From: Plebeiibacterium marinum
GTDB lineage: Bacteria > Bacteroidota > Bacteroidia > Bacteroidales > Marinilabiliaceae
DNA: 54,891 nt
Direction: 5' to 3'
Assembly (NCBI RefSeq): GCF_026013615.1
Contig: NZ_JAPDPI010000035.1
Span: 1-54,891, forward strand
The translations under genes were made by a program, and so were the position numbers. The notes beneath the pieces were generated by a model that had not been told where the DNA came from, did not search any database, and worked only from the letters and a program-made list of their open reading frames with translations. Shown here piece by piece: positions 1 through 54,891 of the stretch (the stretch's first letter is position 1; each line of letters starts with the position of its first letter).

Positions 1-133
1 TTACAATTCGCTTAAAATCAATAAGATAATAATTTTGCCATAAATTATTCAATGTATTTAGAATCAGCACATTATAAAAATTTAACGAACTAATGTAACA
101 ACGAAGCACTAAATAATTCGAAATAACTCTATT

Positions 134-1228
134 ATGACCATATTATTTATCAACTCCATTAGAAAAACAAAATGGGGAGGAGGGGAAAAGTGGATATTAA
201 ATACTGCAAATGGTCTTAAATCGTTAAATCATCAGGTTGTTATAGGTGCTCGTCAAAATTCAATTTTAATAAACAAAGCACAACAACAGCAATTAAATAC
301 AATTAAAATAAAAAACTATACTGATTTTAGTTTAATTAGCTGTTTACAACTTGTTCGTTATATCAACAATAATAATATTCAGGTAATTGTTGCCTGCCTA
401 AACAGGGATGTAAGAATTGCCGGGGTTGCTTCAAAATTATCTAAAATCAAACCTAAAGTAATTAGCAGACAAGGTGTTGAATTGATAAAAAATCAATGGA
501 AATATAAATTTACTTTTACCCATTTAACACATGGCATATTAACCAACTCTTTTTCAATGAAAAAACTATATGATAGTTTTGGTTGGTGGGATAATAATTT
601 TGTAAAAGTAATACATAATGGTATTTCAACTAAAAAAATAAATAATTCCAAATTTGATTTAAAATTAATTACAGACATTAAGCCTTCTACAAAAATTATT
701 TTAAGTGCTGGAAGACTTGATAAACAAAAAGGTTATATTTATTTATTAGAGGCCGCCAAATTCGCTATTGAACAAGGTAAAGACTGGAAATTTTTTATTG
801 CTGGAAAAGGCAAACAGTATAATTATTTAAAGCAACTGATTGATAAATATAAACTCAACAACAACTTCTTTCTACTGGGCTTTATTGAAAATATCCATCC
901 TCTGCTACAAGCAGCTGATATTTTTGTATTGCCTTCCCTTTACGAAGGTATGCCAAACGTTTTGTTAGAATCAATGCTTGAAAGTGTTCCTGTAATAGCC
1001 ACTCCTGTAAATGGAACGCCCGAATTGCTAGAAAATAACAAAACCGGCTTATTTATAGAAATAAAAAACTCAAAAGATATTTTTGAAAAAATAGAGTATA
1101 TTTTTGACAATCCGGAAAAAACAAAACAAATGTCACAGTTGGCCAAAAACAATGTAATCAACAATTTTAGCCTAATAAATTCTATAAAAAAAGTAGAATT
1201 ATATTTAAAGGAATTATTAGCTAACTAG
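134..1228 (+). CDS. GT4-family glycosyltransferase
   Basis: This 364-residue protein is a retaining GT-B glycosyltransferase that probably adds a sugar to a lipopolysaccharide or exopolysaccharide intermediate at the cytoplasmic face of the inner membrane. The N-terminal nucleotide-fold half begins at MTILFINS with the glycine-rich turn WGGGEKW near residue 15. The C-terminal half has the donor-site segment SAGRLDKQKGY near 190 and the GT4 E-x7-E signature EGMPNVLLE near 268-276, followed by GTPELL. It has no signal peptide or membrane span. Its 3' end overlaps the end of a convergent GT90 remnant, which places it at the edge of a polysaccharide locus mostly outside the window. Donor and acceptor cannot be read from sequence. 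Confidence 0.88.
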   Translation: MTILFINSIRKTKWGGGEKWILNTANGLKSLNHQVVIGARQNSILINKAQQQQLNTIKIKNYTDFSLISCLQLVRYINNNNIQVIVACLNRDVRIAGVASKLSKIKPKVISRQGVELIKNQWKYKFTFTHLTHGILTNSFSMKKLYDSFGWWDNNFVKVIHNGISTKKINNSKFDLKLITDIKPSTKIILSAGRLDKQKGYIYLLEAAKFAIEQGKDWKFFIAGKGKQYNYLKQLIDKYKLNNNFFLLGFIENIHPLLQAADIFVLPSLYEGMPNVLLESMLESVPVIATPVNGTPELLENNKTGLFIEIKNSKDIFEKIEYIFDNPEKTKQMSQLAKNNVINNFSLINSIKKVELYLKELLAN

Positions 1229-1424
1229 ATTTTTTATTGGTCATATCAAAGTACTTTTGCATAACCAATAAAGAAATTAATTTTTCCCTTTTCTTGTTTT
1301 TAAACTGTGCAACATAGGCGTTTGCATTCTTTATTATTTCTAAGGCTTTATCACGATTTTTAATATAATAGGTATTTTTTTTATCAAAATCGTAATAATC
1401 TTTCTTAATACATATATAATGAAA
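1221..1424 (-). pseudogene. C-terminal remnant of a GT90 (CAP10-like) glycosyltransferase
   Basis: On the minus strand, 67 codons stay open from just after a TAA (1425-1427) to a TAG at 1221-1223, with no start codon at the 5' side. The conceptual peptide contains HYICIKKDYYDF and, later, KALEIIKNANAYV. This matches the usual C-terminal pattern of glycosyltransferase family 90 proteins, a conserved HYIPIK segment followed by a helix with repeated NA residues. The remainder of the gene is missing and the U32-family gene and its promoter now occupy the upstream side. The stop overlaps the end of the GT4 gene by 8 bases. Assignment to GT90 is from memory of the family signature. Confidence 0.6.
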
Positions 1425-1429
1425 TTATG

Positions 1430-1437
1430 TAGTTTTG
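1430..1437 (+). promoter_or_regulatory. Candidate Bacteroidota -7 promoter box for the U32-family gene
   Basis: TAGTTTTG fits the Bacteroidota -7 consensus TAnnTTTG. It lies 20 bases before the ATG at 1458 and downstream of an alternative in-frame ATG at 1419, so it supports 1458 as the true start. No convincing -33 box was seen at the ideal distance. Confidence 0.45.
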
Positions 1438-1457
1438 CGGACTATAAAGGTTTTATA

Positions 1458-2714
1458 ATGAAAAGAGAAGATATAGAAATAATGGCACCTGTAGGTTCCT
1501 ATGAATCTTTAAGGGCAGCCATCAAGGGTGGGGCTAACTCTGTATATTTTGGGATTGAAGGATTAAATATGCGATCGAGGTCGTCAAATAACTTTACAAT
1601 TGATGATTTACATGAAATAGCCAGAATTGCGCATAAAAACAACGTAAAAACCTATCTAACAGTAAATACAGTATTATATGATCAGGACTTAAACCTGATG
1701 AAAAAAGTTATCCTTGCGGCAAAAGAAGCCAAGCTTTCAGCAATCATTGCTTCAGATGTTGCAGCCATATCTTTTGCACGAGAAATTAATGCTGAAGTTC
1801 ATTTAAGTACCCAACTTAATATTTCCAACATTGAATCGTTGAAATTTTATGCAAAGTTTGCCGACGTAGTGGTATTAGCAAGAGAGTTGAATCTGGATCA
1901 GGTGGCTCAGATATATAGGGAAATAGAACTGCAACAAATAAAAGGACCTGGAGGTAAACTCATTCAAATAGAAATGTTTAGTCATGGAGCATTATGTATG
2001 GCAGTTTCCGGGAAATGCTATTTGAGCTTGCACAATACGGACCATTCAGCCAACAGAGGAGCTTGTTTACAGACTTGCAGGAGAAGCTATGTGGTTACAG
2101 ATAAAGATACAGGACAGGAACTTGAAATTGATAATGAATACATTATGTCGCCCAAAGATTTGAAAACCATCCATTTTTTAAATAAGATGGTAGATGCAGG
2201 TGTAAGGGTATTCAAAATAGAAGGAAGAGCAAGAGGACCTGAGTATGTTTATACAGTTGTTAAAGCATACAACGAAGCCATAAATGCCATATTGGAAGGT
2301 TCATTCGACCAGGAAAAAATTGAAAATTGGAACAAAGAGTTGAGCACTGTGTTCAACAGAGGATTCTGGGATGGATATTATCTGGGTCAAAAGCTTGGGG
2401 AATGGAGCCATAACTATGGAAACAGGGCTACAAAAAGGAAAATGTATATTGGAAAAGGAACAAACTATTTTCCGAAGATTGGAGTGGCTGAGTTTTTACT
2501 GGAAACACAAAGCCTGAAAGTTGGGGACGAAATATTGATTACAGGCCCAACTACAGGCATTGTAAAAATGGTTGTTCCGGAATTGAGGGTAGATTTAAAA
2601 CCAGTTAAAGAAACTATTAAAGGAGACCGTTTTTCAATGCCTGTGCCCGAAAAAATCAGGCGCTCAGATAAACTATATAAAATTGTTCCTGCCCATCCAA
2701 CTCTAAATCAATAA
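1458..2714 (+). CDS. U32 family peptidase / tRNA- or rRNA-hydroxylation type protein
   Basis: The 418-residue product belongs to the U32 peptidase family (PF01136), whose best studied members, TrhP and RlhA, act in hydroxylation of tRNA or 23S rRNA rather than in proteolysis. The N-terminal barrel starts at EIMAPVGSYESL. The family signature is present near residues 165-205: FSHGALCMAVSGKC, followed by NRGACLQTCRRSY with its conserved cysteines. The C-terminal part (VGDEILITGPTTG) resembles the beta-barrel domain of the longer U32 proteins. The start at 1458 is preferred over 1419 because the promoter-like box and the GT90 remnant lie in between. Which nucleotide it modifies cannot be told. 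Confidence 0.85.
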   Translation: MKREDIEIMAPVGSYESLRAAIKGGANSVYFGIEGLNMRSRSSNNFTIDDLHEIARIAHKNNVKTYLTVNTVLYDQDLNLMKKVILAAKEAKLSAIIASDVAAISFAREINAEVHLSTQLNISNIESLKFYAKFADVVVLARELNLDQVAQIYREIELQQIKGPGGKLIQIEMFSHGALCMAVSGKCYLSLHNTDHSANRGACLQTCRRSYVVTDKDTGQELEIDNEYIMSPKDLKTIHFLNKMVDAGVRVFKIEGRARGPEYVYTVVKAYNEAINAILEGSFDQEKIENWNKELSTVFNRGFWDGYYLGQKLGEWSHNYGNRATKRKMYIGKGTNYFPKIGVAEFLLETQSLKVGDEILITGPTTGIVKMVVPELRVDLKPVKETIKGDRFSMPVPEKIRRSDKLYKIVPAHPTLNQ

Positions 2715-2735
2715 TAACTTTTAATTACAACACCA

Positions 2736-3530
2736 ATGAAATATTCAGGAAACATAGAAAAAATGAGGAGTAACCTTGCTGATGAAGTTCAATATTCATT
2801 ACCTATAGGAGATAGTTTAATTCTTATGGAGAAACTAATAGGAAAGCAAATTTCCCTTCATTTTTTAAATCAGATAAACTGTGTTTCCTGTGGTAAAAAA
2901 ACAAATAAATCCTTTGGTCAGGGCTTTTGCTATAACTGTTTTGTAAACGCACCTGAAGCTAGTGAATGTGTTTTACATCCTGATAAATGCAAAGCCCATC
3001 TTGGTATCAGCAGAAATATGGAATGGTCAGTAAACCATTGCCTAACACAACACATTGTGTATCTTGCAAACTCTTCAAATCTGAAAGTTGGTATTACACG
3101 AAAAAGTCAGGTACCAACAAGATGGATTGACCAGGGAGCTACTGAAGCAATGATAATTGCTGAAACTCCAAACAGACACATTGCAGGTACTATTGAAAAA
3201 TTTTTAATGCAATACTACTCAGATAAAACAAGTTGGCAAGCCATGCTTAAAGGCAATCCTAAGCCTGTTGATCTCGTAGGGGAGAAAACTAAAATACGGG
3301 AATTACTCCCAAATGAGCTAAAAAAATATCTTATAGACTGCAACGATATAGCGCAAATAAACTATCCAATAAATAAATTTCCTGTAAAAATTAAAAGTGA
3401 AACTTTTGATAAAACAGATAGGGTAGAGGGGGAATTAACCGGAATTAAAGGACAATACCTGATATTAGATAATTCAAGAGTTATAAACATTAGGAAACAC
3501 AGAGGTTATTTGGTTGAAATTTCATATTAG
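2736..3530 (+). CDS. DUF2797 family protein
   Basis: This 264-residue soluble protein matches the DUF2797 family of unknown function. A probable zinc-binding module is visible near residues 51-69 as CVSCGKK followed by CYNC, with further cysteines in ECVLHPDKCKAHLG. The central part (VYLANSSNLKVGITRKSQVPTRWIDQGA) has a GIY-YIG-like look, with a short strand, K/R-rich turn and RWIDQGA, as noted for this family. It follows the U32 gene by 21 bases in the same direction, so the two may be cotranscribed. A nucleic-acid function is suggested by the GIY-YIG-like core but is inference only. Confidence 0.75.
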   Translation: MKYSGNIEKMRSNLADEVQYSLPIGDSLILMEKLIGKQISLHFLNQINCVSCGKKTNKSFGQGFCYNCFVNAPEASECVLHPDKCKAHLGISRNMEWSVNHCLTQHIVYLANSSNLKVGITRKSQVPTRWIDQGATEAMIIAETPNRHIAGTIEKFLMQYYSDKTSWQAMLKGNPKPVDLVGEKTKIRELLPNELKKYLIDCNDIAQINYPINKFPVKIKSETFDKTDRVEGELTGIKGQYLILDNSRVINIRKHRGYLVEISY

Positions 3531-3566
3531 CCTACATAAACCATTTTAAAAACACATATAGTGATA

Positions 3567-4355
3567 TTATTCCGGTAAAACATCACCATATGAGTTCTTT
3601 TTGATGATTTTAGTTTTCTGCGAAAATTTAATAGATATATTACTCATTAAATAACTGTCAGTTACATTTTCATTAATTGATTTAATTTTAAAAAAATCAT
3701 TAGTAAAAAACTTTAACTCTTTATTTCTTTTTACCGGTGCTTTAAATAAATTATAGTGCCCTTTCCATTGTTTTGTAATTAATTCACTCACAATTTCATT
3801 ATTAGTGTCAAAATAACTCATAATAACAACTGGGGCGCCCGATGATATATCATGTACTTTTTTTAATAAATTATAACTTAATAATTGCCTTTTTGAAGGA
3901 TTGATACCATTACCTACATTTAATTTAAACAAATAAAAAATATAGCCTGTTTTCAGGTATTTAAACTTGTACCATGAAACTACTTTATTCCCAAATGAGT
4001 TTCCCTTGTTTTCAAACTGCGTAGAAGAGGTTAAAAGACTAATAACCTTTTTATTAATTAAAAGAAAGTTATTAAATGATAATGAGCCTTTATAGATGGT
4101 ATCGGTGCAAAGTATTTCATATTCATTTTCATCAATTACATTCTTAAAATGTTCGAACGAAAAAAAACCTCTTACCTCCACAATATCTGATTTCAAAATT
4201 TTAATAAAGTTTAAAATAGAATCTCTATGTGAAGATGATTTTTGAGAATAAGAATTGGTAAAATCAAAAGAAACAACTGATATTTTATTATTTGTATTAA
4301 AACAACCAGTACAAATAATAATAAGGAATAATATAAATAGCAGTACTTGTTTCAT
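3567..4355 (-). CDS. Lipoprotein with a degenerate endonuclease/exonuclease/phosphatase-like fold
   Basis: From the ATG at 4355 the protein is about 262 residues and starts with a lipoprotein signal, MKQVLLFILFLIIICTGC, ending in a lipobox cysteine. The body recalls the EEP (DNase I-like) fold: VVSFDFTN stands where the family has its first strand with catalytic Asn, SDIVEVRGF where it has DIxxLQE, and VVIMSYFDTN where it has the GDFN motif. The catalytic Glu and Asp-Asn positions are altered, so enzymatic activity is doubtful. It is the last gene of the leftward hemW-rhodanese-CDF group but is separated from it by 87 bases. The EEP relationship is a by-eye inference. Confidence 0.55.
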   Translation of the reverse strand: MKQVLLFILFLIIICTGCFNTNNKISVVSFDFTNSYSQKSSSHRDSILNFIKILKSDIVEVRGFFSFEHFKNVIDENEYEILCTDTIYKGSLSFNNFLLINKKVISLLTSSTQFENKGNSFGNKVVSWYKFKYLKTGYIFYLFKLNVGNGINPSKRQLLSYNLLKKVHDISSGAPVVIMSYFDTNNEIVSELITKQWKGHYNLFKAPVKRNKELKFFTNDFFKIKSINENVTDSYLMSNISIKFSQKTKIIKKNSYGDVLPE

Positions 4356-4441
4356 TGAATTGATTTTTAGCCAATATAAAATCAATTCAAACGCAACAAC
4401 GGATATATTACATGAGAGTTATAATATTATTGATAGTAAGG

Positions 4442-5320
4442 CTAATATTTTACATTATCGTATTTATCAATTGAATCGATATGAATGGTAACACCAATAT
4501 TATGGACTTGTTTAACAAGAATTTCATATTTTGAAGCAATAGTATGTGCTTCTGTTAAACTCATTGCTCCCGGAAGTGAGATATGAAAAGTTAATTCTGC
4601 GTGATGCCCATATTGATGGATTAAAAAATGATGCGGATCCAGATCCCTTTTAAACTCATTTATTCCAATATCCTGAATACTTTCTTTTAATTCTTCATCA
4701 ATTTTTTCTCCTAAAAATATTGATAAGGATTCTTTTAAAATTTTGTATGTAGTATAAAAAATCAAAAGCGAAACCACTAATCCCAATACACCATCAATCC
4801 ACCAAAAATAATGGCCCAGAAATAAACCACCTAAAATAATTATACTGGAAAACGCATCACTCCTATGATGCCATCCATCTGCAATCAAGGATTTAGCATT
4901 GCTTTTTTTTCCATAATAAATAGAATACTGAGCCATAGCCTCCTTTACTACAATAGAAATTAAGGTAACTATAATGGCAAAATTACCATATTCAAAGGCC
5001 TCATGACTACGTAACTTTATAACAGATTCATAAGTAAAATTAGCACCAACCAACGCCAGTAAAATTCCAACAAAAATTGTGGCCATTAATTCAGCCCTCC
5101 CATGACCAAAAGGATGTTCCTGATCTGCTGGTTTAGACGAAACCTTAATACCAACCAATACGGCTACTGAAGAAATTGAATCCGTTAACGTATGCCAGGC
5201 ATCAGCTACAAGAGCAACAGAATGTGATACAATACCGGCCCAAAACTTTAAAAAAAACAACAATATATTCAGCAATATTGATAGCCATGAAATAATAATC
5301 CCAATTTTAAATTTATCCAT
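4442..5320 (-). CDS. Cation diffusion facilitator (CDF) family metal transporter
   Basis: The 292-residue protein is a CDF-type divalent-metal/proton antiporter of the inner membrane, probably exporting Zn(II), Fe(II) or Mn(II). Transmembrane segments are evident at about 8-30, 40-60, 75-100, 115-135 and 150-190. Two HxxxD metal-site motifs are visible, HTLTD in the second segment and HHRSD in the fifth. A cytoplasmic C-terminal domain contains paired histidines (DPHHFLIHQYGHHAEL). Its ATG overlaps the stop of the upstream rhodanese gene as TAATG, indicating translational coupling. Metal specificity cannot be fixed from these motifs. Confidence 0.9.
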   Translation of the reverse strand: MDKFKIGIIISWLSILLNILLFFLKFWAGIVSHSVALVADAWHTLTDSISSVAVLVGIKVSSKPADQEHPFGHGRAELMATIFVGILLALVGANFTYESVIKLRSHEAFEYGNFAIIVTLISIVVKEAMAQYSIYYGKKSNAKSLIADGWHHRSDAFSSIIILGGLFLGHYFWWIDGVLGLVVSLLIFYTTYKILKESLSIFLGEKIDEELKESIQDIGINEFKRDLDPHHFLIHQYGHHAELTFHISLPGAMSLTEAHTIASKYEILVKQVHNIGVTIHIDSIDKYDNVKY

Positions 5321-5724
5321 TACTTTATCTTTTCTGCATCAATGGGGTAACCATTCTTTCGCCATTGATTAAATCCACCTTTTAATTGATAAACATCTTT
5401 ATATCCAAGTGTATACAACCATTCTGCAGCCGCTTTTGTTCTTTGTCCTTCTTCACAATAAATAAAAATTACAGCTTCTTTATCAATTTTTTTCAAATAC
5501 TCTGAAAATTTTTCTTTTGTATCTGCTAATACTGCATCTATTAGCCTACTTTTAATATACTCACTTTCAATGCGTAAATCAAACAAATGCACATTACGCT
5601 TATTTTCGTATACTTCGCTAAAAAATTCATTGCTTGTAAGTATATTATTTTCCGCTTTTTGGATAAAACCAGAAAATAACATAAAGCAATTCATTAATAC
5701 AACTGTAAAAAAACTCCGTGTCAT
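5320..5724 (-). CDS. Exported rhodanese-like domain protein
   Basis: A 134-residue single-domain rhodanese. An N-terminal hydrophobic stretch (FFTVVLMNCFMLFSGF) looks like a signal peptide, so the protein is probably periplasmic or membrane-anchored. The active-site loop CEEGQRTK follows the strand VIFIY and has the C-x4-R-T form of a catalytically competent sulfurtransferase, with the Cys near residue 95. The conserved C-terminal pattern GYKDVYQLKGGFNQW is also present. It sits 6 bases after hemW and overlaps the CDF gene by one base. The sulfur donor and acceptor are unknown. Confidence 0.85.
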   Translation of the reverse strand: MTRSFFTVVLMNCFMLFSGFIQKAENNILTSNEFFSEVYENKRNVHLFDLRIESEYIKSRLIDAVLADTKEKFSEYLKKIDKEAVIFIYCEEGQRTKAAAEWLYTLGYKDVYQLKGGFNQWRKNGYPIDAEKIK

Positions 5725-5730
5725 AAATTA

Positions 5731-6858
5731 TTAAATCATAAAAAAATCTGAAATAATTTGATCCGTAATCATTTTTTTATCATCAGAAACCATTATAAAA
5801 CCTTGCTCCATTATAACATTTTTATTACGAAGCTGAATTTCTAATTCTTTATAAAAATGTTGCCAAATATGCTCATTAAACAACTCTTTTAAACTTGAAA
5901 TACATAAACCTTTTCGGGTTCGTAAACTAAGCATCACTACCTCATTGTACCGATCCTTTTCTGACAAATACTCTTCTGTAAAATAATCAGCATTATTAAA
6001 TAATCCGTATATATAATCTTTTATGCTAGAAACATTCCACCTCCTGATATTACCATATAAGGAATGGGCTGCGGGTCCTATTCCAATATAGTCTTTACCA
6101 GTCCAATATGAAGAATTATGTTTGGATTCAAAACCTGAAACAGCAAAATTTGATATTTCATAATCTACAAAACCCTTACTATTAAGCTCCTTGATTAAAT
6201 AAGAATACTGTTGTAAACTATCATTATCCGAAAGTTCAGCGATTTCCCCTCTTTTAAGTTTTTGATAAAAGGGCGTTCCTGTTTCAAAAGTTAAATGATA
6301 GGCCGAAATATGCTGAACATTTAACATCAGGGCAGTGTTGACAGTTTTTTTCCAACTATCTAAATTTAAACCTGGTACCCCATAGATTAAATCAATACTA
6401 ATATTTGAATAACCAACTTTTTGGGCAAGCGAAACAGTTTCCCGAGCCTGCAACGCACTATGCCTCCTGTTCATAAAATTTAATACGCCATCATCAAAAC
6501 TTTGGGTACCTATGCTTAACCGGTTAAATCCCACCTCAAGCAGGTCTGTTAAATACTCTTTTGTAACGTCATCCGGATTAACTTCTACAGTCATTTCTAC
6601 TACTCGGGATTTATCAACATACTTAAATATTTCTGAAAAAATAGCTTCAAAATCATTCTTACTTAGCAAACTCGGTGTTCCCCCTCCAAAATAAATTGTA
6701 TCAGCCCCATTAGAGATAATTTCTTCTTTTCGTTGCAATATTTCTTTTTTTACAGCGTCAATAAACTGTTTTTTAAAGCTTATATCTGTAATACTGTAAA
6801 AATCACAATAACCACATTTTTTGATACAAAACGGTATATGAAAATAGATACCTGCCAT
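5731..6858 (-). CDS. hemW: Radical SAM heme chaperone HemW
   Basis: This 375-residue protein is the HemW/HemN-like radical SAM protein, now regarded as a heme-trafficking chaperone rather than a coproporphyrinogen oxidase. The cluster motif CIKKCGYCDF (C-x3-C-x2-C) is at residues 11-20, directly after IYFHIPF. Further family motifs are YFGGGTPSLL, the SAM-binding VNPDD and the substrate segment ISNFAVSGFESKHN. The extra cysteine after the cluster motif that marks true HemN is absent here, where it reads CDFYS, as usual for HemW. It is the first gene of a leftward group; a parS-like site lies 33 bases upstream of its start. Confidence 0.93.
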   Translation of the reverse strand: MAGIYFHIPFCIKKCGYCDFYSITDISFKKQFIDAVKKEILQRKEEIISNGADTIYFGGGTPSLLSKNDFEAIFSEIFKYVDKSRVVEMTVEVNPDDVTKEYLTDLLEVGFNRLSIGTQSFDDGVLNFMNRRHSALQARETVSLAQKVGYSNISIDLIYGVPGLNLDSWKKTVNTALMLNVQHISAYHLTFETGTPFYQKLKRGEIAELSDNDSLQQYSYLIKELNSKGFVDYEISNFAVSGFESKHNSSYWTGKDYIGIGPAAHSLYGNIRRWNVSSIKDYIYGLFNNADYFTEEYLSEKDRYNEVVMLSLRTRKGLCISSLKELFNEHIWQHFYKELEIQLRNKNVIMEQGFIMVSDDKKMITDQIISDFFMI

Positions 6859-6890
6859 TTAAAATAACTATTAAAATCTTTTAACATCAA

Positions 6891-6906
6891 CGTTTCACGT
6901 GAAACA
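6891..6906. other. parS-like ParB binding site 1
   Basis: CGTTTCACGTGAAACA matches the bacterial parS consensus TGTTTCACGTGAAACA at 15 of 16 positions. It lies in the non-coding gap between the divergent hemW and vanZ-like genes, about 1.6 kb left of the candidate origin. Confidence 0.88.
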
Positions 6907-6988
6907 TTTATTTTATACTATATTGCGAACAATTGTTAATAAGTTCCGTTGAAAAATAAGGAATTGTTGAAAACTTCACTATTGAAAA

Positions 6989-7399
6989 ATGCATATTTTA
7001 AAAACATATTGGAGAACATTAATTGTAATAGCATTTATACTCTTTTTAAGTCTTATAAATGTTAACAAGATCACTCCAAATAACATCCATTTTTTTAAGC
7101 ACTTTGATAAGTTTGCCCATTTTATTATGTACTTTGGTTTAAGTCTTATCTTTTTTTTAGAGAACTATAAAAACAAATATTCTTTACGCAAATTTTGGAT
7201 TATTATTGATACAATTTCTTTTGGAATATTAGTTGAGTTTCTCCAACTTATTTTGACCAATATTAGAACTGCCAATTTTTTCGATGCTGTTTTTAATAGC
7301 ATTGGGGTAATATTCGGAGCTGGCTTATTCCTTTTAATAAAAGATTCAGCCTTTGTTTATAAGATTCTCTTATTCAAAAAAACATATTATAATAAATAG
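6989..7399 (+). CDS. VanZ-like family membrane protein
   Basis: A 136-residue integral membrane protein with four predicted spans at about 9-27, 44-62, 68-90 and 100-122. The pattern FKHFDKFAHFIMYFGLS near residues 36-52 is the VanZ/YoaI-like signature (DKxxHFxxY), followed by EFLQLILTNIRTANFFDAVFNSIG, the second conserved block. VanZ itself contributes to teicoplanin resistance, but the function of these short chromosomal homologues is not known. It is the only rightward gene among leftward ones here, and its plus strand is C-richer than G (18 C to 12 G in 7021-7140), as expected for a lagging-strand gene. It overlaps the 3' end of the Rrf2 gene. Confidence 0.82.
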   Translation: MHILKTYWRTLIVIAFILFLSLINVNKITPNNIHFFKHFDKFAHFIMYFGLSLIFFLENYKNKYSLRKFWIIIDTISFGILVEFLQLILTNIRTANFFDAVFNSIGVIFGAGLFLLIKDSAFVYKILLFKKTYYNK

Positions 7400-7830
7400 T
7401 AGTCATCTTTATTTTCTATCCTGTCAATAATATTCTTAAGCGTTTCTGATTTAAACATATCATACATATCAGCTCTGAGCTTGCAAAACTTGTCGTGTAT
7501 CGGACACGGCAGTTTTTTATCGTGTATAGATTTACAGGAATTTAATCCTATCAAACACATTTCAAACATATCCATTCCGTCCACTACCTTTATTATATCC
7601 AAAAGTGAAATATCTGACGGATCCATAGCTATTGAAAAACCACCATGCGGACCTTTTGTTGACAACAACATTTTTTGTTTTGCCAGTTGCTGCAATATTT
7701 TACCTAAAAAAGGAGTTGGTATATTTAACTCTTCTGAAATCTTCTTAATTCCAATTTTCTTTTCCTCGTTTTTATTTAAAGCTAAATATATAACTGCCCT
7801 TACCGCATATTTACAGGTATTTGATAACAT
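7387..7830 (-). CDS. Rrf2 family transcriptional regulator, possibly Fe-S or redox sensing
   Basis: The 147-residue protein has the Rrf2 winged-helix layout. The opening MLSNTCKYAVRAVIYLA is typical, the recognition helix lies in IPTPFLGKILQQLAKQ, and the wing in STKGPHGGFSIA. Cysteines at 92, 99, 109 and 116 stand in the region where IscR and NsrR carry three cluster-binding cysteines, so an Fe-S or nitric-oxide sensor is plausible, although the spacing (C-x6-C-x9-C-x6-C) is wider than in those two. It is monocistronic and convergent with the vanZ-like gene. Its regulon is not evident. Confidence 0.85.
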   Translation of the reverse strand: MLSNTCKYAVRAVIYLALNKNEEKKIGIKKISEELNIPTPFLGKILQQLAKQKMLLSTKGPHGGFSIAMDPSDISLLDIIKVVDGMDMFEMCLIGLNSCKSIHDKKLPCPIHDKFCKLRADMYDMFKSETLKNIIDRIENKDDYYLL

Positions 7831-7945
7831 AATAAAAGATTTTTATATGCAAAAATACATAAATAAAATAAATCACAACAACAAAAACACTATGCCCCTA
7901 GTATCCAATCACTTAAATAGTATATTTTTAAGTAAAAACAAAAAA

Positions 7946-7977
7946 AAGGCTAACAACCAAATATAGTTATTAGCCTT
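7946..7977 (-). terminator. Intrinsic terminator after rpiB
   Basis: A hairpin with 12-base arms (AAGGCTAACAAC and GTTATTAGCCTT, one G-U type pair) is followed on the minus strand by a run of eight T, 22 bases beyond the rpiB stop. Confidence 0.8.
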
Positions 7978-7998
7978 AAAAATTAGATAGAATATTTC

Positions 7999-8439
7999 TT
8001 ATTTACATGGAATTTTTTCTATACGCGCCATATGGCGACCTCCTTCAAAGGTGGTATTAATAAATGCAGTAACTATTTCTTTAGCAACTTGCGTTGAAAT
8101 AAACCTGGCAGGTAAAGAACAAACATTAGCATCATTATGTAACCTGGCCAACTCCGAAATTTCCTTATTCCAACATAAAGCAGCTCTAATTCCCTGATGT
8201 TTATTAACTGTCATATTAATACCATTTCCACTACCACAAACAGAAATACCAAAATCTACCTCATTGTTTTCAACAGCGGAGGCCATTGGATGAGCCCAAT
8301 CTGCATAATCTGTACTTTCAGTCGAATGTGTACCAAAATCAATAACCTCTAAACCTAAGTCACTTAAAAAGTCTTTTAAGACTTCCTTTAATTCATAGCC
8401 TGCATGATCAGCGGCCATACCTACCTTTGTATATTGCAT
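7999..8439 (-). CDS. rpiB: Ribose-5-phosphate isomerase B
   Basis: RpiB interconverts ribose 5-phosphate and ribulose 5-phosphate in the non-oxidative pentose phosphate pathway. From the ATG at 8439 the protein is 146 residues, close to the family norm. Visible motifs are GMAADHAGYELK at the N-terminus, DFGTHSTESTDYADWA, the catalytic-cysteine segment VCGSGNGI, and the histidine in ARLHNDANV. A -7 promoter box TATCTTTG (8449-8456 on the minus strand) overlaps the longer TTG-initiated reading, which argues for the ATG at 8439 and a very short leader. It is the last leftward gene before the candidate origin and ends at a strong terminator. Confidence 0.93.
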   Translation of the reverse strand: MQYTKVGMAADHAGYELKEVLKDFLSDLGLEVIDFGTHSTESTDYADWAHPMASAVENNEVDFGISVCGSGNGINMTVNKHQGIRAALCWNKEISELARLHNDANVCSLPARFISTQVAKEIVTAFINTTFEGGRHMARIEKIPCK

Positions 8440-8451
8440 TTTTGTTTTCAA

Positions 8452-8898
8452 AGATAGAAAGAAATCAACACTTTAAAAACATGTTGATAACCGTTTAAAC
8501 ACTGTTAATAAAATGTGAATTCAGAAATTAGAATTTAAAGAAAATAAATTTGGAAAAATGAAATTAAAATTAAATTAAAGTCATTCCTATTCAAGTCAAG
8601 AAATAAAACATCTTTTTTAAAGCCAATTTCAAACAGTATTTTAACAGCTTAAATAAGCTATAAACAGATATTCTTATTAAATTTGCCAGCTATTAACAAC
8701 ATGTTAATAAAGTAGGTTAAATATTTGATTTTAAACAATAACTACAGTAAAGAAATTGTTAATTGAATATTAATATCTCGATCGTAGATGTTTATGAAGA
8801 TATAAAGCAAACGATTTTCCATATTTTTATAAACTTTACTAACAGGATATTATCATTACTATAGATTTTTAAATTTCTCTTTTTATATATTTATTATA
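8452..8898. other. Candidate chromosomal replication origin (oriC)
   Basis: This 447-base gap has no gene. To its left genes run mainly leftward, and to its right thirteen genes run rightward without a break. GC skew switches here. To the left the plus strand is C-rich even in a plus-strand gene (7021-7140: 18 C, 12 G) and in the minus-strand CDF gene (4741-4860: 28 C, 11 G). To the right it is G-rich in plus genes (12121-12180: 16 G, 6 C) and in a minus gene (25381-25440: 14 G, 5 C). DnaA-box-like 9-mers TGTTGATAA (8482-8490) and TGTTAATAA (8503-8511, 8702-8710), and CTATTAACA (8690-8698), differ from TGTGGATAA or its complement by one to a few bases. The segment 8811-8890 is extremely AT-rich and could be the unwinding element. 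Three parS-like sites lie nearby. Confidence 0.6.
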
Positions 8899-9894
8899 AT
8901 GGAAGTAAAAGAAAGTTGGATTAAAAATGGTTTCGTAAATGAACCTTGTGATAAGATTGAAAATATTCGTGAAGAGTTTTTAAAATTGAAAAAAGAGAAG
9001 AATGCCGTATTAATGGCGCATTTTTATCAGGAAGACGATATTCAGGATATTGCAGATTTTGTTGGTGATAGTTTAGCATTGGCCCAATATGCCAGTAAAA
9101 CTGATGCCGATATTATCATTGTTGCAGGAGTTCACTTTATGGGTGAAACAGCTAAAATATTGTCGCCGGAAAAAACGGTACTGATTCCAGATCTTAATGC
9201 AGGGTGTAGTTTGGCCGATAGCTGTCCGCCTGATGAATTTGAGGAGTTTATTAAAAATTACCCAGAGCATAAAGTGATTACTTACGTAAACACCTCTGCC
9301 AAAATTAAGGCACTCTCTGATGTTGTGGTAACTTCAACCAATGCCAAAGCTATTGTTGATAGTTTTGATAAAGAGGAAAAGTTAATATTTGGTCCCGACC
9401 GTAATTTGGGTAATTACATTAATGGTATTACTGGTAGGGAAATGGTGCTTTGGAATGGAGCATGTCATGTCCATGAAAAATTTTCGTTGGAAAAGATCCT
9501 CGATTTAAAGAAGGAGCATCCGGATGCTAAATTATTAGCTCATCCCGAATGTAAAAAACCTTTGTTGATGGTTGCAGACCATGTAGGATCGACTGCTGCT
9601 TTGTTAAAATATTCCTTTACCGACAATGCAAATAAATTCATTGTTGCTACAGAATCTGGTATTTTACACCAAATGCGCATAAAGAGCCCGAATAAGACCT
9701 TTATTCCTGCTCCGCCTAATGATTCTACATGTGCATGCAATGATTGCAATTTTATGCGCTTAAATACGATGGAAAAGCTATATAATGCCTTGAGGTATTC
9801 CTGGCCTTCTGTAGAAGTTGAGGAAAGTATTAGGGTAAAGGCCGTAAAACCTATTGAAAGGATGTTGGATATATCTGAAAGATTAGGTCTGTAA
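8899..9894 (+). CDS. nadA: Quinolinate synthase
   Basis: NadA condenses iminoaspartate with dihydroxyacetone phosphate to quinolinate in de novo NAD synthesis, using a [4Fe-4S] cluster. The 331-residue length is normal. The motifs MAHFYQ near 39, GVHFMGETAKIL near 77-88 and PDLNAGCSLADSC near 98-109 are present. The three cluster cysteines are probably C103, C189 (in WNGACHVH) and C283 (in CNDCNFM). The substrate segment HPEC follows at 215. nadB and nadC are not adjacent. It is the first gene on the right of the candidate origin. Confidence 0.95.
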   Translation: MEVKESWIKNGFVNEPCDKIENIREEFLKLKKEKNAVLMAHFYQEDDIQDIADFVGDSLALAQYASKTDADIIIVAGVHFMGETAKILSPEKTVLIPDLNAGCSLADSCPPDEFEEFIKNYPEHKVITYVNTSAKIKALSDVVVTSTNAKAIVDSFDKEEKLIFGPDRNLGNYINGITGREMVLWNGACHVHEKFSLEKILDLKKEHPDAKLLAHPECKKPLLMVADHVGSTAALLKYSFTDNANKFIVATESGILHQMRIKSPNKTFIPAPPNDSTCACNDCNFMRLNTMEKLYNALRYSWPSVEVEESIRVKAVKPIERMLDISERLGL

Positions 9895-9927
9895 ATCATT
9901 TTAAATCAATATAATCTAAAAGTATTT

Positions 9928-10308
9928 ATGAATCCATTGAATATATTATTAGTTGAGGATAATGTATTGAATCAAAAGCTCATTTTTTTAAACTTGTCAA
10001 AATTTGGTCATCAGATTGATGTAGCCGACAATGGAAAAGTAGCAGTAGATAAGGTGAAGAATAATAAATATGATATAGTAATTATGGATTTGATGATGCC
10101 AGTAATGGATGGTATCGAAGCAACAAGGAACATCAGGGAATGGGAAAAGGATAAAACTTTTAAAACCTGTATTATTGGTTTAACCGCTAACACCTTTGAT
10201 GCCGACCGGGATAAATGTCTAGCCAACGGTATGGATGAATATATGGCTAAACCTTTTAACCTTAAATTGTTTGATAACTTACTTAGGGAGTTGGATATTG
10301 TTAAATAG
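9928..10308 (+). CDS. Stand-alone response regulator receiver protein
   Basis: A 126-residue CheY-like receiver domain with no output domain. The acidic pair is in VEDN (E10, D11), the phospho-acceptor is D54 in VIMDLMMP, the conserved threonine/serine region is GLTAN, and the lysine is K108 in MAKPF. This type with VxDNxxN and [10 protein letters not shown] is common as the receiver module of hybrid kinases, so it may take phosphate from an unlinked hybrid or histidine kinase. It lies between nadA and ruvB in the same direction, 33 bases after nadA; no kinase gene is adjacent. Confidence 0.88.
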
Positions 10309-10316
10309 TATTATTG

Positions 10317-11342
10317 ATGCAAGATCAGTTTGATATACGTGAAGAGGGCTACCAGTCGGTAGAAAATGAGGTGGAGAATAAGTTACGGCCTTTAAGCTTT
10401 GATGATTTTCAGGGACAAAACAAAATTGTTGAAAATCTTAAGATTTTTGTACAGGCTGCCTCCATGCGAAATGAAGCTCTGGACCATGTTCTTTTGCACG
10501 GACCACCTGGACTTGGCAAAACTACGCTTTCCAATATAGTAGCTAATGAGTTAAATGTGGGTTTCAAGATTACCAGTGGACCTGTTCTTGATAAACCTGG
10601 CGATTTAGCCGGAATTTTGACCAATCTTGAACCCAATGATGTTTTATTCATTGATGAAATACATAGGCTTAGTCCTGTAGTTGAAGAATATTTGTATTCT
10701 GCAATGGAGGACTACAGAATTGATATAGTGATCGATAAAGGACCAGGAGCAAGAAGTATCCAAATTGATTTAAATCCCTTTACCCTTGTTGGTGCCACTA
10801 CCCGAAGCGGACTGTTGACTAGTCCACTAAGAGCCAGGTTTGGTATTAACTGTCATCTTGAATATTACGATTCTGATGTTTTGTCAGGTATCGTAAAAAG
10901 ATCTTCGAGTATTTTAGATACCCCAATTTCAGAGGACGCAAGTTATGAAATAGCTGGAAGAAGCAGGGGGACTCCCCGAATAGCTAATGCTTTGTTACGT
11001 AGGGTCAGAGATTTTGCCCAGGTTAAGGGTAATGGAAGTATAGATCTTAAAATTTCTGAGTTTTCGCTTGAGGCTTTAAATATTGATCAGCATGGCTTGG
11101 ATGAAATGGATCATAAAATTTTATTGACTCTTATTGATAAGTTTCAGGGAGGACCTGTAGGCATTAGTACTATAGCTACTGCTATTGGCGAAGATGCAGG
11201 TACTATTGAAGAAGTGTATGAACCTTTTCTTATTAAAGAGGGATTTATAAAGAGGACTCCCAGAGGACGTATGGTAACTCCTTTTGCCTACGATCATTTA
11301 GGAAGAAGTAATAATAACCAGGAACAATTTTCATTGTTTTAA
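10317..11342 (+). CDS. ruvB: Holliday junction branch migration helicase RuvB
   Basis: RuvB is the AAA+ motor that drives branch migration of Holliday junctions together with RuvA. The protein is about 341 residues from the ATG at 10317; a TTG one codon earlier is less likely. The Walker A motif GPPGLGKTT is near residues 62-70, Walker [10 protein letters not shown] near 110-118, sensor 1 in [10 protein letters not shown], and the arginine finger region in PLRARFG. The C-terminal winged helix contains [10 protein letters not shown] and TPRGRMVT. ruvA and ruvC are not in the window. It starts 8 bases after the response-regulator stop. Confidence 0.97.
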
Positions 11343-11354
11343 AAACTAAGCTAC

Positions 11355-12866
11355 TTGAGTAAGTTAAAGTCGTTGGCAGGAGAAACCATAATTTATGGAG
11401 GGGGTACTATTTTAGTACGTTTGTTAAATTGGCTTATGATGCCTTATTACATTCGTACTATGGATCAGCTTCAATATGGTTATCTTACTGAAGTTTATAG
11501 TTATATCGCCATCTTTTTAGTGATTTTAACTTATGGATTTGAAACCACTTTTTTTAGGTTTTCGAAGGAAGATAATTACAAAAGAGTTTTTACTACCGGG
11601 TTATACAGTATTGTAGGAACAAGTATATTATTTCTCTTCATTTTATTTATCGCCATTAAAAATTTAAATTTCTCAAATACATATGGTGCTTATGAGAATT
11701 TGTTGTTAATAGCTGGTTTGATAGTTGCTATTGATGCTATATCTGCCCTTATTTTTGCTAAAATGAGGTATAAGGGACAAAGTATTAGGTTTTCTCTTAT
11801 TAAGCTCTTAAACGTATTTATATTGATTTTTTTTAATGTCTTTTTTTTATTTATCTGTCCTCTTTTAAAAGATCTTGATTTTTTATTGGATAGTAATTAC
11901 AGCCGTTTTATTAATTGGTTTTATAATTCAGATTACGAAGCCTATTATGTCCTTATCTCTAATCTTTTTGCATCCTTGGGTGTTTTGGTCTTATTATTGA
12001 AGGATTTTGTTAAAGATATAGGCATATTTGACCTTGTTTTGTTAAAGAAAATGTACAAGTATTCTTATCCTATTTTGATTGTTGGTATTACCGGTATGGT
12101 TAATCAAAGTATTGATAAGATTCTTTTACCCAGATTAATTGGAGGAGAAGAAGGATACAATATGGTAGCTTTGTATGGTGCAAATTTTAAGATTGGGGTA
12201 TTAATGGCCATGTTTACCCAATCATTTCGACTTGCTTTTGAACCTTTCTTTTTTAAACATAATCAAGAATCAAAGGATAATACAATTTATGGTCTAATTC
12301 TTACATATTTTATTTTATTTGGTTTATTGATCTTCTTGGGGGTTACCTTTTTTATCGATGTTATTAATATTATTTTGGTACCTGCCTATAAAGATGCCAA
12401 CGGTGTTATTCCGCTTGTTTTACTAGCTCAATTGTTAAGTGGTATTTATTTTACCCTGTCAATTTGGTACAAAGTTACTGATAAAACCATTTATGGTGCG
12501 TATATGGGTATTGTAGGTACACTTGTTACCTTGATATCTAATATTTTATTAATTCCCGTATTGGGCTATTATGGGTGTGCATTAAGTGGAGTTCTATGCT
12601 TTTTAAGTATGGTTTTATTCAGTGTTTATTGGGGGCACAAAAAGTACCCGATAAGTTATAATTGGAGTAAAATTTTAGGATACTTTATACTGGCATCTAT
12701 TTTGTATGGGCTGGGTGTTTTTTTATGGCCTAAATTTGTTTTATATGTGTATTTAGAAGATACTGTTTTGAGTAATATTAGCATTTTAATGGGTCGTATT
12801 TGCTTATTAGTTGTATTTTTGGCAGTTGTGTATAAAGTAGACATAAAGAGAAAAATTGTTTTTTGA
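11355..12866 (+). CDS. Polysaccharide flippase-like membrane protein (MOP superfamily)
   Basis: This roughly 503-residue protein has 12-14 hydrophobic spans and the opening pattern of the Wzx/PST branch of the MOP flippases ([26 protein letters not shown]). It probably moves a lipid-linked saccharide across the inner membrane. The start is a TTG 12 bases after ruvB; no ATG lies nearby in frame. It ends two bases before the dut start. Bacteroidota commonly have this arrangement of a flippase gene followed by dut, a TPR lipoprotein, DUF4292 and an M23 protein. The substrate is not known, and a peptidoglycan-precursor role cannot be excluded. Confidence 0.85.
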
Positions 12867-12867
12867 A

Positions 12868-13308
12868 ATGGGAATACAAATTAAAATTGTAAACAAGAGT
12901 AATAATCCATTACCACAGTATAGTACTAAGTTATCTGCAGGACTTGATTTAAGAGCTTATTTAAGTGGCGATATTATATTAAAACCCCTTCAAAGGGTTT
13001 TAATTCCTACAGGTCTGTATATTCAATTAGAAGAAGGATATGAGGCTCAAATTAGACCGCGTAGTGGTTTAGCACTTAAGCATGGTCTTACTGTTTTAAA
13101 TACTCCAGGTACTATTGATGCAGATTACCGTGGTGAAATTAAAGTAATTTTAGTTAACCTTAGTAATGAAGATTTTACTATAAAATCTGGCGAGAGAATC
13201 TGTCAAATGGTTATTGCAAAACATGAAACTATCGAATTCCTGTTAGTTGAGGATTTGGACTCCACAGCAAGAGGTGAAGGAGGATTTGGACATACCGGAA
13301 AAAATTAG
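12868..13308 (+). CDS. dut: Deoxyuridine 5'-triphosphate nucleotidohydrolase
   Basis: dUTPase hydrolyses dUTP to dUMP and pyrophosphate, keeping uracil out of DNA and supplying dTMP synthesis. The 146-residue trimeric-type enzyme has its motifs in order: SAGLDLRA (motif 1), [10 protein letters not shown] (2), [10 protein letters not shown] (3, with the catalytic aspartate), RICQMVIAK (4) and [10 protein letters not shown] (5). The ATG at 12868 follows the flippase TGA directly and is preferred to an upstream in-frame TTG. Confidence 0.96.
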
Positions 13309-13326
13309 TAGTTAAAATAAGATTAA

Positions 13327-15072
13327 ATGAGATATTTGCTTTCTACCATAATTATAAGTAGTGTTTTAATAGGTTGTAATACTGTCAAGAAGGTACCGCA
13401 TGTTGTGCAGGAATCTCCATCAAAAAATATAGTTCTTTCATCCATGGATAAAAGGAAATTCGACTATTTTTTTTACGAAGCACAACGTTTAAAAGTACAA
13501 GGGAAAATTGATAAGACTAAAATGTACCTTGTTGAATGCTTAAAAATTGATTCATTATCAAGTGCTTGTTATTATGAGTTAGCAAATATTGAAATTGGAT
13601 TTAAAAATTTTGAAGGAGCCCAAGAGTTACTTACCCAAGCTGTTAGGTTAGATCCCGGTAACAAGTGGTATAAAATGTTACTAGGTGATTTGTATCAACA
13701 GAATAAGGACTTAGCAGGATCAATAAAAATTTATGAACAGCTTGTTTTGCAATATCCCGATAATGAGGAGTTTTTGTATATTCTTTCTCAATTATACGCT
13801 CAAAATACTCAATATGAACAAGCCATTAATTCTTATAATCAATTAGAAAGTAAACTGGGCATTAATGAAGTAATTTCTTTGGAAAAAGAGAAGTTATATA
13901 TAAAATTAGGGAAAAAGAATCTTGCGTATAAAGAAATTGAAAACCTTATAAAAGATAATCCTTATGAACCTAGATATTATGGTTTTTTAGGAGACGTATA
14001 CTTTTATAATAAAGACTTGGAGAAAGCTAAACAAGCCTATTCAAATATATTGTCGTTAGATCATGGAAATGGTTTAGGTTATTTTTCTTTGGCAAATGTT
14101 GCTCTTCAAGAAAAAGATACGATTAATTTTTTCAGTTATTATAAGAGTGCTATCAAAGATAAGGATTTAGCTATAGATATTAAAGTGCAAAGATTATTAC
14201 CTTTTCTTTTCAGTAATGACTTTAAAGGGTATAGTGATACTACAGTCATTAATAATCTATTTATATCTCTTACTGAAATTCATAAGGATGAAGCTAAGGG
14301 ATATAGTGTTTATGCTAATTATCTTCAAAATAAAGGTAATTTAAAACAAGCTATTAGTAATTATAAAAAGGGACTGGGAATAGATAATAGTGATGCTTCA
14401 GTATGGCAGGAAATGTTTTTATTACAAATTAATATTGGAGATTTCCAAAATTTATTGCTAGATACTAAGGAAGCTTTAATTATTTTCCCTAATGAGCCCG
14501 TTTTTTGCCTATTTAATGGTATGGCCTTTATGCAATCAGGAGATAATAAGTCCGCATTAAATGCATTACAACATGGCTTGGAATATGTGGATGAAAATAA
14601 GGTTTTAAAGGGGCAATTCCATTCTTATTTGGGCGATGTATTGTATAGTATGAATCAGAAAGAGAAAGCATTTTCAAATTATGAAATGGCACTACAAATT
14701 GATGAAAATAATGTGGTTGTTTTAAATAATTTCAGTTATTATTTATCATTAGACAATTCAGATTTAGAAAGGGCAGAAAAGATGATTTCTAAATGTATTG
14801 AATTAGAACCAGGTAATGCAACCTATCTTGATACTTATGCCTGGGTATTATTTAAACGAGGAAGGTATTTTGAGGCCAAATATATCATCGAAAGGGCTAT
14901 CGATAATGGTGGAACTGAAAGTAATGTTATAGTGGAACATTATGGTGATATTTTATACAAGAATGGAAATGTATCTGAAGCTCTGATACAATGGAAAAAA
15001 TCTTTAGATATGGGAAATCAATCAGAGGTTTTATTAAAGAAGATAGAGAAGAATATATATGTTGAAGATTAA
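13327..15072 (+). CDS. Tetratricopeptide-repeat lipoprotein
   Basis: The 581-residue protein starts with a lipoprotein signal (MRYLLSTIIISSVLIGC) and continues as an array of about 14 TPR helix pairs. Typical repeat cores are SACYYELANIEIG near 80, ARRLDPGNKWYKMLLGDLYQ-like segments near 105, and KAFSNYEMALQIDENN near 450. It probably acts as a scaffold at the outer membrane on the periplasmic side. It lies between dut and the DUF4292 gene and overlaps the latter by 14 bases, so the TPR protein, DUF4292 lipoprotein and EnvC-like protein are probably one functional unit of the cell envelope. Confidence 0.85.
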   Translation: MRYLLSTIIISSVLIGCNTVKKVPHVVQESPSKNIVLSSMDKRKFDYFFYEAQRLKVQGKIDKTKMYLVECLKIDSLSSACYYELANIEIGFKNFEGAQELLTQAVRLDPGNKWYKMLLGDLYQQNKDLAGSIKIYEQLVLQYPDNEEFLYILSQLYAQNTQYEQAINSYNQLESKLGINEVISLEKEKLYIKLGKKNLAYKEIENLIKDNPYEPRYYGFLGDVYFYNKDLEKAKQAYSNILSLDHGNGLGYFSLANVALQEKDTINFFSYYKSAIKDKDLAIDIKVQRLLPFLFSNDFKGYSDTTVINNLFISLTEIHKDEAKGYSVYANYLQNKGNLKQAISNYKKGLGIDNSDASVWQEMFLLQINIGDFQNLLLDTKEALIIFPNEPVFCLFNGMAFMQSGDNKSALNALQHGLEYVDENKVLKGQFHSYLGDVLYSMNQKEKAFSNYEMALQIDENNVVVLNNFSYYLSLDNSDLERAEKMISKCIELEPGNATYLDTYAWVLFKRGRYFEAKYIIERAIDNGGTESNVIVEHYGDILYKNGNVSEALIQWKKSLDMGNQSEVLLKKIEKNIYVED

Positions 15073-15892
15073 TATTTGTTGGATTTCATGTCTGATGTTC
15101 TTACTTTTTTCATGTAAGTCCGCAAAAACTTTTAACGTTGGTAAAGTGTCAAATATTACTGATGTTAAACTCAGAAAAGAGTTGAAAGATAATGAATTAA
15201 GTTATAATAAGGTTTATCTGAAGAAGGTTAATTTTAATTATAATGATGGAAAGCAAAAGCGTTCCTTTAAAGGAAGTTTTGTTGTTCAAAAGGATAGTCA
15301 GATCGTTGTTTCAATATATGCTTTAATGGGTATTGAATTGGTTAGGGCTAAATTAACAAAAGATGAAGTAATTATTATTGATAAGCATAATAAAAAGGTA
15401 TTTAAAACTGATTATTTATATTTTAAGCGGAATTTTGGAATAGAGCTTAGTTTTAATGTTATACAATCTCTTATAACTAATTCTCTATTCTTATATCCTG
15501 ATGAAGAAGACTATTATGATGGATTAAAGAAATATAAGCACCATATTGATACTGATTATTACTCTTTTAAATCAATTAAAGATAAGAGAGTCAATAGATT
15601 ATCAAAAAGATCTAGAAATGATTTGATAATACATGAAATAAATATTTATCCGGAGAGTTTTAAAATATTTAATGTATTTATAAAAGATTGGGGTACGAAT
15701 CAAAAATTAGTAATTACTTATGATAATTTTAAAGATTTTAGCAGTATTTTTTTTCCAGAGGATATTTCTATAAGTGCTAGTCAAGGCACCAGTACCGTTG
15801 ATGTATCACTAAAAGTAAACTATATTGAAATAGATAAAGGAGGTAGTTTACATTTTAAAATTCCATCATCTTATGAATTTAAGGAGTTATAA
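15059..15892 (+). CDS. DUF4292 domain lipoprotein
   Basis: A 277-residue predicted lipoprotein (MLKINICWISCLMFLLFSC, lipid-acceptor Cys near 19). The body matches the Bacteroidota DUF4292 family, whose members recall the LolA/LolB fold: early strands with KKVNFNYNDGKQKRSFKGSF and IVVSIYALMGIELVRAKLTKDEVIIID fit the pattern of a lipid-binding half-barrel. A LolB-like role in outer-membrane lipoprotein handling is inference. It overlaps both the TPR gene before it (14 bases) and the EnvC-like gene after it (20 bases). Confidence 0.8.
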   Translation: MLKINICWISCLMFLLFSCKSAKTFNVGKVSNITDVKLRKELKDNELSYNKVYLKKVNFNYNDGKQKRSFKGSFVVQKDSQIVVSIYALMGIELVRAKLTKDEVIIIDKHNKKVFKTDYLYFKRNFGIELSFNVIQSLITNSLFLYPDEEDYYDGLKKYKHHIDTDYYSFKSIKDKRVNRLSKRSRNDLIIHEINIYPESFKIFNVFIKDWGTNQKLVITYDNFKDFSSIFFPEDISISASQGTSTVDVSLKVNYIEIDKGGSLHFKIPSSYEFKEL

Positions 15893-17039
15893 GATTTTAG
15901 TTATATTTTTTTTTATTTCAGGTTTGGTATTTTCTCAATCAAATGAAATAGAGAAATTGAAGAAAAAAAGAATTCAATATCAAACTGAAATTAAAAATGC
16001 GGAAAGACTTTTGAGTAAAAAGGGTAAGTCTAAAATTAGTTATTTAAATGAATTGAAAATTTTAAATTCCAAAATTGCCTCTCAAAACAATGTCATAGCT
16101 ACGTATAGATCCGAAATTGACGTAATTAGCAAAAAAGTTGAAGAGAATAAGGAGTTTATACATCAACTCGCCCTTGAGATTAGTACTATTAAAAAGGGAT
16201 ATGAAGCTTTAATATTAGAGGCTAACAGGCAACTTGGCAGTAATATGAACGAGTTTATGGTTGTGTTCAGCTCCTCGTCTTTTTCAGAAGCTTATCGACG
16301 GTTTAATCTGTTAAAACAATATAGTTCTTACCGTAAAAGGCAAGGATTGGTATTGTTAGAAACTAAAGTTAAACATGATAGCATATTAGCTAAAAATAAG
16401 ATGATACTTCAACAGAAAACAAATACTTATAATTTATTGAATGAAGAATTAGAATCGATAAAGTTGGCTATTGCATCGAAACAAAATTATGTAGGTAAAC
16501 TAAAGAAAGAAGAGAAGTGGCTTAAAAAGGATATAGAGATAAAGAAGAAATCATCTAATGATTTAAAACTGGCTATTGAAAAATTAATTTTGGAAGCCAG
16601 TAAAAGTTCTACATATACATTTAGCAATTTTAGCAAAGCAAAGGGGCAATTGGTTTGGCCTGTTAAGGATGGAGTGGTTACCAATAAATTTGGTGAACAT
16701 AATCACGCTATTTTAAAGGGCGTAAAAGTAAAGAATAATGGGATAGACATCACAGCCCTTAAAGAAAACGAAGTTAAATGTGTTTATGAAGGTACTGTAA
16801 GCCGCGTCATTGCTATCCCTGGGTACAATAAGGCAGTAATTGTTCGGCATGGTAAATATCTTACCGTTTATGCCAATTTGGTGGATGTATATGTAAAAAA
16901 TGGAGACGTTATTCAAAGTAACCAGGAAATAGGTCAAATTTATACAGATTCTAATGAAAAGAGTGGTATCTTACATTTTGAAATTTGGGAAGAGAATAAA
17001 AAGATTAATCCGGTTGACTGGTTGGTGAAGTATAATTAA
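15873..17039 (+). CDS. EnvC-like murein hydrolase activator (coiled coil plus LytM domain)
   Basis: The 388-residue protein has a signal peptide (cleavage after GLVFS), a long coiled coil at about residues 22-245 and a C-terminal LytM/M23 domain at about 265-385. In active M23 enzymes zinc is held by an HxGxD motif and a later HxH. Here the first reads NNGIDI, with no His, and the second ILHFEI, with only one His. Like E. coli EnvC, this domain is therefore probably not a peptidase but an activator of a cell-wall amidase during division. It is the last of the overlapping envelope genes. Confidence 0.85.
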   Translation: MNLRSYKILVIFFFISGLVFSQSNEIEKLKKKRIQYQTEIKNAERLLSKKGKSKISYLNELKILNSKIASQNNVIATYRSEIDVISKKVEENKEFIHQLALEISTIKKGYEALILEANRQLGSNMNEFMVVFSSSSFSEAYRRFNLLKQYSSYRKRQGLVLLETKVKHDSILAKNKMILQQKTNTYNLLNEELESIKLAIASKQNYVGKLKKEEKWLKKDIEIKKKSSNDLKLAIEKLILEASKSSTYTFSNFSKAKGQLVWPVKDGVVTNKFGEHNHAILKGVKVKNNGIDITALKENEVKCVYEGTVSRVIAIPGYNKAVIVRHGKYLTVYANLVDVYVKNGDVIQSNQEIGQIYTDSNEKSGILHFEIWEENKKINPVDWLVKYN

Positions 17040-17122
17040 TTAATCGATTTTTTTTATAGAATTTAGTAACTATTTATTAAAAAAATAGTATACGGGTTAA
17101 ACGTATATAATTTGCAAGTTAA

Positions 17123-17527
17123 ATGAATCTAATTGTGGAAAAAATAGTAATTGATTCAGATGTTAAAAACATTAGCTTAGTAGAAAAATTGATTGATGAA
17201 ATATCAAATCAATATAATTTACATTCTGATGTGTATGGAAAGTTATTATTAGCTGTTGTTGAAGGGGTTAATAATGCCATAGTGCATGGAAATAAATTAA
17301 ATTTAGATAAAAAGGTTCAGATAGAATATTGTATAACAAAAGAAGCTGTTGAGTTTATAATATGTGATGAAGGAAAAGGTTTTGATTATACTGCTATACC
17401 TGATCCTACATTGCCAGAGAATATAGAAAAAACACATGGTAGGGGTATTTTTCTTATGAATCATCTAGCTGATGAAATTGAATTTGAAGAAAATGGCAGT
17501 AAAGTTAAACTAGTATTTGATTTATAG
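17123..17527 (+). CDS. RsbW-like ATP-binding anti-sigma/switch kinase domain protein
   Basis: This 134-residue protein is a single HATPase_c domain of the RsbW/SpoIIAB type. The N box is VEGVNNAIVHGN near 45-56, the G1 box DEGKGFD near 90-96, and the G2 box HGRGIFLMNHLADE near 112-125. Such proteins bind sigma factors or STAS-domain antagonists; none is encoded next to it. In Bacteroidota they often precede ybeY and mnmG as here. A TATAATTTG promoter-like sequence sits at about 17105-17113. Its stop overlaps the GTG start of ybeY (TAGTG). Confidence 0.85.
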   Translation: MNLIVEKIVIDSDVKNISLVEKLIDEISNQYNLHSDVYGKLLLAVVEGVNNAIVHGNKLNLDKKVQIEYCITKEAVEFIICDEGKGFDYTAIPDPTLPENIEKTHGRGIFLMNHLADEIEFEENGSKVKLVFDL

Positions 17528-17949
17528 TGATAACTTTTTATTACGAGGAAGTATCTGAAAATCAGATTAATGAAGATGTTATTAAGAGTTGGGTTAAAAA
17601 TGTTATTTCTAACCATGGCTCTTTTTTAGGTTCTATAACCTATATTTTTTGTAATGATGAGTATATTCTTAAAATTAATAAAGAATATCTGAATCATGAT
17701 TATTATACAGATATAATTACTTTTGATTATTGTGAGGGTAAGGAAATATCTGGAGATTTATTTATTAGTTTAGATACTATACTCTCTAATTCTAAACTAT
17801 TTAACTCTTCTTATCATGAAGAGTTACATCGTGTAATTATACACGGAATACTTCATTTAATTGGCTATAAGGATAAAAATGATGACGAAGCAGTGGTTAT
17901 GCGTCAACAGGAAAATAATGCCTTAAATCTGCTTAAAACAATTTCTTAG
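17527..17949 (+). CDS. ybeY: rRNA maturation endoribonuclease YbeY
   Basis: YbeY is a zinc-dependent endoribonuclease in 16S rRNA 3'-end maturation and ribosome quality control. The 140-residue protein has the family strand IITFDY and the metal motif HGILHLIGYKDK near 109-120. The third metal ligand, a His in most phyla (HGxLHLxGYDH), is Asp in the Bacteroidota form GYKDK, as here. Translation starts at a GTG that overlaps the upstream stop by one base. Confidence 0.93.
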   Translation: MITFYYEEVSENQINEDVIKSWVKNVISNHGSFLGSITYIFCNDEYILKINKEYLNHDYYTDIITFDYCEGKEISGDLFISLDTILSNSKLFNSSYHEELHRVIIHGILHLIGYKDKNDDEAVVMRQQENNALNLLKTIS

Positions 17950-17990
17950 TATTTCTGTTGTTTTTTTATAAGTAAATTACTGGATACTTG

Positions 17991-17998
17991 TACCTTTG
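17991..17998 (+). promoter_or_regulatory. Candidate -7 promoter box for mnmG
   Basis: TACCTTTG fits the Bacteroidota -7 consensus TAnnTTTG and lies 18 bases before the mnmG ATG. No clear -33 element was found at the standard spacing. Confidence 0.5.
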
Positions 17999-18016
17999 CA
18001 TCCTTATTGAATTGTT

Positions 18017-19894
18017 ATGGATTTTAATTATGATATTATAGTTGTTGGTGCCGGACATGCTGGCTGTGAAGCTGCTGCAGCTGCTGCTAATTTGGGCTCC
18101 AAAACTTTGTTAATCACCATGGATATGAACAAAATTGCACAAATGAGCTGTAATCCAGCCATTGGTGGAATTGCAAAAGGACAAATTGTTCGTGAAATTG
18201 ATGCATTAGGTGGTTTTTGTGGAATAGTAACAGATCGGGCATCTATTCAGTTTCGTTTATTGAACCGATCTAAAGGGCCTGCTATGTGGAGTCCCAGAGC
18301 TCAATGTGATCGTATGGTATTTTCGCATGAATGGAGAAGTGTTTTAGAAAATACTGATAATTTATCATTTTGGCAGGATACTGTTGTTGATTTGAATCTC
18401 GATGTTGAGGGAGCGTACAAAGTTATTACGCAATTGGGAGTAGAGTTTGAGTGTAAGGCTATAATTCTTACCAATGGAACCTTTTTAAATGGTTTAATGC
18501 ATATAGGTAAGGTTCAGGTAGAAGGTGGGCGTATTAGTGAACCTTCCTCTTATGGTATTACAGGTAAATTATTTAAAGCTGGTTTTCAAACTGATAGAAT
18601 GAAGACGGGTACACCTGTGAGAATAGATGCCAGGACTATCGATTTTTCTAAATGTTTGGAGCAAACGGGTGAGGATACTTTTTATAAGTTTTCATATTTG
18701 CCTAATGTTCAGCGAACGTTAAAACAAAAGAGTTGTTGGCTGACTTATACAAATGAAAGTGTTCATACTTCTTTAAGGAATGGTCTTAATGAATCACCTT
18801 TGTATGATGGAACCATTCAAAGTATCGGTCCAAGGTATTGTCCAAGCATAGAGACAAAGATTGTTACTTTTGCAGATAAAGATAAACATCAACTTCATCT
18901 CGAACCTGAGGGAGAAACAACTATAGAATATTATCTCAATGGATTTAGTAGTTCATTGCCTTTAAAAGTTCAATTGGAGGCATTAAAGCAAATCCCGGGT
19001 TTAGAAAATGCTAAAATTTTTCGTCCAGGTTACGCTATAGAGTACGATTTCTTTGATCCTACTCAATTAAAGCACACCTTAGAAACCAAATTAGTAAATA
19101 ATTTATATTTCGCTGGTCAGATTAATGGCACTACTGGTTATGAAGAGGCTGGAGCCCAGGGATTGATGGCTGCTATTAATGCGCACCAAAAATTACAAGG
19201 TAAAAATGAGTTTGTTTTAGGAAGGGATGAAGCTTATATTGGTGTTTTAATTGATGATTTGGTCACTAAAGGAGTAGATGAGCCTTATCGAATGTTTACT
19301 TCCAGAGCAGAATATCGTATTTTGTTGCGTCAGGATGATGCTGATGTAAGACTTACAAAAAAGAGTTACGAAATTGGTTTAGCTAGTGAGGAGCGTAAGG
19401 TGCTTTTAGAGGAAAAAATTAAGGTAAGGGATGAAATTATAGATTTTATTGAAAATTTCAGTATAAAACCTGTATATATAAACGAATACCTTGAATCAGT
19501 TGGAACTACTCCTTTAAAGCAGACTGTAAAGTTAAAAGATATTTTGCTACGTCCTCAAGTTGAGATTTTTGGACTTATAGATGCAGTTACTCCCTTTAAG
19601 AAATTTTTAGATATTGTGCCACTAGATAGGAGGGAGGAAATTATTGCTTCTGCTGAAATTTTTATTAAGTATCAGGGCTATATTAATCGGGAAAAATTAA
19701 TGGCTGAGAAACTCTCCAGGTTGGAAAATTTGAATATAAAGGGTAGGTTTAAGTATGAGGAGATTAAATCTATTTCAACTGAAGCGCGTCAAAAACTCTC
19801 TAAGATTGATCCTTCAACTATTGGGCAAGCCTCTCGTATTTCCGGTGTGAGTCCAAGTGATATAAATGTATTATTGGTTTTGATGGGAAGGTAA
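18017..19894 (+). CDS. mnmG: tRNA uridine-5-carboxymethylaminomethyl modification enzyme MnmG
   Basis: MnmG (GidA), with MnmE, installs the carboxymethylaminomethyl group on U34 of certain tRNAs using FAD and methylenetetrahydrofolate. At 625 residues it is full length. The FAD motif [11 protein letters not shown] is at 10-20, [11 protein letters not shown] near 48-58, TGTFLNG-like TNGTFLNG near 155, MKTGTPVR near 195, and the C-terminal GYINREK helical domain follows. mnmG is often near the origin in bacteria, which fits its position about 9 kb from the candidate oriC. mnmE is not in the window. Confidence 0.97.
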
Positions 19895-19900
19895 TTATCA

Positions 19901-19916
19901 TGTTCCACGTGGAACT
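19901..19916. other. parS-like ParB binding site 2
   Basis: TGTTCCACGTGGAACT is a near-perfect palindrome fitting the degenerate parS form TGTTNCACGTGNAACA at 15 of 16 positions. It lies in the 37-base gap between mnmG and ade. Confidence 0.87.
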
Positions 19917-19931
19917 TTTATATGCTATATT

Positions 19932-21560
19932 ATGACTATAGGTGGACAAATTGTTGATATTATCAATAGGACTATCTTTAATGGTGAGATCACAATTAGA
20001 GATGGTATTATAAAAAGTATTGTACGAGTAGATAAAAAATTCTCTAATTTTATTCTTCCCGGGTTGGTGGATTCTCATGTTCATATTGAAAGTTCTATGC
20101 TTACCCCGTGTTTTTTTTCAGAATTAGTTGTTCCACGTGGAACCGTTGCGGTGGTTACGGATCCACATGAAATAGCAAATGTTGCTGGTATAAAAGGGGT
20201 GAATTTTATGATTAATGACTCTAAAAATACGCCCTTAAAATGTTTTTTTGGTGCACCCTCGTGTGTTCCTGCAACCTCTTTTGAAAGTAGTGGAGCTGTA
20301 ATTCAATCTGATGATATTGATGCTTTAATGCAAAAAAAAGAGGTTTGTTGTTTGTCTGAAATGATGAATTTTCCTGGAGTTGTAAATAATGAAAAGGAAG
20401 TTTGGGATAAAATAAATATTGCTCATAAGTATAATAAGCCCATTGATGGCCATGCACCTGGATTAAAAGGGGCTGAACTGGATCAATATATCAAAGCAGG
20501 TATTTCTACAGATCATGAATGTGTATCGGTGGAAGAAGCTGTTGAGAAAATTAATAAAGGGGTTATTGTTCAAATAAGGGAAGGGAGTGCTGCAAAAAAC
20601 TTCCAAGCCTTGTTGCCTTTATTTGATTCACATCCTGATAACATTATGCTTTGTACAGATGATTCCCATCCGGATGAAATAGTTAGTAAAGGACATATAG
20701 ATAAAATTATACGTTTAGGTTTAAAAGAAGGTATAGATATTTTTAAGCTATTAAGGGCTGCCATTCTAAAACCAATACAACATTATAACCTTCCTGTTGG
20801 TTTATTAAGAGAAGGGGATGCTGCTGATTTTATTGTGGTAGATAACTTGGATGATTTCAATATTATTGAAACTTTTATTGATGGCAATAGGGTATATTCC
20901 GATGGGAAAATTCGTTTTAATATTTCTAAACCAGAACCTATAAATAACTTTAATATAGATAAGATTGCTGAAGAAGATATTAAAGTTAATTATGTAGAAG
21001 GAAAAAGAATTAGGGTTATAGGAGCTGTTAATGGTGATTTGTTGACAGAAGAATTGGTATGGAGTCCTACTTCAAAAGATGGATTTATTGATTCTGATAT
21101 ACAACAGGATATTTTAAAAATAGTTGTTGTAAATAGGTATAAACAGTGTAAACCTGTAGTAGGATTTATAAAAAACATAGGCTTAAAAAAAGGGGCTATT
21201 GCTTGTAGTATTGCCCATGATAGTCATAATTTGATAGCAGTCGGTGTTTCTGATTCAGATATTGTAGATGCCTTAAATATTATTATTGAAAATAAGGGTG
21301 GTATTTCTTGTTCAGAAAATGGTATTTCCGATATTCTTCCCTTGGAAGTGGGAGGGTTGATGACATCCGTTTCTGGTAAACAAGTAGCTAAACAATACCA
21401 AAAAATCAATTCAAAAGCATTTGAGTTAGGGGCAACATTGAGTGCACCATTTATGACTTTATCATTTATGAGCTTATTGGTTATTCCTAATATTAAAATA
21501 GGGGATAAGGGTTTGTTTGATGTGACTAAGTTTTCTTTTACAAATCTCTATACAGAATGA
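19932..21560 (+). CDS. ade: Adenine deaminase
   Basis: Ade converts adenine to hypoxanthine and ammonia for purine salvage; it is a metal-dependent amidohydrolase. The 542-residue length is normal. The metal motif is VDSHVHIESSML near residues 46-57, then TVAVVTDPHEIANV near 72-85, DGHAPGL near 172, STDHECVS near 190 and CTDDSHPDE near 240. The C-terminal adenine-deaminase domain contains SIAHDSHNLIAVG and GGISC. A parS-like palindrome is embedded in codons near residues 66-71. The gene overlaps uvrC by four bases (ATGA). Confidence 0.94.
   Translation: MTIGGQIVDIINRTIFNGEITIRDGIIKSIVRVDKKFSNFILPGLVDSHVHIESSMLTPCFFSELVVPRGTVAVVTDPHEIANVAGIKGVNFMINDSKNTPLKCFFGAPSCVPATSFESSGAVIQSDDIDALMQKKEVCCLSEMMNFPGVVNNEKEVWDKINIAHKYNKPIDGHAPGLKGAELDQYIKAGISTDHECVSVEEAVEKINKGVIVQIREGSAAKNFQALLPLFDSHPDNIMLCTDDSHPDEIVSKGHIDKIIRLGLKEGIDIFKLLRAAILKPIQHYNLPVGLLREGDAADFIVVDNLDDFNIIETFIDGNRVYSDGKIRFNISKPEPINNFNIDKIAEEDIKVNYVEGKRIRVIGAVNGDLLTEELVWSPTSKDGFIDSDIQQDILKIVVVNRYKQCKPVVGFIKNIGLKKGAIACSIAHDSHNLIAVGVSDSDIVDALNIIIENKGGISCSENGISDILPLEVGGLMTSVSGKQVAKQYQKINSKAFELGATLSAPFMTLSFMSLLVIPNIKIGDKGLFDVTKFSFTNLYTE
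20129..20144. other. parS-like ParB binding site 3 inside ade
   Basis: TGTTCCACGTGGAACC matches the degenerate parS consensus at 15 of 16 positions. It lies inside the ade coding sequence, 228 bases from site 2, encoding the Val-Pro-Arg-Gly-Thr stretch. Confidence 0.85.
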
Positions 21561-23368
21561 GTGGCCGAATTAATCCTAATGTAGAATATTTAAAGAAAAA
21601 GATTTCAGTATTACCATCCGATCCCGGAGTTTATCAATACTTCAATAAGGATGGTAAAATTATATATGTAGGTAAAGCCAAAAACCTTAAAAAAAGGGTT
21701 TCTTCTTATTTTTCCGGGCGTCCGGATAATGGTAAAACTGCCTTATTGGTTCGTAATATTGCGCACATTGAACACATTGTTGTAGATACAGAAGAGGATG
21801 CTTTGTTGTTGGAGAATAATCTAATAAAAAAGTATCAGCCAAGATATAATGTTTTACTTAAAGATGATAAGTCCTTTCCTTGGATTGTTGTAAAAAACGA
21901 ACCGTTCCCAAGGGTTTTTTCCACCCGTAATGTTATTAAGGATGGGAGTCTTTATTTTGGTCCTTATACCTCAGTTGGTATGGTAAGGACTTTATTAGAT
22001 TTATTTAAGTCGATTTATCCGTTACGTACTTGTAAATTGAATCTTTCCTCGCATAATATTGCTGAATATAAATATAAAGTTTGCCTCGAATATCATATTG
22101 GTAATTGTAAAGGTCCTTGTATTGGTGAGTATGATGAGTCTTTATATAAAGAGAATATAGAAGCTATCAAAAACATACTTAGGGGAAATATTCATTCGGT
22201 TATACATTATCTTAATGAAATAATGATGCAATATGCCACTGAGTATAAATTTGAAGAGGCTAATGAAGTAAAGCAAAAGATTAAACAGTTGGATTCCTAC
22301 CAAAGTAAATCTACAATAGTAAGTTCCAGTATAAATAATGTAGATGTGTACTCAATAATTGAGGATGAAGATTCTGCCTATGTAAACTTTTTAAAAGTAG
22401 TTAATGGTGCAATAATTCAAGCTCATACTATTGAGTTGAAAAAGAAATTGGATGAGTCTTTACCGGAATTGTTATCCTTGGCTATTTTAGAAGTAAGGGA
22501 ACGCTTTCATAGCCGTTCTCGTGAAGTTATAGTTCCTTTTAAACCTGATACTGTTTTTGAATCGGTTAAGTTTATTATACCTAAAATAGGGGATAAGAAG
22601 AAACTATTGGAGTTATCTGAGCGCAACGTAAAATATTATCGTCTGGAAAAATTAAAGCAACAATCCTTGCGAAAAAAGGAAACCAGGGAAGATCGTATCT
22701 TAAATACTATGATGAAAGATTTAAGATTAAAACAACAGCCTAAACATATTGAGTGTTTTGATAATTCCAATATACAGGGTAATTTCCCGGTTGCAGCATG
22801 TGTTGTTTTTAAAAATGGAAAACCAAGCAAAAAGGATTATAGGCATTTTAATGTTAAAACAGTGGTTGGACCGGATGACTTTGCCAGTATGGAAGAGATT
22901 ATTGAGCGAAGATATACCAGATTGATAAAAGAAGAAAGTGGACTGCCTAACTTAGTAATTATAGATGGTGGAAAGGGGCAACTTGGGGCTGCAATGAAAA
23001 TATTCAGGAGACTCAAAATTGATGATAAAGTAAATGTAATTGGTATTGCAAAAAGGTTAGAAGAAATATTTTTTCCAGGAGATCCTGTGCCATTGTATTT
23101 AGATAAAAATTCAGAAACTTTAAAAATTATTCAACATGCCCGAAACGAGGCTCACCGTTTTGGTATTACTTTTCACAGAAATCAACGATCTAAAAATTTT
23201 GTAACTTCTGAGTTGGATAGCATAAAAGGAATAGGAGAGAAGACTGCTAAAAAATTATTGGTAGAATTTAAATCAGTAGAACAGGTTAGGCAGTTAAATT
23301 TTGATAATATTCAGGGCGTTATAGGCAAGGCTAAAGCCCAAATAGTATGGGATTATTTTCATAAATAA
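21557..23368 (+). CDS. uvrC: Excinuclease ABC subunit UvrC
   Basis: UvrC makes the dual incisions in nucleotide excision repair. The 603-residue protein has all expected parts: the GIY-YIG domain for 3' incision at about 15-95 (DPGVYQYF and IIYVGKAKNLKKR), a four-cysteine region (CKLN, VCLEYHIGNCKGPC), the UVR domain for UvrB binding near 200-235 (YATEYKFEEANEVKQKI), the RNase H-like 5'-incision domain near 385-540 (CFDNSNIQGNFPVAA, VIDGGKGQL), and C-terminal helix-hairpin-helix motifs (SIKGIGEKTAKKLL). It ends the rightward gene block; lplA is convergent and only three bases away. Confidence 0.97.
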   Translation: MSGRINPNVEYLKKKISVLPSDPGVYQYFNKDGKIIYVGKAKNLKKRVSSYFSGRPDNGKTALLVRNIAHIEHIVVDTEEDALLLENNLIKKYQPRYNVLLKDDKSFPWIVVKNEPFPRVFSTRNVIKDGSLYFGPYTSVGMVRTLLDLFKSIYPLRTCKLNLSSHNIAEYKYKVCLEYHIGNCKGPCIGEYDESLYKENIEAIKNILRGNIHSVIHYLNEIMMQYATEYKFEEANEVKQKIKQLDSYQSKSTIVSSSINNVDVYSIIEDEDSAYVNFLKVVNGAIIQAHTIELKKKLDESLPELLSLAILEVRERFHSRSREVIVPFKPDTVFESVKFIIPKIGDKKKLLELSERNVKYYRLEKLKQQSLRKKETREDRILNTMMKDLRLKQQPKHIECFDNSNIQGNFPVAACVVFKNGKPSKKDYRHFNVKTVVGPDDFASMEEIIERRYTRLIKEESGLPNLVIIDGGKGQLGAAMKIFRRLKIDDKVNVIGIAKRLEEIFFPGDPVPLYLDKNSETLKIIQHARNEAHRFGITFHRNQRSKNFVTSELDSIKGIGEKTAKKLLVEFKSVEQVRQLNFDNIQGVIGKAKAQIVWDYFHK

Positions 23369-23371
23369 AAC

Positions 23372-24352
23372 TTAAAAAATAGCCTGTAAAAACTCTTCCA
23401 GGTCAAGTTCCGGGTTCTCTTCAAACAAAACACTTAGGCTTATTTGAAGTGATTTTTTATCATGGAACTTATTTTTTAATTCTTCTTGTAATTTATTTAG
23501 CCATATTTTTTTTATTGAATTCGACTTTATTTCAACCTCATTAATTAAACCCTTTTGCACATTTAAGATGAATTCAAATCGTTTTCCTGTTTTTGATTTG
23601 ATTCTTTTTTTCAAAATATATTTAGGACTATATCCATAGTTCCATTCCCAGGTATTATATTTTTTATTTACCAGCAGATTTATAACAGAGTAATCATCCT
23701 TATTTAACTCGTAAGGTTTTCCCTGGTAGTTAGTATGGATGTATTTATATAGCTCATCAGTAAAAGCATTGATTTCTTTTTTATCAGTTATATGCTCATG
23801 GATATTGGTAACCTTGCTTCTGACTGACTTTACTGCCTTATCCTTAAATTTTAGAGGATCACTTTTAAGAGCCTGGGTTAAGGAGCTGAGTTCGCTTTTG
23901 TATAGTAAAGTTCCATGATGCATAACCCTACTTTTAAAAACATGAGATGCGTTTCCACTAATCTTACATCCATTTATTAGTATATCATTTCTGCCACCAA
24001 TAGAAGCATCAATATTTAGTGATTGCAAAAAGTCGACTATGGGGGAAATAAATTTTTTAAAATTCACTAACTCTCCTTTCTCACCTTTTGTAATAAAACA
24101 GAAATTTAAATTACCTAAATCATGAAATACAGTTCCACCTCCGCTTAATCTTCTAATGACTGGTATTTCTTCTTTATTAACAAAAGAATAATTTAGCTCA
24201 GCAAGTGTATTTTGATGCTTTCCAACAATAATACTTTGAGTGTTTCTATAGAGGAAAAAAATGTCCTCTTCAAAATTTTTTAATAAATATTCCTCAGTTG
24301 CAATATTAATGTATGGGTCGTTGTTTTTACTTAAAATGATGCGCATATTCAT
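23372..24352 (-). CDS. lplA: Lipoate-protein ligase A
   Basis: LplA activates lipoate with ATP and attaches it to E2 and H proteins. The protein is about 326 residues with the domain order of bacterial LplA. The N-terminal large domain has NIATEEYLL, the lipoyl-AMP motif RRLSGGGTVFHDLGNLNF near residues 70-90, GRNDILINGCKISGNA near 125-140 and HHGTLLY near 145. The small C-terminal domain follows. Three in-frame ATGs lie at 24370, 24352 and 24346; the conserved fold begins at MRIILSKNNDPY, so the later ones are preferred. Upstream is a 243-base AT-rich gap with a hairpin. Confidence 0.92.
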   Translation of the reverse strand: MNMRIILSKNNDPYINIATEEYLLKNFEEDIFFLYRNTQSIIVGKHQNTLAELNYSFVNKEEIPVIRRLSGGGTVFHDLGNLNFCFITKGEKGELVNFKKFISPIVDFLQSLNIDASIGGRNDILINGCKISGNASHVFKSRVMHHGTLLYKSELSSLTQALKSDPLKFKDKAVKSVRSKVTNIHEHITDKKEINAFTDELYKYIHTNYQGKPYELNKDDYSVINLLVNKKYNTWEWNYGYSPKYILKKRIKSKTGKRFEFILNVQKGLINEVEIKSNSIKKIWLNKLQEELKNKFHDKKSLQISLSVLFEENPELDLEEFLQAIF

Positions 24353-24511
24353 GTATAATTTATCGGGCATTGGAATTTAAAATAATCTAAGAGCTTTAAA
24401 TATTTAATTAAAGCTTTATGTAAACAGTGTAAATATCAATATTATAATTAAATAGGTTAAAAATATAAGTTATATACTCTTCTTTGTATTATTGTTATTC
24501 TAGAAAAATTA

Positions 24512-24537
24512 TGCTCAAAATATTCCTTTTTTGAGCA
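24512..24537. other. Hairpin between divergent lplA and dtd
   Basis: TGCTCAAAA (24512-24520) and TTTTGAGCA (24529-24537) form a perfect nine-base stem. Because both flanking genes point away from it, it is not an obvious terminator. A regulatory or chance structure is equally possible. Confidence 0.4.
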
Positions 24538-24613
24538 ATTTAACAAATATTTGAGCTTTAAGTTTTAAAATAATAATATATAAAAATATATACATATTAG
24601 AATTAATATAATA

Positions 24614-25066
24614 ATGAAGGCAGTTATTCAAAGAGTTTCGGAAGCTTCTGTTTCTGTAAACGAAAAAATTAAGTCGGAGATAAAAAATGGTTTATTGGTT
24701 CTATTGGGAATAGTAAATGATGATGAAAAAAGTGATATTGATTGGTTAACCAATAAAATTGCCAACCTAAGGATTTTTGATGATGAAAATGGTGTAATGA
24801 ATAAATCTTTGCTGGATATTGGAGGTGAAATTATTGTGGTTAGTCAGTTTACGCTGCATGCTAAAACAAAAAAAGGAAACCGGCCATCATATATTGATGC
24901 AGCGAAACCTGATGTTTCTATACCCCTTTATAAGGCTTTCGTTAAGAAAATGGAAGATGTTATAAGCCAGACGGTACAGACTGGTGAATTTGGGGCTTAT
25001 ATGAAAGTATCAATGGTAAATGATGGACCAGTGACCATTATTATTGATACCAAGAATAAGGAATAG
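24614..25066 (+). CDS. dtd: D-aminoacyl-tRNA deacylase
   Basis: Dtd removes wrongly attached D-amino acids and glycine from tRNA. The 150-residue protein starts with the canonical MKAVIQRVSEASV and contains the two cross-subunit active-site motifs: SQFTLHAKTKKGNRPS near residues 78-93 (family SQFTL) and NDGPVT near 136-141 (the Gly-cisPro motif). It is monocistronic and divergent from lplA. Confidence 0.96.
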   Translation: MKAVIQRVSEASVSVNEKIKSEIKNGLLVLLGIVNDDEKSDIDWLTNKIANLRIFDDENGVMNKSLLDIGGEIIVVSQFTLHAKTKKGNRPSYIDAAKPDVSIPLYKAFVKKMEDVISQTVQTGEFGAYMKVSMVNDGPVTIIIDTKNKE

Positions 25067-25094
25067 TCTATGGGTATAGGGCGTTTATATTCAT

Positions 25095-26708
25095 CTATCT
25101 TAATAGTTTTAAATCGTTAATTAGCTTATAATCTTTTAAATAAACATCTTTACCATATATTATTTCATTATATGTTGGATTAAACCAGCATGTAAAATAG
25201 GTAATGTGGATCGGAATAGGTTTGTTGTAAAAAACTTTTACAGGAAATCCCTTCTTTAAATAATTGGATGTTAATATGTTTTGCTTATCAATTTTGTTTA
25301 AGGAAAATTCAGCAAGTTGTAGCGCATTTTCAACCCGTATACAACCGTGACTAAAGGTACGTACGGGTTTTTTGAAAAGTTTTTGTTGGGGAGTGTCATG
25401 GAGATAGATTGAAAAACGATTTTTAAACATGAATTTAACCTTTCCTAAGGCATTAGAGGGTGAAGTTCGCTGGAATACCTTAAAGGGGAAATTAGAGCTT
25501 GAATATTGCGAAAAATCTATACTATCAATCGGTACTTCTGTTCCGTTTGTGCAAATAAACATATTTCGGTTTTGCAGGTACAGCGAGTCTTTTTGAGCCC
25601 CCCTTAAAATTTGGGTAGTTGAAATTGATTGGGGTATTGTCCAGCATGGATTGAATACCAGGTAATTGATGTCAGAAGTAAACACTTCAGTTTGGTTCTT
25701 AAATTTTCCTACAATTACTTTTGTTTTGAACATGCAGCTGTCGTGTTGCATGAATTCGAGCGTTTGAAATGGGATATTAATGAAAATTCCCTGGGTAAAC
25801 TGATCGTTTTCAAACCATCTCAGTCTTTCAATATTTGCTTTTATGATGCCTATATAAAGAGTGGGTTTCCATTGTAAATAATGATATGTTTGCTTACCTG
25901 CAATGCCATCAGGTTCTAAACCATGCTTAGCCTGAAACTTTTTTAATGCAATGGATAGCTCTTCATCAAATACCATTGAAATTGCAGAATCCCGGCATAT
26001 ATTTAGTAGTTGCCTTTTTATAGGAAGTACATATTGGTTCGAATCTCCTTTTTGTATCAAAAATCCAGGGTCAGTAATTTCTTCTGTGGGATGTTTTGTT
26101 TTAGATTCATAAATGTTTTTCAGTTCCTTGGCCAGTTGGGTATATAGAGGGTGTTTGGGGGCAAAAAAGCTGTTTAAATGGGCTGTTTTTCCGTGTTTAA
26201 CCATATTTACCCATATTGTATCGTGTGGTAATGGCTTTGGCGATTTATAATTCCAACCTTTGTGGTAATTTAAGGGATTTATTGGGGAGAACCTTTTGCG
26301 GTAGCCACATTTTCTGATGTTTAAAGTTAATTCTATATCTAAACGGGCATAATTGCTTATATATTTTGAAGAATCCTTTTTTAATGCCTGGTAAAGACTA
26401 TCAATTTCTACAATATTAAAATTCAATGGGTTCAGTCCTTCATATCTTGAGTTTTTAAGCCAGTTTATGCCTTGTTGAATACTACTGTCATTTTTCCAAA
26501 TCAGTTTGTTTGAAAAGTTTTTATATATTGAAATAATGGTTGAGTCACCTAATGTATTTAACTGATGTACAATTGAATCTGAAATTTCATTTTCTGGGAA
26601 ATAGACTGTCTTTTTTTTCTCATTACCAGGGGAATGAATAACGTTTTTCTTTCCTGAACATGAAAAAAGAATGGCAAAAAGTATTATGTATATGGTATTT
26701 CTTATCAT
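25095..26708 (-). CDS. L,D-transpeptidase, YcbB/LdtD-like lipoprotein
   Basis: This 537-residue enzyme probably forms 3-3 peptidoglycan cross-links or otherwise modifies peptidoglycan in the periplasm. It starts with a lipoprotein signal (MIRNTIYIILFAILFSC). A scaffold/N-terminal domain covers about 40-190. A peptidoglycan-binding helical domain follows near 215-280 (FQAKHGLEPDGIAGKQT). The YkuD catalytic domain covers about 300-490, with IYLHDTP and the active-site motif SHGCIRVENA, containing the nucleophilic Cys. Domain order equals that of YcbB. It follows the Lrp-type regulator in the same direction with only 32 bases between. Confidence 0.9.
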   Translation of the reverse strand: MIRNTIYIILFAILFSCSGKKNVIHSPGNEKKKTVYFPENEISDSIVHQLNTLGDSTIISIYKNFSNKLIWKNDSSIQQGINWLKNSRYEGLNPLNFNIVEIDSLYQALKKDSSKYISNYARLDIELTLNIRKCGYRKRFSPINPLNYHKGWNYKSPKPLPHDTIWVNMVKHGKTAHLNSFFAPKHPLYTQLAKELKNIYESKTKHPTEEITDPGFLIQKGDSNQYVLPIKRQLLNICRDSAISMVFDEELSIALKKFQAKHGLEPDGIAGKQTYHYLQWKPTLYIGIIKANIERLRWFENDQFTQGIFINIPFQTLEFMQHDSCMFKTKVIVGKFKNQTEVFTSDINYLVFNPCWTIPQSISTTQILRGAQKDSLYLQNRNMFICTNGTEVPIDSIDFSQYSSSNFPFKVFQRTSPSNALGKVKFMFKNRFSIYLHDTPQQKLFKKPVRTFSHGCIRVENALQLAEFSLNKIDKQNILTSNYLKKGFPVKVFYNKPIPIHITYFTCWFNPTYNEIIYGKDVYLKDYKLINDLKLLR

Positions 26709-26740
26709 AGGCTATAATTACTGCATTCTTCAATGTAATG

Positions 26741-27211
26741 TTACAAATCTTTTAAATCATAGCAGTGTTCGTGTTTTAATTCGCCCATAACAAAGGAACT
26801 TTGAATATTAGAGATGTTTTGTATGGTAGAGAGTTCTTTAAGTACAAATTGCTGGTAGTGCTCCATGTCTTTAACTACTACTTTTATAAAAAAGTCGTAA
26901 TTGCCAGCTATATGATAACACTCCATTGCTTGCGGAAAAGTGTTAATTTTCTCCTGAAATTCATCTACATAGCTTTTGCCATGCCGAGTTAATGATACAT
27001 GGCAAAATACAGTGAGTCCCCTGTTTATTTTTTTTGGATTTAATAGCGTAATGTATTTGTTTATAATACCGCTACGTTCCATTTTTCTGATGCGTTCAAA
27101 TATTGGTGTTCGGGTTAGGTGTAATTTTTCGGCTATTTCTTTGTGGGGAATTTTAGCATTTTGTTGCAGTAATTTCAAAATATCCTTGTCTGTTTGATCT
27201 AACTGTGGCAT
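26741..27211 (-). CDS. Lrp/AsnC family transcriptional regulator
   Basis: The 156-residue protein has the Lrp/AsnC design: helix-turn-helix at about 5-55 (LDQTDKDILKLLQQNAKIPHKEIAEKLHL... split here into LDQTDKDILKLL and KEIAEKLHLTRTPIFERIRK) and the effector-binding RAM domain at 65-150 (CYHIAGNYDFFIKVVV). It is divergent from the lyase fusion, with 173 bases between, which is the usual arrangement of such a regulator with an amino-acid catabolic gene. TTTTGC and GCAAAA half-sites face each other around 27230-27260 and could be an operator. Control of the lyase by tyrosine or another amino acid is inferred from position. Confidence 0.9.
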   Translation of the reverse strand: MPQLDQTDKDILKLLQQNAKIPHKEIAEKLHLTRTPIFERIRKMERSGIINKYITLLNPKKINRGLTVFCHVSLTRHGKSYVDEFQEKINTFPQAMECYHIAGNYDFFIKVVVKDMEHYQQFVLKELSTIQNISNIQSSFVMGELKHEHCYDLKDL

Positions 27212-27384
27212 AAAACAAATGTTTTGCTAATTGATAAATATTTGATTGAAAATAGGCAAAATGATTAAGATATACCTTAATATAAGTCAAAAAGACTAAA
27301 TATTTAAGATGTAATAGTTTATGTACCTATGAGTGTTTAATGTCTTCATAACTTTGATACAAATCATTAAACTAATAATATCTC

Positions 27385-30033
27385 ATGAAATCAGAACCGC
27401 ATAAAATAAAGACTGTACGAAACCTGAACATTACAACTTATTACGAACGTTCAGTTATTTTACGGGAGGCATTTTATAACACCTTCAATATACACAGCAA
27501 TAAGGTTACATATGATTTGGTTAGCCAGGGGAGTAGTGCCAAGAGTCAGGATCAGGAAGCCGGCAGTTTGATTGGTGATGAAACTTACGCAGGAAGCCGC
27601 AATTTTGAAAAGCTTCAGGGGATGGTAAATAAAACCTTTGGACATCAATATGTTTGTCCTACCCATAACTTGCAGGGGGCCATAAAACTTATTGTGGCCA
27701 CCATGGTAACTAAAGGTGCTGTTATTCCTTCCAATAGTAGTTTTCCGGAATTATTGATAAAGGATTTTGGTGGAAAATCAGACTTGATTGAAAAGGGCCA
27801 TGATAAGAAATATAAAGGCAATATTAAACTGGATGCCTTGTCTGTACTGTTGAGTGAAAATAATAATGTGCCATTTATTTATTTCGATCTTTATGTGGAT
27901 GGATATAAGCCTGTGTCGATGCAGTTTTTGAAAGAAGCCCATGTTTTGGCTTCAACCTATCAGGTACCGGTTGTTGTCAATGTATCGCAAAGTGTAGAGT
28001 GGGCCGGCTATGTCAGGGATAATGATGCAGAATATTCAGGGAGGTTATTGTCAGAAATAGTAAAGGAAATGGCTTCATTTTGTGAGGTTATGGTGCTGGA
28101 TGCTGCCCAGGATCCAAGATGTAACGTTGGGGGGCTGATAGGTTCCAATAACTTTGCTTTGTACGAAAGGTATATGAATGAAGTGGTAGTATATGAGGGG
28201 CTTCATACTTATGGGGGTATGGCAGGACGAACAATGGAGTTGTTTGCAAGGGGTATTGATGAGATGGTTTACGAACCTCAGGCCGGGTGGATTAAAGGGC
28301 AAATAGAACTGTTGTCTGCAAAAGTAGAAGCTCCTCACTATGTTGGGGCAGATGGTATTTACCTAAAAGCGTACAAAATTTTACCCCATATTAAAAGTGA
28401 GCAGGCCAATGCCCTGGCGGCTATGCTGTATTTAAAAGCCGGTATGCGATGCCTTGTTCAGGGTATTTATGATGATTATTCTGTTTTACCGGTTCAATTG
28501 CCACGATTGGGGTTTACAAACGATCAAATTGATTTTTTAGCCAGGGCTATTAACGAAGTGTATTCAGAAAGGGATAAGCTAACGCATTTTGTGTTGTTGA
28601 ATATGCCACAGTGGATAGACCAGGCTCAATACAATTGGAATAATCCCACATTGAGCCTTTTTAATTATGAGTGTGAGGCTTACCGGATTTACACTATTGA
28701 ATATATAGGTGTAACCACCAAAGAGGAGCGGCAGAGTATTTGTAAAGAGGTAGGCTATAATACCTTTTTATTGCCCTCAAAGGATGTTGGTATAGATTTA
28801 TTGACTGACTCAGGAACTTGCGCGCAAACAACCATACAATGGAGTAAATACAATGAGGGGGATGAAACCCCGGCATCGAGCAAAGACTATTTTGAAATGG
28901 TTGATATGCTTAAAGAGGTTACTGGATACAATTATATAATTCCTACCCATCAGGGGCGGGCAGCAGAGCATATCATGTCGCAAATATTGATAAAAGACGG
29001 TTTTGTGCCAGGTAATATGTATTTCACAACTACCAAGTTGCATCAGGAAATGGCAGGAGGAACCTTTGTTGATGTAATTTGTGATGAAGCACATGATCCT
29101 CAATCAGATTTTATTTGGAAAGGGAATATAGATATTAAAAAGATTGAGACCATATTGGATGAGCATGGTGAGGGCTCTATACCATATATTAGTTTCGAAT
29201 TTAGTGTGAACCTTGCCGGGGGACAGCCGGTGAGTATGGACAATGTGCGCGAAGTGTATTTGTTCTGCAAAGCGCATAATATCCCGGTTATGTTCGATGC
29301 CACCCGGGCGGTGGAAAATGCCTATATGATCAAGAAAAAAGATGAACGTTATCACCATGTTCCTATCAAAGATATTTTGCGCGAATTATTTAGTTATGGT
29401 GATGGTTGTACAGTTTCGAGTAAAAAGGATTACCTGGTAAACATTGGGGGCTTTTTAGGTATCAGAGAAGATCAGGATTTTTATGAAAAGGCACTTTCTA
29501 TGATCCGAATTTATGAGGGCACCAGAACCACCGGCGGCATGTCGGCAGGGGATATGTCCATGCATGCCGAAGGGGTGCGTGAAATGCTCGATTTCAACTA
29601 TATTATGGCCCGGGTAGAGCAAACTCAGTATTTGGGCAACCGTTTGTTGGATGCAGGTATCCCTATAGTGGAACCCATAGGTACCCATGCTGTTTTTATC
29701 GATGCCAAGCGTTTTTTGCCCCATATCGACCAGGATAAGTACCCAGCGCAGTCCCTGGCTTCTGAATTGTATATTGAGTCTGGTATCAGGGCAATGGAAA
29801 GGGGCAATGTGTCAAGTGGCAGGAACAGGATAACAGGCGAAAATTATCGTCCTTGCTTAGAGCTGGTCCGTCTTACCATACCTCGGCGGGCCTATACCAA
29901 GTCGCATATGGATTTAGTGGCAGATAGCATTATTGAACTGTATAAACGCCGTGATGAGATTAAAGGACTGGAGTTTGTTTACGAGCCTGAAAACCTGAGG
30001 TTTTTCCAGGGTAAATTTGAGCATGTGGATTAA
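27385..30033 (+). CDS. Fused tandem tyrosine phenol-lyase/tryptophanase-family protein with complementary halves
   Basis: The 882-residue chain holds two homologous beta-eliminating lyase domains, about 1-415 and 430-882; the usual enzyme is about 460 residues. The C-terminal half closely resembles tyrosine phenol-lyase (TPL). It keeps, in C. freundii TPL numbering recalled from memory, R100 (R525), T124 (T548), D214 (D638), R217 (R641), the PLP lysine K257 (K681 in SSKKD), R381 (R806), R404 (R829) and F448-F449 (F873-F874). It has lost Y71 (P496 in DETPAS), M288 (T713) and Y291 (T716). The N-terminal half is the reverse: Q97, P121, N199, Q202, Q242, Q359 and Q371 replace the cofactor and substrate residues, but Y71 (Y68 in DETYAG) and Y291 (Y276) remain. 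Because Y71 and M288 act across the dimer interface in TPL, one composite active site per chain is likely. Product (phenol or indole, plus pyruvate and ammonia) is probable but unproven; R806 favours tyrosine. Confidence 0.9.
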   Translation: MKSEPHKIKTVRNLNITTYYERSVILREAFYNTFNIHSNKVTYDLVSQGSSAKSQDQEAGSLIGDETYAGSRNFEKLQGMVNKTFGHQYVCPTHNLQGAIKLIVATMVTKGAVIPSNSSFPELLIKDFGGKSDLIEKGHDKKYKGNIKLDALSVLLSENNNVPFIYFDLYVDGYKPVSMQFLKEAHVLASTYQVPVVVNVSQSVEWAGYVRDNDAEYSGRLLSEIVKEMASFCEVMVLDAAQDPRCNVGGLIGSNNFALYERYMNEVVVYEGLHTYGGMAGRTMELFARGIDEMVYEPQAGWIKGQIELLSAKVEAPHYVGADGIYLKAYKILPHIKSEQANALAAMLYLKAGMRCLVQGIYDDYSVLPVQLPRLGFTNDQIDFLARAINEVYSERDKLTHFVLLNMPQWIDQAQYNWNNPTLSLFNYECEAYRIYTIEYIGVTTKEERQSICKEVGYNTFLLPSKDVGIDLLTDSGTCAQTTIQWSKYNEGDETPASSKDYFEMVDMLKEVTGYNYIIPTHQGRAAEHIMSQILIKDGFVPGNMYFTTTKLHQEMAGGTFVDVICDEAHDPQSDFIWKGNIDIKKIETILDEHGEGSIPYISFEFSVNLAGGQPVSMDNVREVYLFCKAHNIPVMFDATRAVENAYMIKKKDERYHHVPIKDILRELFSYGDGCTVSSKKDYLVNIGGFLGIREDQDFYEKALSMIRIYEGTRTTGGMSAGDMSMHAEGVREMLDFNYIMARVEQTQYLGNRLLDAGIPIVEPIGTHAVFIDAKRFLPHIDQDKYPAQSLASELYIESGIRAMERGNVSSGRNRITGENYRPCLELVRLTIPRRAYTKSHMDLVADSIIELYKRRDEIKGLEFVYEPENLRFFQGKFEHVD

Positions 30034-30080
30034 ATGCAGCTAAATGTTGTTTTTAATTAAACAGTAGTTTATTATGTTTT

Positions 30081-30297
30081 TACCCCCATCCCCATGCAAT
30101 TTGCATGGTACTTCCCCCTGCCAGGGGAAGATTTTGATTTACATGATGGTTAATTACCCAGCTCAGTAGGTAAGTTATTTTTAAAGTTGAATATTATTTC
30201 AATGAAATGTTTTGGTAGCTAGTAATAATACGTAATGCGAATCAATCTTCCCCTGTCAGGGGGAAGTACTTTGCCGCAGGCATAGGGATGGGGGTTA
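30081..30297 (+). repeat. Inverted-repeat-ended element, copy 1
   Basis: A 217-base unit running from TACCCCCATCCC to GGGATGGGGGTTA. Its outer ~53 bases on each side form an imperfect terminal inverted repeat, and each arm contains a small palindrome of the type CTTCCCCTGNCAGGGGAAG. The interior is about 110 AT-rich bases. It is the first of four direct copies around the DUF559 gene. Confidence 0.88.
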
Positions 30298-30306
30298 GAA
30301 AAAAAA

Positions 30307-30518
30307 TACCCCATCCTCATGCATATTGCATGGTACTTCTACCTGGGTAAGATTATGATTTACAAGATGGTTAAATTACTCAGTTCAGAAGGTAAGTTAT
30401 TTTAAAATTGAATATTATTTCAATGAAATGCTTTGGTAGCAAGTAATAATACGTCATGCCCATCAATCTTCCCCTGTGAGGGGGAAGTACTTTGCAGCAG
30501 GCAAAGGGATGGGGGTTA
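30307..30518 (+). repeat. Inverted-repeat-ended element, copy 2
   Basis: A 212-base copy in the same direction as copy 1 and nine bases from it. Its left arm has diverged (CTTCTACCTGGGTAAG in place of the small palindrome), while the right arm and interior stay close to the others. It ends 11 bases before the DUF559 stop codon. Confidence 0.87.
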
Positions 30519-30528
30519 AAAAAGTATG

Positions 30529-30906
30529 CTACAAAAAAGATCTATTCATTTTCATCCATTCCGTATAAAACTCAATAATGTCATTAATAATAATATTTGG
30601 GTGTTCCAGCGCTATACAATTTTCGTATCTCAAAATAGTTATTCCGTAATTTTTAAGATACAGATCCCTGTTTTGGTCATATTCTTCAGTATATACATGG
30701 CCTTCTCCATCTAATTCAATCCCAAGCTTAATTAGCGGACAATAAAAGTCAATAATGTAGCAATTAAACGAGTATTGTCTTCTAAATCTTAATCTTTTAA
30801 TTTGTTTGTTTTTAAGAAGTTTCCATAAATAAACCTCAGCAAAAGTAGATTGATTTCTGAGTTTTTGTCTGTAATACTTTAGTTCAGGCCGGTTGATTTG
30901 TTTCAT
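30529..30906 (-). CDS. DUF559 endonuclease-domain protein
   Basis: A 125-residue DUF559 protein, a family related to the Vsr mismatch endonuclease and the PD-(D/E)xK nucleases. Visible are the N-terminal helix STFAEVYLWKLLKNKQI, the strand RFRRQYSF, and the catalytic-like pattern IIDFYCP with IELDGEGH (D, E, D and H). ILRYEN follows near 90. It has no signal or membrane span. The gene is flanked on both sides by pairs of the ~215-base inverted-repeat elements, with no other gene between, so protein and repeats probably form one unit. What the nuclease cuts is unknown. Confidence 0.85.
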   Translation of the reverse strand: MKQINRPELKYYRQKLRNQSTFAEVYLWKLLKNKQIKRLRFRRQYSFNCYIIDFYCPLIKLGIELDGEGHVYTEEYDQNRDLYLKNYGITILRYENCIALEHPNIIINDIIEFYTEWMKMNRSFL

Positions 30907-30981
30907 GATTTTACAGTTTGAAAAATAATATAATGAAGTTAAAAAAATAGTATGTATTTGAAGAATTGATAACTAAATTTT

Positions 30982-31199
30982 TACCCCCATCCCCATGCAA
31001 TTTGCATGGTACTTCCCCCTGCCAGGGGAAGATTTTGATTTACAAGATGGTTAAATTACTCAGTTCAGAAGGTAAGTTATTTTTAAAGTTGAATATTATT
31101 TTAATGAAATGCTTTGGTAGCAAGTAATAATACGTCATGCCCATCAATCTTCCCCTGTGAGGGGGAAGTACTTTGTCGCAGGCAAAGGGATGGGGGTTA
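30982..31199 (+). repeat. Inverted-repeat-ended element, copy 3
   Basis: A 218-base copy with a left arm nearly identical to copy 1 and interior and right arm nearly identical to copy 2. It begins 75 bases upstream of the DUF559 start. This mosaic pattern suggests exchange between copies. Confidence 0.88.
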
Positions 31200-31208
31200 T
31201 AGTACAAA

Positions 31209-31419
31209 TACCCCATCCCCATACCTAATTCAAGGTATTTCTACCAGTGTAATATTTTTATTTACAAGATGGTTGATTACCCTGCTCAGTAGGTAAGTTA
31301 TTTTAAAGTTGAATATTATTTCAATGAAATGCTTTGATAGCAAGTAATAATACGTCATGCCTATCAATCTTCCCCTGTGAGGGGGAAGTACTTTGCCGCA
31401 GGCAAAGGGATGGGGGTGA
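31209..31419 (+). repeat. Inverted-repeat-ended element, copy 4
   Basis: A 211-base copy nine bases after copy 3. Its left arm is the most diverged (ATACCTAATTCAAGGTAT in place of the first small palindrome), while its right arm is conserved. It ends three bases before the stop of the SIMPL gene, so it may also serve as that gene's 3' hairpin. Confidence 0.85.
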
Positions 31420-31421
31420 TA

Positions 31422-32126
31422 CTACATTAAATCAAACCGGCATAAAATGCTGTATTCAAGTTTTATTTTTTCAAATTCTATTTCCGGGACTTTCGCTTTT
31501 TCCATATCTAATGAAGAAGCATCCCCTTTCATATAAAAGGCATTGGAAACCGCCGGACGATAGAGCATGTAGTTTTGTTCTTGTATAAATATGGCTTTAC
31601 CTGCAGACTGGTTTATGGCTTTAGCCAAATGGCCGGCTTTTTCTTTGGCTGCTTTAATGGCATTGATTTTTACTTCGTTTCGTAAATCTTCAATTTCACT
31701 ATGGTCTACTTTTTCAATCGAAATATTTGAAATACCAATTTTTTCCAGTTCCAAAAACACCCTACCTGCAGTTTGTCCGTTTTTTACCAGTACCTGATAT
31801 TCTTTTGAAAGCACAATATCTTTCTTTTGCAGGAAATAGTATTTAAAATTACTTGAGATGTCCTTTAGTTTTACATCGTTTTTAATGTCAACACCGATTT
31901 TCTCCAACTGGTTAATCATTTTACGTTCCAGTTCTTCTAGCGAAATCTTGTTTTTCGTGTCTTTTTCATCGATGTCAACCTTAATGTAAATCATATCGGG
32001 TTGCACCTGCATTTCTGCTTTGCCGGTAACTTCGATATAAGGGTGGTCAATAAAATTTTTTTGTCCTTGTTGTGCAAATGTTGCTGTAGTTATCATTACA
32101 GCAAGTGTTAAAATTAATGTCTTCAT
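31422..32126 (-). CDS. SIMPL (DUF541) domain periplasmic protein
   Basis: From the ATG at 32126 the protein is about 234 residues with a clear signal peptide (MKTLILTLAVMITTATFAQ). The remainder is a SIMPL/DUF541 domain: YIEVTGKAEMQVQPDMIYIKVDI at the start is the family hallmark, and NAIKAAKEKAGHLAKAINQSAGKAIFI is the conserved helix. SIMPL proteins such as E. coli YggE are periplasmic and linked to oxidative-stress protection, but their biochemistry is unsettled. It starts 10 bases after the VIT/VWA gene in the same direction, so both are likely cotranscribed. Confidence 0.88.
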   Translation of the reverse strand: MKTLILTLAVMITTATFAQQGQKNFIDHPYIEVTGKAEMQVQPDMIYIKVDIDEKDTKNKISLEELERKMINQLEKIGVDIKNDVKLKDISSNFKYYFLQKKDIVLSKEYQVLVKNGQTAGRVFLELEKIGISNISIEKVDHSEIEDLRNEVKINAIKAAKEKAGHLAKAINQSAGKAIFIQEQNYMLYRPAVSNAFYMKGDASSLDMEKAKVPEIEFEKIKLEYSILCRFDLM

Positions 32127-32136
32127 TGTTTTAAAA

Positions 32137-35103
32137 TTATAATTTATCAATTTGGTTACTGGTAAAGTTAATATCTCCAATGGTGTATTCGCCTTTTTTA
32201 TTTGGTTCTAACTGAAGCGTTAATATTTCTTTTTGTTCATGATCTTTACCAAAGTTAGTATATACCGTGGCACGGACGGTTACATTTTGTAATGTGGTTT
32301 GTTTTCGGGTTCCATAAAAGTTGGCTTCAATGGTATATGTGCCATCAATCGCTTTTTTAAGGCGGAATTCTTCAGGGCCGTAGCCTTGGGTAATATCATT
32401 GGATATCCTGCCACCAATGCGGGTGTTTTTGTTCTGGTAGCTGCATTTTTCCCCATCCGGGTCTGTAACCCATAAATCAATATCCGTTTCATTGGCATCC
32501 CAGTCAATTACAATTCTGATGTCTACTGGCATTTGTTTTATAAAGCAAGGTTTAATAAACGAAATATCCAACAGAGAGGCGTGTTTTTCAATAATATTAT
32601 TGATATCGTGTAACACAATTAGTTCAATGCCGGGGAAACGTGAAATAATATCTGGATCCCACTCTTTAGATATTACAGTATATAGTTCGTTTATGGCCTT
32701 TTGGTAAGTTCCTTGGGCAGCATAGGCCAACCCTAAGTCTATGTACGAGTGTGGCTCAAATGAGCGTTGACTTAATACTTCCTTAAATATTTCAATGGCT
32801 TCTTCGTAATATGCATATTCAGATAGTTTACGGGCCAGTGTGCGCATCAATTCAGTATTTTCTAATTCCAGTTCGGCAAGGTTGGAAATAACCCTTAAAC
32901 CTGCTTCTTTTTGATTTTTTTGGAACAGGTAAGTTGCCACATCAAAGTAAAAGGATGGGTTATCTGCATTCCCATTTTTTAGACTAAGGTATGATGCGTA
33001 CAAATTTTCGGGATTGGTGGCTTTTAAATCGGTCATATACCCAGCATTGCTTTCCCATTTTACAATATTCATTGAGGAGGTTGTTACATGCTTTGGGCTA
33101 CGGTTCAATTTTGCAGCCTTTGATACAGAAAGTCCTTGAACACGGCCTTGTAAGGCATTCATAGCACGGTTATCAGCATAACCTGTAACAACAGTCTCTT
33201 CTTCGGCCATCTCAAAATTTACACTGATTTCAGCATCATCTTCCACAATTGACAATACATCGGCCACATGTGCCGAACGTTGCGGAGGAGGAGGAGGGGT
33301 TTCGCCTGATTTTTTATGAGGCTCGTATTTTTTTATAGTTACCGTTTCCCACCAGTTAATATCCGATTGAAACATATTGCAAATCCTTTTTATGCGCATT
33401 TCTTTATTATCAATCCTGTTTTTTTGTTGTTGTAACAGAATTGAATTATAGGTATTTAATAACGATGGGGGAGGTGTGATTTCATATCGAACATAGTCAT
33501 GCACATCATCTAAAACAATTAACGATGTACCGGGCGTTACCAGGCTAAATTGCTTTCCGTGTTGCTTTATTTTTTCAGGATTGTTTTTAACCAGCAGTGT
33601 TTTGAGTTTTTTCTGAGCCCATATCCTTTCGCCCAGGTTATTGTCAATTCGTTTGGTATTGTCTACCATGATGGTATGCGATTCTGTAATCTTATTTCCA
33701 TAACCAAAATAAAGGGTAATGTTGTTTTGCGCCCCTTCTGCAATACCTGCACAACTGAATTTCCCGTCCATACAGTTTCCTTTGGCAGGATAAAACTCTT
33801 TGATCTGGCCATGATCATATTCTGCCTTTATAAACTGTTTTGATTGGTGTGTTAAAGCCTTTATTATTTCGTTAGCCGAAAGCTCAAAACCATTGAGGTA
33901 TATACCGCCCGATTCCGAGGCAAAATACTCCAGCAGGTTATGGTCGGCAATATTAGAGGTATTAATCGTAACAATTGGCTTTGAGAAGCTAAATCCTGAC
34001 TTTACCCCAAAATTGCTTATACCATCCGAAAAACATATGATTTCATCGGTATTAATACTACTAAAATCAACACAATGCATATTGGTACCCCCGTCGTATT
34101 GAATAGATGCTAAAGTGTTTATTAAACTTTCGCATTTTCCATTTTTAATAGGAAAGGATAGCTGGCGGTGTATGGTGTTTGAAAAGGTAATGAGTTCAAT
34201 GTTACCATGGTGTATCCACTGTAAATAGTTTTTCAATATTTCTAATTCTTTTTCAATATTTCTTTTTTGTGCCGATGATGATTCATCCCATATTATACTT
34301 ATGTTTTGTGGTTTGCGTTTAACCTTGTCTTCATTTTTTAGGTTAAGATGGATGTAAAAGTAGTTATCAGAAGTTACCTTACCCTTATAAGTTGTTACCT
34401 TGTTTATTTTTTGTGGCATAGGTGCAGTAAAGGCAAGATGTGTGTCAAGGGTTATGTAGCTGGCATTGTATTCAGCTACATATGCGTTATGTTCCTGGTT
34501 AAATTTCAGGTTGATAAAAGGATCATTGTTCTTAGGGGTTGTGGGTTTATTCATCACAACCTCCACTTTTACGCCAAATTGCTCTAACTCATGTTTAAAA
34601 TTTAAAGGTAACTGATAAATATATTCATTGTTTTTACCCCAGAGCTCCTGTTCAAATGCAATTACTGCTTTTTTGTAACCCTTGGCTGGGATAGGGTATA
34701 CCCTGCTTTTAAAGTTATTGCCACGGGTTACTTCAACCAATCCCGGATCAATATTCCTGCGGATTACTGCTTCAAAGGCTTGCGTGGCTTTTTCCTTTTC
34801 AACCACTACGCCCTCTCTTAATTCGCCATTTACATCAAGGGCAAAACGTGAAACGGTAACATCCCTTGCCAGCGGAAAGTTAAGCTCTCCTTCCATTACA
34901 CGGCTATTTTGGTTGTAAAATTGCATTTCGTATGTGGTTGTGGCTATGTTTTCAACCACAAAAACCGAAATGCGCAGTTTTTTGAGTTCAATGGGCATAT
35001 CGTTTGCCGAAGGAGTTTGTATGGTTGGCCATATGATATTATTTTGCCCTGTTGCTGAATGGAATATAACCACCAACAATAATGTGAAAAGTAAATTCTT
35101 CAT
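32137..35103 (-). CDS. VIT/VWA-domain protein with TPR and DUF2135 regions and a TonB-plug-like segment
   Basis: This 988-residue exported protein (signal MKNLLFTLLLVVIFHSATG) has a VIT domain at about 25-170, a von Willebrand A domain from about 270 with an intact MIDAS start DESSS, a TPR-like region near 730-830, and a C-terminal DUF2135 beta domain near 865-970 (VDIRIVIDWDANETDIDLWVTDPDGE). Near residues 635-665 it carries VVTGYA followed by NALQGRVQGL, which resembles the plug signature of SusC-type TonB receptors. VIT/VWA proteins are thought to be adhesion or assembly scaffolds; the precise role is unknown. It is followed by a SIMPL gene. Confidence 0.85.
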   Translation of the reverse strand: MKNLLFTLLLVVIFHSATGQNNIIWPTIQTPSANDMPIELKKLRISVFVVENIATTTYEMQFYNQNSRVMEGELNFPLARDVTVSRFALDVNGELREGVVVEKEKATQAFEAVIRRNIDPGLVEVTRGNNFKSRVYPIPAKGYKKAVIAFEQELWGKNNEYIYQLPLNFKHELEQFGVKVEVVMNKPTTPKNNDPFINLKFNQEHNAYVAEYNASYITLDTHLAFTAPMPQKINKVTTYKGKVTSDNYFYIHLNLKNEDKVKRKPQNISIIWDESSSAQKRNIEKELEILKNYLQWIHHGNIELITFSNTIHRQLSFPIKNGKCESLINTLASIQYDGGTNMHCVDFSSINTDEIICFSDGISNFGVKSGFSFSKPIVTINTSNIADHNLLEYFASESGGIYLNGFELSANEIIKALTHQSKQFIKAEYDHGQIKEFYPAKGNCMDGKFSCAGIAEGAQNNITLYFGYGNKITESHTIMVDNTKRIDNNLGERIWAQKKLKTLLVKNNPEKIKQHGKQFSLVTPGTSLIVLDDVHDYVRYEITPPPSLLNTYNSILLQQQKNRIDNKEMRIKRICNMFQSDINWWETVTIKKYEPHKKSGETPPPPPQRSAHVADVLSIVEDDAEISVNFEMAEEETVVTGYADNRAMNALQGRVQGLSVSKAAKLNRSPKHVTTSSMNIVKWESNAGYMTDLKATNPENLYASYLSLKNGNADNPSFYFDVATYLFQKNQKEAGLRVISNLAELELENTELMRTLARKLSEYAYYEEAIEIFKEVLSQRSFEPHSYIDLGLAYAAQGTYQKAINELYTVISKEWDPDIISRFPGIELIVLHDINNIIEKHASLLDISFIKPCFIKQMPVDIRIVIDWDANETDIDLWVTDPDGEKCSYQNKNTRIGGRISNDITQGYGPEEFRLKKAIDGTYTIEANFYGTRKQTTLQNVTVRATVYTNFGKDHEQKEILTLQLEPNKKGEYTIGDINFTSNQIDKL

Positions 35104-35241
35104 AATTTGTATAATTTGCGACAGTAAGGTTTAAAAATAATGTGGGCTTTTATTTTAATCCCTTGGTATTTCCTTTTTTTCATCCTTACGGTCTATTAAA
35201 CCATGTTTCCCTTTTGGGGATAGGATGCTGTCAGGAATAGA

Positions 35242-35274
35242 ATTCCATAAAAAGATGTTCTCTTTTTATGGAAT
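35242..35274 (-). terminator. Strong hairpin between patatin and VIT/VWA genes
   Basis: ATTCCATAAAAAGA (35242-35255) and TCTTTTTATGGAAT (35261-35274) pair perfectly over 14 bases with a five-base loop. It lies after the patatin stop and before the VIT/VWA start on the minus strand. No long T run follows, so termination strength is uncertain. The rest of the gap 35104-35392 holds nothing recognisable. Confidence 0.5.
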
Positions 35275-35392
35275 CTTATTATTTGATTGTCGGTAAATGC
35301 AGTGATACTTTGTTTTTTGGCGGTTGATATATAGATGTTTATAGGATTTTTCTTCGGTAATATAATTTCACCTGTTTAAAGGGATTGGGAAA

Positions 35393-36244
35393 TTACCGGC
35401 TCATCCATTCCTTCAAATCTGGCAATAGTTCTTCACTATGCATAAAACCCATGTTATAGGCCTCCTTTAGTTTGTTTTTATTGCGCTCTGTCCGGCCAAC
35501 AGGAATACTGCTTTTTGGTCTGAAAACAAAAGCTTTCCCTTCTTTTTCAAGTTCGCTGATCAGGCGCAACTGGTTGTTATATACCTGATGCCTGTTATTC
35601 AATACAGCAAGCAAGTCAGGGTAGTTTTTGTAAAATAATTTTCCAATAGTATTAAAGTGTGTTTGGGGCTTAATAAATCCTTGTGGCTGAGTTAATACCA
35701 CAATTAATTTGTCGCATCCATCATCAAAAGCTTTGGTAATGGGAACCGGGTTGCATATACCTCCATCCAATAACTTTTTACCCTGAAAATCTACTATTTT
35801 GGATGCAAAGGGCAAACTGGTTGAGGCCTGTAAGGCTTTGTTGACGGTATGATGTTTAAAATCAGAAATATAAAAGGGTTTTCCCGTAATGCAATCTGTT
35901 GTAACTACAACAAACTCTTTATCAGATGAATAAAAAGTGTCGTAATCAAATGGTATCAGTTTATCAGGAATTTCTTTAAAGATAAAATCCATACCAAATA
36001 ATTCACCTTTAGTAAAAAGGCGTTGTAAACTGATGTACCTTTTGTCGTTTACGTAAGTGTATGGTGTACTAAGGTTTCTGCCCGGTTGTTTCGATATGTA
36101 ATTTACTCCGTTGCAGGCTCCCATCGACACACCGATTACATAGGGTACATCAATATTGTTTTTGAGAAAACAATCAACAACTCCGGCACTATAAAGACCG
36201 CGGAAACCGCCTCCTTCCAGTACCAAGCCAATTTTTGCTGACAT
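35393..36244 (-). CDS. Patatin-like phospholipase
   Basis: A 283-residue cytoplasmic patatin-family lipid acyl hydrolase, similar in layout to YjjU. The oxyanion-hole motif GGGFRGLYSAGVVD is at residues 11-24, the nucleophile elbow GVSMG (catalytic Ser) near 39-43, and the dyad aspartate in DGGICNP near 160. The C-terminal helical region contains RNKNKLKEAYNMGF. It has no signal peptide. The preceding small zinc-ribbon gene ends 15 bases upstream. Substrate lipids are not known. Confidence 0.9.
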   Translation of the reverse strand: MSAKIGLVLEGGGFRGLYSAGVVDCFLKNNIDVPYVIGVSMGACNGVNYISKQPGRNLSTPYTYVNDKRYISLQRLFTKGELFGMDFIFKEIPDKLIPFDYDTFYSSDKEFVVVTTDCITGKPFYISDFKHHTVNKALQASTSLPFASKIVDFQGKKLLDGGICNPVPITKAFDDGCDKLIVVLTQPQGFIKPQTHFNTIGKLFYKNYPDLLAVLNNRHQVYNNQLRLISELEKEGKAFVFRPKSSIPVGRTERNKNKLKEAYNMGFMHSEELLPDLKEWMSR

Positions 36245-36259
36245 ATTATTATCAATTCT

Positions 36260-36556
36260 TTAGTTTTCAACAGAATACCTAAATTCTTCTGCTAGTTTGT
36301 AAAATTTGGGATCTTCACCAAATTCAACAGTGCGGACAACTGTATTGTTACAAGACATGCATTTTCCCTGGATTACAATATCGTTTAACGAATTTAAGGT
36401 TACTTTTTCTACCGCCACCCCTTCTTTACAAATCTGATCACATTTACTGCAGTAAACACCGTTTTTTAATAAATAATCCAGGTCCTGTTTTAAATCATCA
36501 TCTAGCAAACTGTCCACCTGAACAACGGTAAGTTGTATATCCTTCTTTCTTCCCAT
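36260..36556 (-). CDS. Small protein with a putative zinc ribbon
   Basis: A protein of about 98 residues that I do not recognise. Two cysteine pairs, CSKCDQIC near residues 35-42 and CMSCN near 70-74, have the spacing of a zinc ribbon. The remainder is acidic and predicted soluble (VDSLLDDDLKQDLDYLL). The ATG at 36556 (MGRKKDIQL) is preferred to one seven codons earlier because the upstream residues look like untranslated sequence. It lies 15 bases before the patatin gene and 94 bases after the sensor kinase stop, all leftward. Confidence 0.6.
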   Translation of the reverse strand: MGRKKDIQLTVVQVDSLLDDDLKQDLDYLLKNGVYCSKCDQICKEGVAVEKVTLNSLNDIVIQGKCMSCNNTVVRTVEFGEDPKFYKLAEEFRYSVEN

Positions 36557-36650
36557 AAATAAATTTTGATGTTGCAAGTTACAATTTATTGCTGTAAAAA
36601 AAATGCAGGAGTGTTAATTGCTTGTTATAAAATGTATTTCAATTCTTTTG

Positions 36651-38129
36651 TTAAAGCGGAAAACTTAAAATAAAACGGCATCCACCTTCCTTTAGGTTTT
36701 CTGCTTTTATTTGCCCATTGTGCTGTTTCATCACCAAATCGGCAAAACTTAATCCCAGGCCGTATCCCTTTACGTTATGTATGTCTCCAGTAGGTACACG
36801 GAAAAACTTATCAAAAACCTTATTTATATATTCTTTTGGTATTCCTGGCCCGTTATCACTTACTGCTATGTACGCATGTTTTTCGTGTTTCCACACCTCC
36901 AATTGAATCTGCACCTGGTTTCCTCCGTACTTAATACTGTTGTCAATCAGGTTTCTTAGTATACTTTCGATGTATACTTTATCAGCATTTACATTAATAG
37001 ATACTTTAGGTGATGAATAATTGACTTTTATTCCTTTGTTATTGTACAGTAAGTTTATGGAGTGGGTTAGCTGCCCCGAAAAAGAGGTTAAGTCTGTTTT
37101 CTCTAATTTTAAAATATGTTTTTGTCCCTCCAGTTTTGCATGTTCCAGTACTTTTGAGGTTAAGCTATCCAAACGGTTCATTTCCTGAAATACCATTTCA
37201 AGGTATTCCTGTGTTGTGTTTGGATCGGCGTGTAAGCCAAAGTTTTTAAGAGCCTCCAATGCTGCTTTAACTGTGGCAACAGGTATTTTTAATTCGTGGG
37301 TAATGTTATTTATAAAGTCTGATCTGAGCATGTTTAGCTTTACCTGTTTAATATATCCCCGATAGGTAAAAACCAATGCAAATCCGGTTATTGCAATTAA
37401 TACAAGGGCAAATAAAAACTGGGGCAGTATTTTTTTAAACAGGTGTTTCTGATATTCAGTTATGATCGCTTCAACTTCGTATTTTTTTTCGTTGTAATTG
37501 TACCTCTCAATTGCAATCATATTATCTTCAAACTGCACATGTTTATCTTCAGGAAGCCAATCGATTTCCACATCAATATTGTTACTCTTAATTAAACAGG
37601 AATATAGCCATCTGTATAATTCAAGGTCAAAGGGTATTGTATTGGTGTAATTGTAACTGGCATAAGAATCATAGGCTACCCTTACCCCATATCTGTGCAT
37701 TATGTTTTTCATGTCCTCAAATATCCTGAGTGCATTTTCATCAGCATTGTGTGAGGGGTAGTCTTCGCAGAAACATTCATCCAGTTTTGTTATTAAATTG
37801 TCGTTTTCACGATATATAGCCATTACTTCTTTTACTAAAGCGGTTTTTTTGTCGAGTGTCATGGTAATATAATCGAATTCCAGGCTGTCTATGCTCAATG
37901 TATCATTATGTTCTAATACTTTTGAAAGCACACATTCGTAAACCTTTCTGTTAATCATGTCTTGTTTCGACTTGTAACTGATTTCCATTATTTTTGACCG
38001 GAGTTGATCCTTCTCGTTTTGATATTGGTTCACCAGCCAGTATGAAACAAACAGGGTAAGCAACAACTGACTTACAATCATCAATACTATATTGCGTATT
38101 TTGTTTTTTTGTAAAGATCCTTTTCGCAT
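36651..38129 (-). CDS. Membrane sensor histidine kinase
   Basis: The 492-residue protein has a membrane span at about 10-30, a periplasmic sensor region at 31-232, a second span at 233-255, a HisKA dimerisation domain with the phospho-acceptor in NNITHELKIPVATV near 280, and an HATPase domain with N box LIDNSIKYGG, G1 DNGPGIP and G2 GYGLGLSFA. The sensor part shows no recognised fold. No response-regulator gene with a DNA-binding domain is next to it, so its partner is unlinked. It is divergent from the large outer-membrane barrel gene, 149 bases apart, suggesting a regulatory link. A box TATTTTTG (minus strand, 38159-38166) may be its -7 element. Confidence 0.92.
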   Translation of the reverse strand: MRKGSLQKNKIRNIVLMIVSQLLLTLFVSYWLVNQYQNEKDQLRSKIMEISYKSKQDMINRKVYECVLSKVLEHNDTLSIDSLEFDYITMTLDKKTALVKEVMAIYRENDNLITKLDECFCEDYPSHNADENALRIFEDMKNIMHRYGVRVAYDSYASYNYTNTIPFDLELYRWLYSCLIKSNNIDVEIDWLPEDKHVQFEDNMIAIERYNYNEKKYEVEAIITEYQKHLFKKILPQFLFALVLIAITGFALVFTYRGYIKQVKLNMLRSDFINNITHELKIPVATVKAALEALKNFGLHADPNTTQEYLEMVFQEMNRLDSLTSKVLEHAKLEGQKHILKLEKTDLTSFSGQLTHSINLLYNNKGIKVNYSSPKVSINVNADKVYIESILRNLIDNSIKYGGNQVQIQLEVWKHEKHAYIAVSDNGPGIPKEYINKVFDKFFRVPTGDIHNVKGYGLGLSFADLVMKQHNGQIKAENLKEGGCRFILSFPL

Positions 38130-38278
38130 CTAAAATGTGTTTTTAAACAATAAGCATACAAAAATAGAAGCTTTAAAAACGTGGTGGGGTGTTTGTTAAC
38201 CTAAATTAACCTTGATTTTCTTGATGTTAACTTTAGGTTTGATGTGGTTTTATTTATTTAGCAGCATAAAATAAAAAC

Positions 38279-40957
38279 ATGCATAAATATAAAATTCATA
38301 TTGCTTTTGCCCTGTTCTTGTCGTGTGTGCCGATTATGGCCCAGCAAACGCTTAATGTTAAGGGAGTGGTTGTAGATGGGATGGATAAAAAACCCTTGCC
38401 TGGAGCTACTGTCTATTTGAAAAACACAAGAGATTCAATCAAATCGGAAGGAACTATTACTGATGTTAACGGGCTTTTTTCTATTGATACCCCCAAAGGT
38501 GACTATGCCCTTTCTGTGTCATTTTTAGGATTCAATAAGTTTTTGGATACCTTGATTGTAGGCAATTCTTCTTTGGATATAGATACGGTGAAGCTATATG
38601 AGGAAGATTCTATACTGGAGGAAATTAATGTGGTGAGTACCCTGGCACCTACTTTTCAAAATGGAGATACAACCAATTATAATCCTGATGCATTTAAGGT
38701 TAACCTGGACGCCACAGCGGGTGATTTGTTAATGAAAATGCCTGGTTTTTATACCGTAGAGGGCAAGCTGATGGCAATGGGAGACACCATTAAAGAGGTT
38801 TTGATGGATGGTAAAAAATTTTTCGGCGATAATATATCACAGGCCCTGGAGATGATTCCTCCTAAGATTATTGAAAAAATTGAAGTATATCAGTACAAAA
38901 GCGAAGGAACAAAACATTCCGGTTTTGAGGAAAGTACAGAAGGCAAAACCGTAAATATTGTTACTAATTTGGATAAGAAAGCATTTGTCAGAGCAGAAAT
39001 TTCTGCTGGAGCCGGCAAAGATGAACGCTATGCCGGAGAAGGTTTTTATAGCCGTTTTATGGAGTCGAACAGGTTGGGCATCAGTGCCCAAAAGAATAAT
39101 GTTGCGGTTCCTTTGAGAATTAATAGGGGTGGGGGCGAAAATTCTATATCTGGGGATCCGGTGGACAATAATGTTTTTTTTGCAAACTTTGGCTTATCCG
39201 GGGCTACAGATTTTAATGTTAATTATGCCTTCAATAAAGCAGGTGCTGAAACAGAAAATTCTTCAAGTCAGGAGTATGTTACAGGTTCTTTACTCGGACA
39301 AAGTTTAAATAGTGAAAACTCCTCAAACAATACAAACAACAATCATGATGTAGGGATAATTTGGAACAGTAAAGAACAAGAAAAATACCATTTTTCATCC
39401 AATATTAACTTTTCATCCAATACAACAAAAAACAGTACATATTCCCAGTCCGAAACGCATCTGTATGATGATCTGATAAACTCAAGCAGTAATAATAGTC
39501 AGATGAATAATTCAGGGTACAACCTGGATGCAAAACTGGAGTTTACCAAAAAATTAAATGATCGGGGCAGGTCAGTATCATCTCATTTTAATTATGCATT
39601 CCATAATAATACAAGTGACAGGTTGCAGGATTCGGAAACACAAAACGGGAACAGCGAAATATTGCAAAATATCAATCAAAAATCAGAGAGTGAGAGTTCC
39701 AGCAATAATGTCAGTTTTGGTGTTTCATACAATGAAAAAATAGGTAAAAACAGTCACCTTTCGTTTGGTTACCGTTTCCGAAATTACGCCCAGGTTTCCG
39801 ATAAGCGGACAAAAGACTATGATGAAACGCTAAACTTGTTTTCGCAATTGGATTCGCTTACATCAAACAGTTTTGATAATAACTCCTATGTTCATGTTGG
39901 AAAACTTGGCTATCGATGGGAAAAGGACAAGTTTAAGAGCTATGTTGGCATGGATTTGATTAACACTACCATGAAAAGTGATGAAAAATTCCCTGAAAAG
40001 ACCTCGTTTAAGGAGTTGTTTACATCATTTAGTCCCCAGGTTAAGCTATCTTACAGTTCAAAGAAAAAACATCGTTATTCATTGATTTATGGGATGACTC
40101 AACAGATTCCTTCCATTAGCAAGTTGCAGGATATTGTTGATAATACAAATCCTTTATATATTTCCACTGGAAACCCCAATTTAAAGCTATCTTCACGCCA
40201 TTCGCTTACATTTTCATTAACCAAGTCTAATGTTAAAAAATCTACCTTTACTACCATACAGTTCAGGGCAAGCCTGGCCAATAATATGGTTGCTTCAAAC
40301 AGGATAGTAGCCCTAAATGACACGGTAGTTTTAGGGTCTTACTTTTTGCCGGCAGGCGGGCAGTATAGCAGGCCGGTCAATTTGGATGGGCAGTATTCTT
40401 TGGGTATTAACGGTACTTTTAGTTTCCCGTTAAAAAAATTAAAATCAAAGGTCAATTCAACTTCCAGAATAAATTATAGTCGCACACCCAATATCCTGAA
40501 CAATATTAAAAATGATGCAAGTCGGATTAACCTTACGCAAGGTTTTACGCTGGCTTCCAATATCAGCGAAAAAATTGATTTCACACTTAATACCAATACA
40601 GGGTATTCAATTGTTGAAAACACTTCGAACACAGCAAATTCATCATCATATTTTTCGCAAAGAACGGGTGTGAATCTCTATTGGAATTTTTATAAGAGAT
40701 TCATATTTAAAACCAGTACAAATCAGGTTTATACAGGGGCTTCAGGAAGTTTGGCTAGTAATAACCGTTGGTTTGTAAATTTAAGTCTCAGCAAAAAACT
40801 ATTTAAGGAAAATAATGGTGAAATAACTATTTCGGCCTATGATATTGCCAACGATCAGAGTGATATTAACAGAACGGTCAGTGATTTATATATTGCCGAA
40901 ATGTACCGGCGTACATTAAATAAGTTCTTCATGGTGAGTTTTTCATATACGTTGTAA
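38279..40957 (+). CDS. Outer-membrane beta-barrel protein with carboxypeptidase-like and plug domains
   Basis: This 892-residue protein has a signal peptide (cleavage near PIMAQ), a carboxypeptidase-regulatory-like domain at about 25-110 (VKGVVVDGMDKKPLPGATVYL and GTITDVNGLFSI), a plug-like region near 120-225 (DATAGDLLMKMPGF, KVEVYQYKSEG-like), and a long beta-barrel to the C-terminus. This is the layout of the outer-membrane beta-barrel family related to TonB receptors in Bacteroidota. It ends in an aromatic strand (MVSFSYTL) suited to Bam insertion. No SusD-like partner is adjacent. Its ligand is unknown; flanking two-component genes on both sides suggest regulated expression. Confidence 0.88.
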   Translation: MHKYKIHIAFALFLSCVPIMAQQTLNVKGVVVDGMDKKPLPGATVYLKNTRDSIKSEGTITDVNGLFSIDTPKGDYALSVSFLGFNKFLDTLIVGNSSLDIDTVKLYEEDSILEEINVVSTLAPTFQNGDTTNYNPDAFKVNLDATAGDLLMKMPGFYTVEGKLMAMGDTIKEVLMDGKKFFGDNISQALEMIPPKIIEKIEVYQYKSEGTKHSGFEESTEGKTVNIVTNLDKKAFVRAEISAGAGKDERYAGEGFYSRFMESNRLGISAQKNNVAVPLRINRGGGENSISGDPVDNNVFFANFGLSGATDFNVNYAFNKAGAETENSSSQEYVTGSLLGQSLNSENSSNNTNNNHDVGIIWNSKEQEKYHFSSNINFSSNTTKNSTYSQSETHLYDDLINSSSNNSQMNNSGYNLDAKLEFTKKLNDRGRSVSSHFNYAFHNNTSDRLQDSETQNGNSEILQNINQKSESESSSNNVSFGVSYNEKIGKNSHLSFGYRFRNYAQVSDKRTKDYDETLNLFSQLDSLTSNSFDNNSYVHVGKLGYRWEKDKFKSYVGMDLINTTMKSDEKFPEKTSFKELFTSFSPQVKLSYSSKKKHRYSLIYGMTQQIPSISKLQDIVDNTNPLYISTGNPNLKLSSRHSLTFSLTKSNVKKSTFTTIQFRASLANNMVASNRIVALNDTVVLGSYFLPAGGQYSRPVNLDGQYSLGINGTFSFPLKKLKSKVNSTSRINYSRTPNILNNIKNDASRINLTQGFTLASNISEKIDFTLNTNTGYSIVENTSNTANSSSYFSQRTGVNLYWNFYKRFIFKTSTNQVYTGASGSLASNNRWFVNLSLSKKLFKENNGEITISAYDIANDQSDINRTVSDLYIAEMYRRTLNKFFMVSFSYTL

Positions 40958-41003
40958 ACAAACGAGTTGGCAGCATAACCTGCAAGTACACTATAACCGG
41001 TGG

Positions 41004-41723
41004 TTACTCAAAAGCTTCCAGTTTTTGCATGACTTCTGTTTTGTAGCTCCTGCTAACAGGTATCATTTTCGTATCTATTTCAACGTATTCATTGGTAAAA
41101 GAAGTTATTTTATCCAGTGCCACAATATATGACCGGTGGGTGCGGATGAATGCCCCGGATGGCAGTTTTATTTCAATATTTGAAATGGTTTCGCGTGTAA
41201 TAACTATTTGCTGGTCAAGATGTATTTTAATATAGTCGCTCAGGCTTTCAATATAGGCGATGTCATAGAAATTAATCCTCACCATTTTTCTGTCAGATCT
41301 TACAAAAATAAAATCATTTTTTTCTTCAATGTAATCAGGACTGTTAGCAGATTGGACTACCATATTTTCCTCGGTAAATTTGTTAAGGGCCTGTAAAAGT
41401 CTTTCGAATGAAATTGGTTTTAACAGATAATCAACAGCCTTTAAATCAAATCCTTCAACGGCATAATCTCTATAGGCTGTTGTAAATATTACTTTTATAT
41501 TTCGGTTAATAGTTTTGGCAAAATCCAAACCTGATATTTCAGGCATGTTGATATCCAGAAATATCAGGTCGATAGGCTGTGCACTTAAATATTTGAAGGC
41601 TTCAATGGCATTTTTACAATATGCCACTACGTTGATTTGTTCAATTTTTGACAGGTGCTCTTTTAAAATTTCCCGGGCAACCGGTTCATCATCAACTATT
41701 AAACATGATATGGTTTTATTCAT
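41004..41723 (-). CDS. LytTR-family response regulator
   Basis: A 239-residue two-domain regulator: receiver domain at 1-120 with phospho-acceptor D57 (LIFLDINMP) and K in LLKPISF, and a LytTR DNA-binding domain at about 140-237 (FVRSDRKMVRINFYDIAYIESLSDYIKI and FIRTHRSYIVAL). It is the AlgR/AgrA/LytR type. It overlaps the end of the upstream kinase gene by eight bases and is its obvious partner. The target genes are unknown; LytTR pairs often regulate genes next to themselves. Confidence 0.94.
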   Translation of the reverse strand: MNKTISCLIVDDEPVAREILKEHLSKIEQINVVAYCKNAIEAFKYLSAQPIDLIFLDINMPEISGLDFAKTINRNIKVIFTTAYRDYAVEGFDLKAVDYLLKPISFERLLQALNKFTEENMVVQSANSPDYIEEKNDFIFVRSDRKMVRINFYDIAYIESLSDYIKIHLDQQIVITRETISNIEIKLPSGAFIRTHRSYIVALDKITSFTNEYVEIDTKMIPVSRSYKTEVMQKLEAFE

Positions 41724-42786
41724 GACTAAGATCTTTCAGGTTATCTATTTTCAGTTCAACTTTATACCAATGGTGCCCGTGTTCAACCTCAAGCTTATAT
41801 CTGTTTGGATAATACAGTTGTAGTCGTTTTTTGATGTTTTCCAATCCTAAACCATGATGGCCTTCGGTTATATGGAGTTCTTTAACCGAGTTTTTGATCG
41901 TAAAAGCTAGCTGGTCACCAATTATATCGATATGAATGTTTATAGATAAAAATCCATCTACCATTTGACCGTGCTTAAATGCATTCTCAACAAAAGGGAT
42001 GAGCAGCATCGGGGGGATTTTGTGTTTATTGCTTAAGTTCGAGGCATTCATTTGTACCCGTAAAGTATCGCTGAAACGCATTTTTTCAAGACCAATATAC
42101 TCTTCAATGTGTAATACTTCTTCCTTTAAATTAACAACCGGTTTATTTATTTGGTATAGAATATAGTCAAGCAGGTTTGATAGCTTTAAAATGATATCAG
42201 GTGTGTATTTTGATTGTTGTATGGCAAATCCATATATGGTGTTTAAGGTATTGAATAAGAAGTGGGGGTGGATTTGTCTTTTCAGATAATTTAATTCCTG
42301 CTCTTTCATTTGGAGCTGTGTGGCCAGAATCTTATTTTCTAGTTCCTTGTTTTTTGAATCGGTTTTAAAATTGTGGTTTAAGATACTTACAAAGCTTATT
42401 ACACCTACAACCAGGTAAACCAAAATCAAAATAAACAGAAAATTTTTGCTCATTGGCGGCATTATTGAAACATTGAAGCGCAATAAGAAAATAAGGCAGG
42501 CATATAAGGTAAGAACTGTCAGATATGAGGATATGACAAAGGTATAGAAGCTATATAGGGCAAATAGACCGTATTTTTTTGTTAACAGGTATTTGGGTAT
42601 TAAAATTCGTTCCACAAAATAGGTTATTCCAATTGTTAGGGGTAATAAACCACTTGAAAACCATATGTTATAGGTATTGTTATTTGAATTATAACTAAAG
42701 AAATAGTAATAGAAAAACCAAACGGCAATCCAAAACACCAGATGATACCCGATGACTTTAGTTTTTATAGGGAAGAAACTATTCAT
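41716..42786 (-). CDS. LytS-type sensor histidine kinase
   Basis: The 356-residue protein has four membrane spans in residues 12-150 and a cytoplasmic His_kinase (PF06580-type) domain: phospho-acceptor histidine in RQIHPHFLFNTLNTIYGFA near 171, followed by an ATPase part with PPMLLIPFVENAFKHG and GHHGLGLENIKKRL. A short coiled coil (KNKELENKILATQLQMKEQEL) links the two. No extracytoplasmic sensor domain exists, so sensing is probably in or near the membrane. It forms a two-component system with the LytTR regulator that it overlaps by eight bases. Confidence 0.93.
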   Translation of the reverse strand: MNSFFPIKTKVIGYHLVFWIAVWFFYYYFFSYNSNNNTYNIWFSSGLLPLTIGITYFVERILIPKYLLTKKYGLFALYSFYTFVISSYLTVLTLYACLIFLLRFNVSIMPPMSKNFLFILILVYLVVGVISFVSILNHNFKTDSKNKELENKILATQLQMKEQELNYLKRQIHPHFLFNTLNTIYGFAIQQSKYTPDIILKLSNLLDYILYQINKPVVNLKEEVLHIEEYIGLEKMRFSDTLRVQMNASNLSNKHKIPPMLLIPFVENAFKHGQMVDGFLSINIHIDIIGDQLAFTIKNSVKELHITEGHHGLGLENIKKRLQLYYPNRYKLEVEHGHHWYKVELKIDNLKDLSHE

Positions 42787-42987
42787 TGTTACAATATTAC
42801 TATTTTTCTATCTTAAGAAAGAAATTAATCGATGAATAACGGTTTAATGGCCACTTGTAACAAAAAAAGTCATTAAGTGTGCAGTTTGTGAAGTATGCAG
42901 CCATTAAAGTGCTTTTTGTCGAAAAAAAAATTTTTGTGATAAAAGCTGAATTAATTTTGGTTTAGTAATCATTTAAAAACTTTAGTT

Positions 42988-43383
42988 ATGTCTGCATTAT
43001 TCGACAAATTTAACGATGGAGGTCCCATTTTTTCTTACCCTATTATGATTATGTTATTAATTGTAGTCTTTTTAATAGTGAAAGGATTTATCCAGGGAAA
43101 CAACAACGGAAAAACGATAGCCTTGCTAAAATCAGTTGGGTGGTTTGCCCTGGCGTGGGGATTTTTAGGAAGAACCTTTGGTTTGATAGTGGCTTTTGAC
43201 AATGTTGCATCACGCGGGGAACTAACACCTTCGTTACTGGCAGAAGGCTTGAAAATGGCTATCCTGGGACCGCTTTTTGCAATTATTGTATTTATAATTG
43301 CCCGAGCCGGGGTGATTTTCTTTTTAAGCATGCACAAAAAAGGAGATTTTCATCCGGATGGAAAGCTAAAAACAGATCTTTGA
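42988..43383 (+). CDS. Small MotA/TolQ/ExbB-like membrane protein
   Basis: A 131-residue protein with three membrane spans at about 17-35, 47-67 and 88-112. The segment GWFALAWGFLGRTFGLIVAFDNV and the following GLKMAILGPLFAIIVFIIARAG recall the two conserved channel helices of the MotA/TolQ/ExbB proton-channel family. It is shorter than true ExbB or TolQ, with no large cytoplasmic loop, and no ExbD, TolR or TonB gene is adjacent. It stands alone between the LytS kinase (divergent) and a lipoprotein gene. A hairpin with a following T-rich run at 43424-43455 probably ends its transcript. Confidence 0.65.
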   Translation: MSALFDKFNDGGPIFSYPIMIMLLIVVFLIVKGFIQGNNNGKTIALLKSVGWFALAWGFLGRTFGLIVAFDNVASRGELTPSLLAEGLKMAILGPLFAIIVFIIARAGVIFFLSMHKKGDFHPDGKLKTDL

Positions 43384-43423
43384 TTAAGCACTAACAAGGT
43401 GTAACGTTTTTACATTTACCTTA

Positions 43424-43455
43424 CAACATCCCTGACCAATAAGTCGGGGATTGTT
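43424..43455 (+). terminator. Probable terminator after the MotA/TolQ-like gene
   Basis: Arms at 43424-43436 and 43443-43455 pair with one bulge and one G-U pair around CAATAA, followed by TATTATTT. It lies 40 bases after the stop codon. The rest of the gap up to 43561 holds no visible feature. Confidence 0.6.
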
Positions 43456-43561
43456 ATTATTTAGCTGTTCTACAACAACTTTTTAAATAATTTTATCTTT
43501 ACTATTGTGTTTTGATAAGTTATCCCTTAAATTGAATTGGAAAATTTAAAACACACATTTT

Positions 43562-44089
43562 ATGAAAAGATCTTTTATCATCCTATCTGGTGCCTTGCTG
43601 TTATTTTCATGCACTTTAACTGAAACCAAAACCGAAATTTCAACCAAGTCGTTATCGGAATTAGCTATGTTAAAAAGTATCACTTATGTTGCAGAGGCGG
43701 GTGATTCTGTTTTAAAAATCACATCATTTCTTAATGAGTTTAATGAAAAGGAAATGGCCAATTTGGCAATGGTTAGTTTTAATGGCGTTTGGATCGCTAT
43801 TGATAATTTAAAAGATGTAGCCAAACTGATTGATTTAGAACTTAAATTCAAGGATTTAAAAGGCCAATCAAGTTTCGTTAACCAGCATTTGGAAGTATAT
43901 GTTCCCAAGGGGAGTAAGACTGTTTTTATACCCGAAATGCTTGAAGATAAAGATTGTGATTACAAGAATCCATCCTTTGTCCTGGAGGGGAATACTCCCA
44001 TAGAGGGAGCTGAAAAAAGCACGGTACAATTGAGTTTAATATTTGATGGAGACCATATTGTTGATCAGGAAGCAATAATAATCAATTAA
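43562..44089 (+). CDS. Hypothetical lipoprotein
   Basis: A 175-residue predicted lipoprotein (MKRSFIILSGALLLFSC, lipid-acceptor Cys at 17). I do not recognise the family. The body is mostly alpha-beta, with a helical middle (LTITSFLNEFNEKEMANLAM region) and a beta C-terminal part ending in TVQLSLIFDGDHIVDQEAIIIN. It is monocistronic and convergent with the cobD-like gene, whose stop lies four bases away. Confidence 0.7.
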   Translation: MKRSFIILSGALLLFSCTLTETKTEISTKSLSELAMLKSITYVAEAGDSVLKITSFLNEFNEKEMANLAMVSFNGVWIAIDNLKDVAKLIDLELKFKDLKGQSSFVNQHLEVYVPKGSKTVFIPEMLEDKDCDYKNPSFVLEGNTPIEGAEKSTVQLSLIFDGDHIVDQEAIIIN

Positions 44090-44093
44090 TATT

Positions 44094-45119
44094 TCAATCT
44101 TGCTTTTGCCATTGCTCCAGGGCGTTAAGTAAAAGCAAGTCCTTTTCATTACCATTCGTGGCAACACGAAAATACTTATCAGTCAATCCCCTGAAATTGG
44201 AAGCATCACGGATTAAAAGGCCATGTTTATCAATTAAATATTCTTTTAATTCTGATGCTTTTCCTTTTGCCAACTTTACCAGGAAATAATTACACCTGGA
44301 ACTTATTACACTGAAATTTGTTAGTTGGTTTATTTTACTTTGTAGTTCGCTTGAATGATTCAGTAGTTCATCTATACTCGCGCTGTTTAAATCAAGGTGG
44401 TCTAATATATAATTCCCGGCTTCTTGTGCCAATACATTAACCGCCCAGGGCATGTGGAGCTCTTTTAATTGTTTGATAATGTTAGTTGATGCAGCAATAA
44501 AACCTAATCGAATGCCTGGTATGGCATACAGCTTTGTAAATGACTTGATGACAATCAGGTTGCTGAAATTCCGCACAAAAGAGGTAATACTTTCTCCTAA
44601 TACGGATAAATTGATGTATGCTTCGTCAATGATAAAAATAGTTGAAGGATTTAATTTAATTAAATCCTTTATATAATCAGGTTTAATATATTTTGAATCA
44701 GGATTATTAGGGTTTCCAATCCAAATAATTTTATTTGTAAGCTCCAGGTCTTCAAAATCTGATTCATTTGGAACAAATTCCAGCGAATGCCCATATAATT
44801 TACAGGCATCCTCATACTCTGAAAACGATGGTGTTAAGATTATTGATGTTCTGCATTTAAACAAGTGGGCCACCAAATAAAAGGCTTCAGTAGACCCGTT
44901 GCAAACCAATACTGAATCCGGTGATATTTTATATTTTTTTGAAAATTTTTCCCTTAAAAGGGTGCAGTTGCAATCCGGATAGTTTTTTACGGCATGAACC
45001 TGGGTTTTTAAATACTCAATAATTTCATTTGTTTCCGGGTTGTCAAAAACATTGGTGCTAAAATCTGCTACAATTTTGTTTTTATACTGGTGAATATCGT
45101 TTCCATGACCGTTTATCAT
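44094..45119 (-). CDS. cobD: Threonine-phosphate decarboxylase-like aminotransferase-fold enzyme (CobD/CobC)
   Basis: The 341-residue PLP enzyme belongs to the histidinol-phosphate aminotransferase family. In this context it is most likely CobD, which decarboxylates L-threonine-O-3-phosphate to the aminopropanol phosphate linker of cobalamin. The opening GHGNDIHQYKNKIVADFSTNV is typical of CobD. GNPNNPDSK lies near 135, DEAY near 166, and the PLP lysine is in IKSFTKLYAIPGIRLGF near 194. It overlaps cobQ by four bases (ATGA), fitting a shared pathway. A HisC role is unlikely because no histidine gene is adjacent. Confidence 0.85.
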   Translation of the reverse strand: MINGHGNDIHQYKNKIVADFSTNVFDNPETNEIIEYLKTQVHAVKNYPDCNCTLLREKFSKKYKISPDSVLVCNGSTEAFYLVAHLFKCRTSIILTPSFSEYEDACKLYGHSLEFVPNESDFEDLELTNKIIWIGNPNNPDSKYIKPDYIKDLIKLNPSTIFIIDEAYINLSVLGESITSFVRNFSNLIVIKSFTKLYAIPGIRLGFIAASTNIIKQLKELHMPWAVNVLAQEAGNYILDHLDLNSASIDELLNHSSELQSKINQLTNFSVISSRCNYFLVKLAKGKASELKEYLIDKHGLLIRDASNFRGLTDKYFRVATNGNEKDLLLLNALEQWQKQD

Positions 45120-46585
45120 GATTGTAAATCTTTATATATCTTTTCCATATCTATATTGTCTCTTACAAAAGAGGCTAATTTGTCATATTCCTGGTTTTTG
45201 AAATCACGGTAGTTAGTAATTTTAAGTTCCTTGCCTAAAAATGGTTCCAATATGGATTTTAATACTACCGGGTTATCAAATATACCATGGATGTAAGTCC
45301 CCCATACTCTTTCATTTTTGAAAAAACCGTCTTCAAATCCGTTATTTAGTTTTGCAACAGGTTGTTGTTGTTGTAAAAATGTAGTTTCTCCCATATGTAT
45401 TTCATATCCTTCGCAAGATTCGGGGTTGTCACGGAATTGAAATAGGCTTTGGGTGCTGTTTTTTTCTTTTGTAATGGTGGTTTCCAGGGGTAATATGCCT
45501 AATCCTTGTATTTCGTCTTCTTTCCCTTCAATATGCATTGGATCCAGAATTTTATGCCCCATAATCTGGTATCCGCCGCAAATACCGTAAATACACTTTC
45601 CTTTGACGTGCCAATTTTTTAAGTGTTCCGAAAGACCGGTTTCGTTCAGGTATTTCATGTCGGAAATGGTGTTTTTTGAACCGGGTAGGAGTAAAATATC
45701 AGCTTTGTTAAGTTCTTGAATATTATCTGTAAAATATAGGTTTACTTCATTTATTTCTGCAAATCGGTTAAAGTCGGTAAAGTTTGACATGTGCCTTAAT
45801 GGTACCACGCCAACATTAACCTTGTTTTCTGCAGCTGTTTTATTCATTTTTAAAAGGCTTACCGAATCTTCTTCTTCAATGGTAATGCCCCTGAAATAAG
45901 GGATAACAGCCACAACCGGAACTCCTGTGATTTTTTCCAGAATCTTGCGTCCTTCAGTAAATAAGTCCATATCTCCCCTGAACTTGTTGATAACAATTCC
46001 TTTAATTAGTTTCCGTTCCTCTTCGGGCAGGAGTTTTATGGAACCGTAAACAGAGGCAAACACACCACCCCTGTCGATATCGGCAATGAGGTAGGTGCAA
46101 GCGCCTACGGCTTTGGCCATGGGCATATTAACAATGTCGCGTTCGCGAAGGTTAAGTTCTGAAATACTTCCGGCCCCTTCCAATACAATCGGGTTGTATT
46201 TCGATTCCAGTGTTTTGAATGCTTCTAGTGCTTCCTTAAATAGGTACCGGTTGTTATCCTGTGTAAAATATTCTTTTGCCGAACGGTTTCCAATTGGTTT
46301 TCCCAGCAAAACTACCTGGGAGTCCTTATCGCCTGTAGGTTTTAATAAAACCGGGTTCATTTCCACTTCGCATTCCAGTCCGCATGCTTCAGCTTGTACT
46401 GCCTGTGCCCGTCCAATTTCTAATCCATCAGGGGTGGCATAGCTGTTTAGCGACATGTTTTGTGCCTTATATGGTGCCGGGCTGTAACCGTCCTGAAGCA
46501 GAATCCGGCAAACGGCAGTATTGATGATGCTTTTCCCAACATCGGATCCTGTTCCGACAAACATAATTGGTTTTAATCTTTTCAT
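45116..46585 (-). CDS. cobQ: Cobyric acid synthase
   Basis: CobQ/CbiP amidates four side chains of adenosylcobyrinate diamide using glutamine and ATP. The 489-residue length is normal. The N-terminal ATP domain has VGTGSDVGKS near 10-19 and the CobQ pattern YKAQNMSLNSYAT near 40-52. The C-terminal class-I glutamine amidotransferase domain has LLPGSKNTISD near 294, the nucleophile elbow GICGGYQIMG near 330, and YIHGIFDN with the catalytic His near 431. It is preceded by a cobalamin riboswitch and overlaps the cobD-like gene. Confidence 0.95.
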   Translation of the reverse strand: MKRLKPIMFVGTGSDVGKSIINTAVCRILLQDGYSPAPYKAQNMSLNSYATPDGLEIGRAQAVQAEACGLECEVEMNPVLLKPTGDKDSQVVLLGKPIGNRSAKEYFTQDNNRYLFKEALEAFKTLESKYNPIVLEGAGSISELNLRERDIVNMPMAKAVGACTYLIADIDRGGVFASVYGSIKLLPEEERKLIKGIVINKFRGDMDLFTEGRKILEKITGVPVVAVIPYFRGITIEEEDSVSLLKMNKTAAENKVNVGVVPLRHMSNFTDFNRFAEINEVNLYFTDNIQELNKADILLLPGSKNTISDMKYLNETGLSEHLKNWHVKGKCIYGICGGYQIMGHKILDPMHIEGKEDEIQGLGILPLETTITKEKNSTQSLFQFRDNPESCEGYEIHMGETTFLQQQQPVAKLNNGFEDGFFKNERVWGTYIHGIFDNPVVLKSILEPFLGKELKITNYRDFKNQEYDKLASFVRDNIDMEKIYKDLQS

Positions 46586-46673
46586 TCTAAAAAAATATAT
46601 TTACCAGGATATAACAGAAGAGAGGAGTTTCCCTGTGGCTCCTTTTCGCTTTTATCCCGAAAGCATTTTGTTA

Positions 46674-46903
46674 TCTGGCAGGTCTTCTGGCTCGTCCTTA
46701 ACTTTGATGCCTTCCCATTTTATCCTAATAAATCAGGAACCTGCCTTTGTGTTTCATCAGCAGGTAATAGTGGCTACAAGAATATCAAAGTAATCATTTA
46801 GACTTACAGCTGCGGGTACAGCTCCGGACTTTTTCAGGCCGACCTGAAATCACCGGATTCCCATATTAAGGTTTCTCCTGATGGGAGAAATCCACCAAAC
46901 ATG
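46674..46903 (-). ncRNA. Cobalamin (B12) riboswitch upstream of cobQ
   Basis: On the minus strand the segment carries the cobalamin riboswitch landmarks in order: a P2-like hairpin (TTTCTCCCATCAGGAGAAA), GGGAATCCGGTGA, the paired TCCGGAGCTGTACCCGCAGC core, GGGAAGGC, and the B12 box GAGCCAGAAGACCTGCC at about 46677-46693. It lies between the cbiB stop (46931) and the cobQ start (46585), so it should repress cobQ and the cobD-like gene when adenosylcobalamin is plentiful. About 85 bases of expression platform remain before cobQ; an imperfect AGGAG/CTCCT hairpin near 46620-46642 might be part of it. Confidence 0.95.
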
Positions 46904-46930
46904 GCGCAAAAGTAATAAATAGAAAAGAAT

Positions 46931-47866
46931 TTATAGTGATGCAAGCATAAATAATGTGCCTAGTCCAAGTATCAGAAAAAACAGACTGGCTTTTAGGTTT
47001 ATACGGCATGAGTAGGTGATGTCTTTTGAAGTTAAGATGGTTTTTTTTTCGCCTATGTAGGGCTTATTCACCACTATGCCAAAATACTCTGATGGTCCAC
47101 CAAAACGGCAATTTAATGCCCCGGCCAAAGCGGCCTCAGGATAGCCGGCGTTAGGACTGCTGTGTTGGTTGCCATACTTAAAAATATAGGTGAATGAGCG
47201 CGATTTAAAGCTTACTGCAGCAATTAAAAGCGCTGTTATTCTTGCCGGTATAAAATTAAAAACATCATCCACTTTAGCGGCAATACATCCAAAGTCCTTA
47301 TAGCGTTCGTTTTTATAGCCGATCATTGAATCCAGGGTATTCACCATTTTATAGGCAAACATGAAAGGGATGCCCCCGATAAAAAGGTAAAATAGCGGGG
47401 CAATAACTCCATCGCTTAAGTTCTCAGACAAGGTTTCCAAAGCAGCTTTGCGTATCGATTGTTCATCAAGACGGCTTGTGTCCCTGCCAACAATAAAGCT
47501 TAGTTGTTTCCTGCCTGCTTCGAGGCCTTCTTTTGAAAGCACTCTGTCTACTTTTCGAACTTCGTTAATTAGTGTTCTGTTGGCAAGACCATAGAATACA
47601 AATATTGAACCCACTATAATTTCCATATAAGTATTCAGCGAAATCATCTTTTCAATACAAACGAAAACAAAATAAGTACATAAAATTAACAACACGCTCA
47701 TAATAGCACCTTTGGCAAAACGCTGGTTGCCTTTGTTCAGGATGGTTTCTCCAAAATTAATGGCTTTGCCAAATAGTTTTATAGGATGGGGCATTGAATA
47801 AGGATCCCCAATTAGTAAATCAAGGATAAAACCGATGGCTACAATAAGTAATGTTGTTGTTATCAT
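46931..47866 (-). CDS. cbiB: Adenosylcobinamide-phosphate synthase CbiB
   Basis: CbiB joins adenosylcobyric acid to the aminopropanol (phosphate) linker in the inner membrane. The protein is about 311 residues from the ATG at 47866, and the longer TTG reading would overlap the promoter. The family motif LIGDPYSMPHPIKLFG appears near residues 16-31, and further blocks are LSENLSDGVIAPLFY near 145 and NTLDSMIGYKNERYKDFG near 174. SPNAGYPEAALAGAL near 240 is the C-terminal signature. Four to five membrane spans are evident. It precedes the riboswitch, so it is not obviously under its control. Confidence 0.93.
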   Translation of the reverse strand: MITTTLLIVAIGFILDLLIGDPYSMPHPIKLFGKAINFGETILNKGNQRFAKGAIMSVLLILCTYFVFVCIEKMISLNTYMEIIVGSIFVFYGLANRTLINEVRKVDRVLSKEGLEAGRKQLSFIVGRDTSRLDEQSIRKAALETLSENLSDGVIAPLFYLFIGGIPFMFAYKMVNTLDSMIGYKNERYKDFGCIAAKVDDVFNFIPARITALLIAAVSFKSRSFTYIFKYGNQHSSPNAGYPEAALAGALNCRFGGPSEYFGIVVNKPYIGEKKTILTSKDITYSCRINLKASLFFLILGLGTLFMLASL

Positions 47867-47890
47867 TTGAGTGTGTGAAATTTGGAGGTG

Positions 47891-47922
47891 CAAAGATATA
47901 ATTTGGTATATTTTTTTATCAA
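47891..47922 (-). promoter_or_regulatory. Bacteroidota-type promoter of cbiB
   Basis: On the minus strand TTGAT at 47918-47922 and TATCTTTG at 47891-47898 stand about 20 bases apart, which fits the Bacteroidota -33/-7 layout. The -7 box lies 25 bases before the cbiB ATG and overlaps an alternative TTG start, so the ATG at 47866 is preferred. Confidence 0.65.
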
Positions 47923-48070
47923 TGAATTGGATAAGTTTATAATAACAATTTACTTTTTTTTCATAACTGCTGTAACTTTACCAACACTAAAGCGTCACAC
48001 ATCAAGAAATAAAGAAAAGTAATGGGTGTCATTTCTTTTTGTCTTATTAATTAAACCCTACTAAATCCGG

Positions 48071-48556
48071 ATGACGGTTAAAGAATATAATAATAGTGTA
48101 GAGGCATATTCAGATAATATCTATCGTTTTGTGTTGAAGAATATTAAAGACTCGGAGCGGGCAAAAGATGTGGTTCAGGATACCTTTGAAAAAGTGTGGA
48201 AAAACCATTCGGATATTTCCTGTGCAAAGGTGAAAAGCTATTTGTTTTCAACAGCCTACCACACTTTGATCGATTCGATTAGAAGAGAAAAATACAAGGC
48301 CTCCTGGGAGGATGCGGATGCAAATAAATATTATACAAATGAATCCTATTCAGATGTTAATGAGGTACTCCACGAGGCCTTGGATCGTTTGCCTCCCGAC
48401 CAAAAAAATGTTATCCTGCTTCGGGATTATGAAGGGTATTCTTATCAGGAAATTGCTGAAATAACCAATCTTAGCGAATCGCAAGTGAAAGTATATATTT
48501 TCAGGGGAAGGCAGTTTTTGAAACAGTACATTGGTAAAATTGAAGTTTTAGTTTGA
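48071..48556 (+). CDS. ECF-type RNA polymerase sigma factor
   Basis: The 161-residue protein has an ECF sigma factor's two domains. Region 2 at about 8-75 contains DVVQDTFEKVWKNHSD, the core-binding helix. Region 4 at about 100-155 contains LPPDQKNVILLRDYEGYSYQEIA and LSESQVKVYIFRGRQ, the -35-type recognition helix. It starts a four-gene rightward group with a probable anti-sigma protein and two outer-membrane barrels and likely activates its own operon. Four bases separate it from the next gene. Confidence 0.93.
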   Translation: MTVKEYNNSVEAYSDNIYRFVLKNIKDSERAKDVVQDTFEKVWKNHSDISCAKVKSYLFSTAYHTLIDSIRREKYKASWEDADANKYYTNESYSDVNEVLHEALDRLPPDQKNVILLRDYEGYSYQEIAEITNLSESQVKVYIFRGRQFLKQYIGKIEVLV

Positions 48557-48559
48557 GTT

Positions 48560-49615
48560 ATGAAGATCACTATAGATAATTACGAAGAATGGATGGTGGA
48601 TTTCCTTGATGGAACATTATCTGAAGAAGATCAGAAACAATTTGAGCAGTTTTTGGATGAAAATCCGCATGTGAAAGATGAAATGGATGGTTTGGATGAG
48701 TTGGTTTTGACTCCGGAACCTGCATTTTATGATGACAAATCATCTCTGATAAAAACTGAAGCTGAATTCTTTGAAATTCCATACCAGGATTATATAGCCA
48801 TTAAAGAACTGGAGATAGGATTAACCCCAAAGGAGCAGAAATGGAAAAAAGATTTGTGTCAATCACATACTGAAAGTAAAACTTTATTTAAAACGTATCA
48901 AAGAACAATAATACATAGTGATAAGAATATTTTGTATTCTCATAAGAACGACTTAAAAAGAGCCAGTATTCTTCCTTTTGTTTCTATTTCTACATTTAGA
49001 AAAATGAGTGCGGCAGCAGCCATCGCTCTTTTGTTAGGTATTGGTGGTATTCCAATATTAAAGCAGTCTGGAAACCAATTGCAAACAGTGGTGGTTAACG
49101 ATACTCCATCTTTGATTGAAATACCTAAAAAAGAGCAGCAAAAATCAAAAGAAGTTTCCTTGGAGAAAGATATTTTATCTACACAAAATGCAAACAACAA
49201 AAAGATAGAAGTATACAAAAGGGAAGAAGCATCCGAAAAAAGTACTGTAAAACTACTTAAGGATTCAGTTAAACCAATGATTGCAAAAGGAATTGATAAC
49301 AGATTTTATAATAAAACATTAAATGCTTACGAAATTGGACTAAATTCCATGATGCCCATTGTAATTTCGAATAACCTAAGACAAACAGAAGAGGACTTGA
49401 TAGCCCTGGAAAATCATGTGAGCCTGGAGAGTCAAAAGTTATCCCGTTCTGCAAAAGTGGTTAATAGTGGTATCAAGTTTATCAACTATTTATCCGGAAA
49501 CCCAACTACGGTTAAAAAGTATCTTAACGAAAATGGGGAAATGGTAGCTTACCAATTGGAGTCGGATAATATTTCTTTATCCCGTAAAATTAAATCGTTG
49601 CCTGTAACAAATTAA
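48560..49615 (+). CDS. Probable membrane anti-sigma factor
   Basis: A 351-residue protein, three bases after the sigma gene. Its N-terminus (NYEEWMVDFLDGTLSEEDQKQFEQFLDENPHV) is the usual Bacteroidota anti-sigma start, a ZAS-like helical bundle without the zinc ligands. One membrane span is visible at about 150-168 (AAAIALLLGIGGIPIL). The part before it is cytoplasmic; the C-terminal 180 residues are probably periplasmic and may sense an envelope signal or be cut by proteases. It has no FecR domain. Function is inferred from position and architecture. Confidence 0.72.
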   Translation: MKITIDNYEEWMVDFLDGTLSEEDQKQFEQFLDENPHVKDEMDGLDELVLTPEPAFYDDKSSLIKTEAEFFEIPYQDYIAIKELEIGLTPKEQKWKKDLCQSHTESKTLFKTYQRTIIHSDKNILYSHKNDLKRASILPFVSISTFRKMSAAAAIALLLGIGGIPILKQSGNQLQTVVVNDTPSLIEIPKKEQQKSKEVSLEKDILSTQNANNKKIEVYKREEASEKSTVKLLKDSVKPMIAKGIDNRFYNKTLNAYEIGLNSMMPIVISNNLRQTEEDLIALENHVSLESQKLSRSAKVVNSGIKFINYLSGNPTTVKKYLNENGEMVAYQLESDNISLSRKIKSLPVTN

Positions 49616-49681
49616 GGTATCAGGCGTCGTAAACATAGAAAAGCTTTTCACGAAATAATAGTAATTGTAAAACAAGTAAAT

Positions 49682-50596
49682 ATGCAAAAGTTATATACGC
49701 TCATAATATGCACCTTATTAGTTCCATCTATGATGTTGGCTCAAAGCTCGGATGATTCAAAGAAGGGTGAAAAAGACAATAATTCGGTGGATATTATTGT
49801 TATTGATGAAAATGAGGAAAAGGCCATAGTTGGTTTTCCTAAGGCTAAGGTTGAGTTTGATGAATGTAACGATACCATAACAAAGATTACCCTGGGGCAT
49901 AAGCGTTGGGAATTTATTGAGGAAGACGATAAAACTAATGTGAGGATGGTTCATATCCCCAGAGAGAAATTCAAAGGTCATTTTTCCGGTGTGCAGCTGG
50001 GGTTCTGTAATTATATGGGGCCAGATCATGATGGTTCATTGCCTGCTGGTGCCGACTTTTTGGAGTTGAACTCAGGTAAATCCATGGCCGTTTCAATTAA
50101 CCTGTTGCAATACAATATTGGTTTGCAGAAGAGGAAAAAGAATGTAGGATTGGTAACCGGATTAGGATGGACGGTTTATAATTATCGTCATGACAATCAG
50201 TATGGTATTCAGGTTAATGATCAGGGGACTACCTTTGGAAACCCTATTGCCGAGCCTGTTGATAAAAGCAAGATTGTAGCTTCTTACTTAAATATTCCCC
50301 TGTTACTTGAAGCACAGATTCCATCGGCTAAGGACAGGTGTACTGCTTTTGTTTCGGCCGGGGTGTATGGTGGATTTAAATTGGGATCGCATACCAAAAT
50401 AAAGTATGCCGATGGCGATAAACAAAAATCAAGGGATGATATTAATATTAATCCGTTTCAATATGGTGCCATGGTTCAGGTAGGTTATAAAGTACTTAAA
50501 CTATATGCTACCTATAATTTTTCTACTTTATTTGAAGATGGTAAAGGACCGGAAATATATCCCTACAGCGTAGGTCTTACATTAGTGAATTTTTAG
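49682..50596 (+). CDS. Outer-membrane beta-barrel protein
   Basis: This 304-residue exported protein (signal MQKLYTLIICTLLVPSMMLAQ) has an acidic/low-complexity linker at 22-110 and a C-terminal small beta-barrel of about eight strands from about 115 (FSGVQLGFCNYMG) to the end. The barrel strands NVGLVTGLGWTVYNYRHDN and PLLLEAQIPS resemble the PorT-like/OmpA-like barrel family. The C-terminal half is clearly homologous to that of the next gene. It lies in the sigma-factor operon, 66 bases after the anti-sigma gene. Confidence 0.82.
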   Translation: MQKLYTLIICTLLVPSMMLAQSSDDSKKGEKDNNSVDIIVIDENEEKAIVGFPKAKVEFDECNDTITKITLGHKRWEFIEEDDKTNVRMVHIPREKFKGHFSGVQLGFCNYMGPDHDGSLPAGADFLELNSGKSMAVSINLLQYNIGLQKRKKNVGLVTGLGWTVYNYRHDNQYGIQVNDQGTTFGNPIAEPVDKSKIVASYLNIPLLLEAQIPSAKDRCTAFVSAGVYGGFKLGSHTKIKYADGDKQKSRDDININPFQYGAMVQVGYKVLKLYATYNFSTLFEDGKGPEIYPYSVGLTLVNF

Positions 50597-50623
50597 TTTA
50601 AATAGAAATTACAACATATTATT

Positions 50624-52285
50624 ATGAAGAAAGTTACAATGTTCATTTTTGTGGTTTTTTTTCTTGTGGGTGCCTATGCCCAGGAAGATAAATCCTTTCT
50701 TAAGGCCTATCAAAAGACCTGGGAAATAGATGATGGATATTACCGTGTAATGCAGGATGGGAAAATGGGATTGGTTGATGGAAATGGTAACATCATAATC
50801 CCCTGTGAAAATGAGCAGGTTTGGAACCTTCAGGACAATGGTAATATAAAGGTGATTAAAAACGGGAAAATTGGTATTTACAACATTAATGGCGATTTAA
50901 TAATTCCTACAACATACGATATGGTATGGGATTATGAAGACGGGAGAGCCAAAGTATTGAAAAATGGGAAGATGGGCTATGTAAATGAAGCCGGCAATGA
51001 GTATATCCCTTGTAAATACGACCAGATATGGGATTTTGAAGACGGTAAGGCCCGTGTGTTCCGTAACGGAGGAATGGGGTATATCAACGAGGCTGGCAAT
51101 GAGTTTATCCCTGCTCAATATCAGAAAATATGGGACTTTGAAGACGGCCGGGCCAAGGTGTTGAAAAATGGGAAGATAGGAATGATCAATGAAAGTGGTT
51201 ATGAGGTAATTCCTGCACAGTACCAAAAAATATGGGATTTTGAAGATGGGATTGCCAGGGTGCTGAAGAATGGTAAAATGGGATATATAAACCAAGTGGG
51301 AACTGAACTCATACCTTGTCAGTATCAATATATTGGCGATTTTGAAGATGGTGTGGCAAAAGTGGTTAACAACGGAAAGGTATCTTATGTGAACTTAAAT
51401 GGTGAGCAGGTGAATGATCCTGAAATTTATGAAGATATTGATGATAAAGTTGAGGAGAGTAACTACTCGGTGATAGAAACCGGTGATGGTACTACAATTA
51501 TTACCAATGCTAATGATACTACAACTATTAGGTTGTTTGGGTCTGATATGGAGTTGGTTGCGGATGACAGTTCTACAAAAATAAGCTTTAAAAAGAAGGA
51601 TGATAACGATAAGCCCGGGATCATTAAAAGAAAGAAAAAAGATGTAAGAGGTTTTGATGGCCATTACTGGGGTGTAGACCTTGGTTTTAACAATTACCTC
51701 AATAAAGATGGTGATTTGTCGTTGGCTGATGAATATGATTACCTGTCGCTTAATACAGGAAAGTCAGTAGAAGTCTCCATTAATATCCTGGAACAAAATA
51801 TACCATTAAGCAGGAAAGGAAATGTAGGTTTTGTTACCGGTTTGGGTTTTACTTACAATAATTACAGGTTCGATAACCCAATCACCTTGATAAAAGATGC
51901 ACAGGGACAGCTTACTTATAGAGATATAGAAGGCGACCTGAATAAAACCAAGTTTACCAGTTTGTATGCAACCGTGCCATTTCTTTTTGAGCTCCAGTTT
52001 AGTCAAAAACGAAGGGATGGGTTTTATATTTCTGCTGGTCCGATAGCAGGTTATAGATTAAGTTCACACACAAAAGTTGTGACTGAAGAAAATGGAAAGA
52101 AGTCGAAAGATAAAGATAGGGGAGGGTTCAATTTAAATGATTTCAGATATGGGGCACAGGCCCGAATCGGATATCGTGCCATTAATCTTTATGGTACTTA
52201 TTATTTATCGCCATTGTTTGATAAAAACAAGGCACCTGAACTTTATCCAATTTCAATAGGCTTTAGCATTTACCCCGAATGGTGA
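50624..52285 (+). CDS. WG-repeat protein fused to an outer-membrane beta-barrel
   Basis: The 553-residue protein has a signal peptide (cleavage near GAYAQ), then about seven WG-type repeats of ~32 residues at about 30-255. Each has the core KVLKNGKMGYVNEAGNE followed by IPCKYDQIWDFEDG. An acidic/basic linker follows (FKKKDDNDKPG), then a beta-barrel from about 345 (HYWGVDLGFNNYLN) that parallels the barrel of the preceding gene (GKS-VSINIL, GFVTGLGFTYNNYRFDN). The repeats are probably surface-exposed or periplasmic. It is the last gene of the sigma-factor group. Confidence 0.85.
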   Translation: MKKVTMFIFVVFFLVGAYAQEDKSFLKAYQKTWEIDDGYYRVMQDGKMGLVDGNGNIIIPCENEQVWNLQDNGNIKVIKNGKIGIYNINGDLIIPTTYDMVWDYEDGRAKVLKNGKMGYVNEAGNEYIPCKYDQIWDFEDGKARVFRNGGMGYINEAGNEFIPAQYQKIWDFEDGRAKVLKNGKIGMINESGYEVIPAQYQKIWDFEDGIARVLKNGKMGYINQVGTELIPCQYQYIGDFEDGVAKVVNNGKVSYVNLNGEQVNDPEIYEDIDDKVEESNYSVIETGDGTTIITNANDTTTIRLFGSDMELVADDSSTKISFKKKDDNDKPGIIKRKKKDVRGFDGHYWGVDLGFNNYLNKDGDLSLADEYDYLSLNTGKSVEVSINILEQNIPLSRKGNVGFVTGLGFTYNNYRFDNPITLIKDAQGQLTYRDIEGDLNKTKFTSLYATVPFLFELQFSQKRRDGFYISAGPIAGYRLSSHTKVVTEENGKKSKDKDRGGFNLNDFRYGAQARIGYRAINLYGTYYLSPLFDKNKAPELYPISIGFSIYPEW

Positions 52286-52287
52286 TG

Positions 52288-52344
52288 TCAATGAACAATG
52301 AACAATGATCAATGATGAACTGCTCATTGTTCATTGTTCATTGA
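52288..52344. terminator. Perfect 21-base hairpin between convergent genes
   Basis: TCAATGAACAATGAACAATGA (52288-52308, repeated ATGAACA units) is exactly complementary to 52324-52344, with a 15-base loop. It lies between the WG-barrel stop and the MFS stop and is probably a bidirectional terminator. Its internal TGAACAA repeats resemble simple-repeat hairpins common in Bacteroidota. Confidence 0.65.
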
Positions 52345-52351
52345 TCACTGT

Positions 52352-53641
52352 TTATTGCGGATTATCCGCTTTTAACGAACCTATTGCAATAACCACCAAA
52401 CCTAACAATCCGGCCAGGGCAATAGGAGCATACGAATCAAATAGTTTATATGATAAGCTGAACATATAGGGACCTAAAGCACTCGAAAACACAATCATTT
52501 GCATATTTACGCCAGAAATAGCCCCCAGGTGCTTTCTTCCAAAAAAGCGAGGCCAGGTAACAGAAGACAAAACGGCATACAAGCCACTCATGATCCCAAC
52601 TCCCCCAATTAGCAAATAGAAGCCCATTCCTGACGATAACAAAGCCAAGCCAATAGAACATACCATTGAGGCAATAATCATGGCAAAAAGTAGCTTTTTA
52701 AGCTTTATTTTATCGCTAACCGCATTGCAAATAATAGAGGCTACCAACGAAACTACCGACATGGGCAAAAAGAAGCTCAAAGCCTGGGTTTTGTCGTAGC
52801 CTACACTTCCAAAAACAGAAACAATGTGAAAGGTTAACCCGGTTACAAAGTAGCCATTAAATGCCAGCATCAAACCATACATCCAGAATGCCCGTGTTTT
52901 TATGGCTTCCTTTCGTGTAAATTGTTTTATTGAAGAAGAGCTTTCTTTAGCAGATGTTTTTTTCAATAAGTTACCATCGGGCTTTAAATCATATTTTTCA
53001 GGACTGTCTCTAAATGTGATCAAAATAACTAAAGCCATTACAACCAATCCGGCACCAATCCATAACCAGGCGTGTTCCCAGCCGTAGCCTTCTATTAAAT
53101 AATCAATCCATAGTGGCGAGATGGAAAATCCCAGTGAAACAGCAACCGAACTTATGGCGTTTACCCTGCCTCTGTATTCTTCAAACCAAAGCATGATCAT
53201 GTTCCGGGATGACAAGGTCAATACGCCCTGACCGGAAAAACGGATCATGAAAAAACACAGCATGATAACTATGAAAGGGATAACCCAAGTAAAGTAACTA
53301 ATACGGCTTTGTATCCAATCTGAAACATGGGCACTTTGCGAGGCTATGGCCACAGAAAGGGCTAATCCTGCCGCAGCATAAAAGGAAACTTTTCGGGCTC
53401 CATATTTATCGAACCATTTTCCGGCAATGCCTAATATCAGCGAACTGCCTATAGTTCCTAAAGCATAGGCCAGGCTTATCTGGTCGCGTGTTAAACCAAG
53501 TGCCTCTTTTACCGGATCGGTAAAAGTACTAACGCCTACTGTTTGTCCGGGTACACTCACCCAAACTCCAATAGTACCTACTAAAACAATGATAAAACCA
53601 TAAAAAAAAGGCCATTTATTTATAGATGCCAAACGTGTCAT
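52352..53641 (-). CDS. MFS transporter
   Basis: A 429-residue major facilitator protein with 12 membrane spans in two bundles. The loop 2-3 signature GKWFDKYGARKV is visible near residues 72-83, and the N-terminus WPFFYGFIIVLVGTIGVWVSVPGQTVGVS recalls the oxalate/formate antiporter (OFA) branch. A cytoplasmic loop (DLKPDGNLLKKTSAKESSSS) joins the halves. It is monocistronic. The substrate cannot be deduced; an organic anion is a guess from family resemblance. Confidence 0.88.
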   Translation of the reverse strand: MTRLASINKWPFFYGFIIVLVGTIGVWVSVPGQTVGVSTFTDPVKEALGLTRDQISLAYALGTIGSSLILGIAGKWFDKYGARKVSFYAAAGLALSVAIASQSAHVSDWIQSRISYFTWVIPFIVIMLCFFMIRFSGQGVLTLSSRNMIMLWFEEYRGRVNAISSVAVSLGFSISPLWIDYLIEGYGWEHAWLWIGAGLVVMALVILITFRDSPEKYDLKPDGNLLKKTSAKESSSSIKQFTRKEAIKTRAFWMYGLMLAFNGYFVTGLTFHIVSVFGSVGYDKTQALSFFLPMSVVSLVASIICNAVSDKIKLKKLLFAMIIASMVCSIGLALLSSGMGFYLLIGGVGIMSGLYAVLSSVTWPRFFGRKHLGAISGVNMQMIVFSSALGPYMFSLSYKLFDSYAPIALAGLLGLVVIAIGSLKADNPQ

Positions 53642-53740
53642 GAAGTAGTTTTTTGTGAAGCGACAAATTTAGGCATTGTCTCGATACTACTGTTCATCAA
53701 TAACTTTATTTAACTTATTGCAGTAGAAAGGATCGGATAT

Positions 53741-54037
53741 TTAGTGTTTTAACTTCTGAGGGTTTTGTCTATTGTCCCAAAAGGTTAATAGGATGATTTC
53801 TTTTTTGCGTGGCCTCACTTGGTAAAACAAGCTGTTGTGCTTGGTCACAAAACCCTTGTAAACATTCTTTCTTTTTGTTGATGCAACAAAAGCTTTGGAG
53901 TTAGTAGCTACTGTTTTTATGGTATCATTTGTTTTGCCGACAAAATCACTTACTTCTTTTATTCCCCAGTTTTCATGTATATACTCAATTACGTTAAGAT
54001 AATCCTGTTTTGCTCTTTTTGTCCAAATTACTTTCAT
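53741..54037 (-). CDS. RelE/ParE-family toxin
   Basis: A 98-residue RelE/ParE superfamily toxin. The opening VIWTKRAKQDYLNVIEYIHENWG is the family's N-terminal helix pair, with the central strands VYKGFVTKHNSLFYQV and the terminal IILLTFWDNRQNP. ParE toxins target gyrase, RelE toxins cleave mRNA in the ribosome; the sequence alone does not settle which. It lies one base after the antitoxin gene in the same direction, a classic toxin-antitoxin arrangement. Confidence 0.87.
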   Translation of the reverse strand: MKVIWTKRAKQDYLNVIEYIHENWGIKEVSDFVGKTNDTIKTVATNSKAFVASTKRKNVYKGFVTKHNSLFYQVRPRKKEIILLTFWDNRQNPQKLKH

Positions 54038-54038
54038 C

Positions 54039-54284
54039 CTACAATCCGTATTTTAACTTTACCTCTTTCATAACTTCTTCATGAGGTATTGTTTCTCCAC
54101 GGTCTGACTGCTCTATTGATTCATCAATAGATTGTTGTACAGACAAGGGTAATTCGTCCCACCAATCGGCTTCCTTTTCTTGTGAAAGCAAACTGCTGAC
54201 TTTATCAAGTAATGACAGACGGTCTGTGTTTAATATCAACTGTACTAATTCCAGTTTTTTAGCCTGTAAGTTCATAACTTTCAT
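54039..54284 (-). CDS. Antitoxin of the RelE/ParE pair
   Basis: An 81-residue antitoxin-like protein, or 78 from the second ATG at 54275. It is helical and acidic, with an N-terminal dimerising/DNA-contact helix (AKKLELVQLILNTDR) and a C-terminal region (DESIEQSDRGETIPHEEVMKEVKLKYGL) that probably wraps the toxin. The motif RGETIPHEEVM is common in antitoxins of this group. No other DNA-binding motif is visible. It precedes its toxin directly. Confidence 0.82.
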   Translation of the reverse strand: MKVMNLQAKKLELVQLILNTDRLSLLDKVSSLLSQEKEADWWDELPLSVQQSIDESIEQSDRGETIPHEEVMKEVKLKYGL

Positions 54285-54439
54285 TGTTTTTATCCTTTAC
54301 AAAGTTAACGATTAATATTCAGTTTTTGTTTCTATTTTAACGAATGATATTTATTCACATCCATACTAACAAAGCGTTGTATACGGTATAAATAGTTGTT
54401 CCTTATTTGCATTAAAACGTAGTTTCAAAGTTTATCTAA

Positions 54440-54468
54440 ACCTAACAGGTTTCAAAAAACTGTTAGGT
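54440..54468. repeat. Short inverted repeat of the Bacteroidota ACCTAACAG type
   Basis: ACCTAACAG (54440-54448) and CTGTTAGGT (54460-54468) form a perfect nine-base stem with an A-rich loop. This type of hairpin is common in Bacteroidota intergenic DNA. No gene ends nearby, so it may be an inserted small repeat. Confidence 0.55.
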
Positions 54469-54518
54469 CTGCTGACAATATGTGTTGAATGTCAGTAATC
54501 CTTTATTTTTTTAAATAA

Positions 54519-54749
54519 ATAAGAGCTGCAAAAAATGGCGCAGCTTTTTTACGTTACCATCTGATTTTAAATTATGACAGTAGAATTTCTACTGAAGTTA
54601 CCATTGAAGACAAAACAGCCTTGGAGCAAATGCGACTGATACAACAGATTTGCAATGATAACAAGTAAGCCATTTTTAAACTGATTGATAAAATGCTTAT
54701 CAATAAAAAATTCAAAGACTTCTTTAATAAAAATATTGCAGCGCTGTAA
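54519..54749 (+). pseudogene. Degenerate coding remnant with an in-frame stop
   Basis: In one frame 77 codons run from just after a stop to the TAA at 54747-54749, interrupted by one TAA at 54666-54668. The conceptual peptide has protein-like segments on both sides of that stop: TEVTIEDKTALEQMRLIQQI before it and IFKLIDKMLINKKFKDFF after it. No start codon suits it. It may be the C-terminal end of a lost gene, conceivably a transposase, but I cannot name the family. A weak hairpin (AGCTGC/GCAGCT, 54524-54545) with six T lies at its start. Confidence 0.35.
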
Positions 54750-54768
54750 TCAGTTTACATACTACCGC

Positions 54769-54810
54769 ATAAAACAAAAGCCGCACTCTAAAATGCGGCT
54801 TTTGTTTTAT
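54769..54810. terminator. Bidirectional intrinsic terminator
   Basis: ATAAAACAAAAGCCGCA (54769-54785) and its exact complement (54794-54810) form a perfect 17-base stem with an eight-base loop; the outer arms give T runs on both strands. It probably ends a leftward transcript from beyond the window's right edge. Confidence 0.8.
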
Positions 54811-54869
54811 TTACAGGCCAGAGGCCTTGGTTAATACGACATAGCGAGACGCTATGCCGAGCCGTTTTC

Positions 54870-54891
54870 TTACTTAATCGCTACGATCAGC
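54870..54891 (-). CDS. Possible 3' end of a gene running off the right edge
   Basis: On the minus strand the last bases read as six codons, LIVAIK, followed by TAA at 54870-54872. The position 60 bases before a strong terminator supports this, but a six-codon tail cannot be assigned to any family. An overlapping frame (ADRSD, then stop) is the alternative. Confidence 0.25.

What the first reader, a model, noticed from the sequence alone, without database searches (positions are those of the whole stretch)
27385..30033. Single-chain lyase dimer in which each half lost what the other kept
The gene fuses two tyrosine phenol-lyase-type domains. In normal TPL, Y71 and M288 reach into the active site of the adjacent subunit, while K257, R217, R381 and R404 act within the subunit. 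Aligned by eye, the C-half keeps the in-subunit set (K681, R641, R806, R829, T548, R525) but has P496 in place of Y71 and T713 and T716 in place of M288 and Y291. The N-half is the mirror image: Q242, Q202, Q359, Q371, P121 and Q97 replace the in-subunit set, yet Y68 and Y276 remain. This complementary decay is what is expected if the duplicated domains were fused and then specialised, leaving one composite active site per chain. I know of no described lyase of this kind.
Basis: partly seen in the sequence, partly recalled or inferred. Interest (0 to 1): 0.88.

Follow-up and report, generated by a model that had tools for sequence, protein, structure and literature searches.

The report
Fused lyase with one shared site
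A bacterial enzyme related to tyrosine phenol-lyase is built from two copies of the same protein joined end to end, where the second copy appears to do the chemistry and the first keeps only the parts that normally reach in from a partner; the same split is seen in the fused relatives examined, from many kinds of bacteria.

Summary
The finding holds and generalises. ORF 27385-30033 (882 aa) is a head-to-tail fusion of two tyrosine phenol-lyase (TPL) domains. I collected 59 distinct proteins of this type, labelled as eight phyla (58 with both halves at least in part). In 59/59 the N-half keeps Tyr71 and Tyr291 (TPL numbering), which reach the neighbouring subunit's PLP, but has Gln for the PLP lysine. 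C-halves keep the lysine (53/53 readable), Thr124 (58/58) and Arg217 (55/55), and Arg381 and Arg404 in 51/52, while Tyr71 (0/58) and Tyr291 (0/53) are gone. A scan of 99 conserved columns found six kept in N and lost in C; all six lie in the two cross-subunit loops. N and C halves each form one clade. AlphaFold gives pTM 0.83 and 0.91, but those loops are weak in the window model and no coordinates were available to measure Y68-K681. Best reading: a single-chain pseudo-heterodimer with one TPL-type active site per N/C pair, probably in amino-acid catabolism. The principle is known for other PLP enzymes; I saw no report for this family in the paper listings searched. Activity and substrate are untested.

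The parts
27385..30033 (+). fused TPL-type lyase, 882 aa
   Evidence: TIGR02618 855.9 bits over two stretches
27385..28659 (+). N-half (residues 1-425): degenerate TPL domain that keeps the cross-subunit residues
28660..30030 (+). C-half (residues 426-882): TPL domain with PLP lysine and substrate residues
27571..27594 (+). N-half trans loop 1 (residues 63-70, TPL 66-73), holds Y68 (=TPL Y71), D65, E66, G70
   Evidence: Y, D, E, G kept 59/59 in N-halves; Y71 and G73 in 0 of 58 C-halves, D68 in 5 of 58
28189..28230 (+). N-half trans loop 2 (residues 269-282, TPL 284-297), holds L273 (=M288), Y276 (=Y291), G281, R282
   Evidence: Y291, G296, R297 kept 59/59 in N-halves, in 0 of 53 readable C-halves
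28108..28110 (+). Q242 in place of the PLP lysine (K257) in the N-half
   Evidence: Q in 59/59 N-halves
29425..29427 (+). K681, PLP lysine (=K257) of the C-half
   Evidence: K in 53/53 readable C-halves
28870..28872 (+). P496 at the Y71 position of the C-half
29521..29532 (+). T713-T716: positions M288 and Y291 of the C-half, both replaced
29800..29802 (+). R806 (=R381), TPL-type substrate residue
   Evidence: R in 51/52 readable C-halves; the exception, L117, may be frameshifted near its end
26741..27211 (-). divergent Lrp/AsnC-family regulator
   Evidence: PF01037 and AsnC-type HTH; a divergent Lrp relative lies upstream of the fusion in six other loci
27212..27384 (.). intergenic region between the regulator and the lyase

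Best explanation
The gene encodes a pseudo-heterodimer of the tyrosine phenol-lyase family in one chain. The C-half binds PLP on K681 and holds the substrate (R829, N609, T548, R806, F873, F874). The N-half has lost its own PLP site and supplies Y68, L273 and Y276 to the C-half's active site, as the neighbouring subunit does in ordinary TPL: Y68 is the likely proton donor to the leaving group, and Y68 and Y276 bond the PLP phosphate. So each N/C pair has one live composite site and one dead site. The likely reaction is TPL-type beta-elimination (L-tyrosine to phenol, pyruvate and ammonia) in amino-acid catabolism. Shown by sequence: the fusion, the complementary loss, one clade per half, wide spread. 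Inferred: that the pair forms within one chain, that the N-site is dead, and tyrosine as substrate (perhaps 60% likely).
For: Key residues in 59 N-halves and 58 C-halves. Scan: 6 of 99 conserved columns kept in N and lost in C, all in the two trans loops; 27 lost in N and kept in C. Mean pairwise identity: N-halves 92.0% in trans loops, 52.3% in own pocket, 44.8% elsewhere; C-halves 47.2, 99.0, 64.2; single-domain proteins 75.9, 86.5, 53.9. Tyr74 and Tyr307 of tryptophanase act on the neighbour's PLP (PMC2770544, passages) and map to Y68 and Y276. In TPL Tyr71 protonates C-gamma, Arg381 and Thr124 hold the substrate OH (PMC9262865, passages). C-halves share 15 residues with TPL that tryptophanases and N-halves lack; N-halves share four with TPL, among them L288 and H289, and none with tryptophanase. 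N and C each one clade, local support 100. AF2 pTM 0.83 and 0.91; in the second model the aligned half (53% identical, so taken to be the C-half) fits 1c7g at TM 0.97, 1.8 A. Neighbouring genes of amino-acid catabolism in Bacteroidales-type loci.
Against: No coordinates, so the Y68-K681 contact is not measured. In the window model the trans loops themselves are weak (residues 61-70 mean pLDDT 54, 65-69 under 50; 271-280 mean 63) and so is the start of the C-half (441-490 mean 37-70); the fit to TPL there has rmsd 11.7-13 A. The homologue's model is better (about 75 in both loops). No activity data. 34 of 59 N-halves keep R217 and 38 of 59 keep D214, so decay of the N pocket is uneven. C-halves carry invariant residues unlike TPL (window W578, F604, E605, D653, G672, D782, N808), so the substrate may differ. 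Tyr71 is not vital for all substrates of the family (PMC3870968, passages). The tree tool warns that long branches meet. In the window only Lrp adjoins; none of the other operon genes was found there.
Confidence: 0.87

Rival explanations
1. A variant of the best explanation, its share included there: the composite site is made between chains, the N-half of one chain pairing with the C-half of another, with two live sites per homodimer.
For: TPL and tryptophanase are tetramers (PMC9262865, PMC2770544, passages); the residue pattern is the same for both pairings. The stretch between the last strand of the N-half and the first of the C-half is short (residues 418-433 in the model).
Against: High pTM of single-chain models suggests packing within the chain, but a one-chain prediction cannot see a swap.
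Confidence: 0.2
2. The N-half is a regulatory or binding domain whose loops are kept only for folding; the C-half works alone.
For: N-halves have invariant residues of their own in the old pocket (N95, K101, S201, D239, Q242 in 59/59). Tyr71 is not indispensable for every substrate (PMC3870968, passages).
Against: The C-half, taken to fold as TPL, lacks these loop residues, so the fold does not need them. The Y71F form of TPL is called inactive (PMC11301627, passages).
Confidence: 0.06
3. The protein is no longer a lyase; both halves have drifted to a new role.
For: The C-half alone falls below the TPL equivalog cut-off (628.5 against 720.7) and has invariant residues unlike TPL.
Against: 18 pocket positions are 99.0% identical among the C-halves.
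Confidence: 0.05
4. Assembly or gene-calling artefact joining two neighbouring lyase genes.
For: Other genomes carry adjacent TPL and tryptophanase genes, and the 46 named fusion records are all MAGs.
Against: Fusions of similar length in many records, 47-70% identical to the window chain in a 34-row alignment, no stop between the halves; the adjacent single genes keep lysine and both tyrosines.
Confidence: 0.01

Closest known systems
Tyrosine phenol-lyase (EC 4.1.99.2; TIGR02618; PDB 1c7g, 2ez1, 9j3u)
   Same: C-half 53% identical to 1c7g, with the cis catalytic and TPL-specificity residues; the N-half keeps the trans residues
   Different: Ordinary TPL is one domain of about 456 residues whose every subunit both gives and receives trans residues; here the roles are split over two fused domains
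Tryptophanase (EC 4.1.99.1); the genome's own paralogue on C168 passes the NF053783 tryptophanase cut-off
   Same: Same fold, same Tyr74/Tyr307 cross-subunit contacts
   Different: Single domain; the positions of D137, the Ile of tryptophanases and H463 are T, R and F in the C-half
Eukaryotic serine palmitoyltransferase LCB1/LCB2
   Same: PLP fold-type I pair thought to have one active site; LCB1 lacks the PLP lysine but has other residues predicted to act in catalysis (PMC3794620, passages)
   Different: Two separate chains, different family and reaction
Glycine decarboxylase P-protein (E. coli GcvP; Thermus subunits 1 and 2)
   Same: Fused PLP pseudo-dimer: the N-part of GcvP matches Thermus subunit 1 (1wyt_A), the C-part subunit 2 (1wyt_B); one active site per pair is recalled, from no call
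   Different: Different family and reaction; here no unfused two-gene form was seen in the loci read

Membership tests
Tyrosine phenol-lyase | NCBIfam TIGR02618 equivalog cut-off (720.7 bits) | tested here: inconclusive
   855.9 for the whole chain because two domain scores add up; C-half alone 628.5, N-half 226
Tyrosine phenol-lyase | PLP lysine and cis residues (K257, R217, R404, N185) | tested here: met
   C-half K681, R641, R829, N609
Tyrosine phenol-lyase | TPL-type specificity residues T124, R381, F448 | tested here: met
   C-halves: T124 58/58, R381 51/52, F448 51/51 of those readable
Tyrosine phenol-lyase | Trans residues Y71 and Y291 on the same domain as the lysine | tested here: not met
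   they are on the other half: N 59/59 for both; C 0/58 and 0/53
Tyrosine phenol-lyase | cleaves L-tyrosine to phenol, pyruvate and ammonia | not testable with these tools
   needs an assay
Tryptophanase | Asp, Ile and His at TPL positions 124, 381 and 448 | tested here: not met
   T548, R806, F873 in the window C-half; TIGR02617 and NF053783 below cut-off
PLP pseudo-heterodimer with one dead partner (SPT, GDC type) | one partner lacks the PLP lysine | tested here: met
   N-half Gln in 59/59
PLP pseudo-heterodimer with one dead partner (SPT, GDC type) | one live site per pair, shown by structure or PLP count | not testable with these tools
   no coordinates, no biochemistry

The most novel reading that the evidence does not exclude
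The dead N-half pocket has been rebuilt rather than abandoned: its invariant N95, K101, S201, D239, Q242 and W302 form a new ligand site (an Asp now stands at the S254 position, a PLP-phosphate contact as recalled), making the fusion a lyase whose single live site is controlled through its former twin site.
Probability: 0.25. Interest if true: 0.88.

Novelty: new variant of a known kind. Interest (0 to 1): 0.76.

Why it matters
It is a natural experiment in subfunctionalisation inside one chain: evolution has separated the residues that act in cis from those that act in trans in a well-studied PLP enzyme, in agreement with the published cross-subunit contacts of tryptophanase. It would give a one-site, single-chain TPL in which trans residues can be changed without touching the catalytic domain, useful for questions of cooperativity in an enzyme used to make L-DOPA. 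It is also an annotation trap: the whole chain passes the TPL cut-off by adding two domain scores (four other fusions also pass as whole chains).

Tried and rejected
Separate N- and C-type subunits as a two-gene form: suggested by adjacent hits; in the loci such pairs score as ordinary TPL plus tryptophanase, and all 79 single-domain proteins collected keep Y71, K257 and Y291. The pairs itself were not fetched. The first genome-contig scan, with the N-half alone, found nothing; the scan with alignment A2 succeeded. N and C as sisters: one residue (M309) is shared by N and C alone, 15 by C and TPL, four by N and TPL, and the tree warns of long branches, so the order of duplication is left open. 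PLP kept by the N-half: thought unlikely because S254 is Asp and Q98 Asn in 59/59, though R217 and D214 survive in many.

Literature: no report of a fused TPL or tryptophanase was seen in the listings. These show only the top 2 to 20 papers each (217 papers matched,698) of an open-licence PMC library. sought the glycine decarboxylase precedent without success. Papers were seen as passages only: PMC3870968, PMC9262865, PMC11301627, PMC2770544, PMC4323232, PMC3794620.

Weak points of the counts: the row called own_paralog is a wrong, unrelated 167-residue frame of L002 and should be ignored; the right paralogue is. Rows dropped before counting: L032, L033, L059, L060, L086, L087 as second copies, and every protein identical to one already taken (46 fusion loci among the 80; 35 new). 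Cut-off fusions were kept, and gaps are not counted as losses; L124 is an N-type half running off its contig, counted as a fusion by type. The 79 single-domain proteins are hits of my own searches, not a random sample.

Full report
Observation. The ORF at 27385-30033 (+) encodes 882 residues. Pfam Beta_elim_lyase hits both halves; NCBIfam TPL scores 628.5 bits for the C-half and 226 for the N-half alone; phmmer finds TPL structures for both. The genome also carries a separate single-domain tryptophanase. The N-half alignment is unsure near TPL 49-51, 123-126 and 447-449 (compare); Y71, K257 and Y291 are stable in all of these calls.

Relatives. A 60% identical full-length fusion exists in another family of the order. 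With the N-half as query, 24 of 393 genomes of the order have a frame of 620 residues or more over the match. No such frame was found in 36 other genomes of the window's own family, 8 of them of the same genus, some incomplete. With a profile of 23 N-halves, the window's frame is the only one over 540 residues among the matches listed for 395 genomes of the phylum; the list is cut by the tool. So 59 is a lower bound. By record title and taxonomy the 35 fall in Myxococcota 8 (several titled Deltaproteobacteria), Gemmatimonadota 7, Acidobacteriota 7, Pseudomonadota 4, Bacteroidota 2, Planctomycetota 2, Thermodesulfobacteriota 2, Chloroflexota 1, with two unplaced. All 46 records are MAGs, so single labels may be wrong. 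Of the 59, 58 have both halves at least in part; L124 is an N-type half at a contig end.

Complementary loss. In 59 N-halves: Y71 59, Y291 59, Leu at 288 59, E69 59; K257 is Gln in 59, S254 Asp in 59, Q98 Asn in 59; R404 is never kept (one gap); R217 is kept in 34, D214 in 38, R100 in 6. In 58 C-halves: K257 53 of 53 readable, T124 58/58, R100 58/58, R217 55/55, R381 51/52 and R404 51/52 (the exception, L117, may be frameshifted near its end); Y71 0/58 (Pro 27, Gln 16, Ala 8, others 7), Y291 0/53; position 288 is never Met, Leu, Phe or Tyr in 53. All 79 single-domain TPL or tryptophanase proteins collected keep Y71, Y291 and K257. E69, a ligand of the monovalent cation from the neighbouring subunit in TPL (recalled, from no call), is kept in all N-halves but in 28 of 58 C-halves.

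Test without choosing residues. Of 99 columns at least 95% conserved in the 79 single-domain proteins, six are kept in N (90% or more) and lost in C (10% or less): D68, Y71, G73, Y291, G296, R297. Twenty-seven show the reverse, among them T49, S51, Q98, E103, F123, N185, S254, K256, K257, H343, R404 and F449; a few of these lie in the unsure stretches. All six lie in loops 66-73 and 288-297, which hold 11 of the 99 columns (P = 4e-7). With EhTPL added to the set it is 7 of 111, six of them in the loops, the seventh being K11 (P = 3e-6) (one search printed a figure for six of six). The loops were chosen knowing the TPL literature, and the P values treat columns as independent, so they are a guide. 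Identity between N-halves is 92.0% in the trans loops, 52.3% in their own pocket, 44.8% elsewhere; for C-halves 47.2%, 99.0%, 64.2%; for single-domain proteins 75.9%, 86.5%, 53.9%. The 59 cases are not 59 independent events: N and C are each one clade with local support 100 in a FastTree that also warns of long branches. N-halves diverge about 2.1 times as fast as C-halves (slope over 53 pairs, distance correlation 0.89) and still keep the loops.

Structural meaning. In E. coli tryptophanase, Tyr74 and Tyr307 of one subunit bond the PLP phosphate of the neighbour, and Tyr74 bonds Arg103 of the adjacent subunit (PMC2770544, passages). These map to Y68 and Y276 of the N-half and to R525 of the C-half. 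In TPL Tyr71 protonates C-gamma, and Arg381 and Thr124 hold the substrate hydroxyl (PMC9262865, passages); Y71F is called inactive (PMC11301627, passages), though loss of Tyr71 is said to affect substrates differently (PMC3870968, passages). AlphaFold2 gives pLDDT 85.3 and pTM 0.83 for the window chain, with both trans loops of the N-half and the start of the C-half weak, and 92.1 and 0.91 for the Gemmatimonadota chain L098 with a deeper alignment, both loops near 75. Foldseek puts one half of the latter (53% identical, so taken to be the C-half; ranges are not printed) on 1c7g at TM 0.97 and 1.8 A; for the window model TM is 0.85 with rmsd 13.2 A, which I take to be a misplaced arm. No coordinates are returned, so the N-C contact itself is not measured.

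Substrate and setting. C-halves carry T124, M379 and R381 among 15 residues shared with TPL alone, and N-halves L288 and H289 among four, so both sides of the composite site are of TPL type. Among the 59 loci, many of them short, the fusion lies near an aminotransferase in 8, an ornithine-cyclodeaminase-family protein in 5, an ADP-forming acyl-CoA ligase in 4 (plus a weaker match in L111) and a 2-oxoacid:ferredoxin oxidoreductase alpha subunit in 8; apart from L111 these are loci of the window's order (families). A divergent Lrp relative lies just upstream in the window, L065, L088, L104, L115, L118 and L129, labelled as three phyla, and probably in L125, whose position my script placed oddly. 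This points to amino-acid catabolism. The window gene has 41.6% GC against 34.0% for the window and 29.3-38.1% for 11 other ORFs, which with its absence from the relatives searched is consistent with horizontal transfer.

Verdict. The principle of a PLP pair with one dead partner is known from serine palmitoyltransferase (PMC3794620, passages) and from the fused glycine decarboxylase (domain match; mechanism recalled). For the TPL/tryptophanase family I saw no report in the listings.

Noticed in passing
window 27385-30033: The gene has 41.6% GC against 34.0% for the window, and no fusion-length frame was found in 36 other genomes of the family; it looks horizontally acquired.
   Followed up: partly
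L077 2008-15191 and similar loci: Gene neighbourhood in one genome of the order: ADP-forming acyl-CoA ligase, aminotransferase, fusion lyase, cyclodeaminase-family protein, a PLP decarboxylase-like protein, VorB-type ferredoxin oxidoreductase, carbonic anhydrase-like protein; parts of it recur in other loci.
   Followed up: partly
L117 5989-8883: A Gemmatimonadota fusion that lacks Arg at the R381 and R404 positions and scores low over its C-half; perhaps a frame change near the end, not examined.
   Followed up: no
window residues N95, K101, S201, D239, Q242, W302 of the N-half: Invariant in all 59 N-halves but different from the single-domain enzymes; the old pocket seems to be under selection for something.
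   Followed up: no
L142, L147, L150, L152, L153, L154, L159: Ordinary TPL-like and tryptophanase-like genes lie side by side on one strand; similar neighbours appear in the phylum search.
   Followed up: partly
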